Origin: an uncultured Rhodopila sp.
GTDB lineage: Bacteria; Pseudomonadota; Alphaproteobacteria; Acetobacterales; Acetobacteraceae
Assembly (NCBI RefSeq): GCF_903944925.1
Contig: NZ_CAJATU010000141.1
Coordinates: 62,001-126,000, forward strand
Direction of reading: 5' to 3'
Length of the DNA stretch: 64,000 nt
Positions 1 to 64,000 of this stretch are shown here, in pieces. Numbering within the stretch: position 1 is the stretch's first letter; every line of letters begins with the position of its first letter. A program made the translations under genes and the position numbers. The notes beneath the pieces are model-generated. The model made no database searches and was not told the origin of the DNA. It worked only from the letters and a program-made list of their open reading frames with translations.

Positions 1-343
1 CGACCGGCAGCACCACGAGCTTGGTGTCGTATCGCCCGGCGCGCAGCGACAACTGGGCGTCGCCGCCGGGATGGTCCAGTTCGACCTCCGCCCCGTCCGG
101 CAGCTTGCGCACGATCTCATACAAGGTCGCGGCCGGCGCGGTGCAGGCGCCGTTGCGGACCGAGGTGGCGGCGACGTCCTCGACGATGGCGATTTCCATG
201 TCGGTCGCCGTCAATGTCAGGGCGCCGTCCCGCACGGCAATCATGACATTGGCCAGGATGGGGATGGTGTTGCGCCGTTCCACCACGCTCTGGACATGGG
301 CCAGCGCCTTGATCAACGTGGCGCGGTCGGCCTTTAGCTTCAT
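1..343 (-). CDS. dnaN: DNA polymerase III beta subunit (sliding clamp), N-terminal part, truncated by window edge
   Basis: Reverse-strand translation from ATG at 343: MKLKADRATLIKALAHVQSVVERRNTIPILANVMI...; typical DnaN N-terminus. Absent from the ORF track because it has no stop in the window. Confidence 0.9.
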   Translation of the reverse strand, partial: MKLKADRATLIKALAHVQSVVERRNTIPILANVMIAVRDGALTLTATDMEIAIVEDVAATSVRNGACTAPAATLYEIVRKLPDGAEVELDHPGGDAQLSLRAGRYDTKLVVLPV

Positions 344-490
344 GGTCAGGTTCCTACCAGGTCCGGCCGCTGCTTTTGCACCCCGCCCGGCGGGAAAGCG
401 AGCGATTCGCGGCGGTCAGTGTAGCAATTCGGGAGGAGTTCCGCCAAGGACCGTCATAAGGTTGCAGGCAATCTCCGGTCGCGGGTTCGG

Positions 491-742
491 TCAGTGCACC
501 GGCAGGTACCGGATAACCGCCAGCAGGACCCCGACCGATACCACCAGCATCCCGCCGAGCCGGATCGTCAGACCCTGTTCCAGCGCGACGAACCTGTCGT
601 CCAGGTAAGGTTTAGTCACGAGGTCGGCGGCGTTGGCGGCATCCGCCAATGAAGACGCAAAGGTCCGGGCCTGTTCGGCGGTAAAGCCACCGGCCTGAAG
701 ACGATCCGCAAGCTTCAGGGTGTCGAACGGGACGGCGTTCAC
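491..742 (-). CDS. Small DUF1640-like protein (coiled coil plus C-terminal TM)
   Basis: VNAVPFDTLKLADRLQAGGFTAEQARTFASSLADAANAADLVTKPYLDDRFVALEQGLTIRLGGMLVVSVGVLLAVIRYLPVH; pattern typical of DUF1640. GTG start proposed at 742. Confidence 0.65.
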   Translation of the reverse strand: MNAVPFDTLKLADRLQAGGFTAEQARTFASSLADAANAADLVTKPYLDDRFVALEQGLTIRLGGMLVVSVGVLLAVIRYLPVH

Positions 743-817
743 CGCAAAACTCCTGGGACCGATAATGGGAAATGCCGGCGAGTTTTGCAACGGATTCGCC
801 CCGGAAGGTGCAGCGGG

Positions 818-880
818 CCAATCTCCGGCCGCGGCGGTCGTCAATGCATCGGCAGATACCGGATAGCCGCGAGCAGGATT
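818..880 (-). pseudogene. Decayed second copy of the 3' end of the DUF1640-like gene
   Basis: Minus-strand reading ...ILLAAIRYLPMH* parallels ...VLLAVIRYLPVH* of the 491-742 gene; about 49/60 nt identical by eye. Confidence 0.55.
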
Positions 881-927
881 CGTCTCCCCATCACCGCTGA
901 TCCCGAACCGTGGCGACAGACCGGCAG

Positions 928-1584
928 CTACCGTGCCGCCAGCATCGGCGCCAGCACGTCCTCCACCCCCCTGATCAGGATCTGCACCCCGATGCACAGC
1001 AGCAGAAACGCCGCGATCCGCGAGATCGTCCGCGACCCGCTCGGCCCCGTCATCTCCGCCAGCCGATCGGCGTAGTGGTAGAAGATCCAGATGACCGCGG
1101 CCATCACCAACGCCGCGCCGGTCATGCCGAGGAAGTACCACCCCAGCCCGTCGGACAGCTTCGGATGCCCGGCCCCCAGCGCCACCGCAACCGCAATCGT
1201 CCCCGGACCGGTGGTGAACGGGATCGTCAGCGGGAACAGCGCGACATCCTCCCCGCCCTCGGCCGAGGCGGCCTCTTCCTGCTTCCGCTCCTCATGCCGC
1301 TCCGGCGTGTTCAGCATATGCCAGCCACTGAGCGCGACCGCGATCCCGCCGGCGACCCGCAGCGCCGCTACCGTGATGCCGAAGAACGCCAGGATGTAGG
1401 ACCCCGCCCACAACGCCCCCATCATCACCACGAACGAGTTCAACGCCACCTTCCGCGCGATCACCCCCCTTTCCCGCGCCGATCGGCTGGCGGTGACGCC
1501 CCGAAAGATGAACGCCCCGCTGATCGGGTTGACAATCGAGAACAGCGCCGGGAAGCCCAGCAGGAAGACGCGGACCGCCTCCAT
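928..1584 (-). CDS. MarC family integral membrane protein
   Basis: MEAVRVFLLGFPALFSIVNPISGAFIFRGVT... with MarC/UPF0056-like multi-TM pattern. Confidence 0.85.
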   Translation of the reverse strand: MEAVRVFLLGFPALFSIVNPISGAFIFRGVTASRSARERGVIARKVALNSFVVMMGALWAGSYILAFFGITVAALRVAGGIAVALSGWHMLNTPERHEERKQEEAASAEGGEDVALFPLTIPFTTGPGTIAVAVALGAGHPKLSDGLGWYFLGMTGAALVMAAVIWIFYHYADRLAEMTGPSGSRTISRIAAFLLLCIGVQILIRGVEDVLAPMLAAR

Positions 1585-1594
1585 GAACGGCAGG

Positions 1595-3004
1595 TCATCC
1601 AAGCGCGGGACGCTCCTTCGCCCGGGGCTGGATACGTTCGAACGCGGCGGCGGCCTGCAGCACGCCGAGGTCGTCGAACCGCTTGCCGACAATCTGCAGG
1701 CCGACGGGCAGGCCGTCTGCGGTGAAGCCGCACGGCACACTGGCGGCGGGGTTCCAGGACATGTTGAACGGATAGGAGAACTCCGCCCAACTCACCCAGT
1801 CCCAATCGTGGTGCGGCCAGTGAATAGGCATCAGCTTCTCGGCCGGGAAGGCGGCGACCGAGACGGCGGGAGTCAGCAGGAAATCCCAGTCCTCGAACCA
1901 GCGGTGAATGGCGGCGACATAAGGCATCTTGCGCTCCCGCCCGGCCTGGTAATCGGCGATCGAGACGGTGTCCGACGCCTTGATGCAGGCCACCAGGCCG
2001 GGGTCCATCTGTGCTTCCCACCGTTCCAGCAACGGCTTCAGCCGGGTCATGTGAGCAGACCAGAAGAAGCGGATGAGGTCGGGGCCGGCGGCGGCCCAGG
2101 GGGTGGGGACTTCCTCGACCGTCGCGCCCAATTCGCTGAACCGGCTCACCGCGGCCTTCACCAGCGCCGCAACATCCGGATCGACCCGGGCGTGGCCGAG
2201 GTCCGGGCTGTACGCGATGCGCTTGCCTTTCACCCCGTCATGCAGCCGGGCGAGATATGCCGCCGGGCCGGCTTCCAGGCTGGAGTAGTCCAGCGGATGC
2301 GGCCCGGCCGCCACCTCCAGGAACAGCGCGCTGTCAGCGACGGTGCGCGTCAGCGGACCCAGATGGGTGGTCATGTCCGCGGTCGAGACCGGATAGGCCG
2401 GCACCCGCCCGAAGCTCGGCTTCAACCCGAACACGCCGCAGAAATGCGCCGGCATGCGGATCGAGCCGGCGCCGTCGCTGCCCTGGTGCAGCGGCCCGAA
2501 CCCGGCCGCCGCCGCGGCACCCGCCCCCGCCGACGACGCACCCGCGTTCAGGCCGAAACGCCACGGGTTATGGGTGATCCCGGTCAGCGGCGAGCGCGAG
2601 ACGCCGGTCCAGCCGAATTCCGACGTCGTAGTTTTGCCGAGGATGATCGCGCCCTCGTCCCGCAGCCGCGGCACCAGCGGCGTATCCTCGGCGGGCTGGT
2701 TGCCCTTCATGCTCATGCTGCCGAACTGCGTCGGCATGTCCCTGGTGATGGCAAGGTCCTTGATAGTCACCGGCACGCCATGCAGCCGCCCGATGCGCTC
2801 GCCGGACATCAGCTTCGCCTCGGCCGCGCGGGCGGCGTCCATCGCCTGGTCCGCGGCCAGGTAGGCGAAGGCGTTGACTTTGGGCTCCAGCGCCGCGATC
2901 CGCGCCAGCAGCGCCTGCATGTACTCGACGGGAGAGAGCTTCCTGGTGCGGATCAGCTCCGCCAGTTCGGTGGCGGCCAGGAAGCCAAGGTCTTCGGAGT
3001 CCAT
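1595..3004 (-). CDS. Amidase (amidase signature family)
   Basis: GVPVTIKDL, GSDGAGSIRMPAHFCGVFGLKPSFGRVP amidase signature. Confidence 0.9.
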   Translation of the reverse strand: MDSEDLGFLAATELAELIRTRKLSPVEYMQALLARIAALEPKVNAFAYLAADQAMDAARAAEAKLMSGERIGRLHGVPVTIKDLAITRDMPTQFGSMSMKGNQPAEDTPLVPRLRDEGAIILGKTTTSEFGWTGVSRSPLTGITHNPWRFGLNAGASSAGAGAAAAAGFGPLHQGSDGAGSIRMPAHFCGVFGLKPSFGRVPAYPVSTADMTTHLGPLTRTVADSALFLEVAAGPHPLDYSSLEAGPAAYLARLHDGVKGKRIAYSPDLGHARVDPDVAALVKAAVSRFSELGATVEEVPTPWAAAGPDLIRFFWSAHMTRLKPLLERWEAQMDPGLVACIKASDTVSIADYQAGRERKMPYVAAIHRWFEDWDFLLTPAVSVAAFPAEKLMPIHWPHHDWDWVSWAEFSYPFNMSWNPAASVPCGFTADGLPVGLQIVGKRFDDLGVLQAAAAFERIQPRAKERPALG

Positions 3005-3022
3005 CGTGTGCCTTCTTTCGGA

Positions 3023-3751
3023 TCAGTACGTCGCGCGGCCGCCGGAGACGTCGAATACCGCACCGGTGGAAAAGCTGCACGCCTCGCTGGCCAGCCACAG
3101 GATCAGCGACGCGACCTCATCGATCTCGCCAAACCGGCCGATGGGGATCTTCGACAGCATCCAGTCGATCTGCTGCGGGGTCATCTGTTCGAATATCGGC
3201 GTCTTCACCGCCGCGGGGGTGACGCAATTGACCCGGATCTCGCTGGCCGCCAGTTCCTTGCCCAGCGACTTGGTCAGGCCGATGACGCCGGCTTTCGAGG
3301 CGGAATAGGCGGAGGCGTTCGGGTTGCCCTCCTTGCCGGCGATCGAGGCGATGTTGACGATCCGGCCGTAGCCGTTGGCCTGCATGAACGGGATGACGGC
3401 GCGGCAGCAGTAGAAGACGCCTTTCAGGTTGATGTCGATCACCTTGTCCCAGGCGGCAATCGGATACTCCCAGGCCGGGTGGTTCGGTCCGGTGATGCCC
3501 GCGGAGGTCACCAGGATGTCGATTTTGCCCAGCGCCGAAGCGGTGGATTCGGCGGCGCGGTGGACCGCTTCGGCATCGGTGACGTCGAGCGCTATGGTAT
3601 GGGCCGCGCCGGAGGCCGCCAGTCCGGACTCATCCAGGTCCCACACGCTGACCGTGGCACCTTCGGCGGCGAGTCGGCTGGCGACCCCGGCGCCAATGCC
3701 GGATGCGCCGCCGGTGACGATGCATGTGCGTCCTGCGAAAAGCTGCGTCAT
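3023..3751 (-). CDS. SDR family oxidoreductase
   Basis: MTQLFAGRTCIVTGGASGIGAG... YSASKAGVIGLTKSL. Confidence 0.9.
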   Translation of the reverse strand: MTQLFAGRTCIVTGGASGIGAGVASRLAAEGATVSVWDLDESGLAASGAAHTIALDVTDAEAVHRAAESTASALGKIDILVTSAGITGPNHPAWEYPIAAWDKVIDINLKGVFYCCRAVIPFMQANGYGRIVNIASIAGKEGNPNASAYSASKAGVIGLTKSLGKELAASEIRVNCVTPAAVKTPIFEQMTPQQIDWMLSKIPIGRFGEIDEVASLILWLASEACSFSTGAVFDVSGGRATY

Positions 3752-3971
3752 GGGTGCCTCCGTCGTGCCCGTGAGAGTGAAGGCTGGAAGCGCTGTTCCC
3801 GGCAAGATGGTCCGCCGGCGCGGCGCGGCGCATCGGGTCACATCCGCCATCGGCGCGGGAAATTGATCCACCGGGCGTTCGTCGCGCAAGGGTATAGTGC
3901 TAGAAGGGAAATACCTTGATAGCGCACTAATCAATGCGGAGCGACCTCGCAGAAAAAGGTATCATTTCGCC

Positions 3972-4772
3972 ATGTGGTTCCCCGCGTCCCTGCGGACCTG
4001 GCTGCGCAATCGGACGCCGTCGTCCGTGCGCCTTTTTTCGCGCGAAATACGAGCCACCCTCGGCAACAGGCGTAACCGCCGCCTCCCGGCGCGGGAGGTC
4101 TTCACCCGGGTTTATGCGGAACAGATGTGGGGTTCCGGACCGGGGGGTTTCTATTCCGGACCCGGATCCGATCGCGAAGCCGCACAGCCTTACGCCGATT
4201 TCGTGCTGGATTTTATCACCCGGAACGGAATTCGGAGCGTCGTCGATCTCGGATGCGGCGACTTCCGCGTCGGCCGCATGATCGCCCGTGATAGCATCAC
4301 ATACATCGGCGTAGACGTCGTTGAACCATTGATCGAGGATAACATTCGCCAATACGGTAGCGACACGATACACTTTGCGTGTCTCGATATCTCCGCCGAT
4401 CGGCTGCCGGACGGCGATTTGTGTTTGGTCCGCGAGGTCTTCCAGCATGTGTCGAATGCCGAGATCAGTGCGACCCTGGCAAAGCTGCGGCAATACCGCT
4501 ACGTGCTGTTCACCGATGTGCAGCCTGACATGGCCGATGGCTACAAGATCAACAAAGACAAGGTCCATGGAGCGAGCTCGAGGATTTTGCATAAGTCTTT
4601 CCTGCGGCTCGACGCACCGCCTTTCAATGTCAAGAATATCGAAATGGTTTTCGAGACGAGTCCGCCCGGCTTCCGTTCCATCCCGCCCTATGACTATGGA
4701 TTCAAGCTGCGGACATTCCTGATCAAACGATTGCCGTCCGAACCGGGCCTGGCGGAATCGTTCAACGCCTGA
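3972..4772 (+). CDS. Class I SAM-dependent methyltransferase
   Basis: VVDLGCGDFRVGRMIA motif I; ORF starts MWFPASLRTWL. Confidence 0.7.
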   Translation: MWFPASLRTWLRNRTPSSVRLFSREIRATLGNRRNRRLPAREVFTRVYAEQMWGSGPGGFYSGPGSDREAAQPYADFVLDFITRNGIRSVVDLGCGDFRVGRMIARDSITYIGVDVVEPLIEDNIRQYGSDTIHFACLDISADRLPDGDLCLVREVFQHVSNAEISATLAKLRQYRYVLFTDVQPDMADGYKINKDKVHGASSRILHKSFLRLDAPPFNVKNIEMVFETSPPGFRSIPPYDYGFKLRTFLIKRLPSEPGLAESFNA

Positions 4773-4832
4773 TCGGACCGTCACATCCACTGTTACGGTC
4801 CGCGTCAAGGCTGCGGCAAGAACCCGCGGCAG

Positions 4833-5171
4833 CTATGGCGCAAACGCGGCGAAAGCTGCCTTTTCGCTATCGTATATTTTTAGCAGGCTGTCGAAGCCGG
4901 CGGTGGCCAGAACGGTCTTGACGCCCTCGGTCGGGCTGCAGAGCTTCAATTCACCCCGATTGCCCTGTAGCAGCTTGGCGGTCCGCAAGATGATTCGCAG
5001 GCCTGCGCTGCTCAGGTAGTCGAGCTTTGCGATATTCAGCACTACATGCTTGTCGGGTCCCTGCGCAATCGTCACCATGCGATCGGCGATATCTCCCGAT
5101 GTCCGGCCGTCGAGACGGCCCTCGATGTCGATCACCAAAACGTCGTAGACTTTCCGTGTTTCGATCTGCAT
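4833..5171 (-). CDS. STAS domain protein (anti-anti-sigma factor-like)
   Basis: MQIETRKVYDVLVIDIEGRLDGRTSGDIADRM...LNIAKLDYLSSAGLRIIL. Confidence 0.85.
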   Translation of the reverse strand: MQIETRKVYDVLVIDIEGRLDGRTSGDIADRMVTIAQGPDKHVVLNIAKLDYLSSAGLRIILRTAKLLQGNRGELKLCSPTEGVKTVLATAGFDSLLKIYDSEKAAFAAFAP

Positions 5172-5357
5172 CCCCCGCTCCCGCCGTTTCGGTTAATCAT
5201 GCGGAAGCGAAACCCGATTGGCAACCTTGGCCTTGCCCGGGCGGGGTGCGCTTTAGACGCCACGCCGCCATTCTACAACTCTGTGGCCCTCATTCTTCCT
5301 CTGTGCTAAATGCGGAGATCAATCCACCGGCGTTGCCATGACAGCACCCCTGATCCT

Positions 5358-5717
5358 CTAATCCGCCTCCGGCAGAATCTCCGTCTTCACCGCCAGCACC
5401 TCCCCCATCCATACCGCATTGATCGTATGATCGTCGCGCGGACGCCCGGACTCCGGGTGCAGCAGCACCGTCAGCCCCTGCCGGTTCAGCATCACGAACG
5501 GCACCACTTCGGCAAACAACTCCGCCGGGAAGCTGAACAGATACATCGCGCGGACATGCGGCCCCACCGGCTCATCCCGCCAGCGACCCATCTTCACCGA
5601 AAACCGAGCCTCCACCCAGTCCCGCAGTATCGCGGCCCGGTCCCGGCTGTCCGGGTCATAGTAAACATGGATATGGTAATCGGTGATCCGCCCGGGATCG
5701 ATCGGCTCCACCGGCAT
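5358..5717 (-). CDS. DOPA 4,5-dioxygenase family protein
   Basis: ITDYHIHVYYDPDSRDRA...VGPHVRAMYLFSF...GLTVLLHPESGRPRDDHT. Confidence 0.85.
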   Translation of the reverse strand: MPVEPIDPGRITDYHIHVYYDPDSRDRAAILRDWVEARFSVKMGRWRDEPVGPHVRAMYLFSFPAELFAEVVPFVMLNRQGLTVLLHPESGRPRDDHTINAVWMGEVLAVKTEILPEAD

Positions 5718-7252
5718 CACGCATCCTCCTGCAACATTCGTCTCAACTCGCGCTTCGTGACTTTGCCGTAACCGGATTTCGGCAGCTCCGGCCAGACCGC
5801 GAACCGCACCGGCCATTTATACTTCGCCACCCTGCTCTCCAGATGCGCCAGCAGGTCTGCCGCTGTCGCCGTCGCGCCGGGCTCCAGCACCAGGACCGCG
5901 ACACCCGCCTCACCCCATTTCTCGTGCGGCATGCCGACGACGCAGGCTTCCACCACGGCGGGATGCAGCAGCAGCGCCTCCTCGATCTCCCGCGGATAGA
6001 CGTTCGAGCCGCCGGAGATATACATGTCCGACGCCCGGCCGGTGATGTAGACGAATCCGCGCTCATCCACATGCCCCAGGTCGCCGGTATGGAACCAGCC
6101 GAACAGGGTGGCCTTCGCGGTCGCCTCCGGATTGTCGTGGTAGCCGGCGAAAACCCCCGGCCCGCGCACGCAGATTTCGCCGGTCACGCCCGCGGCGAGA
6201 TGCTGACCGGCATCGTCCAGGATCGCGATCTCCATGCCGACGCGGGGAAATCCGCAGCTCCCGACGGCCATGTCCGCGTCGTCCTCGCTGTGCAGCGCAG
6301 CCGGCAGGACAGTGATGTTGCCGGTTACTTCGCCCATGCCGAAATACTGCACCAGCACCTTGCCCAGCTTTTGCAGCGCATGCACCTGATCCGCCCGGTA
6401 CATCGGCGCACCGGCATAGATCACATGCCGCAGGGAACTGTGGTCGTAACGGTCCACGGATTCATGCCGGGTCAGCATCGTCAGGATCGTAGGCACGGTA
6501 AACATGTTGGTCACGCGGTGCTTTTCCACCAGACGCCACGCCTCGTCGCAATCCAGCTTCTCGCCGGACAGCAGGATCGTCGGCGCGCCGCGCGCGACCT
6601 GCGGCAGCGCATGCACCCCGGCGCCGTGCGACAACGGCGCAACGACCAGCGAGGCATCCTCCTCCGTCGTGGCCGGCATCAGGTCGCACAGATGGTTGCA
6701 GACGACATAATCCATCTGCCCGTGGGTCAGCACGCCCGCCTTCGGCCGCCCGGTCGTTCCCGATGTGTAAAAGAACCACGCCGGATGATCCCGGTCCACA
6801 TCCGCCGGACGCAGCAGCCGTTCGCCGCCCGTGGCGAATGCCTCCCAGCCCTCGCCGATGGAAATCTCCAGCCGGCAGGCCGGGTTTTCCGCTTTCGCCG
6901 CCGCCGCGTGCTCCGGAAAAGTCGCCTCGAAGATATGCACCGCCGCGCCGGAGGACGCCGCCAGATAGGCAACCTCCGGCGGTGTCAGGCGGAAATTCGT
7001 CGGCACCCAGACACCGCCGATCATCCAGGTAGCGAACATTGTTTCGAGGACGCAGTTGGAGTTGCGGGCGTGCAGCAGCACCCGGTCGCCGTGCCGCACG
7101 CCGCGCGCCGCCAACGCCCCCGCCGCGGACTGCACCCGGTCGCGAAACGACGCCCAGGTCCAGGTGGTGTCGCGCCAGACGATCGCCCGGCGGTCGGGAA
7201 ACCGCCGCGCGGTCTGCAGCAGCAGCGACGCCAGGTTGCTGGTCGGGATCAG
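5717..7252 (-). CDS. AMP-binding acyl-CoA synthetase
   Basis: FYTSGTTGRPKAGVLTH, GWFHTGDLG, PKSGYGKVTKRELR. The track ORF begins at GTG 7135, but homologous N-terminal sequence (NLASLLLQTARRFPDRRAIVWRDTTWTWASFRDRV) extends in frame to a CTG at 7252. Confidence 0.9.
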   Translation of the reverse strand: MIPTSNLASLLLQTARRFPDRRAIVWRDTTWTWASFRDRVQSAAGALAARGVRHGDRVLLHARNSNCVLETMFATWMIGGVWVPTNFRLTPPEVAYLAASSGAAVHIFEATFPEHAAAAKAENPACRLEISIGEGWEAFATGGERLLRPADVDRDHPAWFFYTSGTTGRPKAGVLTHGQMDYVVCNHLCDLMPATTEEDASLVVAPLSHGAGVHALPQVARGAPTILLSGEKLDCDEAWRLVEKHRVTNMFTVPTILTMLTRHESVDRYDHSSLRHVIYAGAPMYRADQVHALQKLGKVLVQYFGMGEVTGNITVLPAALHSEDDADMAVGSCGFPRVGMEIAILDDAGQHLAAGVTGEICVRGPGVFAGYHDNPEATAKATLFGWFHTGDLGHVDERGFVYITGRASDMYISGGSNVYPREIEEALLLHPAVVEACVVGMPHEKWGEAGVAVLVLEPGATATAADLLAHLESRVAKYKWPVRFAVWPELPKSGYGKVTKRELRRMLQEDA

Positions 7253-8421
7253 TGCAGCGGCTCCAGGATCGAGACGTAATTGGCCACCGCCGCGCCGCCC
7301 ATATTGAACACCCCGCCGCTATCCGCTTTCGGCAACTGCATCCCGGGCGGCGCCTGGCCGGTCAACTGCATCGCCGCCAGCACATGCATCGATACGCCCG
7401 TCGCGCCGATGGGATGGCCCTTCGCTTTCAACCCGCCGGAGGGATTTATCGGCAGGCGCCCGTCCTTCGCCGTCCAGCCCTCCAGCACCGCGCGCGCCCC
7501 CTGCCCCGGCGCGGTCAGCCCCATGGCTTCGTATTCCAGCAACTCCGCTATGGTGAAGCAGTCGTGCGATTCGACAAAGGACAGATCTGTTAGCGGAACA
7601 TCCGCCGCTTCCAGCGCCCGCCCCCACGCCACCGCCGCGCCCTCGAACCGCGTGATGTCCCGCTTGCTGATGGGCAGGAAATCATTGACCTGGACCGCGG
7701 CCTTGAAGCGCACCGCTTTGCCCGTCGCGCGCGCCGTGTCCTCGTCGGTCATGATCAGCGCCACCGCGCCGTCCGACACCAAAGAACAGTCGGTTCGTTT
7801 CAATGGCGCCGCGACATACGGGTTCTTCTCGCTGACGGTGCGGCAGAAATCGAACCCCAGGTCCTTGCGCATCTGCGCGAACGGATTGTCCACGCCGTTC
7901 CTATGGTTTTTCGCCGCAATCGCCGCCAATGCGTCCGACTGGTTGCCGTAGCGCTGGAAATAGGTGTCCGCGATGCGCCCGAACACGCCGGCGAAACCGG
8001 GCGGAATGCCGGCTTCCTCCTTGCGGTAGCTGGCCTTGAGCAGGATGTCGCCGATTTCGGCGCCCGGAGTGGCGGTCATCTTCTCCACACCGATGACCAA
8101 AGCGACCCGGCCGCGCCCGGACAGCAGGAAGTCCCGTGCGCCATACACCGCCGCGGACCCCGAGGCGCACGCGTTCTCGAACCGGGTGATCGGCTTGAAG
8201 CGCAGCTCCGGCACATGCTGCAGCACCAGCGACGCCGGGAAGTCCTGCGCGGAAAAACCACCGTTGAACAGGCTGACGAAAGTGGCGTCGACCTCATGGG
8301 CCTCGATCCCCGCATCCGCAATAGCGGCGCCGGCGACGCGCCCGATCAGCGCTTCGATGTCCGGGTCGTCCAGCTTGCCGAACGGCGAGTGGGACCAGCC
8401 AACGATGCAAGCCTCGGTCAT
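7249..8421 (-). CDS. Thiolase family protein / acetyl-CoA acetyltransferase
   Basis: MTEACIVGWSHSPFGKLDD...NACASGSAAVYGA...GGLKAKGHPIGATG. Confidence 0.9.
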   Translation of the reverse strand: MTEACIVGWSHSPFGKLDDPDIEALIGRVAGAAIADAGIEAHEVDATFVSLFNGGFSAQDFPASLVLQHVPELRFKPITRFENACASGSAAVYGARDFLLSGRGRVALVIGVEKMTATPGAEIGDILLKASYRKEEAGIPPGFAGVFGRIADTYFQRYGNQSDALAAIAAKNHRNGVDNPFAQMRKDLGFDFCRTVSEKNPYVAAPLKRTDCSLVSDGAVALIMTDEDTARATGKAVRFKAAVQVNDFLPISKRDITRFEGAAVAWGRALEAADVPLTDLSFVESHDCFTIAELLEYEAMGLTAPGQGARAVLEGWTAKDGRLPINPSGGLKAKGHPIGATGVSMHVLAAMQLTGQAPPGMQLPKADSGGVFNMGGAAVANYVSILEPLH

Positions 8422-8519
8422 GCGGTTCCTCCTGCGACCAATATTTTCCTGAACTGTAGCGGATTGAGGCCCGCAAGGCGATGGGGCAGGATGACGCTTC
8501 CGCCGCACGAGGACGTTTC

Positions 8520-8999
8520 ATGCCACGGCTGGTGATGGTCTTGCTTCTGTTTGCCGCCGGTTCCGCCAGGGCCGCCGATGAGGGACTTGCGGCTCAATGC
8601 GCCCGGCTGCGCGACGATGACACAATCCACGGCTACGAGCCGTCGCTGAACGCCGGGTTGCTCTACGCCTTCGAAAGGCTGTTTCCGTCAGCCCCGGCGC
8701 CGCCGGACCAGCGCGCGGTAGAAGCCGGTGCGCATATCCGCTGCATGGACGGGCGGCTGCTCGCCTGCTTCACCGGCGCCAACCTGCCCTGCGAAAAAAT
8801 GGTCCAAACCCGCGATAACCCGGGCGCGGCCGCGTTCTGCCGCGACAATCCGGACGCGGGCGGTGTCCCGGCTTACGCCGCCGGTCACGATACGATCTAC
8901 AGCTACCGCTGCGTCGCCGGTCGTCCTGAAGCCGACGGCACGCTGTTTACCCTCGACCGGCGCGGCTTCGCGGCTGAACTCTGGACGCCGCTGAACTGA
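8520..8999 (+). CDS. Predicted secreted hypothetical protein
   Basis: MPRLVMVLLLFAAGSARAADEG signal peptide; several Cys residues. Confidence 0.65.
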   Translation: MPRLVMVLLLFAAGSARAADEGLAAQCARLRDDDTIHGYEPSLNAGLLYAFERLFPSAPAPPDQRAVEAGAHIRCMDGRLLACFTGANLPCEKMVQTRDNPGAAAFCRDNPDAGGVPAYAAGHDTIYSYRCVAGRPEADGTLFTLDRRGFAAELWTPLN

Positions 9000-9008
9000 C
9001 AGACGGAC

Positions 9009-9899
9009 TCAGCCGCGGACCCGCCGCCGGCTGAGTAGCGCCAGGCCAAGCAAACCCGTGCCGAGCAGAGCGGCCGAGGCAGGCTCGGGGACCGCGAGCA
9101 CCGACGTTCCGACGGAGTGAATCGGGTTCACGTAGGCGACCGCATCATTCGACGATTCGAAGCCGGTGGGGCCGGAATCGGAAAAGACCACGCTGGTGAT
9201 GAACCCGGTCAGGTCGAAGACGTTCACGTAAGCGAACAGCTCCTGCCAGTCCTGGCCGAGGAATTGGGGCGTAGGATTGCCGCAATATTGATTGCCCGAG
9301 CCCCATGAACACGCCCCCAGATCGGCGACCAGGTTGGCCGAGTTGAATTCCGCGACCACCGTGTTGCCATTATAGAGCGTAAGGTTGTTGTAGGGGTCGA
9401 GCGCACTGATCCAGATACCGAAATAATTGACTCCAGGCACGCCGGTCGCGGACAGGTTCAAGGTATAGTTTGACACGTTGGTGCCGCCCACCGCGGCGCC
9501 CCCGTACAGCTCCGGGTAGGTTTGACCGGATACGCCGCCGTATTGGTTCTGCGCAACGCTGACCCATTCTCCGCCGGTCCCGGTGGTCGTGCCCGCACCT
9601 GCGGTATAGACCCCGGTGAACGACACGCCCGCCGGTAGCAAGTAGGTTCCTGCTCCCGCGTCCGTGTAACTCGACGTGAACGGGCTGGTGCCGGTCCAAC
9701 CGGTGAAATTTTCCGTCCCGAAGTCGCAGACAACCGTGTTCGCGCAAATCGAGGCGTAATCCGGTGCGGTTTGCCCGGCGGCCGAGTAGGTGACGTCAAC
9801 CGTGTCGGCGAACGCGGGCGCGGACACAACCAGCATCGCCGCCATCACGAGCGGGCCGTTTAGTCTTGCGACACGATATCCGAGCCTTGCCATTCCCAA
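9009..9899 (-). CDS. PEP-CTERM sorting domain protein
   Basis: N-terminal signal peptide and C-terminal VPEPASAALLGTGLLGLALLSRRRVRG. Confidence 0.9.
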   Translation of the reverse strand: MGMARLGYRVARLNGPLVMAAMLVVSAPAFADTVDVTYSAAGQTAPDYASICANTVVCDFGTENFTGWTGTSPFTSSYTDAGAGTYLLPAGVSFTGVYTAGAGTTTGTGGEWVSVAQNQYGGVSGQTYPELYGGAAVGGTNVSNYTLNLSATGVPGVNYFGIWISALDPYNNLTLYNGNTVVAEFNSANLVADLGACSWGSGNQYCGNPTPQFLGQDWQELFAYVNVFDLTGFITSVVFSDSGPTGFESSNDAVAYVNPIHSVGTSVLAVPEPASAALLGTGLLGLALLSRRRVRG

Positions 9900-10125
9900 A
9901 CACCCCTCGGCGAGCGAATAATTGCCCCGCAGTATGCAAAGCCGTTTAGCACACTGGTAATCGAGAAAGAATACTGAAATAGCGAAATATCGTCTAAAAT
10001 GTGCAAAAATGTCTCTTTAATCTAACTTTGGCGAGCGCACATAGACGCGTCCGGATATCGTCGCTCGCACCGGCCCCCTCATCGTCACGCGCAACGCCGT
10101 GACAACGGAAGCGCAAGCCGCTGCC

Positions 10126-11079
10126 TCAACGAACCGGAGCGGGCGGCTTGCCGCTGGCGCCATAGTCGTGCGTCGGCAACCCGGCCACCGCCTTCTGGAT
10201 CGCCGCGGGGGCGCTGGCCCGCATCACCTGCTGCGCCAAGCGATCGCGCACCGACTCGAAACTCGGTGTCCCCTGCTGCCGCCTGGCCTCGACCTTGACA
10301 ATGAACCAGGCGTTGGGCGCCACCCGGACCGGGAACGCGGAGGTCTGACCGGGAGACAAGGCAAACAGCACCGCGCCGATGCCAGGCGAGACCGCGTCGA
10401 GGCGGACAAAGCCGAGCTCGCCGCCGGCCTTGGCCGAGGCATCCCGGCTCATGCTGCGTGCCAGCGCCGCGAAGTCGCCACCCTTTGAAAGCGACGACAG
10501 GACATCCAGGGCTTCCTGCTGCGTATTGGTCATGATCACGCGGGCCTGCACCTCCTCGGGCCCGGGCTTGCCGGCAATCTCCCGTTCGTAGGCAGCGCGC
10601 AGCATCTGCTCGGTCACCGCCGGCCCGACGGTCCGTCTCAGGTATTCGTTCGCCAGGATTGTGTCGCTGGACGCGGCGATCCGCCGCCGCACCGCCGGGT
10701 CCTTGTCGATCCCCATCTCCTTGGCCCGAATCACCATCGCCTGCTGTGCCATGAGGCCCTGCACCGTCGTATGGTAGACGACGTCCAGGGTTACACCGCC
10801 ATCGGTTGCCGGCACGTTGCGCAGCGCATCGCCGACATCGCCGCGCGTAATGGCCGTGTTGCCGATTTCAGCGACGACGGTGGCGGGGTCCTTGGAAAAC
10901 TCTTCGCTGAGCTTGCGGACCGATGCCAGCACATCGGCTGCCGACTCCGCCTGCGTCGGCGCAGCCGGTTCCACGGCATGAACGCCGATGGGCGCAGCGC
11001 CTGCCAGCGCCGCCGCGATCGCCAGGCGCCGGACGACACCGCACCGTCTCGCCGATGAAGAAAAGACCTCGTTCCGCAT
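10126..11079 (-). CDS. Peptidylprolyl isomerase (parvulin/PpiC-type), exported
   Basis: EVQARVIMTNTQQEALDVLSSLSKGGDFAALARSMSRDASAKAGGELGFV. Confidence 0.8.
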   Translation of the reverse strand: MRNEVFSSSARRCGVVRRLAIAAALAGAAPIGVHAVEPAAPTQAESAADVLASVRKLSEEFSKDPATVVAEIGNTAITRGDVGDALRNVPATDGGVTLDVVYHTTVQGLMAQQAMVIRAKEMGIDKDPAVRRRIAASSDTILANEYLRRTVGPAVTEQMLRAAYEREIAGKPGPEEVQARVIMTNTQQEALDVLSSLSKGGDFAALARSMSRDASAKAGGELGFVRLDAVSPGIGAVLFALSPGQTSAFPVRVAPNAWFIVKVEARRQQGTPSFESVRDRLAQQVMRASAPAAIQKAVAGLPTHDYGASGKPPAPVR

Positions 11080-11251
11080 GCTATCGGCCCTTCAAGTCTC
11101 GCAAGTTGGTTGCGCCGCAGGTATGACGCCAAGCGCGAACTCCCGCAATCGCGATCACGTCCTCGGCGCATGACCGGGGCATGCGTCACGCCATGGACAC
11201 GGACGCGCCGGACCGGTATCGGGCAGCGCCTGACTGCCTGGAGAAGACCCG

Positions 11252-11527
11252 ATGTCCGACGTGCCGCCCGACCGCCTGTCCAATAACCCCGCTAGCCCGT
11301 TCTACGACGAGGCCGTGCTGCGCCGTGGCGTCGGGATCCGTTTCAAGGGCGTCGAAAAAACCAATGTCGAGGAATATTGCGTCAGCGAGGGTTGGGTGCG
11401 CATGGCTGTCGGCAAGACGCTCGACCGCCGCGGCAATCCGCTGACCCTGAAAGCGCAGGGTATAGTGGAGCCGTATTTCCGCGACGCCCCCGCGGACGCG
11501 GAGGCGAAATCAGACGGCGATGATTGA
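11252..11527 (+). CDS. DUF3297 family protein
   Basis: LSNNPASPFYDEAVLRRGVGIRFKGVEKTNVEEYCVSEGWVRMAVGKTLDRRGNPLTLK. Confidence 0.85.
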   Translation: MSDVPPDRLSNNPASPFYDEAVLRRGVGIRFKGVEKTNVEEYCVSEGWVRMAVGKTLDRRGNPLTLKAQGIVEPYFRDAPADAEAKSDGDD

Positions 11528-11905
11528 ATCGCTGTAGGCGGCGACCCGCTGATCATGCGTCAACAGCCGCAGCGGGGTCGTCATCGCCTGCGCCACCAGG
11601 ATGCGGTCGAACGGGTGCGCATGCAGCGGCGCCAGCGCCTCGATCGCCACGGTGTGGGCCGGTGATATGCTGAGCAGTTCAAAACCCGCGTCCTTGAAAT
11701 AGCCCAGCGCTTCCTGCCCTGAGATCGGCATGTCGTTCGGGCCGCCGCGGGCAAGCGCGTGCTTGATGGCGATCTCCCACACCGTGGCGGCGCTGACGAC
11801 AATCTGATTGTCGGGATCGTCGATCAGCGCGCGCGCCGTGGCGGACAGACGATCGTCATCCGCGATGGCCCATAGGGCGATATGCGTGTCGAGCAGCAGC
11901 CTCAC
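11510..11905 (-). CDS. PIN domain toxin of type II TA system (VapC-like)
   Basis: MRLLLDTHIALWAIADDDRLSATARALIDD...PFDRILVAQAM. Confidence 0.88.
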   Translation of the reverse strand: MRLLLDTHIALWAIADDDRLSATARALIDDPDNQIVVSAATVWEIAIKHALARGGPNDMPISGQEALGYFKDAGFELLSISPAHTVAIEALAPLHAHPFDRILVAQAMTTPLRLLTHDQRVAAYSDSIIAV

Positions 11906-12147
11906 GCAGCCGAACCGGCAAACAGCGCGGCGATGGCCGCGTCGTCGGCGTCGATGCTGTCGGGCACCTTGAACTTGCCCTTGGCCACGCCGATGCGCTT
12001 GCCGGTTGGCGATGCCGCCAGCGCGACGAGGCGGGCGGCCGGGCGGCCATTGCGGGCAATAATGATTTCCGCCTCGGCGCCGGATTCGACCGCTTCGACA
12101 AGGCGTGAGAGGCTGGATTTGGCGTCCAGCATGTTGATGGCATTCAT
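11902..12147 (-). CDS. Phd/YefM family antitoxin
   Basis: MNAINMLDAKSSLSRLVEAVESGAEAEIIIARNGRPAARLV; overlaps the PIN toxin start by 4 nt. Confidence 0.88.
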   Translation of the reverse strand: MNAINMLDAKSSLSRLVEAVESGAEAEIIIARNGRPAARLVALAASPTGKRIGVAKGKFKVPDSIDADDAAIAALFAGSAA

Positions 12148-12252
12148 GCTCGGGGTCCTTGGCTAGACCAGACCAACCTAGTCGCGGTATCTCTGGAAAT
12201 CAAGCGTGGCCGCATCAAATCCCAAACTGCAATCGCATCACAGGAAACCTTC

Positions 12253-13476
12253 ATGTCGGCAACCGCTTCCCCCGGCTTTGACCTGCGCGATCCGGCGTTC
12301 CTGGCCGATCCGTATCCAGTGTTCGAACGGTTGCGGGCAATGGCGCCGGTTTGGAAGGCGCCGTTCGGCCGCTGGCTGCTCACTCGCTACGACGGCTGCA
12401 ACCTGCTGCTGCGGGACCGCCGCTTCGGCAAGGACTACACCGACCCCGAGGCGCTGAAGCGCCGTTTCGGCCCGACCGCCCTGGAGGAACCGGCGGTCGT
12501 CGAGCTGTCCCATATGATGCTGATGCGCGACCCGCCGGACCACACGCGGTTGCGCGGCCTCGTCAGCAAAGCCTTCACCGCCCGCCGCATCGAAGCGCTC
12601 CGCCCCCGCGTGCGGGAGATGGCCGAGCGGCTGATCGACGCGGTGATGCCGGCGGGACGCATGGATGCGATCCGCGACCTGGCGTTCCCGCTGCCGGTGA
12701 TGGTGATCTGCGAATTGCTGGGGATTCCGAATGCCGATCGGGATCGCTTCGTCAAAGGCTCGGTCAGCGGCGGGCGGCTGGTGGACCCGACGCCGCCGAC
12801 GCGGACGGAACTGGATGCCTCGAACGCCAACGTCCTGGCCACCGGGGCCTATTTCGAAGCGCTGTTCGAGCAGCGCCGGCGCGCGCCCGCGGACGACCTG
12901 ATCACGCAACTGGTGCAGGCCGAGGAAGCCGGCGATCGTCTGACGACGGCCGAACTGCGCGCCAACGTCAACCTGCTGTTCGCCGCCGGCCACGAAACCA
13001 CCGTCAACCTGATCGGCAACGGGCTGCTCTCGCTGTTGCGGCGGCCGGACCAGTGGCACATGCTGCGCGAGGATACGTCGCTGATCCCGAATGCGATCGA
13101 GGAAATCCTGCGCTTCGAAAGCCCGGTTCAGGCGGTCTCCCGCGTGGTGGCCGAAGCGGTGGATATTGGCGGCGTCACGATCGAGCGGGGGGAACTGGTG
13201 GTCGCCGTACTCGGCGCCGGCAACCGCGACCCGGCGGTATTCGACAACGCGCATCGGCTGGACGTGACGCGGAAAAACCCGAATCCGCTGTCATTCGGCG
13301 GCGGCATTCATTTCTGCCTGGGCGCGCAACTGGCGCGGATCGAGGCGGCGGAAGTATTCGGCACGGTGCTGCGCCGCCTCCCCGGTCTGCGGCTGGCGGA
13401 ACCGGATCGCCCGCAATGGCGATCCAGGTTTGCGCTGCGGGGCCTGACGGAGCTGCCGGTGGTTTGGGATACGTGA
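12253..13476 (+). CDS. Cytochrome P450
   Basis: AGHETTVNLIGNG (I-helix), FGGGIHFCLGAQLARIEA heme-binding loop. Confidence 0.93.
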   Translation: MSATASPGFDLRDPAFLADPYPVFERLRAMAPVWKAPFGRWLLTRYDGCNLLLRDRRFGKDYTDPEALKRRFGPTALEEPAVVELSHMMLMRDPPDHTRLRGLVSKAFTARRIEALRPRVREMAERLIDAVMPAGRMDAIRDLAFPLPVMVICELLGIPNADRDRFVKGSVSGGRLVDPTPPTRTELDASNANVLATGAYFEALFEQRRRAPADDLITQLVQAEEAGDRLTTAELRANVNLLFAAGHETTVNLIGNGLLSLLRRPDQWHMLREDTSLIPNAIEEILRFESPVQAVSRVVAEAVDIGGVTIERGELVVAVLGAGNRDPAVFDNAHRLDVTRKNPNPLSFGGGIHFCLGAQLARIEAAEVFGTVLRRLPGLRLAEPDRPQWRSRFALRGLTELPVVWDT

Positions 13477-13530
13477 CCAAAACTGCCTTGGCCACGGGCA
13501 GCGCCGGCCGCCGCACGATATCGCATCGTC

Positions 13531-13552
13531 ATGGTGGCCGCAGGGCCACCAT
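13531..13552. repeat. Perfect 9-bp hairpin between convergent P450 and SDR genes
   Basis: ATGGTGGCC-GCAG-GGCCACCAT, followed by ccacgccttgcggtgc. Confidence 0.6.
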
Positions 13553-13633
13553 CCACGCCTTGCGGTGCGAAACGCAACATCGGCGCGGGTACCGGCACCG
13601 TGATTCGCCTGGGCATTTGATTGAACTTCGGTT

Positions 13634-14326
13634 TCAGAACTTCTCCACCCAAGGCCGCAGCTCCACCTCCCACGTCCAGGCGCTGCGCGGCTGGTTCGCC
13701 ACCTGCCAATAGGTCTCCGCAATCGCATCCGGATCCAGCGTGCTATCCGCACTCCCGTCCGAATCCGCCCGGCCGGCGCCGCGGATCGCGCCGTCGATGA
13801 CGAAATGCGCCACGTGCACGCCCTTCGGCGACAATTCCCGTGCCAGGCTCGACGCCAGGCCGCGTAGCGCGAACTTGCCCATCGCGAAGGCGGACGAGTT
13901 CGGATACCCTTTCACGCTGGCCGAAGCGCCGGTCAGCAGAATCGCTCCCGACCCGCGCGCCACCATGTGCCGCGCCGCCTGCTGCGCCACCAGGAACCCG
14001 CCATACGCGCTGACCGCGAGCGACCGCGCCACATCCTCCGGGATCAGTTCCGTCACCGGCCCGCGCGCCCTGGCGCTGGCGTTGTAGACGACGATATCCG
14101 GCGCCCCCTGGGTCGCCACCACCACTTCGAACAGCGCCGCGACCTCCTCCGGTTCGGTCGCCTCGCAGGCGAAGGTGACGCCGGCTGTTTCCTCCGCCAG
14201 CTTCGCCAGCTTGTCCGGTTCGCGGGAGGCCATCGCCACCTGCAGCCCGTTTCGCGCGAACAGCCGCGCCAGCGAGGCGCTCAGTCCCGGGCCAACGCCA
14301 ACAATCAATGCGGTCTTGAAATCCAT
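13634..14326 (-). CDS. SDR family oxidoreductase
   Basis: MDFKTALIVGVGPGLSASLARLFARNGLQVAMASREP. Confidence 0.85.
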   Translation of the reverse strand: MDFKTALIVGVGPGLSASLARLFARNGLQVAMASREPDKLAKLAEETAGVTFACEATEPEEVAALFEVVVATQGAPDIVVYNASARARGPVTELIPEDVARSLAVSAYGGFLVAQQAARHMVARGSGAILLTGASASVKGYPNSSAFAMGKFALRGLASSLARELSPKGVHVAHFVIDGAIRGAGRADSDGSADSTLDPDAIAETYWQVANQPRSAWTWEVELRPWVEKF

Positions 14327-14327
14327 A

Positions 14328-15074
14328 TCAACGCCCTCCGGAGATCGGCACGATCGCACCGGTAACATAGGACGCTTCGGGCGACAGCAGCCAGAGCACG
14401 CCATCGGCGACCTCCTCCGCGCTGCCGGCACGCCCCATCGGCACGCTGCCCGCCAGCCGGGTCACACGGTCGGGCAACCCCGCCCGGGCATGCAGATCGG
14501 TTTCGATCAGGCCGGGGCTGACGGCGTTGACGCGGATTCCGCGCGGCGCCAGCTCTTTCGCCGCGCCGACGGTCAGGCTGTCCAGCGCGCCTTTGGTGGC
14601 GGCATAGTGAATCCACTCCCCGGCGCCCCCGAGTTCGGCCGCCCGCGAGGACACATTGACGATGGCGCCCCCTTCCCCGCCGCGATCGGTTGCCATGCGG
14701 GCCACCGCCTCGCGGATCATCAGGAACGGAGCACGCACGTTCACCGCCAGCACGGTATCGAGGATCTCCGATGTTACTTTGTCGATCGTCCGCATCGGCC
14801 CCGGCGTGCCGGCATTGTTGACCAGCGCGGTCAGCGGACCCAGCGTTGCATCGACAGTACGATACAATGCCAGGATCGACGCCTCGTCCGCCATCTCGGC
14901 CCGGACTGCAACGGCGGTTCCGCCAGCGGCGGCGATCTCCGCGACGACCGCATCGGCCAGCGCCTGGTTCGATTGCCAGGTCAGCGCCACCGCATAGCCG
15001 CGCGCCGCCGCCAGACGCGCCACGGCGCGGCCGATGCCCTGGCTGCCGCCGGTGACGATCATGATTTTCCGCAT
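14328..15074 (-). CDS. SDR family oxidoreductase
   Basis: MRKIMIVTGGSQGIGRAVARLAAARG...HYAATKGALDSLTVGAAKELAPRGIRVNAVSPG. Confidence 0.92.
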   Translation of the reverse strand: MRKIMIVTGGSQGIGRAVARLAAARGYAVALTWQSNQALADAVVAEIAAAGGTAVAVRAEMADEASILALYRTVDATLGPLTALVNNAGTPGPMRTIDKVTSEILDTVLAVNVRAPFLMIREAVARMATDRGGEGGAIVNVSSRAAELGGAGEWIHYAATKGALDSLTVGAAKELAPRGIRVNAVSPGLIETDLHARAGLPDRVTRLAGSVPMGRAGSAEEVADGVLWLLSPEASYVTGAIVPISGGR

Positions 15075-15229
15075 TCCGGTTGTCTCCCCGTTTGGACCAA
15101 TGGACCGTATCCGGCGCGCGGGTTGTTTGCGACTCGGGGGGCGGCCGTCCGGGCCGGCCCGTATCATCCGCCGCCGGATTGGAATAAACCTTGCGGCAGG
15201 GAACGAACAACGAAGCGGAGGCGACGACC

Positions 15230-16867
15230 GTGCTTGGACTGATGCAATCGCAAGGGCTGATGATTTCCTCGATACTGACCCACGCCGCCCGGCATCACGG
15301 CGCCGCCGAGGTCGTGTCGCGGACGCATGAGAACACCACCCACCGCTATACCTGGGCGGATGTCGAACGCCGCGCCCGCCGGCTGGTGAAGGTGCTGCAG
15401 GCGCGCGGCGTCGGGCGGCAGGACCGCGTCGGCACCCTGGCCTGGAACGGCTACCGCCATGTTGAAGTGTATTACGCCAGCTCCGGAATGGAAGCGATCG
15501 TCCACACCATCAATCCCCGCCTGCATCCCGACGACATCGCCTACATCATCAACCACGCGGCTGACACGATCCTGTTCGTGGATCTCAGCTTCGCGCCGCT
15601 GATCAGCCTGATCGCGTCCAAGATCGCCGATACCGTCAAGACGGTCGTGATGCTGACCGATGCCGCCAACATGCCGGAGGTGACGTTGGCGCCGGGCATG
15701 ACGCTGGCCTGCTACGAACAGTTGATGGACGCGGCGGATGACGACTACGTCTGGCCAAGCTTCGATGAGAATACCGCTGCCTCGCTGTGCTATACCTCCG
15801 GCACCACCGGGCGGCCGAAAGGCGTGCTGTACAGCCACCGCTCGACCTGGCTGCATGCCTATGCGGTTTCGATGCCCGACGTGCTGGATATCCGCGCCAC
15901 CAGCCGCATCCTGCCGGTGGTGCCGATGTTCCATGTCAATGCCTGGGGCACGCCCTATGCCACCGCGCTGGCCGGCGCGGCGCTGATCCTGCCGGGGCGG
16001 CATCTCGACGGCGCCAACATGGCCGATCTGCTGAACGCGGAGCGGGTGACCTTCACCTCCGGGGTGCCGACGGTCTGGCTCGGCCTGCTGCAGCATCTGC
16101 GCTCCAGCGGGCAGCGGCTGGAGACGGTCACCCGCATCATGACCGGCGGTTCCGCGGCGCCGCCGCTGCTGATCCAGGCGTTCCGCGACGAGTATGGCAT
16201 CCGGTTCGAGCAGGGCTGGGGCATGACCGAACTCAGCCCCGTCGGCACCTTCAACGCGCCCAAGCCGGCACAGGCCGGGCTGACCCGTGATGAGGCCGCG
16301 CACCACATGCTGAAGCAGGGTCGCATCCTGCCCGGCCTCGACATGAAGATCGTCGACGGCGACGGCAAGGAACTGCCCTGGGACGGCGTCGCGTTCGGCG
16401 ACCTGAAGGTGCGCGGGCCGTGGGTCGCCAGCGCCTATTTCGGCGAGGAAGCCGGCGCCGCGTTGGACCGGGACGGCTGGTTCGCCACCGGCGACGTGGC
16501 GACGATCGATCCGGACGGCTTCATGGAGATCACGGATCGCTCGAAGGACGTGATCAAGTCCGGCGGCGAATGGATCAGCTCGATCACGCTGGAGAACCTG
16601 GCCGTTTCCCACCCCGACGTGGCGGAGGCCGCGGTGATCGCCGCGGTCCACCCGAAATGGGATGAGCGTCCGCTGCTGCTGGTGGTGCCGCGGCCGGGGC
16701 GCACGGTGGATCCGGCGTCGGTGCTGGCGCTGCTGGAGGGCAAGGTCGCGAAGTGGTGGCTGCCGGACGAGGTGGTGGTGGTCGCCGAGCTGCCGCACAC
16801 CGCTACCGGCAAGCTGCTTAAGACCAGCCTGCGGGCACGGTTCAAGGACCATTACCTGAAGGCTTAG
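15230..16867 (+). CDS. Long/medium-chain fatty-acid-CoA ligase
   Basis: CYTSGTTGRPKGVLYSHRST; GWFATGDVATIDPDGFMEITDRSKDVIKSGGEWIS. GTG start proposed at 15230. Confidence 0.92.
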   Translation: MLGLMQSQGLMISSILTHAARHHGAAEVVSRTHENTTHRYTWADVERRARRLVKVLQARGVGRQDRVGTLAWNGYRHVEVYYASSGMEAIVHTINPRLHPDDIAYIINHAADTILFVDLSFAPLISLIASKIADTVKTVVMLTDAANMPEVTLAPGMTLACYEQLMDAADDDYVWPSFDENTAASLCYTSGTTGRPKGVLYSHRSTWLHAYAVSMPDVLDIRATSRILPVVPMFHVNAWGTPYATALAGAALILPGRHLDGANMADLLNAERVTFTSGVPTVWLGLLQHLRSSGQRLETVTRIMTGGSAAPPLLIQAFRDEYGIRFEQGWGMTELSPVGTFNAPKPAQAGLTRDEAAHHMLKQGRILPGLDMKIVDGDGKELPWDGVAFGDLKVRGPWVASAYFGEEAGAALDRDGWFATGDVATIDPDGFMEITDRSKDVIKSGGEWISSITLENLAVSHPDVAEAAVIAAVHPKWDERPLLLVVPRPGRTVDPASVLALLEGKVAKWWLPDEVVVVAELPHTATGKLLKTSLRARFKDHYLKA

Positions 16868-16869
16868 CC

Positions 16870-17463
16870 TTGGACCGGACGCTGCTGGCGTGGGGGCTTC
16901 GCCGTACGCGGCGAGCGGGGCAAGGGCTACTGCCCCCCCGCCTCTGGCTCTTCACCGACCCCCACCGTCTGCCCGACCCCCGCGCCGCCGCAGCCGCCCT
17001 GCCGCGCGGGAGGGCGGGCGTCGTCCTGCGCCACGACGACGATCCCCAACGCGCGGCGCTCGGCCGGGACCTCGCGCGGATCTGCCGGGAGCGGCGTCTG
17101 GTTCTCGTGGTCGCGGGCAATGCGCGGCTGGCGGCGGGGCTGCGGGCGGGGGCGCATCTGCGTGGCGGGCGCTGGGCCGGCTTTCCCCGGCGGGCCGGCA
17201 TCGTCACCAGTTCGGCCCACTCGGTCCCCGACCTGCGGCGCGCCGCCCGGGCCGGCGCGGATCTGGTCTTCCTGTCGCCGGCCTTTCCGACCGCCAGCCA
17301 TCCCGGCGCCCCCGGACTCGGACCGCTGCGCTGGGGCGCGATGGTCCGTCGCGTGCCGGGGATACGCGTCGGCGCGCTCGGCGGCGTGGACGGAACCTGC
17401 CTCCGCCGCCTGCCCGGCGACGCCTGCCAGGCCGCGGGGGCGATCGGCGCGCTGGCACCTTGA
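16870..17463 (+). CDS. Thiamine phosphate synthase-like protein (ThiE/TenI superfamily)
   Basis: LFTDPHRLPDP...VTSSAHSVPDLRRAARAGADLVFLSPAFPTASHPGAPGLGPL...VGALGGVDG. Confidence 0.75.
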   Translation: MDRTLLAWGLRRTRRAGQGLLPPRLWLFTDPHRLPDPRAAAAALPRGRAGVVLRHDDDPQRAALGRDLARICRERRLVLVVAGNARLAAGLRAGAHLRGGRWAGFPRRAGIVTSSAHSVPDLRRAARAGADLVFLSPAFPTASHPGAPGLGPLRWGAMVRRVPGIRVGALGGVDGTCLRRLPGDACQAAGAIGALAP

Positions 17464-17738
17464 CGCGATGTTGTTCATTGCCCGCACGAATTCGCGCTGG
17501 CCTCCACGCAGCGGTGTTGCTGATTTGGCGGTATTCCATCCCAAGCGCGCGGTTTTGTGTCCTTGTCGCCACAGTGTTTCGGAAATGCCATGCCGCCCCC
17601 CCAAAGCGGGTTGCGGCGATATGAACGGGCGGTCATTAGTTTGCGTGAGGTCTGGCTGCTCCCCGCCGGTTCGCGGGAATCGACGGGCGGGGCCTGAGGA
17701 AATTCGCCGGCTTAACCGGCGCAGTAAGGAGGGTCTTC

Positions 17739-19358
17739 ATGCGTAAACTTCTATTGGCCACCGCGGCCATCATGGGAGCGTCAGGCGGTCTGGCTTATGC
17801 CCAGACGGTGCCGGCCAACCCCTCGCAAGGCCAGTTGGTTGCGCCGTATGGCGCCGGCCCGGCCAAGGACAACAACAACAACGCCTGGGGTATCGCCAAC
17901 ACTCCGACCGGCAGCGCCGCCGCCGGCCCGCTCAGCACCATCTACGCGCCGAACGTCAACGCGGTCCCGGCGCCCGGCACCATCGTGATCCGCCTGAACG
18001 GCCGTGTGGAAGTTGAAGTCGCCGGCTCCTTCTCCAGCCTGAACACCGGATATGGTACGCCTGCCGCCGCCAACGGCAACGGCGCGGGCTACAAGCTGAA
18101 CCCGGTTGGCGTCGGCAGCTACTTCCGGTTGTATCCGGGCTTCGACGGCCTCGCCGCGAACGGCGTGCGCTACGGCGCTTCGGTCGAAATCCGCGAGAAC
18201 TTCTATGCCGGCACCAACGGCACCAGCAACGCCACCACTACCCTGGCCGTCACCAGAAATGCCGCCGGCCAGGTCACCGGCGTGACCGCCGGCCAGCCGA
18301 CAGGCACCGGCACCGCGTCCAGCCCGGGCGGCAACATCTCCGGCCAGACTCTGTTTGTCCGCCAGGCGTTCACCTATTTGGCCACCGATCAGGCCGGTAT
18401 TATCCGCCTCGGTCAGGGCAGCGGCGTACTCAGCCTGTTCGACAACTGCATATTCACCAGCCAGTGCTGGGACGCCGGTCTCGGCAACCTGAACGGCGCC
18501 GGTCTGGCGGACGTCGCCCCGAGCGGCGCGCAGCCGCCGTTCGTCTGGCTCAACCAGGCTGCGGCAGACGTCGCCAACAACAAGATCGTCTACCTCTCGC
18601 CGCAGTTCTTCGGCTTCGACTTCGGCGTGCAGTACGCGCCGAGCGCGGGCAACGCCTTCTCGAACGGCTCGTCGGGCAGCACGATCCAGTCCACGACCTG
18701 CAACCAGGCCGGCCAGAACTGCATCAGCGTCTCCTCCGGCAACGACTCGACACGCTGGTTCAACCAGGTCGGCGGCGGTCTGCGCTATCAGCAGAACTTC
18801 GGCGCGGTGGACTTCAAGGTCTACGGCTTCGGCGAAACCGCCCAGAAGGAAAACCTGACGGTCGGCGCTTACTCGACGCCGGCACAGGTCCGCGCCGGAG
18901 TCGCCGGTGCCACGGTGAACAACCTCCGCTACCAGAACCTCGGGTTCTATAAGGCCGGCACCGCCGTCACCTTCTCCAACTTCACCCTCGCCCTCGACTA
19001 TATCGGCGGCGCGGTGAACGGCCAGTTGGGGATGACGACGGAAGGCGGCGCGAACATGAACGCGCTGCTGCCGGGCATCACCTACGCCAACGGTCCGGTG
19101 ATCGCCGGTGCCATGTTCGGCGACATCTGGAGCCAGGGCGCGGCGCAGTTGACCAGCGCCACGCAACGCCACGAGTATGAATTCGCTCTCGGCGGCGCCT
19201 ACAAGCTGGCCCCGGGCGTCCAGCTCGTCGGCGAATACCAGTACGCCTATCGCCACCAGAGCGGATGGAACTTCTCCACCAACTCTCTGGGCGCCGAAGG
19301 CAGCACCAAGGACGCGCAATCGCAGCAGGTCCTGTTTGCGACTGTCCTTACCTGGTAA
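17739..19358 (+). CDS. Outer-membrane porin
   Basis: Signal peptide MRKLLLATAAIMGASGGLAYAQ, beta-rich sequence, SD aaggaggg upstream. Confidence 0.8.
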   Translation: MRKLLLATAAIMGASGGLAYAQTVPANPSQGQLVAPYGAGPAKDNNNNAWGIANTPTGSAAAGPLSTIYAPNVNAVPAPGTIVIRLNGRVEVEVAGSFSSLNTGYGTPAAANGNGAGYKLNPVGVGSYFRLYPGFDGLAANGVRYGASVEIRENFYAGTNGTSNATTTLAVTRNAAGQVTGVTAGQPTGTGTASSPGGNISGQTLFVRQAFTYLATDQAGIIRLGQGSGVLSLFDNCIFTSQCWDAGLGNLNGAGLADVAPSGAQPPFVWLNQAAADVANNKIVYLSPQFFGFDFGVQYAPSAGNAFSNGSSGSTIQSTTCNQAGQNCISVSSGNDSTRWFNQVGGGLRYQQNFGAVDFKVYGFGETAQKENLTVGAYSTPAQVRAGVAGATVNNLRYQNLGFYKAGTAVTFSNFTLALDYIGGAVNGQLGMTTEGGANMNALLPGITYANGPVIAGAMFGDIWSQGAAQLTSATQRHEYEFALGGAYKLAPGVQLVGEYQYAYRHQSGWNFSTNSLGAEGSTKDAQSQQVLFATVLTW

Positions 19359-19385
19359 TTATCGGGTCAAGACGAACAACGGAAG

Positions 19386-19411
19386 CGGCGGGGCATCACC
19401 CCGCCGTTTTT
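19386..19411 (+). terminator. Intrinsic terminator of porin gene
   Basis: CGGCGGGG-catca-CCCCGCCG followed by TTTTT. Confidence 0.85.
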
Positions 19412-19461
19412 CGTTTGGCGGTTCAGCGGCGTGAGGATTTGGCAAGACACGCTTTATCCCC

Positions 19462-19504
19462 CGTCATAGCCCTGGCCGGACCTGATCCGGGGAGGGCCAT
19501 GACG
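19462..19504. repeat. Long dispersed palindrome
   Basis: Outer arms CGTCATAGCCCT / AGGGCCATGACG; inner arms CCGGA / TCCGG. Confidence 0.7.
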
Positions 19505-19592
19505 ATGGCGGAGAATGCCGATTGCTGGCGCGACGGCGCGGGGCTAAGACGGCGCGCTACGACTTACAGTCAACACAAGGCTAACCATCGCG

Positions 19593-20147
19593 ATGCGACT
19601 GACCTCGATTTCCGCCCGTCTCCTCCCCACGGCCCTGTTCGCCGGGCTGGCGGTTGCCGGCTGCTCCTCCGACAAGCCGAATCCGACGGCGCCGGGTTAT
19701 GAGGGTCTGGGCAGCGGCTCCGCCGGCGATGTCTCGACCACACGCATGGGCGGTGAGGACAGCGGGGTGATCTTCGGCGTCGGTAAGGGCAGCAAGGACC
19801 AGGGCGGCAGTGCAGGGTCGGGAATCGGCGTGAACGCCTTCCTGTGGCGCGGCGCGCTGGATACGATTTCGTTCATGCCGCTGGCCTCGGCCGATCCCTT
19901 CGGCGGGGTGATCATCACGGATTGGTACACGCCCCCGGGCACGAGCGGGGAGCGCTTCAAGGCGACGATCTATATCCTCAGCCGCGACCTGCGCAGCGAC
20001 GGGGTACGGGTCAATATCTTCCGCCAGGTGCTGCAAAACGGCCAGTGGGTCGATGCAACGGTGTCGGAAACGACGGTGGGCGATATCGAGAACAAGGTTC
20101 TCGCCCGTGCCCGCCGCATGCGTGAGCAGATGCAGGCCAGCAGCTAG
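19593..20147 (+). CDS. DUF3576 family lipoprotein
   Basis: Lipobox LAVAGCSS; IGVNAFLWRGALDTISFMPLASADPFGGVIITDWYTPPGTSGERFK. Confidence 0.85.
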   Translation: MRLTSISARLLPTALFAGLAVAGCSSDKPNPTAPGYEGLGSGSAGDVSTTRMGGEDSGVIFGVGKGSKDQGGSAGSGIGVNAFLWRGALDTISFMPLASADPFGGVIITDWYTPPGTSGERFKATIYILSRDLRSDGVRVNIFRQVLQNGQWVDATVSETTVGDIENKVLARARRMREQMQASS

Positions 20148-20247
20148 GCCAGGGCGTTTTTGCCCTCACCGGCATCGCCGGACTAAATCCGGCCATGCCA
20201 CGGGGGCGGCGTCCGTGCCGCCAGGCACCGCAAACGCAGACCGCCGA

Positions 20248-21183
20248 TCACCCGATCAGGCCGGCAGCGTCACGCGTCAGCAAGGCAATCAGGCCGGTGA
20301 TGGTGCTCTCGATCGATGCGAAGCCCGGCGACCGCTCGATCAGCTTCTCATCCATGTAGAGCCTGCGCGCGATCTCGATCTGCAATACGTGCACATCGTG
20401 CGCCGGCCGCCCGTAATGCTTGGTGATGTAGCCCCCCGCATACGGGTCGTTGCGGCGCACCCAGAAGCCCCGCCCGCACAGGAATGTCTCAACCGACCGT
20501 GTCACCCGCGGACTGCACGCCGCGCCGTGCAAATCGCCCAGCACGAAATCGGCCGAACGGCCGTTGACGCGCGTGCCTTGGGCGTTCGACGGCATGGAGT
20601 GGCAATCGATCAGCAGGCAGTAGCCCCAGCACGCCTTGATCTCTTCAACCGCCAGCCGCAGCGCGTCATGGAACGGGTGCCAATACGCCGCGATCCGCCG
20701 CTCCGCCTCCAAAAACGACAGCTTCCCCCCGTAGATCGGCTCTCCGGAGGCAACCACCTTGGCGATCGTGCCCAATCCGGCGGTGACGCGCGGGCTGGTG
20801 GTGTTGACCCAGTCGGGAAGCTGGTCATCGAACATGCCGGGATCGAGTTCCCAAGGCTCCCGGTTGGCATCGCAAAAGGCGCGCGGAAAGTTCGCCGCCA
20901 CAAGGGTCGCGCCATGCGCCGGGGCGGCGGCGAACAGCTCATCGACGAAGCAGTCCTCGCTGCGGCGAAGACTAAGCGAGCCGAGCCGCACGCCCGACAG
21001 AAGCTCGGGCGTATAGGCGCGGCCGGAGTGGGCGGAGGCGAAGACGACCGGCGCAAAATTGCGTTCGGGCAAAATGACGCGGTAAGGTCCGGGGTCGCTG
21101 ACCCCCGGTTGCGCTTCAAATCCATCCATCGTCCCATCAAAGGCGGAGCGGCCCGAAAAGTCACTACCTATGATTACGGCCAA
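20248..21183 (-). CDS. N-formylglutamate amidohydrolase family
   Basis: VVFASAHSGRAYTPELL, DCHSMPS, YAGGYITKHYGRP, LQIEIARRLYMDE. Confidence 0.88.
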   Translation of the reverse strand: MAVIIGSDFSGRSAFDGTMDGFEAQPGVSDPGPYRVILPERNFAPVVFASAHSGRAYTPELLSGVRLGSLSLRRSEDCFVDELFAAAPAHGATLVAANFPRAFCDANREPWELDPGMFDDQLPDWVNTTSPRVTAGLGTIAKVVASGEPIYGGKLSFLEAERRIAAYWHPFHDALRLAVEEIKACWGYCLLIDCHSMPSNAQGTRVNGRSADFVLGDLHGAACSPRVTRSVETFLCGRGFWVRRNDPYAGGYITKHYGRPAHDVHVLQIEIARRLYMDEKLIERSPGFASIESTITGLIALLTRDAAGLIG

Positions 21184-21213
21184 CTCAACAAATCTTTCCG
21201 CCTGCCGCCGCCG

Positions 21214-21666
21214 CTAAGGGCTATCGTCCAGACCCCAGTCCTTAACCAGCCTGTCCCGCCTGGCTGCCAGGGCGGCACGGCGGGCGCGCACCCGGTAATC
21301 CGACAGCAGCTTCAGGCCGATGGGCAGCGCCTGGGTCAGCAACCAGGCTAAAGCCGCCATCAACCAAACGGTTAATACGGCGCGCGGGCGCACCACCGTA
21401 TCCATGCAGGACTCCATCCCCTCGCAGCGGGACCATGCGTCGGACAACGGCTGGAAGCTGGCTGCCGCCTGGAACAGCAGCATTGCCCGCGCCACGGCGC
21501 GGCCCGGCGTCGGATCGAACATGAACGCAACGAGGCCGGGTGCCAGCAGCACGGCGGCCGGCACGGCGATGTCCGGCGCTACGGCGATCAGCCCGCCGGC
21601 GGCCAATCCGACCAGCAGCAGCATCATCCCGCCCGCCGCACCGCCGAGCTTCGCGCCGATGCTCAC
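21214..21666 (-). CDS. Small multi-TM membrane protein, operonic with pseudokinase
   Basis: MSIGAKLGGAAGGMMLLLVGLAAGGLIAVAPDIAVPAAVLLAPGLVAFMF; overlaps the upstream CDS by 4 nt. Confidence 0.7.
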   Translation of the reverse strand: MSIGAKLGGAAGGMMLLLVGLAAGGLIAVAPDIAVPAAVLLAPGLVAFMFDPTPGRAVARAMLLFQAAASFQPLSDAWSRCEGMESCMDTVVRPRAVLTVWLMAALAWLLTQALPIGLKLLSDYRVRARRAALAARRDRLVKDWGLDDSP

Positions 21667-23633
21667 AGCAGTACTACCGCCAACGCCGCGACGATCAGCG
21701 CCGACAGGCCGATGGCCCCGGTTACCGCCTGGCCGAAGCGCTCAGCCTCCTGCACCCGCGGCGCATCGCCGGAGTCGATCGCCGCCAGCTCCGCCTCGAT
21801 CGCCATCCGCTCCTGCGCCGCCTGCTCGGCACCGCAGCGATCCGCAACCCGGCCCGCGTTATCTTCCACAATAGCGAGCAAGCGCAGCAGGAAGCCGTCG
21901 CGCGACACGGCGTCGAGCTGAGCCGCCAAAGCCTCGCGCCGGGGCTTGTAGCGCCATTGCTCGAGTGTCGGCTGCAGCCGGGCCACGGTCCATTTCGCCA
22001 GGCGCGGCATCGGTTCGGGGTGGTAGCGGAGCTGGAGATCCTTCAGCAGCGTCAGCTCCGCGCCCCGCGCATGCTCGCCCGTCAGCCGGGCGATCAGGCC
22101 GTTGATCTGCATTTCGATCCGCCGCTCGGCCCGCGCCGCGACGAAGGTCGCGATTTCCAGCGTCAGCAGGCTGCCGGTGCCGGCCTCCGCGGTGCGCTCA
22201 AAGAACCGCATCAGGTCCCCGTTGGAGGCCACCCAATCCGTGGCCATCCCCGGCGCGCGGCAGGGCAGCAGCGGGTTCAGCGTATAGAACATCCGCAGCA
22301 GGCCGCCCGCGCCGCCGGCCTGGAGGTATTGCCGCGACGCCGAGACTTCCAGACTGGCCAGGAGGCTGTCCGACGGACGGGAGCGGTCCGCCGCGAGGAT
22401 CCAGTCGGGAATGATGTCGTGGACCAGCATCTCCTCGACGACCGCCATCAGGTTGTTCTGGGTGACGACCGCGTCTCCGACCAGCGCGGCGATGCCGTCC
22501 GGAAACATCGCCACGCCGCGCCAGCACAGCGGCATCTGGGAATTGATTGTCCCGATGGTGTGCATCACCAGCAGCGCCTCGGTCCGCGCGCCGTATTTCG
22601 GATCCGCCAGCCGGGTGCGGACGACCTCCTCGATCGCCGAGGCCAGCGTGGCATCGCCCATGCCGCGGCGCAGCCATTGCGTCACGGTGCCGGCCCGCAG
22701 CGCCTGGACCGCCTTCTTTTCGTCCTTCAGCAAGGCGAACCCGAGGGTGCGCGCATCGAACACGGCGATGTCGCCCAGCATCAGCGGACGCTGGCTGCGG
22801 CGCGCCGGCCGGGCGGCGACGCGCCGGGCGCGGGCATTGGCGGGATCGAGCAACAGACCGGGGGACGGCCGGTGGTCCGGGTCCTCGGCCAGCATGCCGC
22901 GCACCAGATCCGCGGTGAAGCCGGACATCGAGGTGTCGCGCGACAACGCGGCGAAACTGCCGAGATCGAGCTTCCAGCGGATCAGCGCGGTGTCGTCCAG
23001 ATTGGCCAGCGGCACCCGACCGCCGGCGAGCACCAGCAGCAGTACGCCGAGGGCATAGACGTCCTCGGCGATCGTGCCGTCGCCGCGCCCGGCGGGATGG
23101 CACATTGCGGAATAGGGCGACTCGAACAGCGCCGGCTGGTGCATGGCGGCGGGGGCCGCCCAGGCTGCGCCGAGCGTCACCGGCTGTCCCGCCACCGCCT
23201 GGAACACGTTGTTCAGGCGGATCGCGCGGTGGGTCAGCCCGCGGGATTGCAGAACGTCCAGCACCCGTGCCACCGGCCGCAACACGAGGTCGAGCAGCGC
23301 GGTTTCGTTCCACGGGGTCAGCGACGCCGACAGCGGCGGCCCGGGCGGCGCGGTGCTGATGACGTAATAGGCCTCGCCCTGGCCACCGGAGGCCGGTGCC
23401 GCGCCGTGACCGAGCGGCACCATCAGGTTGTCGATCGGATCGCCCAGCGCCAACAGCGCCTTCATGCGCGGGGACGCGTCCCGCGACACCTCGAGCGCCA
23501 CCCGCCGCGCGTTCGGCGCCAGCCGATCGGCTGCGGTATAGGCGGGAAGGCCGCCGCCGGAGTCCGGGAGCTTAAGGGCGGTATCGACCGTGAAGCGGCC
23601 GTCGATCAGCCTGGGCGTGGTGTCATGAGGCAT
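21663..23633 (-). CDS. Protein-kinase-fold protein, predicted pseudokinase, with C-terminal TM
   Basis: Kinase-like order VALEVS...HRAIRLNN...DVYALGVLLLVLAGGRVPL...MLAEDPDHRPSP, but catalytic K and both catalytic D residues replaced. Confidence 0.75.
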   Translation of the reverse strand: MPHDTTPRLIDGRFTVDTALKLPDSGGGLPAYTAADRLAPNARRVALEVSRDASPRMKALLALGDPIDNLMVPLGHGAAPASGGQGEAYYVISTAPPGPPLSASLTPWNETALLDLVLRPVARVLDVLQSRGLTHRAIRLNNVFQAVAGQPVTLGAAWAAPAAMHQPALFESPYSAMCHPAGRGDGTIAEDVYALGVLLLVLAGGRVPLANLDDTALIRWKLDLGSFAALSRDTSMSGFTADLVRGMLAEDPDHRPSPGLLLDPANARARRVAARPARRSQRPLMLGDIAVFDARTLGFALLKDEKKAVQALRAGTVTQWLRRGMGDATLASAIEEVVRTRLADPKYGARTEALLVMHTIGTINSQMPLCWRGVAMFPDGIAALVGDAVVTQNNLMAVVEEMLVHDIIPDWILAADRSRPSDSLLASLEVSASRQYLQAGGAGGLLRMFYTLNPLLPCRAPGMATDWVASNGDLMRFFERTAEAGTGSLLTLEIATFVAARAERRIEMQINGLIARLTGEHARGAELTLLKDLQLRYHPEPMPRLAKWTVARLQPTLEQWRYKPRREALAAQLDAVSRDGFLLRLLAIVEDNAGRVADRCGAEQAAQERMAIEAELAAIDSGDAPRVQEAERFGQAVTGAIGLSALIVAALAVVLL

Positions 23634-23708
23634 GTGGAGCGAACCGTTTTGGCCGGACCGCCCCAGTTTACCCGCAGAAAGGTTGACCGAAGGTTAACGC
23701 GGACGGCG

Positions 23709-23966
23709 TCAGTATGCGCGGCGGCCGGAAAACTTGTGGTACAGCCAGAGTACCACGACGGAGCCGATAACGGCGACCAGCAGGCTCCAGATATTCAGGC
23801 CGGTCACGCCGGAGGCGCCGATGAAGCTGAACAGAGTGCCGCCGACGATGGCGCCGACGATGCCGAGGACGATGTCCAGGATCATGCCCTGTCCGGTCTT
23901 ATTGACGATCTTGCTGCCGATGAAGCCGGCGATCAGGCCGAGGATGATCCAGCCGAGTACGGACAT
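23709..23966 (-). CDS. GlsB/YeaQ/YmgE family (transglycosylase-associated) membrane protein
   Basis: MSVLGWIILGLIAGFIGSKIVNKTGQGMILDIVLGIVGAIVGG. Confidence 0.92.
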   Translation of the reverse strand: MSVLGWIILGLIAGFIGSKIVNKTGQGMILDIVLGIVGAIVGGTLFSFIGASGVTGLNIWSLLVAVIGSVVVLWLYHKFSGRRAY

Positions 23967-24115
23967 GATTTTCAATCCTTTTGAAGAACGAACCTCCAGC
24001 GCACCGTAGCAGCGAAGCGGACACTATAGTTGCGGGCAGACTTCATTTTACGGTGATGATGTTTCTATCCGGAACCCGAAAGTCTATGGAAATCCGCATA
24101 AACAAGGAGGACGCA

Positions 24116-24565
24116 ATGGGTATGTTTGATGACGCCGTTCCGGGGGGCAATATTACCAAACCGCTGATGGTCGCATTGGGTGCCTTGCTGGTGGGCAAGA
24201 TGCTGAGCGGCAGCAGTGCGCCTGCCGAGGCCCAGGCTCCTTTGCCGCAGCCCGGTGCAGCGCCGCAGGGCGGCGGCCTGATGGGCGGGCTTGGCGGGCT
24301 GTTGGACAAGTTGACCAATGCCGGCCACGGCTCGACCGTGAGTTCATGGCTCGGCTCCGGGCAGAATGAGCCGATACAGCCGACGCAGCTTCAGTCGGCG
24401 CTCGGGCAGACGACGATTGCGGATCTGGCGCGGCATGCCGGGATCAGCGAGCAGGAATTGCTGGCGCAGTTGTCGCAGACCCTGCCTGGGGTGGTGGACA
24501 AGCTGACTCCGAACGGCCGGGTGCCGCCGCCGAACGAGATCCAGTCGGTGTGGAACCGCGCATAG
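24116..24565 (+). CDS. YidB family protein (DUF937-like)
   Basis: MGMFDDAVPGG...LGQTTIADLARHAGISEQELLAQLSQTLPGVVDKLTPNGRVP. Confidence 0.85.
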   Translation: MGMFDDAVPGGNITKPLMVALGALLVGKMLSGSSAPAEAQAPLPQPGAAPQGGGLMGGLGGLLDKLTNAGHGSTVSSWLGSGQNEPIQPTQLQSALGQTTIADLARHAGISEQELLAQLSQTLPGVVDKLTPNGRVPPPNEIQSVWNRA

Positions 24566-24575
24566 CACGAGGTCC

Positions 24576-24596
24576 GGCCGGGTCTTTGACCCGGCC
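24576..24596. repeat. Hairpin GGCCGGGTC-TTT-GACCCGGCC between convergent genes
   Basis: Perfect 9-bp stem, 3-nt loop; no T-run, so may be a palindromic repeat rather than a terminator. Confidence 0.6.
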
Positions 24597-24616
24597 ACGG
24601 CTCTGTTTGAGCATGC

Positions 24617-25582
24617 CTATTGTGTAACCGACCGCAGGAACGCCTCCGACCGGGCCGCCGCCTCGTCCGCCAGGCGGTTCGGGAACAGCGTGAAGCCATG
24701 CGCGCCGCCGGGGTAGACCGCCAGTTCGGCCTCGTTCCCCGCCGCGATCCAGCGGGCCTGCATGAACAGTGAATCATCCACCAGCGCATCCTGTGTGCCG
24801 ATGCTGAACAGCGCCGGGCACAGTCCCTTCAGGTCCGCGTACAGCGGCGAAATGTCCGGCACCCGCCGATCGGCGGTGGTCGGCAGAAACGCGTTGGCGA
24901 ATTGCAGGATGTCGATCGTCCGCAGCACCAGCCGCCGATCGCCGAAGGCGCGCTGGCTGGGGGTCAGGGCAAGATCGAATGCGCCGTAGACGAAGTTGGC
25001 GCCGCGGAAGCGGGTATAGCCGTGGCGGTCGCGCATCCGCAGCACCGTTACCGCGGACAGATGTCCGCCGGCGGATTCGCCACCGATGGTCAGCACGTCG
25101 GAGCCGAACTCGGCCTTCGCATGCTGCACCAGCCAGGCGGCGGCGGCTTCGCAATCATCCGGCCCGGCGGGATAGGGATGCTCCGGCGCCAGCCGATACT
25201 CGACGCTGACGACCGCGAGGCCGGTGCTATCGGCAATGTGTTCCAGCATCGGGTCCTGCGAATCCGCTGAACCGAGCGTCCAGCCGCCGCCGTGGATGTG
25301 CAGATAGACGCCGCGCGGCGGCACCTGCGGCGCGATCACCCGCAGCGGGATTTCGTTGCCGCCGGGTCCTGCGATCGTAATGGTGCGGGCACGCGGCGAC
25401 TTTACCGGTGCGGGAAACGGGCCGCGGCCCTGGCGGCGGGCTTCGCGGACCGCCTCGGCGCCTATGATCCACCAGTCCGGCAGGCCGGTCATCAGCTCGA
25501 CGATCGCGTCGTTCACTTTGGCGGTGTCGGCGGCGATCGCGTCCGGGCGAAACAGGGCCGGGCGGAGGGGGTTGTCGCTCAT
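24617..25582 (-). CDS. Alpha/beta hydrolase (HSL-like esterase)
   Basis: [39 protein letters not shown]. Confidence 0.9.
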
Positions 25583-25665
25583 GTGCTCTCCTTGAACTGA
25601 ACAGACCGATCCGTTCGGGGGCGTATACTGAATCTGCCGAAAACCAAAAGCAACGGGGTATTGTT

Positions 25666-26823
25666 TTGTATGTGCAGCGGAGGCGAGCGGCGATCGGCTT
25701 AGTCGATCGTTTCAATCGGATGACGGTAGCGGCAGCGGGCCTGATCTCCGCCCTGCTGCTATATCCGGCACCGCAGGCCTTGGGCCAGACCGCCGCACGC
25801 GACCCCGCCCGCATCGCCCAGGCACCCAACATCACCGTAGGGCTGATCTCCGGCGACACCGGCAGCACCGACTCACGCATCGCCGCCGACATCGCCACCG
25901 TCCTTGACGACGCCGATCGGCTGCGGGTCTTGCCGATGCTGGGGAATGGCTCGGTGCAGAATATTGCTGATCTTGTCTATCTGAAGGGGGTGGATGTCGC
26001 GATCGTGCATGCGGATGCGCTGGCGCAGACCATGCAGGACAATGCGATCCCGAAGGAGGGATCGGTGCAATACATCGCCAAGCTGTATCAGGAGGAAATC
26101 CACGTCCTGGCTGGCAAGGGCATCGCCTCCCTGAACGAGTTGAACGGCCAGCCGATCAATGCCGGCCGCCCCGGCAGCGGCACCGAATTGACCGCTTCAA
26201 CCTTGTTCGGTGCGCTGCATATCGGGGTATCATTCCGTCACGAAACCGATACCCGTGCGTTGGAGCTGCTGCGCCGGGACGAAATCGCCGCCATGGTGGT
26301 CATCGGCGGCAAGCCGGTGCCGCTGCTGCAGACCGTGCCGCCGGGGACCGGGCTGCACTTCCTGCCGATTGGCCTGAACGAGCAGCTTGTTGACACCTAC
26401 CTGCCAACCAGCCTGGACTATCAGCAGTACCCAAGCCTGGTGACGATGGGCCATTCGGTTGACACCGTCGCCGTCGGCGCGGTCCTGATCACCCTCACGA
26501 CCGCGGCCGACAGCCTGCGCGCCAAGCGGATCAATCGTTTCGTCGATATGCTGTTCCAGCGTTTCGACCAGTTCAGCGAACCCGGTTTTCATCCGAAATG
26601 GTCCGAGGTGAGCCTGTTCGCGCAGGTGCCCGGCTGGACGCGCTATCCGGAGGCGCAAACCCTGGTGAACAAGCAGGATCAGAGCCGGGAGGCCAATCTG
26701 CGCAGCGCTTTCGGCACCTATCTCAGCCAGACCGGCCAATCGATCGAGGGGCTCGATCCCGCCCGGCAGCAGGCATTGTTCCAGGATTTCCTGCGCTGGC
26801 GCGATAGGCGGGCAGGTCCCTGA
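25666..26823 (+). CDS. TAXI family TRAP-type solute-binding protein
   Basis: [27 protein letters not shown]...[23 protein letters not shown]. Start uncertain (TTG 25666 or ATG 25720). Confidence 0.8.
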
Positions 26824-26908
26824 ATCGTCTCCCCGGCATCGCCCTGCATTGGATAGCGCCCAATAGAGCGCCGCACTCCGCTGATCCGGTCGCCGATGAT
26901 AACCCGGC

Positions 26909-28261
26909 CTATGGCGATCCCTGCCGCCCGCGCTCCTCAAAGATCCGGTTCAGCCCGGCTTTAAACCTGGTGTGCCACACCGTTACGGTCCGGTGGGAAT
27001 ACACTTTGAGCCGCCTCGCCGCGGCCTTCGTTTCGGCAAAAAGCCGACCCTTCACGGAAAGCGGATAGATTCCTTCGTAGAGAAAGCCGGGCTGCACGCC
27101 GAACTGGCGCTTGTACGGTTCGTTGCCGATGGTGAAGTCGAAATGCGACAACCCGCTGTCTATTGCGGACGTGATCATTTCGTCGATTGCAACGATGCCC
27201 GGCGACAGCCGCTCCAAAGGCAGTTCGAACGAATGGATCAGCAGAAGATAGGTCCCGTTGTGCACGAGACCGAACAGTGTCGCCATGCACGCGTCGCGCG
27301 TCCGCAGCGTGGAGAGCGCGCCGATGCGGCCGGGGTTTTCCAGGGCGACCGCTTCATAGAATCGCAAGAACATCGGGTCCGCCAGGATATCGCGGCGCCG
27401 GCAATCCTTGAACCGGGCCAGGCGTTGCCTGACCAATGCCTGGAAGACCTCTTGCCTGTCACCATCGGATGTGGCGACCGATAGCGCCACCTCGCCCGCG
27501 ATATCGGCGAGATGCCGCCGTTTACGCCGTAGCTCCTTGCGATCCTTGTTCTTCAAGGTTGTCTTGTCATACTCTTCCCGGCTGCCCGGCAGCGACACCG
27601 TCCAAGACCGCAGTTCCATCCGCTGCAGCCAGTCAAGTTGCACCAGCGGAACGGGAGATCCTGAGAGCAGTTCCGGCATCTTGGTGATCAGCACGGCATC
27701 AGCCGGTGGCAGCGCGCGGCAGATCTGCTGCCATAGAGCCTGCATCTCCCCGGCGCCCAGCGACAGATCCGGCGCCACGATCGGGATGTTGTAGTCACTC
27801 ACCCCATGATCAGGGAATTCGATGATGGCGAGGCCAGCCTTCCGCCGCATGCACAGCGGAAAGAACATCAGCGGGCGGCCGGTTAGCCGATCTGCGACAG
27901 TAACGAAGAGCGGGGAGGCGTTGATGTGCGGGGCGATGACGCGATACCAGGGCAGCAGCCAGGCCCGCGTCTGGAACACCGTTCCGGCCGGCTCAAGCTG
28001 CGCCCATCGTGACGCCACCACAGAGGGATCGTCTTGCACATCGACAACGAAGCGGTCGTCGGGCGCCGTGCGGACGTCAGCGGTCTTGGCTCGCCGCAGG
28101 CGGGATTGGCGCCAATCGATCGTGATGCCGGGGCGGAAATTCTGGCTACGGAAATTTTGACTGCGTATTATCATCGCCCCTCCTGAGCGCGGGGATGTGG
28201 ACGGTCTGGCCGCCGTCGCGTCTACAGTGTGAAGATTGGCTGCCATCCGACCGGGCCGCAT
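26909..28261 (-). CDS. CelD/BcsL-like GNAT family acyltransferase
   Basis: KNKDRKELRRKRRHLADIAGEV...MATLFGLVHNGTYLLLIHSFELPLERLSPGIVAIDEMITSAIDSGLSHFDFTIGNEPYKRQFG. Confidence 0.8.
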   Translation of the reverse strand: MRPGRMAANLHTVDATAARPSTSPRSGGAMIIRSQNFRSQNFRPGITIDWRQSRLRRAKTADVRTAPDDRFVVDVQDDPSVVASRWAQLEPAGTVFQTRAWLLPWYRVIAPHINASPLFVTVADRLTGRPLMFFPLCMRRKAGLAIIEFPDHGVSDYNIPIVAPDLSLGAGEMQALWQQICRALPPADAVLITKMPELLSGSPVPLVQLDWLQRMELRSWTVSLPGSREEYDKTTLKNKDRKELRRKRRHLADIAGEVALSVATSDGDRQEVFQALVRQRLARFKDCRRRDILADPMFLRFYEAVALENPGRIGALSTLRTRDACMATLFGLVHNGTYLLLIHSFELPLERLSPGIVAIDEMITSAIDSGLSHFDFTIGNEPYKRQFGVQPGFLYEGIYPLSVKGRLFAETKAAARRLKVYSHRTVTVWHTRFKAGLNRIFEERGRQGSP

Positions 28262-28630
28262 GGGGTCGTTGACTGAATGTTGTGCCGCGTTTAGCGCCAG
28301 CCTGTGTGTTCGCGTTCGGTAGGCGATGAACCTCGCTGTGACCTGCCGGCTGGGCGACGACCGCGCGAATCGTCCGATCTTCCCGGCTTGCGCAATTGTC
28401 TTACAGCGAGATCAGTTCGGTTACACAGCACATCCGTGTGATCCCGTCCTCCGCCACGATCACAATACGACACTGACGGTAAATGATGCCAACCGGTGAT
28501 ATCTTCTCGTTAAAACAGTTTCTTCGACGCCGCCTGATCGGCTAGAAGCAAGAGCGAAGCAAGCCCGATGTCACTTGGGTAATGGAACAAAAAAGGAACG
28601 TATGATTAACTATCGCCGCCGGACAGTTGC

Positions 28631-29518
28631 ATGACGCGTCTGCTCCTCGTGATTGGCCTGCTGACGGCCTGGACGCCGGCGGCCGACGCGCAGGACTCCA
28701 CCCGCCTGACCGGCACGCTGGCGAAGATCCAAACCACCGGAACCATCACGCTGGGCGTGCGGGATTCCGCGCTGCCGTTCTCCTACAAGCTGCCGGACGG
28801 ATCGCCCGCCGGCTACGCCGTGGACCTCTGCAAGGCACTGACCGAGGACGTAGCCGCCGCCCTGAACCATCAGCCCATCGGCCTGGTCTACAAGACCGTG
28901 ACGGCCGAGGACCGTATCGATAAAGTCGCGTCCGGTGATGTGGATATCGAATGCGGCTCGACCACCCGCAACAAGCAGCGGCTGGAACGGGTCGCCTTCT
29001 CCCCGGTGTTCTTTATCGCCGGCACCAAGCTGATGGTGTCCCGCGAGTCAACGATACGCAGCTACAAGGACCTGCCGGGCAAAACCGTTGTCGTGACCTC
29101 CGGCACCACCAATGAGAAAGCGATGCGCGTCCTGGTCGAGCGGCTGGTGGTGCATACCACGATCGTCACCGCGGCGAACCATACGGAGTCCTTCGCAATG
29201 TTGCGCGCGGGCGACGCCGACGCTTTCGCCACCGATGATGTCCTGCTGGCGGGCCTCGCCGCGACCTATGACGGTCAGGATTACCACGTCGTCGGCGATT
29301 TCCTGTCCTACGAGCCGTATGGATTGATGTATCGCAAAAACGATCCGGCCTTCGCCGCAATCGTCGAGCACGGTTTCAGGCGATTGGCGGAAACCGGCCG
29401 TTTGGCCGATATGTACAACCGCTGGCTGGTCAGGCGGCTGCCGACAGGGGAAAAGCTGAACATGCCCATGAGCGCGGAGCTGGCCGAATTGTTTCGCGAA
29501 TTGGGACAGCCGGATTAG
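28631..29518 (+). CDS. Periplasmic amino-acid-type substrate-binding protein (PBPb-like)
   Basis: Signal peptide; TLAKIQTTGTITLGVRDSALPFSYKLPDGSPAGYAVDLCKAL. Confidence 0.9.
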   Translation: MTRLLLVIGLLTAWTPAADAQDSTRLTGTLAKIQTTGTITLGVRDSALPFSYKLPDGSPAGYAVDLCKALTEDVAAALNHQPIGLVYKTVTAEDRIDKVASGDVDIECGSTTRNKQRLERVAFSPVFFIAGTKLMVSRESTIRSYKDLPGKTVVVTSGTTNEKAMRVLVERLVVHTTIVTAANHTESFAMLRAGDADAFATDDVLLAGLAATYDGQDYHVVGDFLSYEPYGLMYRKNDPAFAAIVEHGFRRLAETGRLADMYNRWLVRRLPTGEKLNMPMSAELAELFRELGQPD

Positions 29519-30396
29519 CGCAGGCTGGACCCCGGATCCGGCTTGACCGGAGCGCCCTGGCAGCCCTCTTGCTGAACCGTGCCATGCGCGGACTCGCCCG
29601 GTTCATGCACGTCGAACGCCAGTTGCAGCAAATGCCCGTCGGCGGACGTCACCGCGGTGGCGATCGAGGCCGGCGTCTTGCTCAAAGCCGGATACTGCAA
29701 CGATGCCCGACGAACGCCCGAGGACTCCGCGGTTACCGGCACATGGACAAGCTTGTCGGCCTTGAACCCGGGCAGGAACACCGGCACCTGCCCGGTGCCG
29801 CGCGGCAGCCAGCGGACCCAGTAGAATGCCATGGCCAGCGGCGAACTCAACCCCTCCGGCAGCGGCAACACCTTCAGATCCAAATCGGCCCGGCGCTCCG
29901 GCGAGGCCGCCTGATAGTCCTGCAGCCAGGGCGAGCCGAAGGTCGCGGGGTCCCAATGCTGCACGAACCCCGGATGGCGGCGGCGGAAATCGGCCAGGGT
30001 CTTGGCCTGCACCCGGCGCGCCTGCAAACCGTCGGGGCCGCGCTCGAACGCGTCCCATTGCTGGCGGACGATCCGATTGTCGTAGAGGTAGCGGGTGTTC
30101 ACCGCCAGGCTTTGCATCCGGTTGGCGCGCCAGGTGCTGATCTCCTCCACCAGGTAGCGGAAGCGGAAGAACCACAGCCAGGTGGCATCGAACGCCATGG
30201 TGACGTCGACCTTGGTGATGCCGTCCTTTGCCTCCACATCGGTGGTGACCGCGACATGCCCGTCATGGCTGGTGGTGCCGGCGAAGCGGCAGACCTCGGC
30301 GAGAACGGGAGCGGAGCAGAACTGCGCGGCGATCAGCAGGGCGGCGAGCCCCGGCATTTTGCAAATGAGCCGAAATAAACTGGAACTTTGCGCCAT
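29515..30396 (-). CDS. DUF6134-like exported protein
   Basis: Signal peptide; CRFAGTTSHDGHVAVTTDVEAKDGITKVDVTMAFD...YLVEEISTWRANRMQSL. Confidence 0.65.
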   Translation of the reverse strand: MAQSSSLFRLICKMPGLAALLIAAQFCSAPVLAEVCRFAGTTSHDGHVAVTTDVEAKDGITKVDVTMAFDATWLWFFRFRYLVEEISTWRANRMQSLAVNTRYLYDNRIVRQQWDAFERGPDGLQARRVQAKTLADFRRRHPGFVQHWDPATFGSPWLQDYQAASPERRADLDLKVLPLPEGLSSPLAMAFYWVRWLPRGTGQVPVFLPGFKADKLVHVPVTAESSGVRRASLQYPALSKTPASIATAVTSADGHLLQLAFDVHEPGESAHGTVQQEGCQGAPVKPDPGSSLR

Positions 30397-30500
30397 CCTT
30401 CGCCGTAAACCCGGCGGCGGCGGCTGACCATTCAGAAGCTGTTGATGTCCTCGGCGGGATTCCGCTGCTTTCGCCGGCAAACACCGGTAGAGGTGATCGC

Positions 30501-31055
30501 ATGGCTAACTTGCAGCAAACGTTTTCGCTTCCCGATCTGGCCTGGCGAACGGCGTACCGGGTGGGGTTTCCGCTGGCCCGCATCTGGTGGCGATTGCGGC
30601 GTCAGCGGCATGAGGGCGCGCTGGTGGCGGTGCATGTCGGCGACGCGGTGCTGCTGCTGCGCTCGTCTTATCGGACCGCATGGAACTTCCCCGGCGGCAG
30701 TGTCCGGCCCGGCGAGACCCCCGAAGCCGCCGCCCGCCGCGAACTGGCCGAGGAGATCGGATTGCGGGCGCCGGCGCTGCGTCCGGCTGGCGTGGTCAGC
30801 GGCGTCTATGACGGGCGGCGCGACCGGGTGCATCTGTTCGAACTGCGGCTGGAGCGGCTGCCGGCGCTGACCTTCGACAATCGCGAGATCGTCGGTGGAA
30901 GGCTGGTATCGGCCGCCGAGCTGCCGGGCATGGCGCTGACCGGTCCGGTTGCGGCATACCTGCGCGGGACGTTTGCGTCCCTCGACGAGGCACCCGGCCA
31001 GTTTGACCAGCCGATCGGCAGTGCGGCGATTCCGGGCCTTGCGCGCGGGAAATAG
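30501..31055 (+). CDS. NUDIX hydrolase
   Basis: Nudix box GGSVRPGETPEAAARRELAEEIGL. Confidence 0.92.
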   Translation: MANLQQTFSLPDLAWRTAYRVGFPLARIWWRLRRQRHEGALVAVHVGDAVLLLRSSYRTAWNFPGGSVRPGETPEAAARRELAEEIGLRAPALRPAGVVSGVYDGRRDRVHLFELRLERLPALTFDNREIVGGRLVSAAELPGMALTGPVAAYLRGTFASLDEAPGQFDQPIGSAAIPGLARGK

Positions 31056-31223
31056 CGGGTCGGGCGGGTTTTGGCCTCCGCCCCGCCTTCATGCAGGCGG
31101 CTGGAGTCTCGGCCTGCGCTTTGCCGGGAAAGCCGACCGGTGTCCAGCGCCCGGGTGAGATATCGTTGACAGACCAGGGGTGCCGCGATAGGCACGGACA
31201 CCCCTATTGAGAACCATTCGCAG

Positions 31224-32486
31224 ATGACGGGTGCAACTTTGACTCCTGAGGCCACGCTGCGCGCGAGCACCCGCCTGACCCGGTTTGTTGCGGTTTTCGG
31301 TCCCGGACTTGTGGTGATGCTTGCCGATACGGATGTCGGCAGCGTCATCACCGCGGGGCAGAGCGGCGTGCAATGGGGCTACAGCCTGCTGCTGCTGCAA
31401 CTGATCCTGGTGCCGGTCCTGTTCATGACTCAGGAGCTGACGGTGCGGCTGGCGATCTTCACCGGGCGCGGCCACGGCGAGTTGATTCGCGCAACATTCG
31501 GCCCCGCCTGGGCCTGGCTGTCCGCGATCGGCCTTGGCATCGCCACCACCGGGGCGCTGCTGACGGAGTTTTCCGGCGTCGCCGGTGTCGGCGAGATGTA
31601 TGGCCTGCCGCGGCTGGTTTCGCTGCCCATCGCCGCCGCCGCGTTGCTGGCGGTGGTGATCACCGGGTCGTATCGCCGGGTGGAGCGGGTTGCCATCGCT
31701 GTCGGCCTGTTCGAGCTGGCATTCTTCTTCGTCGCCTGGGCGGCACACCCGGACATAGGCGAACTGCTCGCCGGGGCGGTCAGCATTCCCTATGCCAATC
31801 CGGATTACCTCTACCTCTCGGCGGCGAATATCGGCGCTGTGATCATGCCGTGGATGATCTTCTACCAGCAGTCGGCCGTGGCGGATAAGGGCCTCAAGCC
31901 GGAGCATCTGGGCGCGGCGCGCTGGGACACGGCGATCGGGGCGTTGCTGACCCAGTTGATCATGGTGGCGGTGCTGATCGCCTGCGCGGCGACCATCGGC
32001 CGCGGCGACCCGGGCGCGGCGTTGACCTCTGTCGGCGAGATGGCGCAGGCGCTGACACCGTTCCTTGGAACGGTGACGGGGAATCTGGTGTTCGGCCTGG
32101 GCGTGCTCGGCGCCGGCATGGTGGCGGCGATCGTGGTGTCGCTGGCGTTCGCCTGGGGGCTGGGCGAGGTCACGGGATACCGGCGGTCGCTGGAATGCAA
32201 GCCGCTTCAGGCGCGCTGGTTCTACGGCGTGTATTCCGCGTGCGTTGTCACCGGCGCCGGGACGGTGGCGTTCTGGCCCAACCTGGTATCGCTGAACGTG
32301 GCCGTGCAGGTGATGAACGCGCTGATGCTGCCGTTAGTCCTCGGGTTCCTGATCGCTCTGTCGGTGCGATCATTGCCGCGGGCGCACCGGCTGCAGGGGT
32401 GGTATTTGTGGGTGGTTGTAGCGGTCGCGGGGCTGACCTGTGCCCTTGGGGTATTCGGGGGACTGTCCGGGGCGGGTTTGGTTTAG
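31224..32486 (+). CDS. Nramp-related divalent metal transporter, atypical
   Basis: FGPGLVVMLADTDVGSVITAGQSGVQWGYSLLLLQL...QELTVRLAIFTGRGHGELIR; ~11 TM segments. Confidence 0.82.
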   Translation: MTGATLTPEATLRASTRLTRFVAVFGPGLVVMLADTDVGSVITAGQSGVQWGYSLLLLQLILVPVLFMTQELTVRLAIFTGRGHGELIRATFGPAWAWLSAIGLGIATTGALLTEFSGVAGVGEMYGLPRLVSLPIAAAALLAVVITGSYRRVERVAIAVGLFELAFFFVAWAAHPDIGELLAGAVSIPYANPDYLYLSAANIGAVIMPWMIFYQQSAVADKGLKPEHLGAARWDTAIGALLTQLIMVAVLIACAATIGRGDPGAALTSVGEMAQALTPFLGTVTGNLVFGLGVLGAGMVAAIVVSLAFAWGLGEVTGYRRSLECKPLQARWFYGVYSACVVTGAGTVAFWPNLVSLNVAVQVMNALMLPLVLGFLIALSVRSLPRAHRLQGWYLWVVVAVAGLTCALGVFGGLSGAGLV

Positions 32487-32612
32487 CAGCCTGCCGGACG
32501 GAGATTGACGGCAAGGCACCACATCCACGGCCCGCTTGCCCGGCCCGGCAGGGACGCCGGACTGGAAGCTGGAATCAGGGCGAGGCTTCTCATCGATCGG
32601 GCGGTAGCGTGC

Positions 32613-32900
32613 ATGACTCGGAAGCGATTAGACAATTCGGCGACCGAAGCGAGGCAGGATTTGAATGCGATGCCCGATGGCTATCAAAGCGAGCCTGTTG
32701 TCATTCGGCACGGGAACCGCGACGTCGCCGTCGTTGTATCGCCACTGGAGTACGAACGGCTTCGGGCGATCGATATCGGAGAGTTCGAACGCTTCTGCGA
32801 CCGGATCGGCGAGCGGGCGGCGGAGGCTGGACTGACCGAGGCGAGGGTCGCCGAATCCCTGTCTGAACCAGCACCCGGCTGCGCGACGCTGCCGGAATGA
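32613..32900 (+). CDS. Phd/YefM-like antitoxin, apparently solitary
   Basis: MTRKRLDNSATEARQDLNAMPDGYQSEPVVIRHGNRDVAVVVSPLEYERLRAID; no PIN/RelE ORF next to it. Confidence 0.65.
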   Translation: MTRKRLDNSATEARQDLNAMPDGYQSEPVVIRHGNRDVAVVVSPLEYERLRAIDIGEFERFCDRIGERAAEAGLTEARVAESLSEPAPGCATLPE

Positions 32901-32971
32901 ACGTCATGAACAGTGTTCGCCTGTTTCGGTTTCCTCCCGCGCCGGTTTCCGCCGACAGGGCCGCGCGCCTT

Positions 32972-33565
32972 TCATGCATGCGGCTGGAGTGATGCCCCAT
33001 CTCTGACGGCCTCGGCTTCACCGGCGGCCGGGATCCGCCTGGTTTCGGTCGCTGAAGACAATCTGTTCAGCGAACCCTCTATGCGTTGCACGATCGGGGA
33101 ACTTGCGAGGTAGGCCCGCATTTCCTCCGAGTGAAACACCGGAGACGCGATCGGCTTCTGTAGCACGGCGTCCAATACACTGCGCGGGTCCTGCTGTAGT
33201 GTGTCAATTTGTTCCGGGGTCAGTTGGACGCCTGGGATGGAGGCGGAACGCCCCGGCCCGGTGAACAGGGCGCAGACCAGGTCCGGGACGGCAAAAATGA
33301 GATCGAATTCAGTCCCGTTCGACCACGATTGCAGCAGATAGTTGTATTCCGCTTCTTGCCGCCGGACGTCCTCGGGGTCGGTCGCGTCAGCGTCAAGCAC
33401 AACGATCACGGGCTGACGCCGCTTCATCATGATCGAAGCCGCCAAAGATACGGCCGAGGATTCCCCGCCCGCCGATACCACCTGGTGCTCGGGGAGTGAC
33501 GGCGGCGCCAACACCAGTTCCATGAGCGCCTTGTCGTTCGGGCCTTCGACGATCAGATAAATCAT
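32972..33565 (-). CDS. Stand-alone TOPRIM/OLD-like nuclease domain protein
   Basis: MIYLIVEGPNDKALMELVL...PVIVVLDADATDPEDV: conserved Glu and DxD pattern of TOPRIM. Confidence 0.6.
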   Translation of the reverse strand: MIYLIVEGPNDKALMELVLAPPSLPEHQVVSAGGESSAVSLAASIMMKRRQPVIVVLDADATDPEDVRRQEAEYNYLLQSWSNGTEFDLIFAVPDLVCALFTGPGRSASIPGVQLTPEQIDTLQQDPRSVLDAVLQKPIASPVFHSEEMRAYLASSPIVQRIEGSLNRLSSATETRRIPAAGEAEAVRDGASLQPHA

Positions 33566-33798
33566 GCCAAAGCCGCCTCCAGAACGTTGAAGAATGGCAA
33601 GCCCATTTCGACGTTGGTCCGGTATTTCAGCAACAAAGGCCGGACGAAATCGCGGGTTGCAAGGGCATACTCGATTTCCGGCTTATCCCATAGCAGATCG
33701 GCCTGGGGGGCAAGGAAGTGCGCCATCGTCAGCGCTGGCGGCGTGTATCCGGTGCGGCTGAATAGAGGGCCAATGACGCTTGCATGCCGCCTCATCAA
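33562..33798 (-). CDS. Small protein, partner of the TOPRIM gene
   Basis: 78-aa ORF; its stop overlaps the TOPRIM gene start by 4 nt. Confidence 0.55.
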   Translation of the reverse strand: MMRRHASVIGPLFSRTGYTPPALTMAHFLAPQADLLWDKPEIEYALATRDFVRPLLLKYRTNVEMGLPFFNVLEAALA

Positions 33799-33902
33799 CT
33801 GGTTTCGGAGCTTCGCGTCGGCTCCGCCGTGACGCGAGCTTTGTCGCCACCCATCCGGCCGACTCCAAGGTCCTTGGCCTCAAGTGAGCCGCCGGGTGCG
33901 CG

Positions 33903-34082
33903 GTGTTCTTTGAGCGTAATCGAGGGCAGCCCGTGTTCGCCCGGCTTTGGTCCCGACAAGGTCTATACGGCGCGACTTCAGAACAAATAGTGCATGCGCG
34001 CAACGCGACGATAGTGGAATTCGCGGAGATGCCGTTGCAACGGAAGTTTACCGCGCGGTTGGTGGCGATCGAGCGGCACTGA
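33903..34082 (+). CDS. Possible short or remnant ORF (59 aa), unknown
   Basis: VFFERNRGQPVFARLWSRQGLYGATSEQIVHARNATIVEFAEMPLQRKFTARLVAIERH*; just under the track cutoff. Confidence 0.25.
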   Translation: MFFERNRGQPVFARLWSRQGLYGATSEQIVHARNATIVEFAEMPLQRKFTARLVAIERH

Positions 34083-34209
34083 CTTAGTCTGGAACCTCGG
34101 ACAGCTAGCCGGTTGCGCCGGCATCCGATCGGTCGACGTCTGATCGACGGTCGGGATCTTGTGCCTCGGGCGTTCCGACTGAAACGATGGCATTTTCCGG
34201 AGAGCCACC

Positions 34210-34237
34210 TTGTCAAGGCTTATTGTTGGTGTAACAT
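34210..34237 (+). promoter_or_regulatory. Candidate sigma70-like promoter
   Basis: TTGTCA - 16 nt - TAACAT directly upstream of the AT-rich ORF. Confidence 0.5.
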
Positions 34238-34269
34238 CATTATTGTTGTGGGACTCAAGGAGGGTCAAT

Positions 34270-34821
34270 ATGGCGACGACGAGAGTTGGGCAATCTGCCA
34301 AGGCGCAACCGGCTGAGCCGGAGACCGTCGATGCGCGGTCCGCAGAGGAACGTGACCGGCTAAAATCGAAGGAGCAGTGGCTGCGTGAGGAACTTAGGGC
34401 GTCAAGGACGCAACTCTCAAACCAGATGCAATGGGGAATAACGGTTTTGGCTGCGGTTTCGATTAATTTATACTATATCAGAAAAGACGTTCATACTCAT
34501 CTTGTACAACAGCATAGAATAGACCCAAGCGAAATGCTGCCATTTCAAAGGTGGATTATAGGAACCATACTTTTAATTTTCCTCGCTTGGATATTTACGT
34601 CTCTTACACGTAGATATTCTATTCATCACGGCGTTTACAGAGATCAACTCATGGAGATGAACGGCGGATTTTCGGGGATAGAAGAAAAAGTTCCCAGAGC
34701 TAGGTTTCTACACAACGCGCCATCTTTTCTTTACTTCAGTATACCTGCCTTGGACATAATGGCTTGGACTATGTTCTACGCTGGTGAAAAGTTACAATTC
34801 AATTTCTTGGTACCTTGGTGA
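34270..34821 (+). CDS. AT-rich predicted membrane protein (about 3 TM), unknown function
   Basis: SD AAGGAGGG 5 nt upstream of ATG at 34270; hydrophobic segments WGITVLAAVSINLYYI, WIIGTILLIFLAWIFTSL, FLYFSIPALDIMAWTMFYA. Confidence 0.7.
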   Translation: MATTRVGQSAKAQPAEPETVDARSAEERDRLKSKEQWLREELRASRTQLSNQMQWGITVLAAVSINLYYIRKDVHTHLVQQHRIDPSEMLPFQRWIIGTILLIFLAWIFTSLTRRYSIHHGVYRDQLMEMNGGFSGIEEKVPRARFLHNAPSFLYFSIPALDIMAWTMFYAGEKLQFNFLVPW

Positions 34822-34975
34822 CGGGGATTCGATGGATAATGTCGCGAGATCAAGCGCCCCAAAATGGGGGAAGGCACCGCTCCCATGCCCACCTTTTGAG
34901 CACTTGATATCCATCGAAAGTAAGGTATCAGGCAGGCCAAACTCTCGACTAATATCTCTCTATTAAAGGAGACCC

Positions 34976-36604
34976 CTACCCCGCCGCCGCCACAGCCTTC
35001 CCGCCCGACAGCCTGAAGATCCGGTCCAGCCGCTCCACCCCGGTCAGCCGGTGGGTAATCAGCACCACCGTCCGCCCCGCCGCCGATTCATTCAGCGTCT
35101 CCAGAAACGACCGCTCCGTCTCCGCATCCAGCCCGGCGCACGGCTCGTCCAATATCAATATCGGTGCCGGAGACAACAAAGCCCGCGCCAAAGCCAGCCG
35201 CCGCCCCTGCCCGCCGGAGAACCGCGTGCCGCCCTCGCCCACCCACGTCTCCAACTGATCCGGCAACCCCCGCACCAGATCGCCGATCCGGGCCGCATCC
35301 AGCGCCGCCCAAAGCGACACCTCATCCGCCTCCGGCCGAGCCAGCAGCAAATTCGCCCGGATCGTGTCATCGAACAGATGCGTCGTCTGCCCCAGCCAGC
35401 CAATCCGCGCCCGCACCAACGCCGCCGGCAGGAACGCGATATCCGTCCCGCCCAGCAGGATCTGCCCCGACCGCGGCGCCACCACCTTCAGCGCCAGCGC
35501 CGCCAAGGTGGACTTTCCCGCCCCCGACGGACCCAGCAACGCCACCCGCGCCCCCTCCGGCACCTCCAACGTCAACCCGTCAAACACCGGCGGCCGATCG
35601 GCTGACCAGCGGAACTGCACGGCCTCGAAGCGCAGCCCGCAACCCAGCGGCATCGCCGCCGGATCAGCCGGGTCGGGCACCGGCACCGGCGCATCCGCCG
35701 CCTCCAGCACCCGCCGCGCCGCCGCCGACGCATGTCCCGCCAGCGCCCCCGCCCGAGGCAGCCCGCTGATCGCCTCGAACGCCGCCAGCACCAGGAACGC
35801 CGCCGCCACCGCCGCCGCCGGATGCGCCCCGGAATCAATCAGCACCGCCAGCACCGCAATCTGAGCGCACAGGAACGCTCCCGCCGCCGCCAAAGCCGTC
35901 CGTCCCGACATCGCCTGCTGCGCGGCGAACAGCCCCGCCTCTTTCGCCTGCACATTGGCCAGCATGCGGCCCTCGGCGGCGAACGCCCGCACCTCCCGCA
36001 GCCCGGTCAGCGCATCCAGTGCGGCGACGCGTAGCGCCCCGGCCTCCGCAGCCAGGCCGGAGCCGGTGCGCACCGAGGCGCGCATCGCGACCCACGGCAG
36101 CACGAACGCCGCGATCGCGAACAGCACGCCGATTTCTGTCGCCAGCGCGGCGGAGCGGTGCGCGATCAGCAGCACCAGCCCCGGCAGCAGCATGACTGCC
36201 CCGGCCAGCGGCAGCACCATGCGCAGATAGATCCCGTCCAGCGCCTCGACATCGCCGACAAGCCGCGACAAAACGTCGCCGGCCTGGCGGAAGCCCAACC
36301 CGCCCGCGCCGGTCCGTGCCAGGGACTTGAAGAACCAAACCCGCACATCGGCCAGCGCGCGGAACGTCGCGGTATGCGTCGTCACCCGCTCCAGATAGCG
36401 CAGCACCACGCGGCTGACGCCAAACACCCGCAGCACCAGCGGCAGGGTCAGCACGCCGGCCACCGCCGCGCCAATTGCGTAGCCCGACATCGCCATCAGC
36501 GCGACGCCGGCCTCCAGCGCTGCCAGCGACAGGACCACGCCCGCCGCCAGCCACAGGAACTGCGGCGTCCAGAGCAACAGTATCCGGCTCAACGGCCCCA
36601 TCAC
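34976..36604 (-). CDS. cydC: Thiol reductant ABC exporter subunit CydC
   Basis: ABC permease-ATPase fusion; GPSGAGKSTLAALAL, FSGGQGRRLALARALL; pairs with cydD. Confidence 0.88.
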   Translation of the reverse strand: MMGPLSRILLLWTPQFLWLAAGVVLSLAALEAGVALMAMSGYAIGAAVAGVLTLPLVLRVFGVSRVVLRYLERVTTHTATFRALADVRVWFFKSLARTGAGGLGFRQAGDVLSRLVGDVEALDGIYLRMVLPLAGAVMLLPGLVLLIAHRSAALATEIGVLFAIAAFVLPWVAMRASVRTGSGLAAEAGALRVAALDALTGLREVRAFAAEGRMLANVQAKEAGLFAAQQAMSGRTALAAAGAFLCAQIAVLAVLIDSGAHPAAAVAAAFLVLAAFEAISGLPRAGALAGHASAAARRVLEAADAPVPVPDPADPAAMPLGCGLRFEAVQFRWSADRPPVFDGLTLEVPEGARVALLGPSGAGKSTLAALALKVVAPRSGQILLGGTDIAFLPAALVRARIGWLGQTTHLFDDTIRANLLLARPEADEVSLWAALDAARIGDLVRGLPDQLETWVGEGGTRFSGGQGRRLALARALLSPAPILILDEPCAGLDAETERSFLETLNESAAGRTVVLITHRLTGVERLDRIFRLSGGKAVAAAG

Positions 36605-38328
36605 GCGGCCCCCTTCGCCGCGTCGCGCGCGGTCACTGCCTTGCCGTCCCGCATATCCAGCCGCCGCCCGCCGAAGCCATGCGCGGCGGAGGAGTGGCTC
36701 GCCAGGATCACCGTCCGCCCGATCGCCAGACGGCCAAGGCTCTCCAGCACCTCCTTCTCGGTGGCAGGGTCCAAATGCGCCGTCGGTTCATCCAGCAGCA
36801 GCAGCGGCGCGTTTTTCAAATACGCCCGGGCGATGGCGACGCGCTGCGCCTGGCCGCCGGACAGGCCGTAGCCGCTCTCGCCAATCGGCGTATCGAGGCC
36901 CTGCGGCAGCCCGGCGGTGAACTGGTCCAGCCGCGCGGAGTGGGCGGCGGCGGCGACTTCCTCCGCGGTGGCTTCCGGCCGGGCGAACAGGATGTTGTCG
37001 CGGATCGAACCGGCGAACAGCACCGGACGCTGGCCGATCCAGGCGGTCAGGCGGGACAGGGCTTGCGGGACGAGGTCGGTGATGTCGGCACCGTTGATCG
37101 TCACCTTGCCGCCGGTCGGCCGCACGAACCCGAGCAGGATTTCGATCACCGACGACTTGCCCGCGCCGGACGGACCGGCCAGCACCAGCGTCTCACCGGC
37201 GGCGGCCTTGAACGACAGCCCGTCCAGAGCCGGTCCGCGCGTCGGGTCCCAGGTCAGGTTTACGCCGTCGAACAGCACCGTGACCCCGCGGGCGGCAACG
37301 GTGCGGATCTCCGCGGCCGGCACCACCGGCTGCGGCAGCGGCGGCAAGTCGACCAAACATTCCGCGGCACCCGTGGCGTGCAGCTTGTCCTGGTAGGCCG
37401 CCGAATAGGTCCGCAGCGGCGCGAAGAACTCCGGCGCCAGCAGCAGCACCGCCAGGGCCGGCCAAAGCTGCGCCGAGAATGCGGCATCGCTGGCGACCCG
37501 CAGGTCGGAGAAATAGTGGATCGCCAGGACGACCATCGCCAGCGCGGCGGCGATATCGAGCACGGCGGAGGACAGGAATGCCACCCGCAGCACCCGCATG
37601 GTGCGGACGCGCAGATCCTTGGCGGCGCGGGCCATGCCGCGCGCCTCGTCCTGCGCCCGGCCATACAGGACGATGGTGGCAATGCCGCGCACCCGGTCGA
37701 GGAAGCGCGCCTGCAGCCGCGCCAGCGCCAGGAACTGCCGGCGCGAGGCCGCGGCCGCACCGATACCGGCGACCGCCATGCCCACCGGCACCACCATCCC
37801 GCACCCCAGCAACAGCAGCGCCGCCCAGGGATCTGCATATAGCACGGCCAGCAGCACGACGACGGGACCGGCGACCGCATAGGCCGCGGCCGGCACGTAG
37901 TGCGAGAACAGGCCCTCCAGCGCCTCGATCCGATCCACGACGATGGTCGCCAGGTCGCCGGAGTGGTGAGTGCGCAGCAGCGACGGGCCGGCATGCAGCA
38001 GGCGGGTCATAGCGTCGCTGCGCAACCGCCGCCGTGCCGCGGCCCCGGCTGCGAAAGCGGCCTGCTCCGTCAGATAGGTCAACGCCGCGCGGACCAGCGC
38101 CAGCCCGCCGAACACCGCGAGACCGGTTATCGGCAGCGACGCACCCTCGAACGCCGCGGCCAAAACCGTGGCGGCGGCGAAGGCCTGCCCGATCGCCAGG
38201 ACCGTCCCGAGGACGTGCAAAAGCAGCACCGGCTTTGCCGCACGCCGCCCCGCCCGCTGCTCTTGCCGCAACCACGATCTCGCGGCCGCCTTTTTGGAGT
38301 CTGCCGGCTTGGGAAGTGTCTGTGCCAT
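36601..38328 (-). CDS. cydD: Thiol reductant ABC exporter subunit CydD
   Basis: GPSGAGKSSVIEILLGF, LSGGQAQRVAIARAYLKNAPLLLLDEPTAHLD; overlaps cydC start. Confidence 0.88.
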   Translation of the reverse strand: MAQTLPKPADSKKAAARSWLRQEQRAGRRAAKPVLLLHVLGTVLAIGQAFAAATVLAAAFEGASLPITGLAVFGGLALVRAALTYLTEQAAFAAGAAARRRLRSDAMTRLLHAGPSLLRTHHSGDLATIVVDRIEALEGLFSHYVPAAAYAVAGPVVVLLAVLYADPWAALLLLGCGMVVPVGMAVAGIGAAAASRRQFLALARLQARFLDRVRGIATIVLYGRAQDEARGMARAAKDLRVRTMRVLRVAFLSSAVLDIAAALAMVVLAIHYFSDLRVASDAAFSAQLWPALAVLLLAPEFFAPLRTYSAAYQDKLHATGAAECLVDLPPLPQPVVPAAEIRTVAARGVTVLFDGVNLTWDPTRGPALDGLSFKAAAGETLVLAGPSGAGKSSVIEILLGFVRPTGGKVTINGADITDLVPQALSRLTAWIGQRPVLFAGSIRDNILFARPEATAEEVAAAAHSARLDQFTAGLPQGLDTPIGESGYGLSGGQAQRVAIARAYLKNAPLLLLDEPTAHLDPATEKEVLESLGRLAIGRTVILASHSSAAHGFGGRRLDMRDGKAVTARDAAKGAA

Positions 38329-38570
38329 GCCGGGCGCCTTAGCCCAAGCCCGCGGCGCTGCACAGCCTGACGGTGCGCCGATGGCGGTTAAAATTTCCCC
38401 ATTGGTCCGAATGCCGCGCTACCGGCCGGGCGCGCAAAATCACTTTCATGACAAACCAATCACTATACTGGGTTGATACGAAGATAAGTCATGCTAGCGC
38501 TATCACACGCTATTGAGGCCAGCATGGATACAGATCGATTACTATATTGTCTCATGATTGTTATAAAACC

Positions 38571-39896
38571 ATGGCCCATACAATAGCACCCGGGGCGCCC
38601 GCCTCCAGCAGCAATCCGGCCGGCGACTCCCTGCCGCGGCAGAACCACGACCAGCAGACGATCGAGGCGCTGCGCCAGCAAAACGCGGCGCTGGAGGCCC
38701 GGTTGGCGGCGATGACGACCGAGTGCGAGCAATGCCGGGCCGCCCGCGCCGCGGCGCAGCGGCTGGAAACGCTGGGCCACCTTGCCGGCGGCATGGCGCA
38801 TGATTTCAGCAACGTGCTGCAGGCGGTGCTGGCCGTCGCCTCGCTGCTGAAGCGCAATCCGCATGAGCCGGAGCGCGTGCTGCGCCAGGTCGAAATGCTT
38901 GAAAAAGCCAGCGCCCGCGGCTCCGCCGTCACCGGCCGGCTGCTCGCCTACGGCCGCGCCCGGGAAGCCGGGATCGAAACGGTCAAGCCGCATGTCCTGT
39001 TGACCCATCTGCACGAATCCCTCCAGCCGACGATGCCCGGCGTGACCATAACGGTTCACGTCGCGCCCGGCGTTCCGCACCTGACGACGGATCGCAATCA
39101 GTTGGAAATGACGCTGATCAATCTGGCCAACAACGCCCGCGACGCGATGTTCGGCCGCACCGCGCTGCTGACCCTGTCGGCGGAATGGACTCCGGGCGTG
39201 CCGGGACAAGCCGATATCCGGTCCGCGGCCGGTTTCGTCTGCCTGGCGGTGCGCGACACCGGCTGCGGCATGGATGCGGCGACCGTGGATCGCGCATCCG
39301 AGCCGTTTTTCACCACCAAGCCGCCGGGCAAGGGCACCGGGCTGGGCCTCGCCCTGGCCTATCGCTTCTGCAACCAGTCCGGCGGCATGCTGACGATCGA
39401 TAGCACCCCTGGCATCGGCACGACGGTTCGGATGTACCTGCCCGCCGGCGATACGGCGGCTCTGGCCGCCCCGAACCCCGCCGTCTCGCGCTTCGCCATC
39501 CCCGGTCCGGTGGCAATTCTGGTGCAGCATGAACCCGTGGTGCGGGACGGACTGCGCACCGGTCTGCTCGCCCGCGGCTTTCGCGTAATCGATGCGGCCC
39601 GTGCGGATGCCGAGGCCGATCCGAAGCCGGATTTGCTGGTTGTGGATGTGTCGGAGGATCAACCGGGTGCGGCGGAGGTGCTCACGGCGTGGCGGCAGCT
39701 TATCCCCGGTCTGCCGGCGGTGGTCCTGCTGGACCGCGCCGCAAAGCCCGACTCCGCCCTGACGGACGGGGCGGTGACGGACGGGGCGGTGACGCTGATC
39801 AAACCGGTCGCGCCGGCCGATTTGGCGGACGCGGCGGTGCGCCTGATGGCCGAGGCCGATCGGCCTGTCGCTGCGCCGCCGCCGGATGGCGTATAG
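38571..39896 (+). CDS. Hybrid histidine kinase with C-terminal degenerate receiver domain
   Basis: H-box [47 protein letters not shown]; receiver [10 protein letters not shown]...LIKPV. Confidence 0.88.
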
Positions 39897-39973
39897 ATGT
39901 GCGGTTCCGCAATGGCAGCTTTTTTTACCGCGCCCGGTTGCCCGCCGCTCCGGTCTGAACCAAGGTCCGCCAC

Positions 39974-40810
39974 ATGTTGATCGCCCGCACCCTCCCCGAC
40001 CTGCGCACCGCCTGCACGCGCTTGCGCCGCCACGCCGATGCCCTGGCCCTCGTCCCGACGATGGGGGCGCTGCACGCCGGCCATCGCAGCCTAGTACGCC
40101 AGGCCGTTGCCTCCGGCGCGGCGACAGTGGCTTCCATCTTCGTCAACCCGTTGCAGTTCGGCCCGAACGAGGATCTGTCGCGCTACCCCCGGGATGAACC
40201 GGGCGACCTGGCGGCGCTGGAGGCGGAAGGCTGCGCCCTGGCCTGGCTGCCGGACGTCGCCACGATGTATCCCCTCGGTGAGGCGACCGCGGTCATGGTC
40301 CGCGGTCCGGCGGAACGCTGGGAGGGCGAGGTGCGTCCCGGCCATTTCCTCGGCGTCGCCACCGTGTGCGCCAAGTTGTTCGGCCAGGTCCGGCCGGACC
40401 GCGCCTATTTCGGCGAGAAAGACTGGCAGCAATTGCAGGTGGTCAAGCGGATGGTCGCGGACCTGCTGCTGCCGCTGGAGATCGTGGGCGTCGAGACCGT
40501 GCGGGAGGCCGATGGTTTGGCCTTGTCGTCGCGCAACCGCTTCCTCTCGGCCGGCGAACGTGCGGTGGCCCCCGCCTTGGTACGCGCGTTGCGCGGCGTG
40601 GCGGCGCGCGTCGGCTATGGCGAACCCGCCGGGGCGCCGCTGGCGGAGGCCCGGGCCGAGCTGGCCGCAAACGGCTTCGGCGTGGATTACGTCGCGCTGG
40701 TCGATGGCCCGACTCTCGTGCCGCTCGAACGCGACGCCCCGGATGCGCGGTTGATTGTCGCGGCGAAGCTGGGAAGCGTTCGGTTGATCGACAATATCGG
40801 CATCGGCTGA
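39974..40810 (+). CDS. panC: Pantoate-beta-alanine ligase
   Basis: LVPTMGALHAGHRSLV, SIFVNPLQFGPNEDLSRYPR, YFGEKDWQQLQVVKRMV, LSSRNRFLS. Confidence 0.96.
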   Translation: MLIARTLPDLRTACTRLRRHADALALVPTMGALHAGHRSLVRQAVASGAATVASIFVNPLQFGPNEDLSRYPRDEPGDLAALEAEGCALAWLPDVATMYPLGEATAVMVRGPAERWEGEVRPGHFLGVATVCAKLFGQVRPDRAYFGEKDWQQLQVVKRMVADLLLPLEIVGVETVREADGLALSSRNRFLSAGERAVAPALVRALRGVAARVGYGEPAGAPLAEARAELAANGFGVDYVALVDGPTLVPLERDAPDARLIVAAKLGSVRLIDNIGIG

Positions 40811-40840
40811 GTCCAGTCGGTTGGTGCAAAGGATGCGCTG

Positions 40841-41239
40841 ATGACTTACCCTCTTGTGACGTCGGGCTATGCGGCGCTGCTGGCCTTGATATTCTTGGCG
40901 CTGTCGGCCTGGGTTGTCGCCGGCCGGTTCGGCTTCAAGGTCAACCATGGCGACGGCGGCGATGTTCGCCTGAACCGCCGCATCCGGGCGCACGCCAATT
41001 TCGCCGAGTATGTTCCGTTTATTCTTTTCCTTGTGGCTTTGCTTGAAGCCCGGGCCACCAGCCGGTTCACCGTCCATGCGCTGCTGCTGCCGTTGCTGAT
41101 CGCGCGGGTCGCGCATCCGTTCGGCATGCTCGCCCCGGAGAACGCCTTCCGGCAATTCGCCTTCCGCGGCGCCAGCGTGGTTGTCACGTTGACCGTGCTG
41201 GCCGCCGCGGCGGTGCTGCTGTTGCTGGATCTGGCGTAG
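40841..41239 (+). CDS. MAPEG family protein
   Basis: LNRRIRAHANFAEYVPFILFLVALLEARATSRFTVH...ARVAHPFGM. Confidence 0.88.
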   Translation: MTYPLVTSGYAALLALIFLALSAWVVAGRFGFKVNHGDGGDVRLNRRIRAHANFAEYVPFILFLVALLEARATSRFTVHALLLPLLIARVAHPFGMLAPENAFRQFAFRGASVVVTLTVLAAAAVLLLLDLA

Positions 41240-41245
41240 CCGCCG

Positions 41246-41653
41246 CTACGCTTCGACCATCACCATCCACATCAGGCCGAACCGGTCCGTCAACATACCA
41301 AACTGCGGCGAGAAGAACGTCTTCGTCAGCGGCATGAACGGCTGCCCGCCCTCGGCTAGCGCCGCAAACGCGCGCTGCGCCTCGGCTTCATCCGCGACAG
41401 CCAAAGCCAGCGACACGCCGTTGAACGCCGGCTTGCCGGAGCATTGCCCGTCCGACATCATCACCGTCGATCCGCCGATTTTCACCGTCGCATGCATGAT
41501 CTTCTCGGGATCGGCGTGCAGCGGAGCGGAGTCTTTCTCGGGCGAGTCCTTGTAGCGCATCTGCATCTGCACCTCCGCGCCGACGGCGCCGCGGTAGAAT
41601 GCGATTGCCTCCTCACACTGTCCTTCGAAAAACAGATAAGGTTGGACGTTCAT
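41246..41653 (-). CDS. VOC family protein (PhnB-like)
   Basis: MNVQPYLFFEGQCEEAIAFYRGAVGAEVQMQMRYKDSP. Confidence 0.9.
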   Translation of the reverse strand: MNVQPYLFFEGQCEEAIAFYRGAVGAEVQMQMRYKDSPEKDSAPLHADPEKIMHATVKIGGSTVMMSDGQCSGKPAFNGVSLALAVADEAEAQRAFAALAEGGQPFMPLTKTFFSPQFGMLTDRFGLMWMVMVEA

Positions 41654-41670
41654 TGTGCTTCCTCCCTGGT

Positions 41671-43164
41671 TCAATCGAAGCCGAGAAATCCCTCCATCGA
41701 ACTGATCGCCGGGGCCGCCCGCAACGCCGCAATATCCGGCACCGGACGGGCGGTCCTCGCATCAACTCCCAGCAATGTCTCCAGTTCCGCGGCCACCCGC
41801 AACACCAGCGCATCGCCGCCCCGCGGGCCGACAATCTGCAGCCCGAACGGCATGCCGTTGCGGTCGAGACCAACCGGCAGCGAAACGGCCGGATGGCCGA
41901 CGATAGTAACCGCGTAGGCCAACGCCAGCCAGTGAAAGTAGGAACGGGTCGGCACACCGTCAATCTGCTCCGGATAGAGTTCCCGCCACGACCGCGGGCT
42001 GATCGTGATGGACGGGGTCAGGATGACGTCGTAGCGCTCAAAGAATGTCTGCCAGCGGCGGTAGATTGCGGTCTGTTCGGTCATCGCCCGCGCGACATCG
42101 GCGGCGGAGTAGCTCAGCCCCTCGGCCACGTTCGCCCTTACATTAGGGCCGACGAGCTCCGGTGTGTCCCGCACCTTTTGCGCATGCTTGCCGACGAAAA
42201 TCACCGCGCGCAGGATCGCGAAAACCTCGTCAACACCGGAACAATCCGGCGACGCAGCCTCGGCGCGAGCGAAAACATCCCTGAACAGGTCAAGTTTCTC
42301 GGCAAACGTCTCGCGCACCATGCGTTCGGTCGGGGCAAACCCGAAATCCGCCGTAACCGCCACGCGCAGTCGCGACAGATCCAAGGCGGCGGGCGGATAG
42401 ACGTCCGACGCACGGCGCACCGCCCGGCCATGCAGCGTCGTCGCCAGCGGATCGTAGCCGTCGTCCGAGGCCATCGCCCCCAGCAACAAGCAGGTATCGG
42501 CCACGGTTCGCGCCATCGGCCCGAGCACCGGCAACCCACTCCAGCCGATATCCCGGGCCGCGGCAGGCACCATGCCGGGTGTCGGACGGAACCCGACGAT
42601 GCCGCAGAACGCCGCCGGATTGCGCAATGAGCCGCCCATGTCCGATCCCTCGCACAGCGGCGCCATCCCCGTCGCCAGCGCCACCGCCGCGCCGCCGGAT
42701 GATCCGGCGCAGGATTTCCTCGGATCGAACGGATTGCCGGTGGCGCCGTATACCGCGTTGCGGGTGTTCGCCCCGGCCCCGAATTCCGGCGTATTGGTCT
42801 TGCCGATGATGTTGCCGCCCGCCCGGCGCAGCCTGGCCGCCAACGGGTCATCCGCGGCTGGCACATGATCGCGAAACAACGCGCTGCCATAGGTCGTGCG
42901 CAGCCCCCCGGTTGCCAGCAGATCCTTGATCCCTATCGGCAGTCCGTGCAGCGGCGGCAGTTCATCGCCGTGCGCCAGCGCGTCGTCGGCCGCACGCGCG
43001 GTCGCTCGGGCCCGCTCGAAATCCCGCGCCACCATGGCATTGACGGCATGGTCCACCGCTTCGATCCTGCTGATGCAGCTTTCCAGCAACTCCGTTGGAG
43101 CCAGCCGCTTCGCGCCAATCAGCCGCCGGGCTTCGACCGCGCTCAGGTCGCAGGGTTCGGTCAT
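41671..43164 (-). CDS. Amidase
   Basis: GLPIGIKDL, CEGSDMGGSLRNPAAFCGIVGFRPTPG. Confidence 0.9.
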   Translation of the reverse strand: MTEPCDLSAVEARRLIGAKRLAPTELLESCISRIEAVDHAVNAMVARDFERARATARAADDALAHGDELPPLHGLPIGIKDLLATGGLRTTYGSALFRDHVPAADDPLAARLRRAGGNIIGKTNTPEFGAGANTRNAVYGATGNPFDPRKSCAGSSGGAAVALATGMAPLCEGSDMGGSLRNPAAFCGIVGFRPTPGMVPAAARDIGWSGLPVLGPMARTVADTCLLLGAMASDDGYDPLATTLHGRAVRRASDVYPPAALDLSRLRVAVTADFGFAPTERMVRETFAEKLDLFRDVFARAEAASPDCSGVDEVFAILRAVIFVGKHAQKVRDTPELVGPNVRANVAEGLSYSAADVARAMTEQTAIYRRWQTFFERYDVILTPSITISPRSWRELYPEQIDGVPTRSYFHWLALAYAVTIVGHPAVSLPVGLDRNGMPFGLQIVGPRGGDALVLRVAAELETLLGVDARTARPVPDIAALRAAPAISSMEGFLGFD

Positions 43165-43166
43165 CG

Positions 43167-44765
43167 TCAGTACCCCAGCGCCAGGCCGTCTTTGCGCGGC
43201 TCCGATCCGCCGATCAGGCAGCCGCGCTGGTGGTCGATCCAGATCGCCTGGCCGCCGCCATGCGGCAGTTCGGTGACCTCCGGCACATGCCCCATCGCCG
43301 CCAGCCTGCGCACGACGTCATCGGGCACGGTCCGTTCCACTTCCACCTTGCCGGCGTACGGAAACACCCGGAACAGATCGATCGATTCCTGGATATCCAG
43401 GCCGTATTCGAGGAAATTGGTCAGGAACCAGGATTGTCCCACCGGCTGGTAATGCCCGCCCATGACCCCGAACGGCAGCACCGCGCGGCCGTCCTCCATC
43501 ACCATGCCCGGAATGATCGTGTGCATCGGCCGCTTGCATGGGGCGATGCAGTTGGGATGCCCGCGCTCCAGCCGGAAGCCGAAGCCGCGGTTCTGCAGCA
43601 TCACCCCGGACCGAGGCGCCAGGATGCCGCTGCCGAACGACTGGAACAGCGAGTTGATGAAACTGCACGCATTGCCGTCCTGGTCGACGACGCACAGGTA
43701 CACCGTATCCTTGTGGCGCGGCAGTAATGACTCCCCCGCCGCCGGCAGATCCTGCAACGCTGAAACGTCGCTGATCAGCGCCCGCTGCGACGCCAGGTAC
43801 GCCTCGCTCTCCAGCTTCCCCACCGGCACATCCACCGCCCCCGGATCGGCCAGGAACGCATCGCGGTCGCGATACACCAGCCGCGCCGCCTCGATATGCC
43901 GGTGCGCCCGGATCGCGCCCGCCACGCCATCGGGCGCGGACGGCATCCCGCCCAGAATCCCCAGCATCATAAGCACCAAAAGCCCCTGCCCGTTCGGCGG
44001 ACATTGATAGACGTCGTAGCCTTTCCAGTTCAGCGTGACGGGATCGACGAAATCCGCGCCGTCAACGGCCGCGGCAAAATCCTCCTCGGTATGCAGGCCG
44101 CCGCGTTCCCGCAACGTCGCCACCATGTCCGCCGCGACGGAACCCTCGTAGAACGCCCTCGCGCCATGCCGGGCGATCGAGCGCAACGTTTCGGCCAGCG
44201 GCGGGTTGGCGAAGCGGTCGCCGGCAGCGGGCGCTTTCCCGTTCGGAAGGAAGGCCAGCGATCCGCCCGCACGCAATTTCGCCTCGTTGCGCGCCCAATC
44301 GAACGCGACCCGCGGCGACACCGGCCAGCCCTCGGCGGCGAACCGGATCGCCGGCTGCAGCAACTCGTCCAGCCCCTTGCGGCCATGCGCCTTCACCAGC
44401 GTCTCCCACGCGCTGATCGCCCCCGGCACGGTCACCGCATGGGCGGAGGTGTTCTCCAGCGCGTTGATCTGCCGGCTCTCATACCAATCGATCGACGCGG
44501 CGGCGGGCGCGCGCCCGGAGCCGTTCAGGGCCACCACCTTCCCGGTCCCGGCCGGCGCATACAGGCAGAAGCAGTCGCCGCCGATGCCGGTCGATTGCGG
44601 CTCGATCACGCACAGCACCGCCACCGCCGCCACGGCGGCATCCAGCGCATTGCCGCCGGCGCGCAACACATCCAGCGCCGTGAGCGTCGCGGCCGGCATG
44701 GACGTTGCCGCCATCCCGTGAGTGGCATAGACCGGACTGCGGCCGGGAAGCTGGAAATCGCGCAT
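43167..44765 (-). CDS. Gamma-glutamyltransferase family protein
   Basis: GGNALDAAVAAVAVLCVIEPQSTGIGGDCF; GSGILAPRSGVMLQNRGFGF; DTVYLCVVDQDGNACSFINSLF. Confidence 0.9.
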   Translation of the reverse strand: MRDFQLPGRSPVYATHGMAATSMPAATLTALDVLRAGGNALDAAVAAVAVLCVIEPQSTGIGGDCFCLYAPAGTGKVVALNGSGRAPAAASIDWYESRQINALENTSAHAVTVPGAISAWETLVKAHGRKGLDELLQPAIRFAAEGWPVSPRVAFDWARNEAKLRAGGSLAFLPNGKAPAAGDRFANPPLAETLRSIARHGARAFYEGSVAADMVATLRERGGLHTEEDFAAAVDGADFVDPVTLNWKGYDVYQCPPNGQGLLVLMMLGILGGMPSAPDGVAGAIRAHRHIEAARLVYRDRDAFLADPGAVDVPVGKLESEAYLASQRALISDVSALQDLPAAGESLLPRHKDTVYLCVVDQDGNACSFINSLFQSFGSGILAPRSGVMLQNRGFGFRLERGHPNCIAPCKRPMHTIIPGMVMEDGRAVLPFGVMGGHYQPVGQSWFLTNFLEYGLDIQESIDLFRVFPYAGKVEVERTVPDDVVRRLAAMGHVPEVTELPHGGGQAIWIDHQRGCLIGGSEPRKDGLALGY

Positions 44766-44839
44766 CGGGACTCCGGAGGTCTCTGGAAGCCCCCACGCTA
44801 TCGCAGCAGGATGCCTTGGCCAAACGCGGGGAGGCTCAC

Positions 44840-45181
44840 ATGGCAGATCAGATCGTCTACGCGGACTTCGAAGCGGTCGATATCCGCGTCGGCACCATCA
44901 AAACCGCGCAACCGTTCCCGGAGGCGCAGAAGCCCGCCATCAAGCTGACGATCGATTTCGGCCCTGAGATCGGCGTCAAGAAATCCAGCGCGCAGTTGAC
45001 GGTGCACTACAAGCCGGACCAGCTCATCGGCCGCCAGGTCTGCGCCGTGGTGAATTTTCCCCCGCGCCAGATCGGCCCCTTCATCAGCGAGGTGCTGACT
45101 TTGGGCATGCCGGACGAGGACGGCGCGGTGGTGCTGGTGCGGCCGGATCTGCGGGTGCCGAACGGGGGGAAGTTGTTTTAG
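44840..45181 (+). CDS. tRNA-binding protein, CsaA-like
   Basis: FEAVDIRVGTIKTAQPFPEAQKPAIKLTIDFGPEIGVKKSSAQ...VNFPPRQIGPFISEVLTLG. Confidence 0.9.
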   Translation: MADQIVYADFEAVDIRVGTIKTAQPFPEAQKPAIKLTIDFGPEIGVKKSSAQLTVHYKPDQLIGRQVCAVVNFPPRQIGPFISEVLTLGMPDEDGAVVLVRPDLRVPNGGKLF

Positions 45182-45286
45182 TTAGACAACCGGGTCGATC
45201 GCGTCCAGCAAGCCGTGCGCTCAATCGCCAGCGCTTTACGGGCCGGCGGTGACCGTTGCAACTGTGTCCTGGCCGGCCCACCTTCC

Positions 45287-45553
45287 CTAAACCAAATGAA
45301 ACCCCAATTCCTCCGGCGGATCCGCCATTTCTTCGTCGATACTGCTGACCTCCGCCAGGCGCGGGCCGCGGCGGCAGGCGCGGGACATTTCCTCGACCGC
45401 GGCCATGTCGCCGGCAATCAATGCCTCCACCTTGCCGTCGGCGCGGTTGCGCACCCAGCCGGACAGGCCGAGCGCCGTCGCCTTCTGCATCATCCACACG
45501 CGGTAGCCGACACCCTGCACACGTCCGGCGATCAGCAGCAGCTTGGCATTCAC
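45287..45553 (-). CDS. Acylphosphatase
   Basis: [48 protein letters not shown]. Confidence 0.93.
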
Positions 45554-46263
45554 CCGTCTCTCCGTGTCAGCACGATGTATCGCTCCGCCAGCAGAATATC
45601 AGATCGTATCCCCGCACGCCGATGCACGGCTTCGTCATCCTCGCCCCATTGCTCGGCCTGGAACAGCTCGTCGAGCGCGCCGAGCGTAAACGCAGTCTCG
45701 CCGTCCATCTCACCGGCGGCAAGCGCCAACCCCAGCACGAGGCTGCCAAGCGCCGGCACCGCGATGCCCAGGGCAGCCAGGACGTCAGGCGTTTGCGACG
45801 CCACCGCCCGGCGCAAGCCGGCGATGCTGTCATGGTGCTGCTTCACATACGCAATCCCGGTCGTCACCCGCAACGGCGCATCCAGGGTCACCGCCGCCCA
45901 GTCGAGCCATGGCGCCCACAGCAGATGCTGCCGCCGCACCAGCGACTCGGGCGTCTCGGCGCGATAGCACAGCAGGTCGGTTTCGCCATACCGGGCGATG
46001 GCGTCGATGATGGGCGCCGGGTGCGGAGCGACCCGCTCGATCGCGGTGCCGGCAAGCCGGGTCAGCGGCGTGTCGACAAAGGTCATATCGCCGCCCTTGG
46101 CGCCCCCCGCCGCCTGCCATTCCTCGGCGATCGCCATGGCCAGGCGCGGGACGGTGACGACCAGTCTGGCGCCGCTCGGCAGCCGCATCGGCTTGCCATC
46201 GAGCAGGATTTCGTAACCGGATGCGGTCGCGTGGACCGTCGCGGAGTCCCAGAAACGTATCAT
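45550..46263 (-). CDS. ATP12 family chaperone
   Basis: [18 protein letters not shown]...[15 protein letters not shown]...[30 protein letters not shown]. Confidence 0.88.
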
Positions 46264-48779
46264 TTGAACAAACTCTTCAACAGCGCACCGGGATCGGCAA
46301 GGTTCGACGGTTTGGCGGGCGCTTCGGCGGCCGGTGCCGCTTGCCCGCGCGCCATCGTCAGCGCGGCGGGACAGACATCGGCCGCACCAGCCGTCAGCTT
46401 GTTGCCGCCGATAAGCCCACCGAGAACGCCCAAAGGCGTGGCGCTGCCGAGCACCGCGCTGGCGACCGTGCCGGCGTTGGATTCCGCGGCGCCGAGCGTG
46501 TTCATGCCGATGCGGGGGTTGCGGATCGCGCCGGTGACGCTGACCGGGACCACCACCTCCGTGCCGCCCAGGCGGGCCTGAGGCCGCAGCTCCATGGCGA
46601 GGGTTTCGCCGCCGAGATTGACCACTCCGCTGCCGGTCATCGTCAGCAGCGACGAACTCAGCGCCAACGGCTGGATGGTGCCGACACCATGCCGGGCCTG
46701 CATCAGCGCGGCAAAGCATTTCAGCTCGCTCGATCCGCCCTTGCCGACGAGGTTCAGGGCGTTCATCGAGTCCATGACCTTGCCGAGCAGGCTGCCCAGC
46801 AGGCGGTTGTCGATGACGCCCCCGGCCATGGCCAGCCCGATCGTCCCGTCCAGCGATGCCGCGATGTCGTGCGGGCTGTCGCCAGCCCCGCTGACATCGG
46901 CGCGCACCTCGATACTACCGGAGGCGACGGATGGCACGTGCAACAGCGCCAGCAGCGACTTCAACGCCAGGCCGGGCGCGTTCAGCAGCAGGTGGACCGG
47001 TGGCACCGGCTGGCTGGCGTCAACCGCGAACGTGCCGCTCAGCCGACCGCCCGGGGTGGCGGCGGAGAAGGGGTTGAGCGCGAGCTTGCCGTTCGCCAGC
47101 ACCGCGTGGCCGTCGATCGCCTGGTAGTCGGCGCCGCCGGAGCGGAGCGAGCCGATATCCAGCCTGACGTCGGCATCGGCCGTGCGCAGCAGGCCGATGG
47201 GCAGCTTGCGATCGGAGAACAAGCGCTCGGACCGCTTGGGTGGCGGGGGTTGGTTCGGCGGTTGAGCACCCTGCGCGGCCGGTGCGGCAGCCTGCGGGGC
47301 GGCGTCGAAGGCGGTCTGGATCGCGTCCAGGTCGATCCGGTTGGATTTGAGCACGGCAACCAGCGATCGGCGCGCACCGAGGCCGACGGAGATATTGCCC
47401 GTGACGTCGCCATCCGGGCTGGTCAGCGTCAGGCCATGCAGGGCGGCGCCATTGGCGGCGTCGCTCAGCGTCCCCTGCAAGGCGACCGTCTTCAGCGCCG
47501 GCAGCGGCCGTCGCGCCAGCGGCGACAGCGCGGCGAGGTCGGGAATTTGCGCCGCGAGGGCCAGATTGGCTCCCGTCAGCGCACCGGCATCGGCCAGGGT
47601 GCCCTTGGCGGAGAGTGTCGCGCCCGCGGCCTGCAAGGTCACGTTCAGCGGGAACGCAGCCGGTGCGGCGCCCGGCAATAGCGATGCGAGCGGACCGGTG
47701 TTCGCGGCGAAGGTCAGCGGCGCACCGCCGAAGCTGCCGGCGGCATCGATCTTCGCCGGCCCGGTCGCAGCGGTGGCGGCAATATCCAGTTTGTCCAGTG
47801 TCAGGCCCGGCGCCGTCGCGCTCAGGTCGGACGGGCCGGCGTGAAGCGCGAGGCTGGAGACATCCGGCCATGCGCCCCCCTTATCCGCAACCTTGGCGAC
47901 GAAGCTGACATCATGCAGCGCCGGGGGAACAAAACCCTGGAGCAGCGGGGTCAGTGCCGACAGGTCCGGAACGGTGCCGTTGACCGCCAGGTCGTAACCC
48001 TTGCCGAGCAGAGGCTGCGTCACCCCACCCTCGGCCGCCAGCTTTGCGCCGGCCACGCTCAGCCCCAGCTTTACCGGCCAGGGTGAGGTCGCAGCGGCAT
48101 CTTGCAGCCGGGCCAGCGGGCCGGTATCGGCGATCAGTGTGAAAGCCGTGGCGTTGAAGCTGGCAGCGGCATCGACATGCAGCGGCGCATCCGGCGAGGC
48201 GGCATTGGCCTCCAGATCCGCCAGGCCGAGCGTGGTCAGCTTGCCGGTGCGGCCGTCGCGGTAGGCCAGAATGCCGTCCTGGATGGAGACGGTGTCGATG
48301 CTGACCACCGCCTTGGTCTTTTGACCGGTCACGGCCTGCGCCTGCGATCCGGCCGGGGCGGCGGGTTGCACCTCCGGCGTGATGCGCCAGTTCGGCTGCC
48401 CGGTGCCGTCGGTCTCCAGCAGAATGTCGGGGTGAATCAGCGCCAGCCGGTTGATCTCGTAGCGGCCGGACAGCAGGGGCAACAGACCGAGTTGCAGCTC
48501 CAGCGCCTGAACGGTCGCCATTTGCGGGCGGGAAAAGCCCGGCGGGTTGGCGAAGGCGACGTCCGCTACCTGGATCGTCGGCGACAGCGACAACTTCAAT
48601 CCGATCTTGCCGTTGAGCGCCAGGTCGCGACCGGTGGCGCGCCTGACAGCCTCTTCGATGCGCGGCTTCAGGCTATCGGGGTCGAAGCGGGCAATCGCGA
48701 TCGCCCCGGCTCCCGCCGCGATCACCACGACAACCCCCAGGCCAATCAGGCCGAAGCGCAAGGGCCGAGGCAAAGTCAT
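46260..48779 (-). CDS. AsmA family protein
   Basis: N-terminal TM, RIEEAVRRATGRDLALNGKIGLKLSLSPTIQVADVAFANP; large repetitive AsmA-like body. Confidence 0.9.
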   Translation of the reverse strand: MTLPRPLRFGLIGLGVVVVIAAGAGAIAIARFDPDSLKPRIEEAVRRATGRDLALNGKIGLKLSLSPTIQVADVAFANPPGFSRPQMATVQALELQLGLLPLLSGRYEINRLALIHPDILLETDGTGQPNWRITPEVQPAAPAGSQAQAVTGQKTKAVVSIDTVSIQDGILAYRDGRTGKLTTLGLADLEANAASPDAPLHVDAAASFNATAFTLIADTGPLARLQDAAATSPWPVKLGLSVAGAKLAAEGGVTQPLLGKGYDLAVNGTVPDLSALTPLLQGFVPPALHDVSFVAKVADKGGAWPDVSSLALHAGPSDLSATAPGLTLDKLDIAATAATGPAKIDAAGSFGGAPLTFAANTGPLASLLPGAAPAAFPLNVTLQAAGATLSAKGTLADAGALTGANLALAAQIPDLAALSPLARRPLPALKTVALQGTLSDAANGAALHGLTLTSPDGDVTGNISVGLGARRSLVAVLKSNRIDLDAIQTAFDAAPQAAAPAAQGAQPPNQPPPPKRSERLFSDRKLPIGLLRTADADVRLDIGSLRSGGADYQAIDGHAVLANGKLALNPFSAATPGGRLSGTFAVDASQPVPPVHLLLNAPGLALKSLLALLHVPSVASGSIEVRADVSGAGDSPHDIAASLDGTIGLAMAGGVIDNRLLGSLLGKVMDSMNALNLVGKGGSSELKCFAALMQARHGVGTIQPLALSSSLLTMTGSGVVNLGGETLAMELRPQARLGGTEVVVPVSVTGAIRNPRIGMNTLGAAESNAGTVASAVLGSATPLGVLGGLIGGNKLTAGAADVCPAALTMARGQAAPAAEAPAKPSNLADPGALLKSLFK

Positions 48780-49765
48780 CGATGTCTCTCCGGCTGTCTC
48801 GGGGCGGCGGCGTGAAAGCCCAGCGTCTTGAATGTCTCTTTCATATGGGGCGGCAATTCGGCTTCCACAGTCAGCGTGCCGCCCGCCGGATGCGGCAGCA
48901 CCAGCCGCCTTGCGTGCAGGTGAAGATCGCTCGACAGTCCCTCGATCAGCGCCGCGAAGGCCCGGTTCTGGTCGGGCTCCTCATACTTTTCATCGCCCAA
49001 TATCGGCGCGCGGATGGCCACGCAGTGCACGCGAAGCTGATGGGTCCGCCCGGTGAGAGGCTTCAGTTCCAGCCAGGCCAGCTTTTGCGCGGCGTTGTCC
49101 AGCGTCTGGTAGTCGGTGACCGCCCGCGCGCCGGCCGGATCGTCGCGGTCCGCCGGCGCGGTGCGCTCGCCGCGGGCGCCGCCGACACGCTTGAGCGGCA
49201 TGTCGATACGGCCCTCGACCGGGACCGGACGTCCGGCCACCACGGCCCAGTAGGTCTTCTCCATGTCGCGTCCGCGGAAGGCGGCGGCGAGCTTGCCGGC
49301 GGTGCCGGGGGTGCGCGCCAGCAGCAGCACGCCGGTGGTGTCGCGGTCGAGGCGGTGCACCAGCCGCGGCCGGTGCTCCGAGCCGAAGCGCAGCGCATCG
49401 AGCATGCCGTCGAGGTGGCGGGTGATCCCCGGACCGCCCTGCACCGGCAGGCCATAGGGCTTGTTCAGCACCAGCACGAGATCGTCCTGGTAGATCACCG
49501 CCCGCTGTAGCTCTTTCGCGTCGTTGGGATCGATGCGGCTGACCGGTTTCGGTTCCGCCGGGGCGTCCATCGGCGGGACTCGGATGGCCTGGCCGGGGGC
49601 GAGGCGGGTGTTGGTCTCCACCCGCGCGCCATCGACGCGGATCTGGCCGGTGCGGCAGAATTTCTGGATCAGGCTTTGCTGCATCCCCGGGAAATGGCGG
49701 CGGAACCAGCGATCCAGGCGGATGTCGGCCTCATCCTCCGAGACGATCTGCGATTGGGTGTTCAT
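48776..49765 (-). CDS. RluA-family pseudouridine synthase (RluC-like)
   Basis: RLDRWFRRHFPGMQQSLIQK S4-like; RPRLVHRLDRDTTGVLLLARTPGTAGKLAAAF; LKPLTGRTHQLRVH. Confidence 0.93.
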   Translation of the reverse strand: MNTQSQIVSEDEADIRLDRWFRRHFPGMQQSLIQKFCRTGQIRVDGARVETNTRLAPGQAIRVPPMDAPAEPKPVSRIDPNDAKELQRAVIYQDDLVLVLNKPYGLPVQGGPGITRHLDGMLDALRFGSEHRPRLVHRLDRDTTGVLLLARTPGTAGKLAAAFRGRDMEKTYWAVVAGRPVPVEGRIDMPLKRVGGARGERTAPADRDDPAGARAVTDYQTLDNAAQKLAWLELKPLTGRTHQLRVHCVAIRAPILGDEKYEEPDQNRAFAALIEGLSSDLHLHARRLVLPHPAGGTLTVEAELPPHMKETFKTLGFHAAAPRQPERHR

Positions 49766-49860
49766 GCGCGCGGTTTGGAGTGGGGCGGGGTGCGGGTCAA
49801 GGCGCATAGGCGCTGACTTATTAGCTGGCACCACGGGTATGGGTATTGCCCCTGTGTCAA

Positions 49861-49941
49861 GGCCGGATTTATTCCGGCCATCCACGACTTGCGGTGCTGG
49901 TTTGAGGTAAAATCGGGAATGGCCGGGACAAGCCCGACCTT
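49861..49941. repeat. Composite intergenic palindromic repeat
   Basis: GGCCGGA-tttat-TCCGGCC ATCCACGACTTGCGGTGC ... GGCCGGGacaagCCCGACC. Confidence 0.65.
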
Positions 49942-49944
49942 CGC

Positions 49945-50709
<765 letters not shown>

Positions 50710-50712
50710 GTT

Positions 50713-51564
50713 TCAGATCCAAAAGGTGATGCGGCCGCGGGCGCGGACAAAGAACGCCCAGGACACCCCGCACAGCGCGACACTGAACACAATCGCCCCC
50801 AGCCAGGCCGTGCCGGTCAAGGCGCCGCCACCGAGCAGCGGACCGCGGACGATCTCCAGCAGGTCGAACAGCGGATTGAGCGGCAGCTTCGACATGCTCG
50901 ACCCCAACTGCTCCGGTTTCCAGATCACCGGCGTGATGAAGAACATGATCTGCATCACGCTGTTCACAATCGGCTGGATATCGCGGAAGCGGGCGCAGAA
51001 CGCGCCGAGGAACAGCGTCAGCACGAGGGCATCGATGATCCAGACCAGCAGCCCGGGGATCGCCATCAGCGCTTCCCAACCCGGCAATTTGGAGAAGATC
51101 GCGAACGTCACGACGATGACGATGATGTTATGGCCCAGCACGATGATGTTGCGGACCAGCGCACGCACCGCGAAGACGAAAAACGGCATGCGGACCGAGC
51201 GGATCACGCTCTCGGCGTCGGTAAAGCTGGTGCAGCCCTCCGACACCAGCGCCGCCAGGAAGCCCCATAATACCTGCGAGAGCGCCAGAAACGGCAAGTA
51301 TTCCTTGACGTCCATCTTGAACAGCGTCGAGTACAGCATGCCAAGCGCGGCAACCATGACGCCGGTCGAGATCGTGAGCCAGAATGGCCCGAGCATCGAT
51401 CCGCGGTAGCGCAGGCGGATATCCAGCCAGCCGAGCGCCAGCGCCAGCCGCCACAGACGGGCGCCGCCAATAAGGTCGTTGACCGCCAGACGCTGGCGGG
51501 AATTGACCGACATGTCCGCGTTCAGGTCCAGGGAGGCCGTGGCGGCGATGGTCGTTGTGCTCAT
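50713..51564 (-). CDS. Polysaccharide ABC exporter permease (KpsM/Wzm-like)
   Basis: RYRGSMLGPFWLTISTGVMVAALGMLYSTLFKMDVKEYLPFLALSQVLWGF. Confidence 0.88.
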   Translation of the reverse strand: MSTTTIAATASLDLNADMSVNSRQRLAVNDLIGGARLWRLALALGWLDIRLRYRGSMLGPFWLTISTGVMVAALGMLYSTLFKMDVKEYLPFLALSQVLWGFLAALVSEGCTSFTDAESVIRSVRMPFFVFAVRALVRNIIVLGHNIIVIVVTFAIFSKLPGWEALMAIPGLLVWIIDALVLTLFLGAFCARFRDIQPIVNSVMQIMFFITPVIWKPEQLGSSMSKLPLNPLFDLLEIVRGPLLGGGALTGTAWLGAIVFSVALCGVSWAFFVRARGRITFWI

Positions 51565-51874
51565 GACGCGGCGCGGATACCCCATTAGAGCGCTGAACAC
51601 AACAAACGGTTGCCCCGCCGCCGGCGTCGCCTGTCCTGACGGAGTTGTGCGATTCGCCAAGATTACCCGGCGCGTTGTGAGGACGTTCGGCCGCCAGCGA
51701 AGCGGCCTTATTTCAGCCCGGATTGCCGTGATATCGCGTCATGCGAGATGACTTGCGTGAAAGATGGATGTCGTTTAAGGACTTAGCCCAGGTTCCTGAG
51801 TGCCTGCATAAACGGCGACGGTTCGTCCGCCGTACCTGTTTGTTTTTGCCGAGCCGACACGGAGACGCATTCGT

Positions 51875-53032
51875 ATGACCGCATGGGATCGCCCGGCCAC
51901 AGGCCGCCGTCTTCGGGCCGTAAGCACCCTTGCGTTGCTGGCCGCGCTCGGCGCCTGCAGCAACGGAACCCACCAGAGCGCGATCGACGAATCGGCCCGC
52001 TACGCCGCACACGCCCGCGGCGACTACCGGCCGCCCGGACCGCCGGATGACCCGTGGGGACCCTATATCCGCGAGGCCTCCGCCAAGTATGACATTCCGG
52101 AGACTTGGATTCGCTCTCTCATGCGGGTCGAGTCCGGCGGCAAAGAATACGTGAACGGAAGCCTGGTCACCTCCGGCGCCGGCGCAATGGGCCTGATGCA
52201 GGTCATGCCCGGCACCTATGACGGGTTGCGGGACCGCTACAACCTGGGTGACGACCCGTATGAGCCGCATGACAACATCATGGCCGGCGTCGCCTATATG
52301 CGTGAAATGTATGAGCTTTACGGGAGTCCGGGCTTCCTGGCGGCGTATAATGCCGGACCGGCCCGGCTGGACGACTACCTGGCGAACATTCGCCCCTTGC
52401 CCGACGAAACCCGCCATTACGTCGCGATGATCGGCCCCAACCTGCGGGGCATCTACCCGAACAACCGCTCTGCCGCGGATGAGATGGCGATGAACGAGTT
52501 GCCGGTGAACATCCCGCCCGGCCGGCGCTACGGCCGCCCGAGCCATCCGGTGATGCTGGCCGGCGCCCGTCCGGGCGGCGGCGGCCGGGTGCCGCGGCGC
52601 GCCCCGGTGGAGGTCGCCCAGCTTCCGGAACCGCCGGCGTATCGCGCTTCAGGCGGACAACAGGTGGCGTTGATCACGCCGCCCGTTGCGCCCCCGCCGC
52701 CCTCCGGCGGGTTCCGCATGATTGCGTCGGCCAACGCCGCCGATGCCGCACCTGCCCGCCACGGTGCCGCGGCCTCCGGCCAATGGGCCATCCAGGTCGG
52801 CGCCTTCGCCAACCAGGGCCAGGCGCACAGCGCGCTGAACGCGGCCACGGGCCATGCTCATGTCGAACTGGCGGTTGCGCATCCGTACGTGGCCAGCGTC
52901 CACCAGGGCCGCACTGTGATGTGGCGCGCCCGGATGACCGGGATGTCGCGTGAGACGGCGATCCAGGCGTGCGAGAAGATTACACATGGGCGGTCGAGCT
53001 GCATCGTGCTGTCGCCGGACGCCCAGTCGTAG
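51875..53032 (+). CDS. Lytic transglycosylase (SLT) with C-terminal SPOR-like domain
   Basis: ESGGKEYVNGSLVTSGAGAMGLMQVMPGTYDGL...YNAGPARLDDYL; QWAIQVGAFANQGQAHSAL. Confidence 0.92.
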   Translation: MTAWDRPATGRRLRAVSTLALLAALGACSNGTHQSAIDESARYAAHARGDYRPPGPPDDPWGPYIREASAKYDIPETWIRSLMRVESGGKEYVNGSLVTSGAGAMGLMQVMPGTYDGLRDRYNLGDDPYEPHDNIMAGVAYMREMYELYGSPGFLAAYNAGPARLDDYLANIRPLPDETRHYVAMIGPNLRGIYPNNRSAADEMAMNELPVNIPPGRRYGRPSHPVMLAGARPGGGGRVPRRAPVEVAQLPEPPAYRASGGQQVALITPPVAPPPPSGGFRMIASANAADAAPARHGAAASGQWAIQVGAFANQGQAHSALNAATGHAHVELAVAHPYVASVHQGRTVMWRARMTGMSRETAIQACEKITHGRSSCIVLSPDAQS

Positions 53033-53042
53033 CGGCTCGGGG

Positions 53043-53606
53043 TCAGAGTGGCTTCAGGGGTGGCGTTTCGCCGTCCGGCAGCGGCACCCGGGCGACGTTC
53101 AGGACCATCGACACCAGGCTGTAGTAGCCGACGGCGCCGACAAGATCGATGATGCCGCGGTCGCCGAAGCGCTCCAGCGCCGGCTGGTAGCGTTGGTCGG
53201 ACACAGCGCCCGTGGTCAGCAGTTCGGTGACGAATTCATACACCAGCGTTTCATCCGGGCTAAGGTCCCGCGGCCGGCGGCCGGCGGCGATCGAGTCCAG
53301 GATGTCCGGGTTCAAGCCGGCCTCGATGCCGAGTTGGCGGTGGGCGTAGAACTCGTACTGGGCGCCCCATTTGCGCCCGGCGAGGCAGATCGCCAGCTCG
53401 TTCAGCGGCGCCGGGATGGAGCTGCCGAAACGCACATGGGCGCCGACGCGCTGCACCAGGTCGCAAAGCTGCGGGCTGCGCAACAGCGCGTTGAACGGGC
53501 CGCGCAAGCCGGAGCCGCGCGGGCCGGACTGGATCGCATCGGCGACAGCCCGCTGCTCGTCGGTCATGGTGTCCGGGGTCAGCTCCGGAAAACGGGATGC
53601 GGACAT
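53043..53606 (-). CDS. Carboxymuconolactone decarboxylase family protein
   Basis: MTDEQRAVADAI...LNELAICLAGRKWGAQYEFYAHRQLGIEAGL. Confidence 0.88.
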   Translation of the reverse strand: MSASRFPELTPDTMTDEQRAVADAIQSGPRGSGLRGPFNALLRSPQLCDLVQRVGAHVRFGSSIPAPLNELAICLAGRKWGAQYEFYAHRQLGIEAGLNPDILDSIAAGRRPRDLSPDETLVYEFVTELLTTGAVSDQRYQPALERFGDRGIIDLVGAVGYYSLVSMVLNVARVPLPDGETPPLKPL

Positions 53607-53702
53607 GGTATGGCTTCCTTCGGTCGCATGAATGAGGTCCGCCGCGCGGAGTTCGCCTGAGCCTAGCGCAACTTCCCGCGGGGCAAAATCGCCGGGGTTT
53701 CG

Positions 53703-54365
53703 CTACAGGTCGATCCACTCCTCGTAGCGGCGCAGCATGTCGGCAGGGTCCCGGTAGATCGCGAAGCAGCCGGTCCGGCGCAGATCCTGTTCGGGGAAAC
53801 CGCCGCACAGCACGCCGATGGTGCGAAGTCCGGCTTTGCCCGCCGCCTCGGCGTCATAGGGGGTGTCGCCAACGACGATCGTGTCGCGGGGTTCGATGCC
53901 GTTCAGCCGCGCCAACGCCGCATGGAAGATATCGGGATGCGGCTTGGATCTTTCGGCGTCATCCGAGGAGGTTTGCGTGTCCGTGAGCTCCGCGATTCCG
54001 GCTATGCGTTTGTAGATCTCGAGTTCTTCGTCCCTGGCCGACGATGCCAGCGCGATCGTCCTGCGGTCCTGCCGAAGCCGGAGAAACAGGTCTCGGACAC
54101 CCGGAAAGGCGATCACCAGCGGGAGATACCTTTCCTTGAACAGTGCGCTGCGATGCGCGGCGATCGCATCGCCCTGGCGGTCGAGGTTGCCCTTGGACAG
54201 GAACACCGGCATCAACTGGTCGCGGCCCTTGCCGATGTGGCCGCGGATGGCCCGGGCATCGATGTCGTGGCCGAAGTCGCGGAAGGCGTCCTGCCAGGAC
54301 CGGGCGTGCAAATCGACGGAATCCACCAGGGTTCCGTCCACGTCAAAAATGATGGCTTGCGGCAT
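53703..54365 (-). CDS. HAD family hydrolase
   Basis: MPQAIIFDVDGTLVDSVDLHARSWQDAF...SKPHPDIFHAAL...VVGDTPYDAEAAGKAGL. Confidence 0.93.
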   Translation of the reverse strand: MPQAIIFDVDGTLVDSVDLHARSWQDAFRDFGHDIDARAIRGHIGKGRDQLMPVFLSKGNLDRQGDAIAAHRSALFKERYLPLVIAFPGVRDLFLRLRQDRRTIALASSARDEELEIYKRIAGIAELTDTQTSSDDAERSKPHPDIFHAALARLNGIEPRDTIVVGDTPYDAEAAGKAGLRTIGVLCGGFPEQDLRRTGCFAIYRDPADMLRRYEEWIDL

Positions 54366-54611
54366 CGGGGTCTCGCATGCGGGGTCGGGACCGTGCAACG
54401 CGCCGGGCGGCATCGCAGCATGGGCGCGCCGGGTTCACGTTGCGGCGAATACCGGTACGCGCGCCGCCGGATGGAATTCGTACTAAGCGAGGGATTCCTG
54501 TGAGAGCGGAATGCTCCGTCGGAAAGCCGTCCTTTAGCGCGACGGAATTATTGATTGATCAAACTTATGTGATGTGGTTATCTGGTGCAACCGCATCATC
54601 TGGAGCCGACC

Positions 54612-55361
54612 ATGCGACACGAGCCGACCGTCCCCGACGCAACGACGTCCCCGCCTTGTGCCGCACAATGGCAACCCGGCCACGGCCGCGCCATCCTGCA
54701 GATTTCAGCCGCGACGGCAGCGCTTTTCGGCGCCCCCGGCCTGGCGATGGCGACTCCGGAGTTCACCCCCCCGGCCGGCGTGTCCGACTACCGGCTGCTG
54801 TTCGTGACCGCCGACTCAACCACGGCATCATCCGCCGATATCTCCACCTACAACGCGTTCGTCACGAACGAGGCCGCGCAAAACTCGGCGCTGCCGGCAA
54901 CGACCTGGACGGCGATCGTCAGCACGCCGACGGTCAACGCGGTGACCAACGTTGATATCGGCGCGAACGGCGATGCGAACGTGCCGATCTACCTGGTGGA
55001 CGGGGGGTTCATCTCTTCATCGGCCAACGCTTTTTTCGGCGGAAGCATCCCCGGCATGCCCGCTGTGGACCAGTTCGGCAACTCAAATCAGAATTATGTC
55101 TGGACCGGCTCAAACTCGGATGGTTCGGCTTATGCCGGTTACGAGTTAGGCGGAAGCAACGGGACAGGACAAGGCATTGACTGGATTAGCCCATCGTTTG
55201 TTCTTTCCCTCTATGGCTGGTCCGATTCCACGACGAGCAACACCTATCCTCTCTACGCCCTCAGCGGCGAGATCGACGTTCCGGAACCGGCGACCGGTTC
55301 GGCGTTGCTCGTCGGTGGGCTGATCGTCACCCGCGTCTTCCGCCGCCGCCGCTACCACTGA
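54612..55361 (+). CDS. PEP-CTERM-like secreted protein
   Basis: DYRLLFVTADSTTASSADISTYNAFV...C-terminus VPEPATGSALLVGGLIVTRVFRRRRYH. Confidence 0.8.
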   Translation: MRHEPTVPDATTSPPCAAQWQPGHGRAILQISAATAALFGAPGLAMATPEFTPPAGVSDYRLLFVTADSTTASSADISTYNAFVTNEAAQNSALPATTWTAIVSTPTVNAVTNVDIGANGDANVPIYLVDGGFISSSANAFFGGSIPGMPAVDQFGNSNQNYVWTGSNSDGSAYAGYELGGSNGTGQGIDWISPSFVLSLYGWSDSTTSNTYPLYALSGEIDVPEPATGSALLVGGLIVTRVFRRRRYH

Positions 55362-55442
55362 CGCGCCTTAACCGCGGAGCCTCCGTGTCTCGCCGGCAAC
55401 CCCGGCGGGCGCGACGACTGTCGTAACCGATGGCACCGCCGC

Positions 55443-56894
55443 ATGAACGTCACTGAACCGATACGCCGCATCGCGCGGCTGAATCCGAGCGCGACCGCCA
55501 TCATCCGCGCCGACGGCAGCAGCATCAGCTACGGCGTGCTCGACCATGCCATCGACCGCATGGCGGGCTATGCGGCCAGGCTCGGGCTTGAACCAGGAGA
55601 CGTCGCCGGCCTGAGCATTGCCGGCCCCGACGAATCCCTCGGCCTGACCCTCATGCTCGCCCTCGCCCGCATCGGCGTCGCCAGCGCGGAACCGAACGCA
55701 CCGGCGGAAGGTTTGCGCCTGCGCTTCCAGGCCGGCGCCGCGACCGCGCCCGGAAACGTCGGCTTCGACGCATGTTGGATGAGCAGCGAACCGGCGCCAG
55801 CGGATCACGTCCCGGCGCCAATCCGTAACGATCCCGCGGCGTTGTTTCGCATCTTCTCGTCGTCCGGCACCACCGGCAGGCCGAAGCACATCGCCGTCAC
55901 CCAGGCGGTGCAGCTTCGCCGGGTGTTTGCGTTCGGCCTCGCCGATGGCCTCGGACCAGCCGTCCGCGTTATCGGGATCAACCTTGGCTGCTCCTGGGGA
56001 TGCGCCACGGCGTTGCGGACGTTGTGGGCAGGCGGGACGATCGTGCTGTCCAACCCGGCGCACGCCCCGGATACCATACCGCGACACGGGGTGACGTCGA
56101 TCGTCACCTCTCCCGTCTCCCTGCGGATGATCCTGGACGCGTTGCCGCCCGGCACCGGCCCCTTTCCACGGCTTGAGCAGATCGAGGTGGGGGGAAGCGT
56201 GGTGCCGGAGACCTTGTGGCGGATGGCCGCCGAACGCCTGTGCAGGCGGATCGTCTCGATCGTCGGATCGGGCGAGGCGGGACTGACGGCCTCCGCCCCG
56301 ATCGATGCCCTGATCGCACGCCGCGGTGCCGGCGGCCTGATCGTGCCGGGCGTCGAGATCGAGGCCATGGACGAGGCGAACCACACGCTGCCGCCGGGGC
56401 ATGAGGGTGTTCTGCGCATCCGCAGCGACCGGCTTGCCTCGGGTTATCTCCAGGACCCCGAAAGTTCCACCGAGCGGTTCCGGGACGGCTGGTTCTACTC
56501 GAACGACATCGGCACAGTCTGGCCCGACGGCCTGCTGACGATCAGCGGCCGGACTTCGGACGTAATCAATGCCGGCGGGGTCAAAGTGCATCCGCAGGTC
56601 ATCGAATCGGCACTTCTGAAGCTGCCGCTGGTGGTTGACGCCGCCGCGTTCGGTGTCCCGGATGCCACGGGTGTCACCCGCATCTGGGCCGCGATCGTGG
56701 CCCGGTCGCGCATCGATGATGCGGTGCTGAACGCATTTTGCCGGCACGCGCTGCCCGGAATCTCGCCGCAGACCATCTTGCAGATGAAGGCGCTGCCGCG
56801 AAACGAAAACGGCAAGGTGCGGCGCGAGCAGTTGGTCGATATCGGACTGCACGCGAACAGGCGGCCAGCCGAAGCGATGGCGGCTCATGTGTGA
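55443..56894 (+). CDS. AMP-binding adenylate-forming enzyme (paralog 1)
   Basis: IFSSSGTTGRPKHIAVTQ; DGWFYSNDIGTVWPDGLLTISGRTSDVIN; PRNENGKVRREQL. Confidence 0.9.
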   Translation: MNVTEPIRRIARLNPSATAIIRADGSSISYGVLDHAIDRMAGYAARLGLEPGDVAGLSIAGPDESLGLTLMLALARIGVASAEPNAPAEGLRLRFQAGAATAPGNVGFDACWMSSEPAPADHVPAPIRNDPAALFRIFSSSGTTGRPKHIAVTQAVQLRRVFAFGLADGLGPAVRVIGINLGCSWGCATALRTLWAGGTIVLSNPAHAPDTIPRHGVTSIVTSPVSLRMILDALPPGTGPFPRLEQIEVGGSVVPETLWRMAAERLCRRIVSIVGSGEAGLTASAPIDALIARRGAGGLIVPGVEIEAMDEANHTLPPGHEGVLRIRSDRLASGYLQDPESSTERFRDGWFYSNDIGTVWPDGLLTISGRTSDVINAGGVKVHPQVIESALLKLPLVVDAAAFGVPDATGVTRIWAAIVARSRIDDAVLNAFCRHALPGISPQTILQMKALPRNENGKVRREQLVDIGLHANRRPAEAMAAHV

Positions 56895-56989
56895 TCGCCC
56901 GCGTTGTCGTGGCTATCCCCCCGCCGCAGGTGGCCCGGGCAAGACCAAACGCGTCGCGCCGGACGGCGCCCTCCTGACCCCAGCACCCC

Positions 56990-58447
56990 ATGCAGCCCGA
57001 GGCGATTTTGAACATCACCGCGCCCATTCGCCATACCGCCCGCCTCACGCCTGACGCTGTTGCGATCGTCCGTGCGGATGACAGTATCATCACCTATGGC
57101 ATGTTGGATCGCGCGATCGACCGGATGGCCGGCCACGCCGCCAATCTCGGGCTGCGGGCGGGCGATGTCGCGGGCGTTGCCATCCAGAATGAAACCACGC
57201 CGCTGATCCTCGCCCTCGGCCTGGCGCGGATGGGCGCGCTCAGCGCCGAGCCTTCGCTGCCAGCCGAGCAGATGAAGCTGTGCTTCCAGTTCGGACAAAG
57301 GGCGAACCCCGGACAGGTGCGCTTCGACGATTCCTGGATTGAGCCGGCGGCGGGCAGCAAAGCGGCGTCCCCGCGCACCATCCATGGCGATCCACTGGCC
57401 CTGTGCCGGATCTTTTCCTCATCCGGCACCACCGGCACGGCCAAGCACATTCCGGTCAGCCATGAGCTGATGATGCGCCGGGTCTACAGCCGCTGGCTCT
57501 GTCAGGGCGGCGGACCCCTGACCCGGATGATCGCGGTCGGCCTCGGCATCGGCTGGGGCTTCACCACGGTGCTGGTGACATTGTGGCAGGGTGGCACGCT
57601 CGTTCAGTTCAATCGGCCGGAGGCTGTGGAAGCGATGCGGCGGCACCGTGTGAACGTTCTCGTCACCTCGCCGTCAACGTTGAAAACGCTGGCGGAGATG
57701 CGGCCGCCCGGACAGGGGCCGCTGCCCGATCTCATGGCCATCGAGGCCGGCGGCAGCAACTTGCCGGACCTTGTGCGCCGGGCGGCAGCCGATCGGCTGT
57801 GCCGAAATGTCATCGTGCATGCAGGCGCTTGCGAGGCGGGTGGCACGGCCTCGGGCCCTGCGGACGCCCTGGACGGACGTCCTGACGCGGCGGGGTTCGT
57901 CTGGCCGGACGTCGAGATGCAGGCGGTGAGCGCGGATCATGTGCCGCTTCCGCCGGGAACCGAGGGCATCCTGCGGGTCCGCAGCGCCATGGTGGCGCCG
58001 GGCTATTACCGCGACGATGTCGCGACCGCCGAAAGCTTCCGGGATGGCTGGTTCTATCCCGGCGATATCGGCACCGTCTGGCCGGACGGGGTGCTGTGCC
58101 TGAACGGCCGGAATGCCGATCTGATCAATGTTGGCGGCGACAAGATCAGTCCGCAGCGGATCGAGACGGGGCTGCTGGCGATCCCGGGCGTGAGCGATGC
58201 CGCTGCGTTCGGAGTGCCCGACGGCGTGGGCCTGACCCGGGTATGGGCGGCGATCACCTCCGGCGCGCCGATTGAAGATGCGGTACTGGATGCCTTCTGC
58301 GGCACGCTGCCGTCGCACATGGCGCCGCAGATCGTCCTCCAACTCGAGGATCTGCCCCGCAACGAGAACGGCAAGATCAGGCGGGAAGCGCTGGTCGATC
58401 TGGCGCTGCAACTCAGTCAACCGGCGCGCCAGGCAGAGCCCGCATGA
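56990..58447 (+). CDS. AMP-binding adenylate-forming enzyme (paralog 2)
   Basis: IFSSSGTTGTAKHIPVSH; DGWFYPGDIGTVWPDGVLCLNGRNADLIN; PRNENGKIRREAL. Confidence 0.9.
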   Translation: MQPEAILNITAPIRHTARLTPDAVAIVRADDSIITYGMLDRAIDRMAGHAANLGLRAGDVAGVAIQNETTPLILALGLARMGALSAEPSLPAEQMKLCFQFGQRANPGQVRFDDSWIEPAAGSKAASPRTIHGDPLALCRIFSSSGTTGTAKHIPVSHELMMRRVYSRWLCQGGGPLTRMIAVGLGIGWGFTTVLVTLWQGGTLVQFNRPEAVEAMRRHRVNVLVTSPSTLKTLAEMRPPGQGPLPDLMAIEAGGSNLPDLVRRAAADRLCRNVIVHAGACEAGGTASGPADALDGRPDAAGFVWPDVEMQAVSADHVPLPPGTEGILRVRSAMVAPGYYRDDVATAESFRDGWFYPGDIGTVWPDGVLCLNGRNADLINVGGDKISPQRIETGLLAIPGVSDAAAFGVPDGVGLTRVWAAITSGAPIEDAVLDAFCGTLPSHMAPQIVLQLEDLPRNENGKIRREALVDLALQLSQPARQAEPA

Positions 58448-59745
58448 CCAGGGCGTTCGGCAGCGCCTCGGGGCGGATCAGGCGCTGCCAACGGACCGCG
58501 CTTTGTCTGATTACCCTGGCCGGGCTGCTGAACTTCATCGACCGATCGGCCCTGGCGGTGGCCAACCCGCTGATCCGGCACGATCTCGGGCTGTCGATGG
58601 GTCAGATGGGATTGTTGCTGTCCGCCTTCCTGTGGGCCTACGCGCTATGCCAGCTTCCCTCCGGCGTGCTGGTGGACCGGTGGGGACCGCGCCGGCTCCT
58701 GGGGGGCAGTATCCTGTTGTGGTCCGGCGTGCAGGCGCTGGGCGGCCTGGCCAGTGGTCTATGGGGTTTCGCCGGAGCGCGCGTCGCGCTGGGCCTGGCC
58801 GAGGCGCCGCTGTTCCCCGGAATGGTCCGCATCGTGCGCGACTGGTTCGCTCCTCATGAGCGCGGCCTGCCGAGCGGTATCGGCTTCTCCGCCAACAAGA
58901 TCGGCCCGGCGCTCGCCCCGCTGCTGCTGACGCCGCTGATGCTGACCTGCGGCTGGCGCTGGACATTCGCATTGACCGGTGCCGCCGGGGTCGTGGTGGC
59001 GGGTGTCTGGTACCGGTTTTACCGGGATCCCGGCAGCCTGCGCCTGACCGCGGACGAAACCGCGTATCTGTCCGGCGGCTATGATGAAGCCGATAGCCGG
59101 CGGACGACCCTGGCCGACTGGTGCAGGCTGCTGCGCTACCGCACCACCTGGGGCATGGTCCTGGGCCTGTTCGGGGAGATGTATATGGGCTGGCTCTACC
59201 AGACCTGGCTGCCGGCCTATCTCGAAATCGAGCGCCACATGAGCATCCCGAAGACGGGGTGGGTCGCGGGCATCCCGTTCGTGTTCGGCGTCATAGGCAG
59301 CATCGGTTCCGGCTGGCTGACGGACTGGCTGTCGTCCCGGGGACTGTCGCGGGTGAACAGTTGCAAATTGCCTATTGTGAGCGGTCTGGTCGGGATGGCG
59401 GGGTTTACCGTGATCGCGGCGCTGACGCCGAGCACCATCGTCGCGGTGTCCGCCATTTCGGTGGCCCTGCTATTCAACGGCATGTCCGGCGCGATGGCCT
59501 GCACGTTGGCGAGTGTGGTCGCCCCACGCCGCTGCGCCGGGTCGCTGCAAGGCATTCAGACTTGCGGCGGGTTCGTGGGCGGCTCACTGGCACCGGTGGT
59601 GACCGGCTTCATCGTACAGGGTGGAGGCGGTTTCGCACCGGCGCTGTTGTTCAGCGCGTGCGTCGGTCTGGTGTCTGCGCTGGCATATGTGTTCGTGGTG
59701 CAGGACCGGCCTATGGAGGCGAGTGCGTTTGCCGGCGTGGCCTGA
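58444..59745 (+). CDS. MFS transporter
   Basis: 12-TM-like; LPSGVLVDRWGPRRLLGGSILLWSGVQALGGLA; overlaps paralog 2 by 4 nt. Confidence 0.92.
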   Translation: MTRAFGSASGRIRRCQRTALCLITLAGLLNFIDRSALAVANPLIRHDLGLSMGQMGLLLSAFLWAYALCQLPSGVLVDRWGPRRLLGGSILLWSGVQALGGLASGLWGFAGARVALGLAEAPLFPGMVRIVRDWFAPHERGLPSGIGFSANKIGPALAPLLLTPLMLTCGWRWTFALTGAAGVVVAGVWYRFYRDPGSLRLTADETAYLSGGYDEADSRRTTLADWCRLLRYRTTWGMVLGLFGEMYMGWLYQTWLPAYLEIERHMSIPKTGWVAGIPFVFGVIGSIGSGWLTDWLSSRGLSRVNSCKLPIVSGLVGMAGFTVIAALTPSTIVAVSAISVALLFNGMSGAMACTLASVVAPRRCAGSLQGIQTCGGFVGGSLAPVVTGFIVQGGGGFAPALLFSACVGLVSALAYVFVVQDRPMEASAFAGVA

Positions 59746-59829
59746 AGAAAATGTCGCGCAGGTATAGATTGAGCCTACGATAGTATGTAGGCGTCAACCG
59801 TTTGTTCACACTTTGCCGTCAAAATAAAA

Positions 59830-59858
59830 AAGCCGGCGGGATTTTTTCCCGCCGGCTT
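59830..59858 (-). terminator. Hairpin; on the minus strand followed by a T-run
   Basis: AAGCCGGCGGG-atttttt-CCCGCCGGCTT; minus strand continues TTTTATTTT. Confidence 0.65.
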
Positions 59859-59875
59859 AACCTGGAGGTAAGAGG

Positions 59876-59956
59876 ATGCTTGAAAACCTTACCCTCCTGG
59901 CGCTGATTGTGGTGATCGTGACCATCAAAGTCAAGATTATCATCAAGAAGCGATAG
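59876..59956 (+). CDS. 26-aa hydrophobic/basic microprotein, copy 1
   Basis: GGAGGT, 6-nt spacer, ATG; MLENLTLLALIVVIVTIKVKIIIKKR*. Confidence 0.65.
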   Translation: MLENLTLLALIVVIVTIKVKIIIKKR

Positions 59957-60001
59957 GGGGAGTGGGCCGGTCCGCAAAACGGGCCGGCCTGCCCCGGGTG
60001 A

Positions 60002-60080
60002 TCAGGCGGTCTTGACCAACGCCGGCAGCTCATCGCGCCGGATGCCGCCGTGCCGTATCTGCCGATCCACGCTACGGCGG
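60002..60080 (-). pseudogene. Decayed acnA-like 3' end
   Basis: Reading RHGGIRRDELPALVKTA* matches the position of YYQHGGILRYVLREMAKAA* of acnA; ATGCCGCCGTGC shared exactly 40 nt from each stop. Confidence 0.55.
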
Positions 60081-60189
60081 TGCGGGTTTGCGGCGGCGGG
60101 CGGAGAAAAATGTCGCACGAGTATAGGCCGAGTATACCGTAGTATGTGGGCGTCAACGATTTCTTCACACTTTGCCGTCAATATGAAAA

Positions 60190-60214
60190 AGCCGGCGGGA
60201 TTGTCCCGCCGGCT
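60190..60214 (-). terminator. Hairpin; likely acnA terminator on minus strand
   Basis: AGCCGGCGGGA-ttg-TCCCGCCGGCT; minus strand followed by TTTT. Confidence 0.65.
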
Positions 60215-60234
60215 CAACACTCGGAGGTAAGCCA

Positions 60235-60315
60235 GTGCTACAACACCTTACGCTCCTGGCGCTTACTGTGGTGATCGTGACCATCAAAGTCAAGATCATC
60301 ATCAAGAAGCGATAG
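60235..60315 (+). CDS. 26-aa hydrophobic/basic microprotein, copy 2
   Basis: GGAGGT, 6-nt spacer, GTG; MLQHLTLLALTVVIVTIKVKIIIKKR*. Confidence 0.65.
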   Translation: MLQHLTLLALTVVIVTIKVKIIIKKR

Positions 60316-60361
60316 GGGAGTAGGCCGGTCCCGCGAAACCGGGCCGGCCTGCCCCGGGTGA

Positions 60362-63055
<2,694 letters not shown>

Positions 63056-63194
63056 GCTGCGATTTCCGCCCCGTTCCTTGGGGCGCCTCTGTTATGCGGC
63101 GGGGGGTGGAGATCGCGCCGCGGATGAAATATTGACAACACGCGGGCTTTAACCACAGCGGCCGGGGATCGTCCACCGGCCGGTTTTGCAGGGG

Positions 63195-63794
63195 ATGGAT
63201 GTGCTGAAGGCAGACGGGGTCGCGGTGTTCCGGGGGGAGCGGCTGGTGTTTCGCGACCTGTCCCTGGCGGTGCCGGCTGGAGGCGCGCTGGTGCTGGCCG
63301 GCCCGAACGGGTCCGGCAAGTCTACCTTGCTGCGGCTGCTGGCCGGGCTGGTGCGGCCGGCGGCGGGGATGGTGCTGTGGGACGGGGAGGACGCGTTCGC
63401 CGATATCGCCGGGCACGGGCGGCGGGTTTGCTATGTCGGGCACCAGGATGCGGTGAAGCCGGGGCTGACGGTGACGGAGAACCTGCGCTTCGCCGCTGTT
63501 GTTTCCGGCCGATCCGTGAGGACGGCGCTCGCGGCGGTCGGGCTGGAGGCGCTGGCCGATCTGCCGGCGCGGATGCTGTCGGCGGGGCAGAAGAGAAGGC
63601 TGGCGCTGTCGCGGCTGGTGCTGTCGGCCGCACCCCTGTGGCTGCTGGATGAGCCGACGCTCGGGCTGGATACGGCGGCGATCGAGCGGTTCGGGGGGCT
63701 GCTGGCGGAGCATCGGGCGGCGGGCGGGATGGTGGTGGCGGCGACTCATGTGCCTCTGCCGCTGGCGGACGTGGCCGGGCTGCGGTTGGGCTGA
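63195..63794 (+). CDS. ccmA: Heme exporter ATP-binding protein CcmA
   Basis: [55 protein letters not shown]; followed by ccmB. Confidence 0.9.
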
Positions 63795-64000
63795 TGCGGG
63801 TTTTTTGGGCGGTGCTGGCGCGGGATTTGCGCCTGTCGGTGCGGCATGGCGCGGATACGCTGGCGGCGCTGCTGTTCTTCGTGGCGACGGCGTCGCTGTT
63901 TCCTTTGGCGATTGGCCCGGGGCCGGAGACTTTGGGGCGGATCGCGCCGGGGATCATCTGGGTGTGCGCGCTGCTGGCCGCTTTGTTGCCGTTGGATCGG
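63794..64000 (+). CDS. ccmB: Heme exporter protein CcmB, truncated by window edge
   Basis: [69 protein letters not shown]; overlaps ccmA stop. Confidence 0.88.
   Translation, partial: MRVFWAVLARDLRLSVRHGADTLAALLFFVATASLFPLAIGPGPETLGRIAPGIIWVCALLAALLPLDR

Follow-up and report, generated by a model that had tools for sequence, protein, structure and literature searches.

A probable decayed copy of a rare gene pair encoding an Mrr-like nuclease and a TOPRIM-like protein in an uncultured Rhodopila

Introduction

Mrr-type enzymes are established restriction nucleases. TOPRIM nucleases occur in the OLD, Gabija, PARIS and Wadjet defence systems, where they are, to our knowledge, governed by an ATPase. 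In the OLD and Gabija classes, as these have been defined, the TOPRIM domain acts as effector (PMC10568477). It also serves as effector in PARIS, whose AriB is an established TOPRIM nuclease cutting tRNA (PMC12409363). Both domains are familiar, and searches of the open-access literature found no paper describing a gene pair of the Mrr-like/TOPRIM kind.

Here, a locus carrying the remains of such a pair is analyzed in a stretch of 64,000 nucleotides from an uncultured Rhodopila sp. (contig NZ_CAJATU010000141.1, positions 62,001 to 126,000), henceforth referred to as the window. A first-pass annotation, made from the letters alone, had described the locus as a two-gene operon of a small protein and a stand-alone TOPRIM domain, possibly a minimal or degraded phage-defence module.

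Each of the closest described systems shares traits with the pair and departs from it in others. With Mrr-like type IV restriction endonucleases (PF04471), the nuclease has in common the PD-(D/E)XK core with its Glu, Asp and E-x-K. However, at about 190 aa it lacks the extra N-terminal domain of the 300-350 aa relatives L016 and L017, and it is followed here by an overlapping TOPRIM gene. PARIS, which combines the OLD-type ATPase AriA with the TOPRIM protein AriB, likewise places a stand-alone TOPRIM gene beside a partner gene, and AriB profiles match weakly; the neighbouring genes in the window and in five further copies, however, give an Mrr-like partner and no AriA-type ABC ATPase. The TOPRIM motifs are also like those of the Gabija and OLD-family nucleases, with a weak GajA match to the TOPRIM region of one homologue, whereas the module contains neither a fused ABC ATPase nor a UvrD-like helicase partner. 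Finally, the HEC-01B profile of PADLOC system HEC-01 weakly matches the N-terminal TOPRIM residues (E 0.004-0.05), yet HEC-01A and HEC-01B are not present together. Overall, the pair matches no system in PADLOC-DB 2.0.0 well.

Results and discussion

An intact TOPRIM-like gene

The window carries an intact, stand-alone TOPRIM-like gene of 197 aa on the reverse strand (32972..33565), recognized by its open reading frame, its relatives, and the acidic positions E7, D58 and D60 together with a conserved D11. The motifs MIYLIVEGPNDK and VIVVLDADAT are present as the first-pass annotation had reported, the 4-nt overlap with the open reading frame at 33562-33798 was confirmed, and it was correctly noted that no ATPase gene adjoins. 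The gene is single-copy in its own genome. That it is more than a chance reading frame is indicated by a full-length relative of 83% identity in a genome of the same genus, 'uncultured Rhodopila' bin-2215 (G024), at a locus designated L002. Comparison of both TOPRIM genes yields a dN of 0.083, a dS of 0.43 and a dN/dS of 0.19.

The putative assignment to TOPRIM is based on the motif and on sub-threshold profile matches. The strand-1 Glu and the DxD motif correspond to E7, D58 and D60, which are acidic in all six known copies of the pair, with some D/E exchanges, and are retained in relatives of 27-31% identity. Pfam DUF3226 matches the window protein with an E value of 0.001 and its L002 relative with 1.1e-4, and OLD-like_TOPRIM does so with 0.16 and 0.009, respectively, all below cut-off. 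Both matches span the first 66 residues, which are also weakly matched by the PADLOC profiles HEC-01B, mad4 and AriB (E 0.0003-0.06). All TOPRIM profile matches lie under the curated cut-offs where such cut-offs exist, and no Pfam TOPRIM model exceeds its cut-off for the TOPRIM proteins of the window, L002 or the homologues. A PDB sequence search returned nothing. AlphaFold models of both proteins were poor (pLDDT 42 and 49), the alignments being too shallow, and a PDB fold search from these models was uninformative.

The 78-aa open reading frame is the tail of a nuclease gene

At the syntenic spot in L002, a gene encoding a 195-aa nuclease (L002:1173-1760) overlaps the gene for the 197-aa TOPRIM protein by 4 nt. 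The 78-aa open reading frame of the window (33562..33798, reverse strand) corresponds to residues 118-195 of this nuclease, its translation being in register with the end of the L002 protein. What had been taken for a small upstream protein is thus the C-terminus of a frame-shifted, 5'-truncated gene that is intact in L002. An independent 78-aa protein is ruled out by the 195-aa reading frame of L002, the DNA alignment and the register; descent from a lost ATPase, as in a PARIS-like system in decay, was dropped once L002 showed a nuclease. Consequently, it was wrong to picture a minimal module whose small protein belongs to no assignable family, the 78 aa being the tail of an Mrr-like endonuclease, while the alternative that the module is degraded is borne out by the intact syntenic relative. 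The residues of the 78-aa frame are indeed kept beside the TOPRIM gene in six of six copies, but within a bigger protein. As the window copy illustrates, automatic calling of open reading frames can make the end of a defunct nuclease gene look like a novel small protein.

The remnant of the Mrr-like PD-(D/E)XK endonuclease gene occupies 33562..33881 on the reverse strand. DNA identity of 87% between the window and L002 covers 32637-33881 and ends abruptly at 33881, where homology to the nuclease gene sets in with its E-A-K codons. Protein matches to residues 89-113 and 111-195 lie in different frames, in agreement with a 1-nt frameshift at 33815..33820 (reverse strand) that appears as a gap in both the blastn and the multiple alignment and reflects one base missing near 33818. 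Beyond the break at 33881..33882, the upstream DNA occurs only once in the genome, is not a repeat and is unrelated to the L002 locus of G024. The N-terminal half of the nuclease is gone and with it the catalytic Asp (D77) and the upstream Glu (E46); instead of an intact catalytic half, the window copy has the EAK start followed by the frameshift. Judging from its sequence, the window module would be dead as a pair, as a nuclease lacking its catalytic half cannot work as such.

Leptolyngbya NIES-3755 and Rhizobium beringeri carry plasmid-borne homologues of the nuclease with 39-47% identity. Those of Leptolyngbya (P0004, 36.2 bits) and Rhizobium (P0005, 26.7 bits) exceed the Mrr_cat (PF04471) cut-off of 21. 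The L002 nuclease, 47% and 39% identical to P0004 and P0005, respectively, stays under this cut-off and has no Pfam match by itself. The PD-(D/E)XK site, consisting of E46, D77, E90 and K92 (the latter two forming E-x-K), is invariant in the intact nuclease members. No PADLOC model matches the nuclease gene of L002 or its homologues.

Both genes form a conserved unit

Six pairs were compared, namely those of the window and L002, one on plasmid pRlX3 of Rhizobium beringeri and three on Leptolyngbya NIES-3755 plasmids; these are the only copies known and represent three lineages. Searching 72,556 plasmids with the nuclease and the TOPRIM protein separately led to the same three records, with four pairs in total, in each of which the TOPRIM gene lies directly downstream of the nuclease gene. 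The order of nuclease followed by overlapping TOPRIM gene is common to all six copies, with an overlap of 4 nt in five and of 23 nt in Rhizobium. The TOPRIM reading frames of the copies measure 129-197 aa and are devoid of an ATPase domain. Moreover, in every copy the TOPRIM gene starts inside the nuclease gene and is preceded at the same place by GGAGG or GGAG, which in the window is a GGAGG ribosome-binding site at 33576..33580 (reverse strand). The position of this element within the nuclease gene points to translational coupling.

The nuclease tail of the window has a dN/dS of 0.13 relative to L002, and values for all parts of the Leptolyngbya copies range from 0.10 to 0.19. Both genes have therefore been under purifying selection until recently (dN/dS about 0.1-0.2). 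As the ratio for the nuclease tail is as low as that for the TOPRIM gene, the break in the window nuclease is probably recent.

Taken together, we favour the view that a rare, mobile nuclease module has left a decayed copy in the window, and that the intact pair most likely acts on DNA to fend off incoming DNA, in the manner of restriction or of abortive defence. In such a system, the PD-(D/E)XK protein would cut DNA, while the TOPRIM protein, translated along with it, would form a complex with the nuclease and control or complement cutting through its metal-binding site. The intact TOPRIM gene of the window would then either be awaiting decay or be kept for its own sake. TOPRIM catalysis, complex formation and the role in defence are what we infer for the intact pair. 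A further reading is put forward tentatively, in which the pair may be a minimal, hitherto undescribed immune or toxin-like system of two small proteins with nuclease folds, whose Mrr-like enzyme is controlled by a stand-alone TOPRIM protein serving as sensor or restraint and not as cutter, with no ATPase, helicase or methylase involved. If true, a module that joins TOPRIM to another nuclease fold but has no energy-using sensor would raise the question of how self and foreign DNA are told apart. At about 1.2 kb, the module is small enough for quick testing.

The nuclease gene appears broken more often than its partner

The nuclease gene is broken in half of the six copies, i.e. in the window, on Leptolyngbya plasmid3 and in the second copy on Leptolyngbya plasmid1, while the TOPRIM gene is broken in none. 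A further remnant of the nuclease, without TOPRIM, is present in another family member, genome G129. The asymmetry suggests, on the basis of few break events, that the nuclease is a costly effector and the TOPRIM protein a partner or regulator harmless on its own. Assembly errors could in part account for the breaks in Leptolyngbya and for the frameshift in the window.

The same asymmetry would be expected if the pair resembled a toxin-antitoxin system, with the PD-(D/E)XK protein as a DNA nuclease harmful to its own cell, kept in check by a non-catalytic TOPRIM restrainer that stays behind harmlessly after nuclease loss. The stop/start overlap with its coupled translation, the plasmid location and the variation between D and E at the TOPRIM acidic sites are all in line with this explanation. 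However, the effector gene comes first, opposite to most toxin-antitoxin pairs, no copy has lost the acidic character of these positions, suggesting metal binding, and three breakages are few; we therefore consider a toxin-antitoxin-like pair unlikely.

Independent nuclease breaks were seen to cluster just after the E-x-K codons (5165-5300 in L011, about 2040-2080 in L076 and 33815-33881 in the window), possibly by chance. Since all three lie no more than a few tens of nucleotides past this motif, programmed frameshifting was considered. It is unsupported, the breaks consisting of 1-nt losses at different places and one insertion of approximately 22 nt, and a single frame running through each of three intact copies.

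Distribution and genomic neighbourhood

Among about 200 relatives, close matches are confined to two genomes, with the remnant of G129 in a third. Samples of the class, the phylum, the order and a second family contained only distant Mrr-like matches and no module, and neither member of the pair was detected in viral contigs (four scans) or phage records. No defence island could be made out near the core-family pairs. Distant Mrr-like relatives adjoin Qat and nucleotidyltransferase/HEPN genes, and Mrr-like relatives on other plasmids have other partners and no TOPRIM gene. Since the distant relatives occur without a TOPRIM gene, their surroundings are only a weak argument for a defence role of the module discussed here.

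The module occupies the same region in the window and in G024, where a NUDIX gene and cydDC flank it. For G024 we infer the link to cydDC, as the contig ends about 1.2 kb past the module and the start of cydC is found at the border of a separate contig. The gene after the module in L002 of G024 encodes an FRG domain (E 1e-22), and the G024 region also contains an ImmA/IrrE-type (M78) gene. The window region instead carries a gene for an Nramp-type transporter and an 82-nt leftover of the end of the FRG gene (32553..32634, reverse strand; 83% identity to L002:3050-3131), which marks a deletion in the window. Synteny within the genus ends exactly at the cydC stop codon, even where CydC is 98% identical, and the module therefore resides in a variable spot. 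This setting, together with the copies on plasmids, makes a role in phage defence plausible for the pair.

Plasmid or chromosome maintenance, or DNA repair, offers an explanation outside defence, in which the TOPRIM protein would nick or handle DNA ends and the Mrr-like enzyme would resolve them. DNA repair frequently involves TOPRIM and PD-(D/E)XK domains, and one Leptolyngbya copy adjoins a RecD-like gene and another lies near parAB. A rare and sporadic pair that is repeatedly broken and occupies a variable spot among close relatives is, on the other hand, unlike a housekeeping function, rendering a maintenance or repair role improbable. That the window TOPRIM protein now acts alone as a free-standing nuclease or regulator after the loss of its partner, for which its intact reading frame, retained ribosome-binding site and dN/dS of 0.19 could be cited, is more improbable still, given that the ratio is equally low for the nuclease tail and that intactness says little on present use.

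Several neighbouring features lie beside the module. Convergent with the TOPRIM gene, a Phd/YefM-like antitoxin gene with an altered N-terminus is found at 32611..32900 on the forward strand, with no adjoining toxin gene. Its counterpart in L002 (2421-2696, reverse strand) is intact, and no toxin gene was seen there either; the antitoxin gene is co-located with the module but probably not part of it. Between the module and cydC, a 203-aa open reading frame (34210-34821) has membrane segments as predicted by eye and matches no Pfam or PADLOC model. In L002, the FRG-domain and ImmA/IrrE-like (M78) genes at 3080-5802 possibly form a small accessory or conflict cluster. The variable spot itself extends in the window from the end of cydC (34973-34977) to about 31055, and its contents differ among genomes G000, G024 and G007.
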